From Chloroflexota bacterium (GTDB taxonomy: Bacteria > Chloroflexota > Anaerolineae > Anaerolineales > Anaerolineaceae): a stretch of DNA of 11,681 bases. The notes beneath the pieces were generated by a model, which was not told the origin of the DNA, ran no database searches, and saw only the letters and a list, made by a program, of their open reading frames with translations. Position 1 is the stretch's first letter. Every line of letters begins with the position of its first letter. Shown here piece by piece: positions 1 through 11,681 of this stretch. Both the position numbers and the translations under genes were made by a program. Location: assembly GCA_012797215.1 (NCBI GenBank), contig JAAZPN010000182.1:1-11681 (forward strand), in the 5' to 3' direction.

Positions 1-71
1 CTTCACGAGAGAAAAGAGCGAATTCCGATTATGGTAGGCTCTTCAGCGCTGCTTTTCCGGTTTCCGGCCCC

Positions 72-99
72 TAGACAGGCTTCGCTCGGATGGTATAAT
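72..99 (+). promoter_or_regulatory. Probable sigma-70-type promoter of gmd
   Basis: A perfect TATAAT lies at 94-99 and a TAGACA (5 of 6 matches to TTGACA) at 72-77, with a 16-bp spacer. Transcription would start near 106, giving a leader of about 20 nt that contains the GAGG ribosome binding site at 119-122. Bases 1-71 upstream show no convincing gene; the only structure is a weak 6-bp inverted repeat (AAGAGC at 14-19, GCTCTT at 38-43) without a T-run. Confidence 0.6.
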
Positions 100-127
100 T
101 GCGGTCTATTACGCAAATGAGGTTTTG

Positions 128-1198
128 ATGAAAACAGCTTTGATTACTGGCATCACCGGTCAGGATGGTTCATACCTGGCGGAATTGTTACTGAGCGAAG
201 GTTACGAAGTGCACGGCGTCATTCGTCGGTCAAGCACTTTCAACACGCGCAGAATTGATCATCTCTATCGGGATCCGCACGGAAACGGCGAAAAACCGCG
301 CTTATTCCTGCACTACGGTGACATGGGCGCAACCGATACGCTCCTTGATGTGATTTACACTACCAAACCGGACGAGATTTACCACCTGGCGGCACAAAGT
401 CATGTGCGCGTCAGCTTTGACATGCCGGAGTACACCGGAGACATTACCGGGCTGGGCACCACGCGCATTTTGGAGGCCATCCGTAAAAGCAAGATAAATA
501 GCCGTTTTTATCAGGCGTCATCTAGCGAGCTGTTCGGCAGCGCCAAACCACCGCAAAGTGAAAGCACACCTTTCCAGCCGCGCAGCCCCTACGCCGCAGC
601 CAAGTTATACGCTTACTGGATGACGGTAAACTACCGCGAAGGCTACGGTATGTACTCGGTCAATGGCATCCTTTTCAACCACGAATCCCCTCGGCGTGGC
701 GAGACCTTTGTGACGCGCAAAATTACCCGCGCGGTGGCCTCCATCCGGGCAGGCTTGCAGGACAAACTGTTTTTGGGCAACCTGGACGCCAAGCGCGACT
801 GGGGTTACGCGCCGGAATATCTGGAAATGATGCATTTACTCCTTCAGCAAGATGCACCAGACGATTATGCCATCGGAACGGGCGAAGCACATTCCGTGCG
901 GGATTTTCTGGATGAGGCCTTTGGCTACGTTGGCATGGACTGGCACAAGTATGTAGAAATTGACCCACGCTACTTCCGCCCGACTGAAGTAGATTACCTG
1001 CTGTGTGACCCCACCAAAGCAAAAACCAAATTGGGTTGGGAGCCAAAAGTCAAATTCCATGAACTGGTAAGAATCATGGTAGATGCTGATCTTGAGCTGC
1101 TTAACCTTCCAAAACCAGGTGAGGGCAAGCGCATCATCGATGAAAAGTTCAACGGCTGGCACCGCTGGGAACACCAGGTCGTCAGCATGGATAAGTGA
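128..1198 (+). CDS. gmd: GDP-mannose 4,6-dehydratase
   Basis: This enzyme converts GDP-D-mannose to GDP-4-keto-6-deoxy-D-mannose in the cytoplasm, the first step toward GDP-fucose, GDP-rhamnose and related sugars for surface glycans. The 356-residue protein has the usual family length. It starts with a Rossmann dinucleotide motif (GITGQDG, residues 8-14). It carries HYGDM at 62-66, the SSSELFG segment at 131-137 with the catalytic Ser/Glu, and the YxxxK pair Y155/K159. The [16 protein letters not shown] block characteristic of Gmd follows. ATG 128 is preferred over the in-frame TTG at 125 because GAGG (119-122) sits 5 nt before it; the TTG would be only 2 nt away. No GDP-fucose synthase partner (fcl) is visible, so the gene seems to be a single transcription unit here. 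Assignment to Gmd rather than another extended SDR sugar-nucleotide enzyme is firm. Confidence 0.95.
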
Positions 1199-1223
1199 CG
1201 AGTAAGCAAAACAGCGTTATAAT
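1195..1223 (+). promoter_or_regulatory. Probable promoter of the valS T-box transcript
   Basis: TATAAT at 1218-1223 is preceded, after a 17-bp spacer, by GTGACG at 1195-1200 (4 of 6 matches to the -35 consensus), which overlaps the gmd stop codon. The predicted start near 1230 coincides with the base of T-box Stem I at 1229, as expected for a leader whose first transcribed bases build the specifier stem. Confidence 0.6.
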
Positions 1224-1228
1224 AAGAA

Positions 1229-1457
1229 CTTCGGAGTAGTAATCCGCAGCCGCTGACAGAGAAGGGTTGGCAAGTCTGAAACAACCCACAGAACAGGCAA
1301 GGATGAAGTCGCCGGAGTGATGACCGAAGAAATCCTCAAAGGAGATTAGAACGGTCCGGGTACGCCCGTTAGCGCGTTCGAGTGCATTGACATACGTCAA
1401 TGAAATGAGGTGGTACCACGGAGACTTTCGCCCTCAACTGGCGAAAGTTTTTATTTT
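1229..1457 (+). promoter_or_regulatory. T-box riboswitch (tRNA-Val-sensing leader) of valS
   Basis: This is a transcription-attenuation leader that reads uncharged tRNA. The base of Stem I is CTTCGG (1229-1234) paired with CCGAAG (1324-1329), followed by the hallmark AGTA motif at 1235-1238. An inner helix TCCG (1243-1246) / CGGA (1313-1316) leaves GTGATGA (1317-1323) as the 3' side of the specifier loop, so GTG (Val) at 1317-1319 followed by A is the likeliest specifier. An apical hairpin pairs GGGTTG (1264-1269) with CAACCC (1282-1287). A GTTAGCGCG stretch near 1378 fits the Stem II region. Stem III is CATTGAC/GTCAATG (1385-1391/1396-1402). The T-box proper is GAGGTGGTACCACGG (1407-1421). 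Its TGGT bulge (1411-1414) complements ACCA with an A discriminator base, as in tRNA-Val. GAGG (1407-1410) can pair with CCTC (1432-1435) as antiterminator, in competition with the terminator. The class call is very secure; the exact specifier is inferred by hand folding. Confidence 0.93.
1424..1457 (+). terminator. T-box attenuator (intrinsic terminator) before valS
   Basis: A perfect 9-bp stem ACTTTCGCC (1424-1432) / GGCGAAAGT (1440-1448) with a 7-nt loop is followed by TTTTATTTT (1449-1457). The 5' arm overlaps the sequence needed for the T-box antiterminator, so binding of uncharged tRNA should prevent this hairpin and allow readthrough into valS. Confidence 0.9.
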
Positions 1458-1475
1458 AATGATGAGGAAAAGAAG

Positions 1476-4166
1476 ATGACCGAGCTGCCAAAAACTTATG
1501 ACTTTAAAGAATACGAAGAAAAGATTTACTCCGATTGGGAGAATAAGGGGTATTTTCGTCCGACGAATGACCCGAACAAACCCGGGCATGACCCTTCTAT
1601 CAAACCCTTCGTCATCGTAATTCCTCCCCCAAATGTTACCGGCGGGCTGCACCTGGGGCATCCGCTCTTTGTGGCAACGGAAGACCTGATGATACGCTAC
1701 CACCGCATGAAGGGCGAACCGACATTGTGGGTGCCGGGGACTGACCACGCCGGCATCGCCACGCAACTGCAAGTTGAAAAGCAGCTAGCCAAAGAGGGGT
1801 TGACCCGTACCCAGTTGGGACGGGAAGCCTTTGAAAAGCGCATGTGGCAGTGGAAAGAGCAGTACGGCGGGCAAATAACCCACCAGATCCGCCGCATTGG
1901 CGCCAGCTGCGACTGGGACAGAGAACGATTTACGCTGGATGAAGGCTTGTCGCACGCTGTGCGCGAGGCGTTTGTGCGGCTGTATGAAAAAGGCTTAATC
2001 TACCGCGGTCCGCGCATGATTAATTGGTCGCCGGGCTTGAAAACCGCTGTATCAGACCTTGAAGTGGAATACTCCGAGGAAATGGGAACACTTTACTACT
2101 TCAAGTACCCACTTGCCGACGATTCTGGCGATTTCATCCCGGTGGCAACCACACGCCCGGAAACAATTCTCGGGGATAGCGCCGTGGCAGTGCATCCGGA
2201 AGACCCGCGCTACCAACGCTTTATTGGCAAAATGGTGCAGGTGCCTGTACTTGGCAGAGCAATCCCAGTTGTCGCGGACGCGTATGTCGAGCGTGAATTC
2301 GGCACAGGGGCGTTAAAAATCACGCCTGGGCACGACCCGCACGACTATGAAATTGGAGACCGCCACCAGCTGGCGCTTATCAATATTTTGAACCCCGACG
2401 CGACGCTGAACGAGAATGGCGGACCGTATCAGGGAATGGATCGATACGCTGCCCGAAAAGCGCTGTGGGAAGAAATGCGCGCCCAGGGGCTGGTAATCAA
2501 AGAAGAACCCTACATGATGAGTGTGCCCAGGTCCCAGCGTGGTGGCGAAATTGTTGAACCACTGGTCTCAACGCAGTGGTTCGTCCGGATGGAATCGCTG
2601 GCGAAAAATGCGAAAGCTGCCGTGGAATCCGGCGAGGTCACTTTTGTGCCGGATCGTTTCACAAAAGTCTTCCACAATTGGATGGATAACATTCAGGATT
2701 GGTGCATCAGCCGGCAGCTTTGGTGGGGGCATCGCATTCCAGTTTGGTACTGTCAGGATTGCGGCGAGGTCATAGTCGCCCGGGAAACACCGGAACGCTG
2801 CCCCAAATGCGGGAGCGCAAGCCTGGAGCAGGACCCGGATGTGTTGGATACCTGGTTCTCGTCCGGCTTGTGGCCATTTTCCACTTTGGGATGGCCGGAG
2901 AAAACGCCCGATTACGAGTACTTCTACCCAACGTCAGTGCTCGAAACAGGATATGACATCCTGTTCTTCTGGGTCGCGCGCATGATTATGGACGGCGTGG
3001 AGTTTACGGGTAAGGCGCCGTTCCACACAGTGTATTTGCACGGCATCATCCGAGACGAAAAAGGCGTGAAGATGAGCAAGACCAAAAACAATGCCATCGA
3101 CCCGCTCGAGGTCATGGACGCGATGGGCACCGATGCACTGCGCTTTACGCTATTGGTCGGCAGCACGCCCGGGAACGACATGAACATTTCTGTGAAAAAA
3201 GTGGAAGCCAACCGCAACTTTGCCAATAAAGTCTGGAATATTGGCAGATTTGTTATCTCCGCGGTAGACCGCGCAGGGGAGAAGCCAATAGAAGCGCCTG
3301 TTTGGACCCTGCCCGACTCATGGATTTGGGCACGGCTCAAGCAGGTTGTCAACAGCGTCAACGCTCTGTTCGAAAACTATCAATTTGGAGAAGCCGGCAA
3401 ACAAATTTACGAGTTTTTCTGGAGCGAATTCGCGGATTGGTACCTGGAGGCTTCCAAGCGGCAGATTTCGGAAGGCGGCGACCGGGCTTACTTTACTGCC
3501 TATGGGCTCGCGCAGGTGTTGGATGTGATGCTGCGCCTGCTGCATCCTTTCACTCCCTATGTCACTGAAGCTCTTTGGGGTTATCTAAAACAAGCGTGCC
3601 TGGACGCCGGTCTGCCTATGAAAACCAAGGAGGGCTGGGAAGAAGCGCTCATCCTGGCGCGTTGGCCTGAGCGCATGGAGATGGAAGGCTGGGAAGATGA
3701 GATTATCAAGGACTTCAATACCACGCAGGATTTGATACGCGCTATTCGCAACCTGCGCTCTGAGTATAAGATTGAGCCATCGCGAAAATTGCATGCCGTA
3801 TTTGTGTCTGCTGAGCAGCAAATATTGCTCGAGTCCCAAAAGCTGGTTTTGTGCGACCTGGCTGGGCTTGACGCGGATTTGACAGAAATCCGCGTGGAAA
3901 AACCGGACGAACAAAGCGGCATGGCCGGACTTGTCGTAAACGAAATCGAAATTTTCGTTCAATTGGCGGACGCCAAGGACGATGCGGCTGAAGAAGATAG
4001 GCTGCGCAAAGAACTGGCTGAGTTGGAGAGTCAGGTGGCCCGCCTGGAAGGGCTGTTGGCAAGTCCCTTCGCGCAAAAAGCGCCGGATAAAATCGTGCAA
4101 GCTGAACGCGAGAAATTGGAGACCTACAAGGTCAGTGTCGAAAAGCTGCGCGCGCGGCTGGGTTAG
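1476..4166 (+). CDS. valS: Valyl-tRNA synthetase
   Basis: This class I aminoacyl-tRNA synthetase charges tRNA-Val and edits mischarged threonine. The 896-residue length is normal for bacterial ValRS. HLGH of the HIGH signature is at residues 59-62 after PPPNVTGG. The CP1 editing domain shows TTRPETILGD from 225. Four cysteines C426/C429 and C442/C445 form a likely zinc site after ISRQLWWGHRIPVWY. KMSKT (532-536) is the KMSKS loop. An anticodon-binding helical domain and a C-terminal coiled coil (about 835-896, rich in EEDRLRKELAELE-type heptads) complete the protein. ATG 1476 is chosen because GAGGA (1464-1468) lies 7 nt upstream; the frame extends open to 1410, but that part overlaps the T-box and its terminator. 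Expression should rise when valyl-tRNA falls. No defect is visible in any catalytic motif. Confidence 0.98.
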   Translation: MTELPKTYDFKEYEEKIYSDWENKGYFRPTNDPNKPGHDPSIKPFVIVIPPPNVTGGLHLGHPLFVATEDLMIRYHRMKGEPTLWVPGTDHAGIATQLQVEKQLAKEGLTRTQLGREAFEKRMWQWKEQYGGQITHQIRRIGASCDWDRERFTLDEGLSHAVREAFVRLYEKGLIYRGPRMINWSPGLKTAVSDLEVEYSEEMGTLYYFKYPLADDSGDFIPVATTRPETILGDSAVAVHPEDPRYQRFIGKMVQVPVLGRAIPVVADAYVEREFGTGALKITPGHDPHDYEIGDRHQLALINILNPDATLNENGGPYQGMDRYAARKALWEEMRAQGLVIKEEPYMMSVPRSQRGGEIVEPLVSTQWFVRMESLAKNAKAAVESGEVTFVPDRFTKVFHNWMDNIQDWCISRQLWWGHRIPVWYCQDCGEVIVARETPERCPKCGSASLEQDPDVLDTWFSSGLWPFSTLGWPEKTPDYEYFYPTSVLETGYDILFFWVARMIMDGVEFTGKAPFHTVYLHGIIRDEKGVKMSKTKNNAIDPLEVMDAMGTDALRFTLLVGSTPGNDMNISVKKVEANRNFANKVWNIGRFVISAVDRAGEKPIEAPVWTLPDSWIWARLKQVVNSVNALFENYQFGEAGKQIYEFFWSEFADWYLEASKRQISEGGDRAYFTAYGLAQVLDVMLRLLHPFTPYVTEALWGYLKQACLDAGLPMKTKEGWEEALILARWPERMEMEGWEDEIIKDFNTTQDLIRAIRNLRSEYKIEPSRKLHAVFVSAEQQILLESQKLVLCDLAGLDADLTEIRVEKPDEQSGMAGLVVNEIEIFVQLADAKDDAAEEDRLRKELAELESQVARLEGLLASPFAQKAPDKIVQAEREKLETYKVSVEKLRARLG

Positions 4167-4176
4167 GTGAGATAAT

Positions 4177-4205
4177 GAGATGCCCGGAAGGGCATCTCTT
4201 TTCTT
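4177..4205 (+). terminator. Intrinsic terminator after valS
   Basis: A perfect 9-bp stem GAGATGCCC (4177-4185) / GGGCATCTC (4190-4198), closed by a GGAA (GNRA-type) tetraloop, is followed by TTTTCTT (4199-4205). It begins 10 nt after the valS stop. On the opposite strand the hairpin lacks a good U-run, so it mainly serves valS and not the convergent gene ending at 4220. Confidence 0.93.
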
Positions 4206-4219
4206 GTCAACTGAATTGA

Positions 4220-5947
4220 TTATTGTGATGAGACGCGTTCTGATTCGTGCTGCATGATGCGGCGTAGAATTGCCAGCGAACTGGCATAGGTGGAATCCAT
4301 GCCCTGGTAGGAAAGCGCGCCGGCCCCAAGGTTTTGACCCTTCGTCAGGGGGGTATCTGAGACGTAATGTAAAATGCCCAGATCGAAGGGCAGTTTGTGG
4401 AGATTTACAATTTCGTTCACCGGGTGCCGCTGCGGCCGGAAAAGTTCGTAAATGGCTGAAAGATAAGGCCCAGCTTCCATCTCGATATCTGTGTAGCCTT
4501 CGCGGTAGATGACATCCATAACCGTGGCGTTCTGTAAAAAAGTACCCCAGACCGAGACTGCTTTTTGGTTATCCAGCACGGTGCCATATGTCAGGTAAGG
4601 GGAGAGGTCCGATGCTTGAAAGTTGTTGTCAAAGATATAAGTATTTTTGGAGTGCTCGTCGTAGACGACATTTGGCAGGATGACATCGCCGCGCACCCCA
4701 TTCAGACTGGCTGCTTTTCCCATCACATAGATACCCAGGATTTGGGCCGCGTTTTCCGCGATCTTCGTCAGCAGGTGGTACGCGCCAAACCCGAGCGGAT
4801 AATCAATATTCACAATAAGCGCGTCAGAATTTGGTAAAAAAGCCCACTCGCGGCAGCCCGGCTGCGCGCAGGGTGTGATGCGGGAATCGATGCTGGTTGG
4901 ATTCAGCTTGGAAATATCAATGACCTGCGCTTCGGTATCAAAAGCATGCATGCTTGGAAAGCGGAAGATTCCACGTTCTTTTTCAAAGCGAAGCTGTTCT
5001 TGCCATGCTTCGGCGCCAGCTGCTGAGGATTGGAACTTTTTCATGACGTAATAGAAAAAGTTCTCTCTGCTGGAAGGGACAGCCTTGTTCTGGATATCCT
5101 GCCACTCTGCCAAAAGAGCAGGTTGGTCAGCGCTGTTGACGAAGTCGATTAGTTGCCGCTGTTTGCTGAGCGCGAAGCCCGAGAGCAGGTTCACGAGGCT
5201 GTGGGTGTTGGAAGAGACGAAATAAATCGGGCGCTGATTTATACCTGGATACTGCTTTTCTATCTTTTCCCACCAGGTTTCGGTGGCTTTGCGGTAATCA
5301 TTTAGAGAACCGCTGAGCAGTTGCAGTCGAAAATTGCATTTCACGCTGGCAAAAAGCCCAAAGACTTCGTCAAAGCGTTCACCCAAAACAGTATAAAGTC
5401 TTCCCAGGTCGGCTTCGCTCATCCTCAGTTGGTTAGCTAATTGTTGGAAACGCACTGGTTCAGCGGGGGATGCATTCAGATAGCGTTCCTCGGGAATTTG
5501 ACTTAGCAGCGCGTTTAGCTTATTCCATTCAATTTGCAGAGCCGTGAGCGTGGGCACCACGTCATCGATATCGGAGCGCGAGGCGATGTAGCACGCCATT
5601 TGCTCGCCGCCGTCGTAAAAGCAGCGTCTGCGCCGCGCGCGGGCAGCTACTTCCGTCCAGGTTTCCACGCTGCCATAGCCGTGTTGAGAAAAATTGCTCT
5701 CCGTTTGTCCCAGAATGATTTTCTTCACATTAAAGATGCACTCTGGCAGGCGCTGCAGGCTGTAAATCAGAGCAGAGATATCCGGGTAAGGTTCGCGGGC
5801 ATTCGGGTGCAGCGAGGAATTAATCCCGGAATGCACTTCTTCGAGCGAACGGATTTGCACGACGTTCGTGGAGCGCAGCAGCGAGTAGATAGTGCGAAGA
5901 TATAGATCAATTTCCTCAGAAGAGCGAACCGGAACCTGTCTTTCCAT
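4220..5947 (-). CDS. Uncharacterised 575-aa protein, possible nucleoside-phosphorylase-like C-terminus
   Basis: I do not recognise this protein with certainty; it recalls a large conserved family of unknown function (possibly the one labelled DUF6909). There is no signal peptide or membrane segment, so it should be cytoplasmic. The N-terminal part (about 1-400) is mainly helical and contains FYDGGEQ and a following SRSDIDDVVPTLTALQIEWN stretch. The C-terminal part is dense in conserved-looking motifs: MGKAASLNGVRGDV from 409, FDNNF near 439, AVSVWGTF near 463-470, EMEAGP at 489-494 and SDTP at 530-533. An EME after a small hydrophobic strand and a late S-D pair recall the ribose- and base-binding motifs of the PNP/UDP phosphorylase and AMP nucleosidase superfamily; this is inference. 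ATG 5947 is preferred over the in-frame start at 6055 because AGGA lies 9 nt upstream and the longer version would run through the promoter of the divergent HAD gene. Confidence 0.85.
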   Translation of the reverse strand: MERQVPVRSSEEIDLYLRTIYSLLRSTNVVQIRSLEEVHSGINSSLHPNAREPYPDISALIYSLQRLPECIFNVKKIILGQTESNFSQHGYGSVETWTEVAARARRRRCFYDGGEQMACYIASRSDIDDVVPTLTALQIEWNKLNALLSQIPEERYLNASPAEPVRFQQLANQLRMSEADLGRLYTVLGERFDEVFGLFASVKCNFRLQLLSGSLNDYRKATETWWEKIEKQYPGINQRPIYFVSSNTHSLVNLLSGFALSKQRQLIDFVNSADQPALLAEWQDIQNKAVPSSRENFFYYVMKKFQSSAAGAEAWQEQLRFEKERGIFRFPSMHAFDTEAQVIDISKLNPTSIDSRITPCAQPGCREWAFLPNSDALIVNIDYPLGFGAYHLLTKIAENAAQILGIYVMGKAASLNGVRGDVILPNVVYDEHSKNTYIFDNNFQASDLSPYLTYGTVLDNQKAVSVWGTFLQNATVMDVIYREGYTDIEMEAGPYLSAIYELFRPQRHPVNEIVNLHKLPFDLGILHYVSDTPLTKGQNLGAGALSYQGMDSTYASSLAILRRIMQHESERVSSQ

Positions 5948-5984
5948 GGCGGGATGTCCTTTAATATTTATTGAGCGTTTTTCA

Positions 5985-5993
5985 ATTTTATCA
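5985..5993 (-). promoter_or_regulatory. Possible extended -10 promoter of the 4220-5947 gene
   Basis: Read on the minus strand, 5993 to 5985 is TGATAAAAT, an extended -10 (TGn plus TAAAAT, 5 of 6 matches). The bases 17 bp upstream do not resemble TTGACA. The predicted start would give a leader of about 30 nt with AGGA before ATG 5947. Confidence 0.35.
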
Positions 5994-6021
5994 TGCCGGT
6001 GCAGAGACCCTCGGCATACCT

Positions 6022-6027
6022 TATAAT
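6022..6027 (+). promoter_or_regulatory. Probable -10 box of the HAD phosphatase-rsmI unit
   Basis: A perfect TATAAT occurs 26 bp before ATG 6054, with a strong ribosome binding site between. The -35 region (about 5999-6004, GTGCAG) is poor, so the promoter may be weak or activator-dependent. Confidence 0.45.
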
Positions 6028-6053
6028 TGGGGCACAGAACGGAGGAGTCGCGC

Positions 6054-6662
6054 ATGCCAATTGATACTGTTATCTTTGATTTTGGGGGAGTTATTCTGCG
6101 TTACCTGGATCCCGACTGGCTGCGTGAGACACTGCCATATGGCGAGCAAATCCAAACCGCGGTTTATGAGTATCTGGAATCAGAGGTTCTGTGGGATGTA
6201 ATGCGCGGAAATCTTAGCGAATTGGATTTCTGGACTGCAAAAGCGCAAGAGATGAACATTCCCGAGGAAGCGGTCAAACAGTATCTGCTAGTCCAGACTG
6301 CTCACGCGCAACTGGATTCAAAGGTGCTCGCACATATGGAGCGCTTAAAAGGAAATTACAAGCTGGGCATCCTCAGCAATGCTGGGAACACAACCAGAGC
6401 GCTGCTGGAGGGGCAATATCATCTCCATGAGCTGGTTGACGATATTGTGATTTCCGCTGAAGAGGGCTTAGTAAAACCCGAACCAGAAATCTATCAGCTC
6501 TCGGCGCGGCGGCTTGGAACGGAGCCGGAGCGCTGCGTCTTTGTGGACGATTTGCCAGAAAACATCCAGGCGGCGGAGAGCTTAGGCATGCGCGGTGTTT
6601 TGTTTACTGATGCTGAGAGCTCTCTAGCGCTGCTGGACGCGTTATTAGCGCAAGGAGATTGA
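6054..6662 (+). CDS. HAD-superfamily phosphatase (subfamily IA-like)
   Basis: A 202-residue cytoplasmic hydrolase of the haloacid dehalogenase fold, probably a sugar-phosphate or nucleotide phosphatase; the substrate cannot be read from sequence. Motif I is IFDFGGVIL with nucleophile D9. As in the YihX/epoxide-hydrolase-N-domain group, the second Asp of the usual DxD is replaced by Gly. Motif II is ILSNAG (S108), motif III is K141 in VKPEPEIY, and motif IV is FVDD (D165/D166). A helical cap lies between about 16 and 90. ATG 6054 is chosen because GGAGGAG (6041-6047) sits 6 nt upstream; an upstream in-frame start at 6027 falls on the -10 box. The stop is only 2 nt before the rsmI start, so the two are probably co-transcribed and translationally coupled. 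Confidence 0.9.
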
Positions 6663-6664
6663 CC

Positions 6665-7357
6665 ATGCTCTATCTGGTGGCAACTCCTATTGGCAATCTG
6701 GGTGATATGACCTACCGCGCCGTCGAAACCCTGCAAGGAGCGGACTTAATCGCGAGTGAAGACACACGAAAAACCAGCATTCTGCTTAAGCATTACGGGA
6801 TATCCAAACCTCAGGTGGCTTTCCACACCATGAACGAAGCCAAAATGACGCCAAAGCTGCTTGAGCGGCTGCTGGCTGGTGAAAACATAGCGCTTGTAAC
6901 CAACGCCGGCACGCCCGGAATTTCTGACCCTGGTTATTCCCTTACGCACGCTGCAGTTCAGGCCGGGGTCTCGGTTACGTCGATACCTGGTCCTTCCGCG
7001 GTCATCACTGCGCTTACACTCGCCGACTTGCCCTTACACAGCTTCACTTTTAAGGGCTTCCCTCCTCATAAAGAAGGCCCGCGCAAACGTTTCATGGAGC
7101 AGGAAAAGGACTCCCCGCACACCTTGGTCTTTTACGAGAGCCCTTATCGCCTAAACGCCTTTCTGAAAAACGCCCTGGAAGTTTTTGGGGACCGCCGCGC
7201 GGTCGTAGCGAATGACCTGACCAAGAAATTTGAAACCATCTGGCGCGGAAGCTTGCGAGAGGTCCTTGAACAGATGCAAAGCACGGACGTCAAGGGCGAA
7301 TTCTGCATTTGCATTGAAGGTCGTGTGGGGGAAAAGACTAAAACGCGAGAGGGGTAA
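6665..7357 (+). CDS. rsmI: 16S rRNA (cytidine1402-2'-O)-methyltransferase RsmI, short form
   Basis: RsmI methylates the 2'-OH of C1402 in the 16S rRNA decoding centre using SAM. The tetrapyrrole-methylase fold is evident from the N-terminal [15 protein letters not shown], the [15 protein letters not shown] segment, [12 protein letters not shown], and the [11 protein letters not shown] loop leading into the [14 protein letters not shown] segment. [13 protein letters not shown] is the typical late motif. At 230 residues it is about 50 shorter than the E. coli protein and ends right after the catalytic fold, so the small C-terminal helical domain is absent. ATG 6665 has AAGGAG at 6652-6657, 7 nt upstream; the in-frame TTG 6659 would be too close. 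It follows the HAD gene in one unit, and its last 20 nt overlap the convergent transporter gene. Confidence 0.95.
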
Positions 7358-8072
7358 GATCCTTCAGATCCGAATACGCATCCAGATTTTCGGCTTTTTT
7401 CAATCGATTAGTAATCCAATAGGTGGCGGGGGTCATGAGTACTTCCACGCCAACTTTAAATAAGTAATTGCTGAGCGTGAGTGTAAGGTAGAGCTCCCAT
7501 GGGAATACCCGCGTGAGTGACCCCACCGCGATGAAAATGGCAGTATCCACCAGTTCCCCGATAACCGTGGACCCGATGGTTCGCACCCAGAGCCATTTGC
7601 CCTGCGTGCTGTGCTTGAGCAGAGCCATGATGATGGCATTTGAAAAGCTGCCACCCAGATATCCAAGAAAGCTCGCCAGAACAATACCGCCTGAGCTTAC
7701 GCCTCCAAGAATCTTGTCATAGGCAGACTGCCCGACGGACTCCAACCACAGGGATTCTCCTGGCAGTCTTTGAATAAAGAAGAACATCAAGGCAGTGAAC
7801 GCCAGCCCCAAAAATCCTATCCAAATAACGCGCCGCGAGATTTTGTACCCATATACTTCTGTAAGAATGTCTCCGAAAATGTAAGCAACAGGGAAGAATA
7901 AGGTTCCAGCGTCAAAAGCCAGAGGAACACCTGCCAAAGAAACTCCCCAATCTATCAATTTGGCTGAAGAAGCAATGTTGCTGAGAGCAAGAACCAATGT
8001 AAAGACAACCGTTACGATATCCAGGTAACGGTACGCGCGTGGAGAGGAAGATTGGGGTGATGTTCGGTTCAT
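7338..8072 (-). CDS. yhhQ: YhhQ-type queuosine precursor transporter
   Basis: A 244-residue integral membrane protein of the YhhQ/DUF165 (QPT) family, whose E. coli member imports preQ0/preQ1 for synthesis of queuosine, the wobble-base modification of GUN-decoding tRNAs. About six hydrophobic segments are visible (roughly 16-38, 52-68, 82-101, 127-150, 165-186, 194-220). The family signature [11 protein letters not shown] (68-78) with the following SRRVIWIG is present, as are [17 protein letters not shown] (164-180) and a late [12 protein letters not shown] segment. ATG 8072 is chosen; the adjacent upstream codon is TTG. No Shine-Dalgarno sequence precedes it, and the TATACT box ends only 8 nt before the start codon, so the mRNA may be leaderless or nearly so. 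The organism probably salvages the precursor, but no queuosine biosynthesis gene is in view. Confidence 0.92.
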
Positions 8073-8079
8073 CAACGGA

Positions 8080-8107
8080 AAGTATACCTTTTTTTACAGG
8101 TATACTT
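8080..8107. promoter_or_regulatory. Inverted repeat carrying back-to-back TATACT promoters (yhhQ / rsmE)
   Basis: A perfect 9-bp inverted repeat, AAGTATACC (8080-8088) and GGTATACTT (8099-8107), flanks a 10-nt spacer of seven T plus ACA. Each arm contains TATACT reading outward: 8101-8106 on + toward rsmE (ATG 8117), and 8086-8081 on - toward yhhQ (ATG 8072). No convincing -35 element is present for either. Predicted transcription starts fall within a few nt of each start codon. The repeat may be simply two mirrored -10 boxes, or an operator for a dimeric regulator that controls both genes. Confidence 0.6.
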
Positions 8108-8116
8108 ATTTTCACG

Positions 8117-8854
8117 ATGCAGCGCTTTTTTATCACCCCTAATGCCATACACGATGATTTGGTGCAATTCCCGGAAGCCATTGCCCGGCAGATGGAAAAA
8201 GTCTTGCGACTGGACCTGATGAACGATGAGGTAATTGTTCTCGATAATTCTGGAAATAGCTACCTTGTTCGCCTGAATGGCCGGCAGGCTGGCATTTTAC
8301 ATGGCGTGATTCTGCAAATTACCGAAACAAATCCGCGGACAGGGCTTAAGCTCGAGCTCGGTTTCAGTTTGACCAAGCGGGAAAAGGTGGAATGGATTCT
8401 GCAAAAAGCGACAGAACTGGGTGTTAGCGTTTTCAGGCCATTCGTCTCGGAGCGCAGCCTTGACCGAGGATTGACATTGGGGAACGCCCGGCGAGAGCGC
8501 TGGACTGCAATTATCCGGGAGGCTGCTGAACAATCTCATCGCGCGAAATTACCGGAACTGCACGATCCGGTCGCTTTTCGGGACGCTCTCGACTGTTTTA
8601 CGCTGGACAGCCTCAGATTGTTTGCCTGGGAAGGCGTCTCACCGGAAATTCAAATCAAACCCGATTGGTTCAAAAACGCAAGCGGATTGAGTGTGCTGGT
8701 GGGTCCGGAAGGGGGCTTCAGCGCAGAAGAGGCGCGGATGGCTGCGGATGCGGGCTTCAGACACTTCTCGCTTGGACGACGTATCTTGCGGATGGAGACC
8801 GCCTGCCTAAGCGTCTGCGCGCTTGGCGCGCATTACCTTGAGCGAGCTGATTAA
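8117..8854 (+). CDS. rsmE: 16S rRNA (uracil1498-N3)-methyltransferase RsmE
   Basis: RsmE methylates N3 of U1498 in helix 44 of 16S rRNA at the decoding centre. The 245-residue length matches the family. An N-terminal PUA-like domain (about 1-70, starting MQRFFITPN) precedes a SPOUT (alpha/beta-knot) methyltransferase domain. That domain shows SLTKREKVEWILQKATELGV (84-103), REAAEQSHR (134-142, usually EQSGR), VLVGPEGGF (193-201) and the SAM-knot motif LGRRILRMETA (219-229). ATG 8117 aligns with the standard RsmE N-terminus; the frame is open further left but has no support. There is no Shine-Dalgarno sequence, and the TATACT box ends 10 nt before the ATG, so a leader of only about 3-5 nt is predicted. 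Its stop codon overlaps that of the convergent RsmF-like gene. Confidence 0.96.
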   Translation: MQRFFITPNAIHDDLVQFPEAIARQMEKVLRLDLMNDEVIVLDNSGNSYLVRLNGRQAGILHGVILQITETNPRTGLKLELGFSLTKREKVEWILQKATELGVSVFRPFVSERSLDRGLTLGNARRERWTAIIREAAEQSHRAKLPELHDPVAFRDALDCFTLDSLRLFAWEGVSPEIQIKPDWFKNASGLSVLVGPEGGFSAEEARMAADAGFRHFSLGRRILRMETACLSVCALGAHYLERAD

Positions 8855-10320
8855 GGACTGAGAAGAGCGCGGGAAGGCAGGAGATTGCGCAAGCGACCTG
8901 GAAGATTCTTTCCCGCCCCGAGGTTCCTGCCGTCGCCATCCCGCACGGCAATGATTGAAGCATTCCGGCAAGATGCGATGCTTGCGCCGCGGATTTCAGC
9001 GCCCTTCAGCCACTGAGCAATCAAATCATCCGGGATTATCCAGACATTGCTATTGAATCGGTCGCCAAAGCGGCTGACAATTTCCGCGGAGAGTTCAAAG
9101 TTTGATCCGCTCCACCGGCCAAATGGAAAGCCAAAGGCGTAATAAGGCAATTCTGAAAAGTGGCGCAGAAATTGTCCTGGTAAGAGAAAAAGTTGTTGTT
9201 CTCTTCGGTAGAGATGCAAATCTCGTTTTTCAAATTCCGGACTGAAATCAAAGCCGTACAAATCCGCCAATTCGCGCAGCAGAGCTACCCGGACTTTTTC
9301 CTCCAGGAGCTCAAGCCCGGTTTTTTTGAAAGGCCGTGTTGGAGGTAGCTGGCGTGGAAGCTTGAGCGCGGCTGTCTTGATTAGTTTCGCGGCAAAGAAG
9401 CCATTGGTGCCTGCCAAATGCGGCCAGAGCCGCAAGCTGGCAGCAGTCTGAGGGTTAAAGTTTCGGCCTTCAAATTCTGTCAGTCCAGGCGCATTCAGCA
9501 TGCTCTGGGGGCTTTCATCTACGCGGGCGGTTCCGGGATGCTTCTCCAAGAATGCACTCAGAACAGCTTCATCTTCCTCGGGGGCAAGCGTGCAGGTGGA
9601 ATAGACCACTTCAGCCCCAATTTTGGCCGCGCTTACGGCGGATTCGAGCAGGGCGAGTTGCCGCGCGGCTAATCTTTCCCGCTCTCCAACAGTAATTGGA
9701 CGGAAGGGATGGCTGGCGGAAACGCGCAGACCTTCCATACTGCAGGGCGCGTCGAGTAAGACCCGATCAAAAGTTTCTGGGAACCAAACACCGATTTTTT
9801 CACCGGCAAAATTGGTAATGGCTGTGTTGGCTGCTCCCCAGGTAAGCAATACCACCCGCAGCGCTTGCAGTCGATTAGCGCTCGAATCGTTGGCGACGAC
9901 AAGGTTGTTATCATCAGTGCTGTCCACAAGTTGGGTAGTCTTGCCGCCTGGTGAGGCTGCCATGTCCAGCGTCAATCCGCCGTGCGGGAGTTCTGAGAAA
10001 AGGTTCACTGGCAGGATGGAAGCCGCGTCCTGTAGATAGTAATACCCGAAGCGGTGTTCAATGGTTTGGCCGGGGGATGTCTGCGCGGAAGAAACCTGCC
10101 AGGCATTGGGTGCAAAACTAATCGGTTTTGATTGCCAGGCATAGCGCTCGCTCCAGCGGCCAAAAGCTTGGGGAGGATCGGGATTCTTGAGCAAATTGAC
10201 CCGCACGGCGGGATGCGCCGGCTGATTGGCGGCGTCCAGCAGCTGCGCGTAGCCATCGACAGTAAGGTAAGAACGGTAGCGTTCAGCTGCCGAAAACGCG
10301 GGTTGGATTGGCGAGTTCAT
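8851..10320 (-). CDS. rsmF: RsmF/NOL1-NOP2-Sun family 16S rRNA m5C methyltransferase with C-terminal PUA-like region
   Basis: A SAM-dependent RNA cytosine-C5 methyltransferase; the E. coli relative RsmF modifies C1407 of 16S rRNA. The 489-residue length is close to RsmF (about 480). An N-terminal RNA-contacting part (1-115, with HPAVRVNLLK at 36-45) leads to motif I DMAASPGGKT (119-128), NDSSANRL (144-151), motif IV DAPCSMEG (190-197, C193) and motif VI STCT (241-244, C243). Both cysteines of the release/catalysis pair are intact. The C-terminal part (about 330-489) ends in GRNLGAGKNLPGRLRNLLP, typical of the PUA-like domain appended to RsmF. Its ATG overlaps the stop of the upstream Arm/Rmt-like gene in an ATGA (10317-10320), implying translational coupling. 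Target C1407 is inferred from family and context; other m5C sites (for example C967 of RsmB) are less likely because of the C-terminal domain. Confidence 0.93.
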   Translation of the reverse strand: MNSPIQPAFSAAERYRSYLTVDGYAQLLDAANQPAHPAVRVNLLKNPDPPQAFGRWSERYAWQSKPISFAPNAWQVSSAQTSPGQTIEHRFGYYYLQDAASILPVNLFSELPHGGLTLDMAASPGGKTTQLVDSTDDNNLVVANDSSANRLQALRVVLLTWGAANTAITNFAGEKIGVWFPETFDRVLLDAPCSMEGLRVSASHPFRPITVGERERLAARQLALLESAVSAAKIGAEVVYSTCTLAPEEDEAVLSAFLEKHPGTARVDESPQSMLNAPGLTEFEGRNFNPQTAASLRLWPHLAGTNGFFAAKLIKTAALKLPRQLPPTRPFKKTGLELLEEKVRVALLRELADLYGFDFSPEFEKRDLHLYRREQQLFLLPGQFLRHFSELPYYAFGFPFGRWSGSNFELSAEIVSRFGDRFNSNVWIIPDDLIAQWLKGAEIRGASIASCRNASIIAVRDGDGRNLGAGKNLPGRLRNLLPSRALLSP

Positions 10321-11141
10321 GATTGTGTCCGACCCTTTCGGATAACAAACAAGAGCTCATCCACCACTTGGACTCTCTCCACGGTCCAACCGCGGCCGGC
10401 TGTCGCCCTGGTAATTAGCTGCGTGTGGTAGTCCGTTAGTGAATGGTGGCCGCTCAAATCCGAAGCCGGCAGGCTGACCAGCAAAAGAGGAGCGTTCAAA
10501 GCCGCCAGGAATGGACCGTTGCAGCCGGGCCGCCTTTTCTCGAAGCGGTGCGCTTCTTTAAAGAAGAAAACACAATCCGCCTCGACTAGCGGAGCTTGGG
10601 CGAGAACATCCTGATGAATCGCGCGGGAATTGGGGGAATTCAGGGAAAAAAACCGGTTAAGAAAATCTACCCGGGGTTTGTGTATATCATACGCGTAAAA
10701 AGTTGCCGTTTGGGGCAGCCCGAGCCAGGGCAGCATCAACGGATCCAGCGCGCAGGCAAGGTCGAGGATGGTAGTGGGGCGGCCAATAAGCTCCAGCAAA
10801 ACCTGGCAAAAAGTTTCCAGGTGCCCCAGCCGTTCACGCGTAGAGGCATGTTTTGCCATAAGCTCGGCCGACCAACTTTTCACTTCCGCCCCCGACGGAG
10901 AGCCATGAAAAAAACTGAGCATCTTTTCGGTCTCCGCGCGGTAATCTATCTTCTCCAAGTACGGCGCTACGATGTTGTGCACCTTTTTGCGATACGCGGA
11001 AGTAATTTCTGCTGAGCTGCCGCCCTTAGCTGCTTGTTCCATGAGAATCTGGCGCAGCATGTCCTCCGGCAAGTCCAATTCGCGGTAATTGCGCGACGAG
11101 CGCGTTTCAGAAATAACTTTTTGGAGGAGACTCTCGTCCAT
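10317..11141 (-). CDS. Divergent Arm/Rmt-family 16S rRNA (guanine1405-N7)-methyltransferase paralogue
   Basis: A 274-residue relative of the m7G1405 methyltransferases (ArmA, RmtB, Sgm, FmrO) that confer high-level resistance to 4,6-disubstituted deoxystreptamine aminoglycosides. The full two-domain plan is present: a helical N-terminal rRNA-binding domain (1-95) and a Rossmann MTase domain with HASTRERL (98-105), DLACALDPL (127-135), YDIH (151-154), QDVL (177-180), FFFKEAHRFE (192-201) and SLPASDLSGHHS (223-234). Compared from memory with RmtB, the SAM loop ACGLNPL has become ACALDPL, FKLLPLLE has become FKEAHRFE, and the SFPTRSLGGRGKGM catalytic loop has lost its TRS and GRGKG elements. Activity or target may therefore have changed, or the protein may be a partner subunit. 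ATG 11141 has GGTGA 4 nt upstream and starts 4 nt after the preceding paralogue's stop. Family membership is firm, function is not. Confidence 0.88.
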   Translation of the reverse strand: MDESLLQKVISETRSSRNYRELDLPEDMLRQILMEQAAKGGSSAEITSAYRKKVHNIVAPYLEKIDYRAETEKMLSFFHGSPSGAEVKSWSAELMAKHASTRERLGHLETFCQVLLELIGRPTTILDLACALDPLMLPWLGLPQTATFYAYDIHKPRVDFLNRFFSLNSPNSRAIHQDVLAQAPLVEADCVFFFKEAHRFEKRRPGCNGPFLAALNAPLLLVSLPASDLSGHHSLTDYHTQLITRATAGRGWTVERVQVVDELLFVIRKGRTQS

Positions 11142-11145
11142 TAAT

Positions 11146-11681
11146 TCACCGCGAAAGCAGGAAGACCATTTCATTCGGAAAATTAAACTCGCGGACTCTG
11201 AAGGATGTCCCTTTGATTAGCTGCGCGAATTGGAGTGAGTAAGTCTGTCGCATACCCTTTTCCCTGCCGCTCAGGCTTCTGGCTGGATAAGAAATCAGGA
11301 TGTGTTCGGCATCTAAATCTGCCAAAAGGCGCGCGCCGAGCGTTTTATCCAGTTGATCCAGGCATGGCAGCGTTTTTAGTAAAAGCGCAAGCTGAACCGC
11401 TTGGTTTGGGATGCGCGCGCTTAGGTCACATGGAAACGCTGAACCCCGAATGTTGGACCACTCAAAGAGCTGATTTAGGAAAGCAAGCATCGGCAGGACG
11501 ACATCACAGGCGTGATACACACAATCAGGTGAGAGAGGCATCCAGGGCAGCGCCAGCGGATTAAGACCACATGCCAGATCCAGGATGGATGTAACGGGTG
11601 AAATATCTGCCAAACAAGTTGTATAAAAATGCTTGATGTAAGGCAGCCGTTCCGCTGTCGAATTGTGCAAACGCATCAACC
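11146..11681 (-). CDS. Arm/Rmt-family 16S rRNA (guanine1405-N7)-methyltransferase, 5'-truncated by window edge
   Basis: The last 177 codons of an m7G1405 methyltransferase homologue; the frame is open to the right edge, and the N-terminal rRNA-binding domain (about 90-100 residues) lies outside. Numbering from the first whole codon at 11679, the core is close to canonical: LHNSTAERL (4-12; RmtB has LHASTKERL), DLACGLNPLAL (34-44), YHACDV (55-60), LALLLKTLPCLDQ (97-109) and SYPARSLSGREKGM (130-143; RmtB has SFPTRSLGGRGKGM). The SAM loop and the catalytic loop are conserved, so it is likely active. If it modifies G1405 it would protect the 30S subunit from gentamicin/kanamycin-type drugs. The ATG at 11676 is internal and not the start. 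It is the first visible gene of a - strand operon with its paralogue (4 nt apart) and the RsmF-like gene. A function other than resistance cannot be excluded. Confidence 0.88.
   Translation of the reverse strand, partial: LMRLHNSTAERLPYIKHFYTTCLADISPVTSILDLACGLNPLALPWMPLSPDCVYHACDVVLPMLAFLNQLFEWSNIRGSAFPCDLSARIPNQAVQLALLLKTLPCLDQLDKTLGARLLADLDAEHILISYPARSLSGREKGMRQTYSLQFAQLIKGTSFRVREFNFPNEMVFLLSR

Follow-up and report, generated by a model that had tools for sequence, protein, structure and literature searches.

The usual view places the origin of acquired 16S rRNA methyltransferases (16S-RMTases) in actinomycetes that produce aminoglycosides (PMC9311965, PMC12406665). Studied members of the family confer resistance (PMC12406665), and one review treats producer and plasmid enzymes as closely related (PMC6804068). 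Some of these genes have been seen in the company of other RNA-modification genes. One review describes a plasmid operon, rsmH-tgt-rmtG-rsmI (PMC9311965, printed there with rsmL), and another report notes a tRNA ribosyltransferase upstream of rmtG (PMC3904158); a paper on rmtE makes no mention of tgt (PMC10132066). The locus described here shares kinds of neighbor with the rmtG operon: a C1402 methylase and a second, non-canonical tRNA-guanine transglycosylase (Tgt2), then a putative G1405 methylase. Unlike the rmtG operon, where rsmI is a fragment of 98 aa, the Anaerolineaceae locus lies on the chromosome, and in many cases a second methylase gene and an RsmF-like gene belong to it. A search of the open-access literature found no paper on this pair of methylase genes.

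The window, by which we mean the whole 11,681-nucleotide stretch analyzed, comes from a member of the Anaerolineaceae (Chloroflexota). Its features are collected in Table 1. We judge it probable that the adjacent genes A and B are an ancient chromosomal pair of 16S rRNA methylases in a locus that modifies the decoding center (helix 44), with A directed at m7G1405 and B at another target. Gene A can be read from 11146 to 11679 and is open at the window end, which leaves 177 of its roughly 270 residues in view; a full-length near-identical relative (P0121) has 270 aa and is 99% identical over the shared part. The first-pass annotation had placed two Arm/Rmt-like genes 4 nt apart, and the A stop (TGA, 11148–11146) and B start (ATG, 11141–11139) confirm it. 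An alternative B start, the ATG at 11174, would give a longer reading; most aligned relatives start near 11141.

Table 1. Annotated features of the window, with coordinates on the forward strand
Feature	Position	Strand	Remarks
RsmI, 16S C1402 2'-O-methylase	6659..7357	+	TIGR00096 228.7 bits, cut-off 167.9
Queuosine precursor transporter	7338..8075	−	TIGR00697 104.2 bits, cut-off 50.95
RsmE-family RNA methylase, convergent neighbor	8039..8854	+	TIGR00046 148.5 bits, cut-off 41
RsmF/NSUN-like rRNA m5C methylase	8851..10320	−	ATG overlaps B stop (ATGA)
FmrO-B (gene B), diverged Arm/Rmt paralogue, 274 aa	10317..11141	−	
B DLSGHHSL (residues 228–235)	10437..10460	−	replaces A's SLSGREKGM loop
B signature KEAHRFEKRRPG (residues 195–206)	10524..10559	−	replaces A's KTLPCL
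B motif DLACALDPL (residues 127–135)	10737..10763	−	D127, C130, P134 in 55/55 B, 88 or 89/89 A
4-nt spacer, A stop to B start	11142..11145	−	read directly
FmrO-A (gene A), canonical-type Arm/Rmt (PF07091) methylase	11146..11681	−	5' part outside window

Both proteins match the PF07091 FmrO profile far beyond chance (B, 140.2 bits, E 1e-40; A, 123.6 bits, E 1e-35; cut-off 27), and both have the Arm/Rmt fold with its N-terminal extension. The Arm/Rmt motifs noted at first reading are present, A and B respectively having HNSTAERL and HASTRERL, DLACGLNPL and DLACALDPL, LLK and FFK, and SYPARSLSG and SLPASDLSG. The further proposal that both are m7G1405 homologues holds at the level of the superfamily, to which the profile match, the fold, and the conserved residues all assign them. 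It does not extend to the Rmt equivalog NF000466, where B scores 144.5 bits and the A fragment, truncated by the window, 158.9, both below 250; modification of G1405 is thus a prediction for A and doubtful for B. The two proteins are only 29% identical and fall into two separate clades, which rules out a recent tandem duplication and marks them as an old paralogue pair.

A and B share their core and differ in the target loop. Each of nine core residues (A numbering H98, E103, R104, D127, C130, P134, D152, K195, and P225) is conserved in at least 54 of the 55 B and 88 of the 89 A sequences, and DLACALDPL of B is presumably its SAM-binding motif. Twenty-six residues do not vary among the six clinical enzymes examined. 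Window A keeps 22 of them, including H, ST, ER, D, C, NP, D, K, P, GM, Y, and E, and differs at four; window B keeps 15. The KGM loop motif occurs in 85/89 A and in no B of 55, the position of the target-loop glycine being a gap in all 55 aligned B sequences. Searching B for GM...Y found G in 0/55, M in 1/55, and Y in 7/55. Instead, B has a motif of its own, K[ET].H[RK], in 55/55 sequences and in 0/89 A. The view that both genes encode m7G1405 enzymes is therefore plausible for A, which retains the target-loop residues, and doubtful for B, which has lost those of the six clinical enzymes. Judged from these residues, A is probably a chromosomal m7G1405 methylase, whereas B, its core kept and its target loop replaced, probably acts elsewhere than at G1405. 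By homology, A would most likely act on the assembled 30S subunit, where methylation of G1405 at N7 would belong to normal ribosome modification and intrinsic resistance to 4,6-disubstituted deoxystreptamine aminoglycosides would be a by-product. B, having exchanged its target loop and an active-site segment and probably retained SAM binding, would most likely methylate another nucleotide or substrate. The helix-44 letters of 17 16S loci from 15 genomes, two of which give two copies, held no hint of B's target: around 1400–1410 and 1490–1500, G007 and G012, family genomes with one copy, have the same letters as the two-copy genomes, and a few letters differ in G002 (two copies) and G257 (outside Anaerolineaceae).

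A survey of related genomes, suggested in the first-pass annotation, found PF07091 in 127 of 147 Anaerolineaceae species genomes, with at least two matches in 112. All eight second copies fetched from this family were of B type; of six fetched from outside it, one had KE.HR, four were nearer B without KE.HR, and one was A-like. In the class sample, PF07091 occurred in 74/298 genomes and is therefore dispensable outside Anaerolineaceae. As a duplicate, B is known here only from Chloroflexota. The B clade (30 rows) has SH-aLRT support of 99 and the A clade (50 of 51 rows) 97; one row counted as A, L088, is placed outside the A clade. Over 54 loci the divergence of A and B is correlated (r 0.84, reached by 0/999 permutations; mean distances 0.54 and 0.56), which reflects inheritance together, not contact.

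Could B, no longer able to recognize a target of its own, instead serve A, either as the other half of a heterodimer or by loading the substrate? We regard this as possible, if unlikely. Loss of the target loop would fit such a partner, as would proximity, since B was found in 56 of 80 loci and lies <100 nt from A in 50 of these. In the other six, however, 217–2645 nt separate the genes, and in three genomes (L050, L055, L063) B was not found at the locus and is present elsewhere; the 24 loci in which B was not found include these and one contig that ends in A (L042). The N-terminal domain of RmtC binds the 30S subunit. That of B is less basic, with a mean charge of −1.3 (53 B) versus +4.0 (88 A), but charge is a weak guide, the same count giving −1 for RmtE, 0 for RmtD, and only +1 for window A. 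Core residues conserved as strictly in B as in A, together with B's own invariant motif, also speak against a subordinate role.

The run of genes extends beyond the pair, in the close-packed order A-B-rsmF-like. The RsmF-like protein matches PF01189 (122.3 bits, cut-off 27) and RsmF_N (35.3 bits, cut-off 34); its 220.3 bits against NF008898 RsmF fall under the cut-off of 588, so that C1407 is only its presumptive target. Because the window pair is packed against this gene, coupled synthesis may set the order in which A, B, and the RsmF-like enzyme act. For E. coli, it is reported that m7G1405 enzymes prevent RsmF from acting at C1407 (PMC12406665), and a single gene run for G1405 and C1407 enzymes sits oddly with that block. 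Among relatives, B is followed by the RsmF-like gene in 51/56 loci, and this gene comes directly after A or its adjacent B in 46/68 testable loci. Tgt2 lies upstream of A in 76/80 loci, a position past the end of our window, with RsmI directly before it in 28/68 testable loci. Thus Tgt2-A is near-constant in loci found with A, and RsmI and RsmF are not, which rules out a fixed operon across the phylum.

These surroundings bear on two other origins for the pair. Recent arrival on a mobile element is very improbable. Plasmids are where the family is most familiar, and a relative of A occurs in 1592 of 72,556 plasmid records, but none reaches 60% identity, A and B adjoin in 50/80 loci from different species records, and a phage collection of 50,697 records gave just two matches, at 29.4% identity. 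The ten window proteins scanned include no mobile function, which bears out the earlier remark that no transposase lies nearby, and the conserved neighbors in relatives are of chromosomal type. A locus for antibiotic resistance or self-protection, of the kind carried by aminoglycoside producers, would agree with the known activity of studied family members and with the clinical-invariant residues kept by A. We nonetheless hold it improbable: by family matches, none of those ten proteins belongs to antibiotic biosynthesis or export, the neighbors are rRNA and tRNA modification genes, and we judge the spread of PF07091 through the family too wide for a drug-specific trait. The sisomicin-gentamicin resistance methylase Sgm (PDB 3lcu/3lcv) is the enzyme of an antibiotic producer, whereas A and B sit among rRNA-modification genes; Sgm also has the KGM...Y loop that B lacks. 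In most Anaerolineaceae, this chromosomal Arm/Rmt branch looks like a part of ordinary rRNA modification.

What, then, connects this old chromosomal locus to the enzymes it resembles, those that give hospital bacteria aminoglycoside resistance? RmtB/C/D/E/F and ArmA belong to the same Pfam family; they are plasmid-borne and form separate clades, whereas A and B are chromosomal. Plasmid relatives covering at least 84% of A, among the 60 of 1592 records listed, are 24.8–33.0% identical to it. The sampled clinical enzymes lie outside both the A and B clades, and so, tentatively, does Sgm (branch support 74, partial sequence). Between the intrinsic reservoir and the housekeeping version first proposed, the housekeeping version fits best. 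With no Rmt in either clade, the tree gives no support for direct descent of the sampled mobile genes from A or B. Their connection to this locus runs instead via the partner gene. A Tgt2-clade gene lies upstream of plasmid-borne rmtD (rmtD1), rmtG, rmtE2, and rmtB2, just as Tgt2 lies upstream of A, and through it some acquired 16S-RMTases are linked to a chromosomal RNA-modification module; no Tgt2-type gene was seen in four other rmt contexts. The locus joins Tgt2, of the same clade as the gene beside four mobile rmt types, with a re-tooled second methylase, and the pre-antibiotic role of these enzymes becomes testable on culturable type strains. Those with A and B include Bellilinea caldifistulae (L033), Longilinea arvoryzae (L043), Levilinea saccharolytica (L068), and Ornatilinea apprima (L036).

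Tgt2 resembles canonical bacterial Tgt, the queuosine wobble enzyme, in D76, D134, Q186, D263, C314, C316, C319, and H345 (L001 numbering), all invariant in an alignment of 22 rows (16 Tgt2, 6 canonical) and presumably of catalytic and zinc-binding function. It differs in overall identity (31–38%), in having GGWPL[DN] where canonical Tgt has GGL[SA]VG, and in forming a clade apart (SH-aLRT 100, with the tool's long-branch warning). Use of queuine needs glycine at Val233 (PMC3660597); Tgt2 has W-P-L over 231–233, a hand-matched position in the alignment, so a queuine role is unlikely. Tgt2 and PF07091 co-occurred in 47/47 class-sample genomes with Tgt2 and in 9/9 Armatimonadota, Tgt2 without PF07091 not being found in either set. 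PF07091 genomes yielding no Tgt2 (27/74 in the class sample, where at most six candidates were scored per genome, and 10/127 in Anaerolineaceae) lead us to reject an obligate two-way partnership. More speculatively, and in our estimate doubtfully, Tgt2 could be no tRNA enzyme but a 16S rRNA-guanine transglycosylase, exchanging a guanine at or beside helix-44 G1405 and acting at the same N7/C7 ring position as its partner methylase, with B within the same system. If so, Arm/Rmt would be one half of an unrecognized two-enzyme decoding-center system, the source of plasmid rmtD, rmtG, rmtE2, and rmtB2. Against TIGR00430 (cut-off 306.75 bits), L001 Tgt2 scores 306.9 and the Tgt proteins beside rmtD, rmtG, and rmtB2 score 291.2, 296.2, and 317.7. 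GGWPL is not universal on plasmids: the signature is GGWPLD beside rmtD and rmtB2, GGWPLG beside rmtG, and GGFPVN in the rmtE2 piece. Among the minority of listed matches that bear a name, relatives of the plasmid enzymes come from Lachnospiraceae, Oscillospiraceae, and Treponema MAGs.

The first-pass annotation described a tandem pair of Arm/Rmt-type methylase genes, 4 nt apart and chromosomal-looking, and the pair is indeed a real, conserved chromosomal feature. As read from the sequence, genes A and B and an RsmF-like gene form a minus-strand run at the right end of the window, with a 4-nt spacer between A and B and an ATGA in which the stop of B overlaps the start of the RsmF-like gene. 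RsmI, RsmF, and RsmE target C1402, C1407, and U1498, all near G1405 in helix 44 (PMC12406665). Several genes predicted to encode decoding-centre methylases are thus clustered in the window.

Genes in the window, with coordinates and strand
Feature	Coordinates	Strand	Remark
Gene A	11681-11146	minus	5' end beyond window; first in transcription order
Gene B	11141-10317	minus	second in transcription order
RsmF/NSUN-like methylase	10320-8851	minus	third in transcription order
RsmE	8039-8854	plus	past RsmF-like gene; family profile matches
Queuosine precursor transporter	7338-8075	minus	family profile matches
RsmI	6659-7357	plus	family profile matches
DUF6909 protein	4220-6055		611 residues; 737.8 bits

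A one-genome-per-species scan with A-derived patterns gave 313 encoding stretches. We kept the best 80, and A is therefore present in all of these loci by construction. B occurs in 56 of these 80; 50 of the 56 have it no more than 100 nt from A, and 51 have an RsmF-like gene after it. The remaining five are three loci that stop at that point (L007, L011, and L074) and two that continue (L015 and L060). In five one-copy family members (L026, L032, L034, L040, and L047), A directly precedes the RsmF-like gene, an arrangement consistent with loss of B. The PF07091 family is found in 127 of 147 genomes of Anaerolineaceae, the GTDB family of Bellilinea (126 above cut-off), with at least two matches in 112 and a single match in 15, and in 74 of 298 genomes of the class sample. 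Across 301 genomes sampled from the phylum, the B profile exceeded 220 bits at only five places, the remainder scoring 176 bits or less. DUF6909 relatives share the neighbourhood in 18/80 loci; several other loci end short of that point.

Sequence separates A and B into two kinds. We compared 89 A and 55 B proteins (the 80 loci supplied 79 and 53, ten class loci 10 and 2), excluding pieces of 230 residues or fewer. The motif K[ET].H[RK] is present in 55/55 B and 0/89 A, and KGM in 85/89 A and 0/55 B. RmtB, C, D, E, F, and ArmA share 26 invariant residues, of which the window's A has 22 and its B has 15; B retains the core ones and has lost the GM...Y loop. In a quick, subsampled tree of 106 rows (51 A, 30 B, 18 environmental Rmt-like, 7 known), assessed by SH-aLRT with no bootstrap, with ArmA on a long branch and odd composition in some rows, B forms a single clade (99) and A, except L088, a separate one (97). 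RmtB, C, D, E, F, ArmA, and Sgm all fall outside both. L088 belongs to a third type of PF07091 protein, marked by a Sgm-like KSSTCLERQRKGS / LGQREKGM pattern; a Tgt2 gene lies ∼0.7 kb from it.

In relative L001, a transglycosylase gene upstream of A overlaps its start. This is a second Tgt, besides the canonical one. We searched 16 genomes. Of the 14 that have PF07091, 13 gave both Tgts and G004 gave Tgt2 only; the two that lack it gave only the canonical Tgt. The signature GGL[SA]VG marks 15/15 canonical Tgts, and GGWPL[DN] marks 81/84 Tgt2 matches in loci L001-L089, the remaining three being truncated pieces. Tgt2 is upstream of A in 76 of the best 80 of 313 stretches, ∼2 kb away in L071 and L075; L018 and L057 start at or inside A, and L046 and L067 have none. 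Any Tgt2 of the source organism would fall outside the window. In the class sample, Tgt2 occurs in 47/298 genomes, all within the 74 having PF07091 (Fisher p 7e-36, without correction for kinship), at ≤400 nt from it in 36, ≤6 kb in 4, and elsewhere in 7. Among 151 Armatimonadota genomes, the 9 with Tgt2 are among the 10 with PF07091, all at ≤90 nt. In Anaerolineaceae, whose genomes partly recur in the class sample, Tgt2 is present in 117/147 and in none of the 20 without PF07091; one of the 117, G386, has its sole PF07091 match below cut-off. On alignment, Tgt2 retains the presumed transglycosylase residues and appears to have a changed base pocket. The role of Val233 follows PMC3660597. Close relatives carry two RsmI-type genes (in L001, at 7222-7929 and 13601-14296; compare 6659-7357 in the window). 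The one upstream of Tgt2 is diverged, scoring 171.8 bits against a cut-off of 167.9, and the other, further downstream, is typical. L049 and L070 have a typical RsmI upstream of Tgt2.

The same partner accompanies some plasmid-borne genes. We examined eight plasmid rmt contexts. Five of these came from a search with A; among them, rmtD1 is preceded by a Tgt2-type gene, and rmtE (plasmid pRMTE4), rmtF, rmtB1, and rmtC have none within 4-5 kb. Because rmtG, rmtB2, and rmtE2 were picked for matching the rmtD-linked Tgt, a query that hit 67 records, four of eight contexts with a Tgt2-type gene is not a frequency. The rmtG context reads rsmH-tgt-rmtG followed by a fragment of rsmI; in rmtB2, a metallophosphoesterase separates the upstream Tgt2-type gene from rmtB2; in rmtE2, tgt is cut at its 5' end. 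At 45-53% identity, the four plasmid Tgts resemble five chromosomal Tgt2 more than they do four canonical Tgts (33-38%), and they group with Tgt2 (SH-aLRT 100; 58-row tree with a long-branch warning). The rmtG operon has been described (PMC9311965 and PMC3904158); in the open-access literature searched, we found no paper tying it to a chromosomal family. An ORF overlapping the rmtE end (L121 5816-6178, L157 6564-6881) resembles a truncated lipoprotein solute-binding protein of which only the start is left, and may be a remnant of the donor chromosome; the L121 copy has no family match in profile searches. Among the matches listed, metagenome proteins P0243-P0246, P0260, P0270, and P0320 share 72-77% identity with RmtE, and named relatives at 45-48% come from Lachnospiraceae, Oscillospiraceae, and Treponema MAGs; these are possible homes of the RmtE lineage.

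The best joint explanation, and in our judgment a probable one, is that A and B are an ancient chromosomal Arm/Rmt-superfamily pair in a decoding-centre modification locus. A would place a methyl group on N7 of G1405 in the 30S subunit. B, which shares the core residues of A and has a new recognition loop, would act at another site or together with A. Mean N-terminal domain charge is −1.3 in B versus +4.0 in A, a weak argument, and this domain is hardly more basic in RmtD (0) and RmtE (−1) than in B. In E. coli, RsmF is reported to be hindered by m7G1405 enzymes (PMC12406665), so translation coupled to that of the RsmF-like enzyme may determine which enzyme acts first. The restriction of Tgt2 to PF07091 genomes suggests that it shares a substrate with the methylase. 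The main interest of the locus lies in B and the Tgt2 link.

One 16S observation concerns G002, the genome from which L002, one of the window's relatives, also comes. In its 16S locus, L107, helix 44 has the letters GTCAAGTC ... GACTAAGTC; in the other family 16S loci examined it has GTCACGTC ... GACGAAGTC. With E. coli numbering assigned by hand, the 1409-1491 pair in the aminoglycoside site of L107 is A-U, not C-G.
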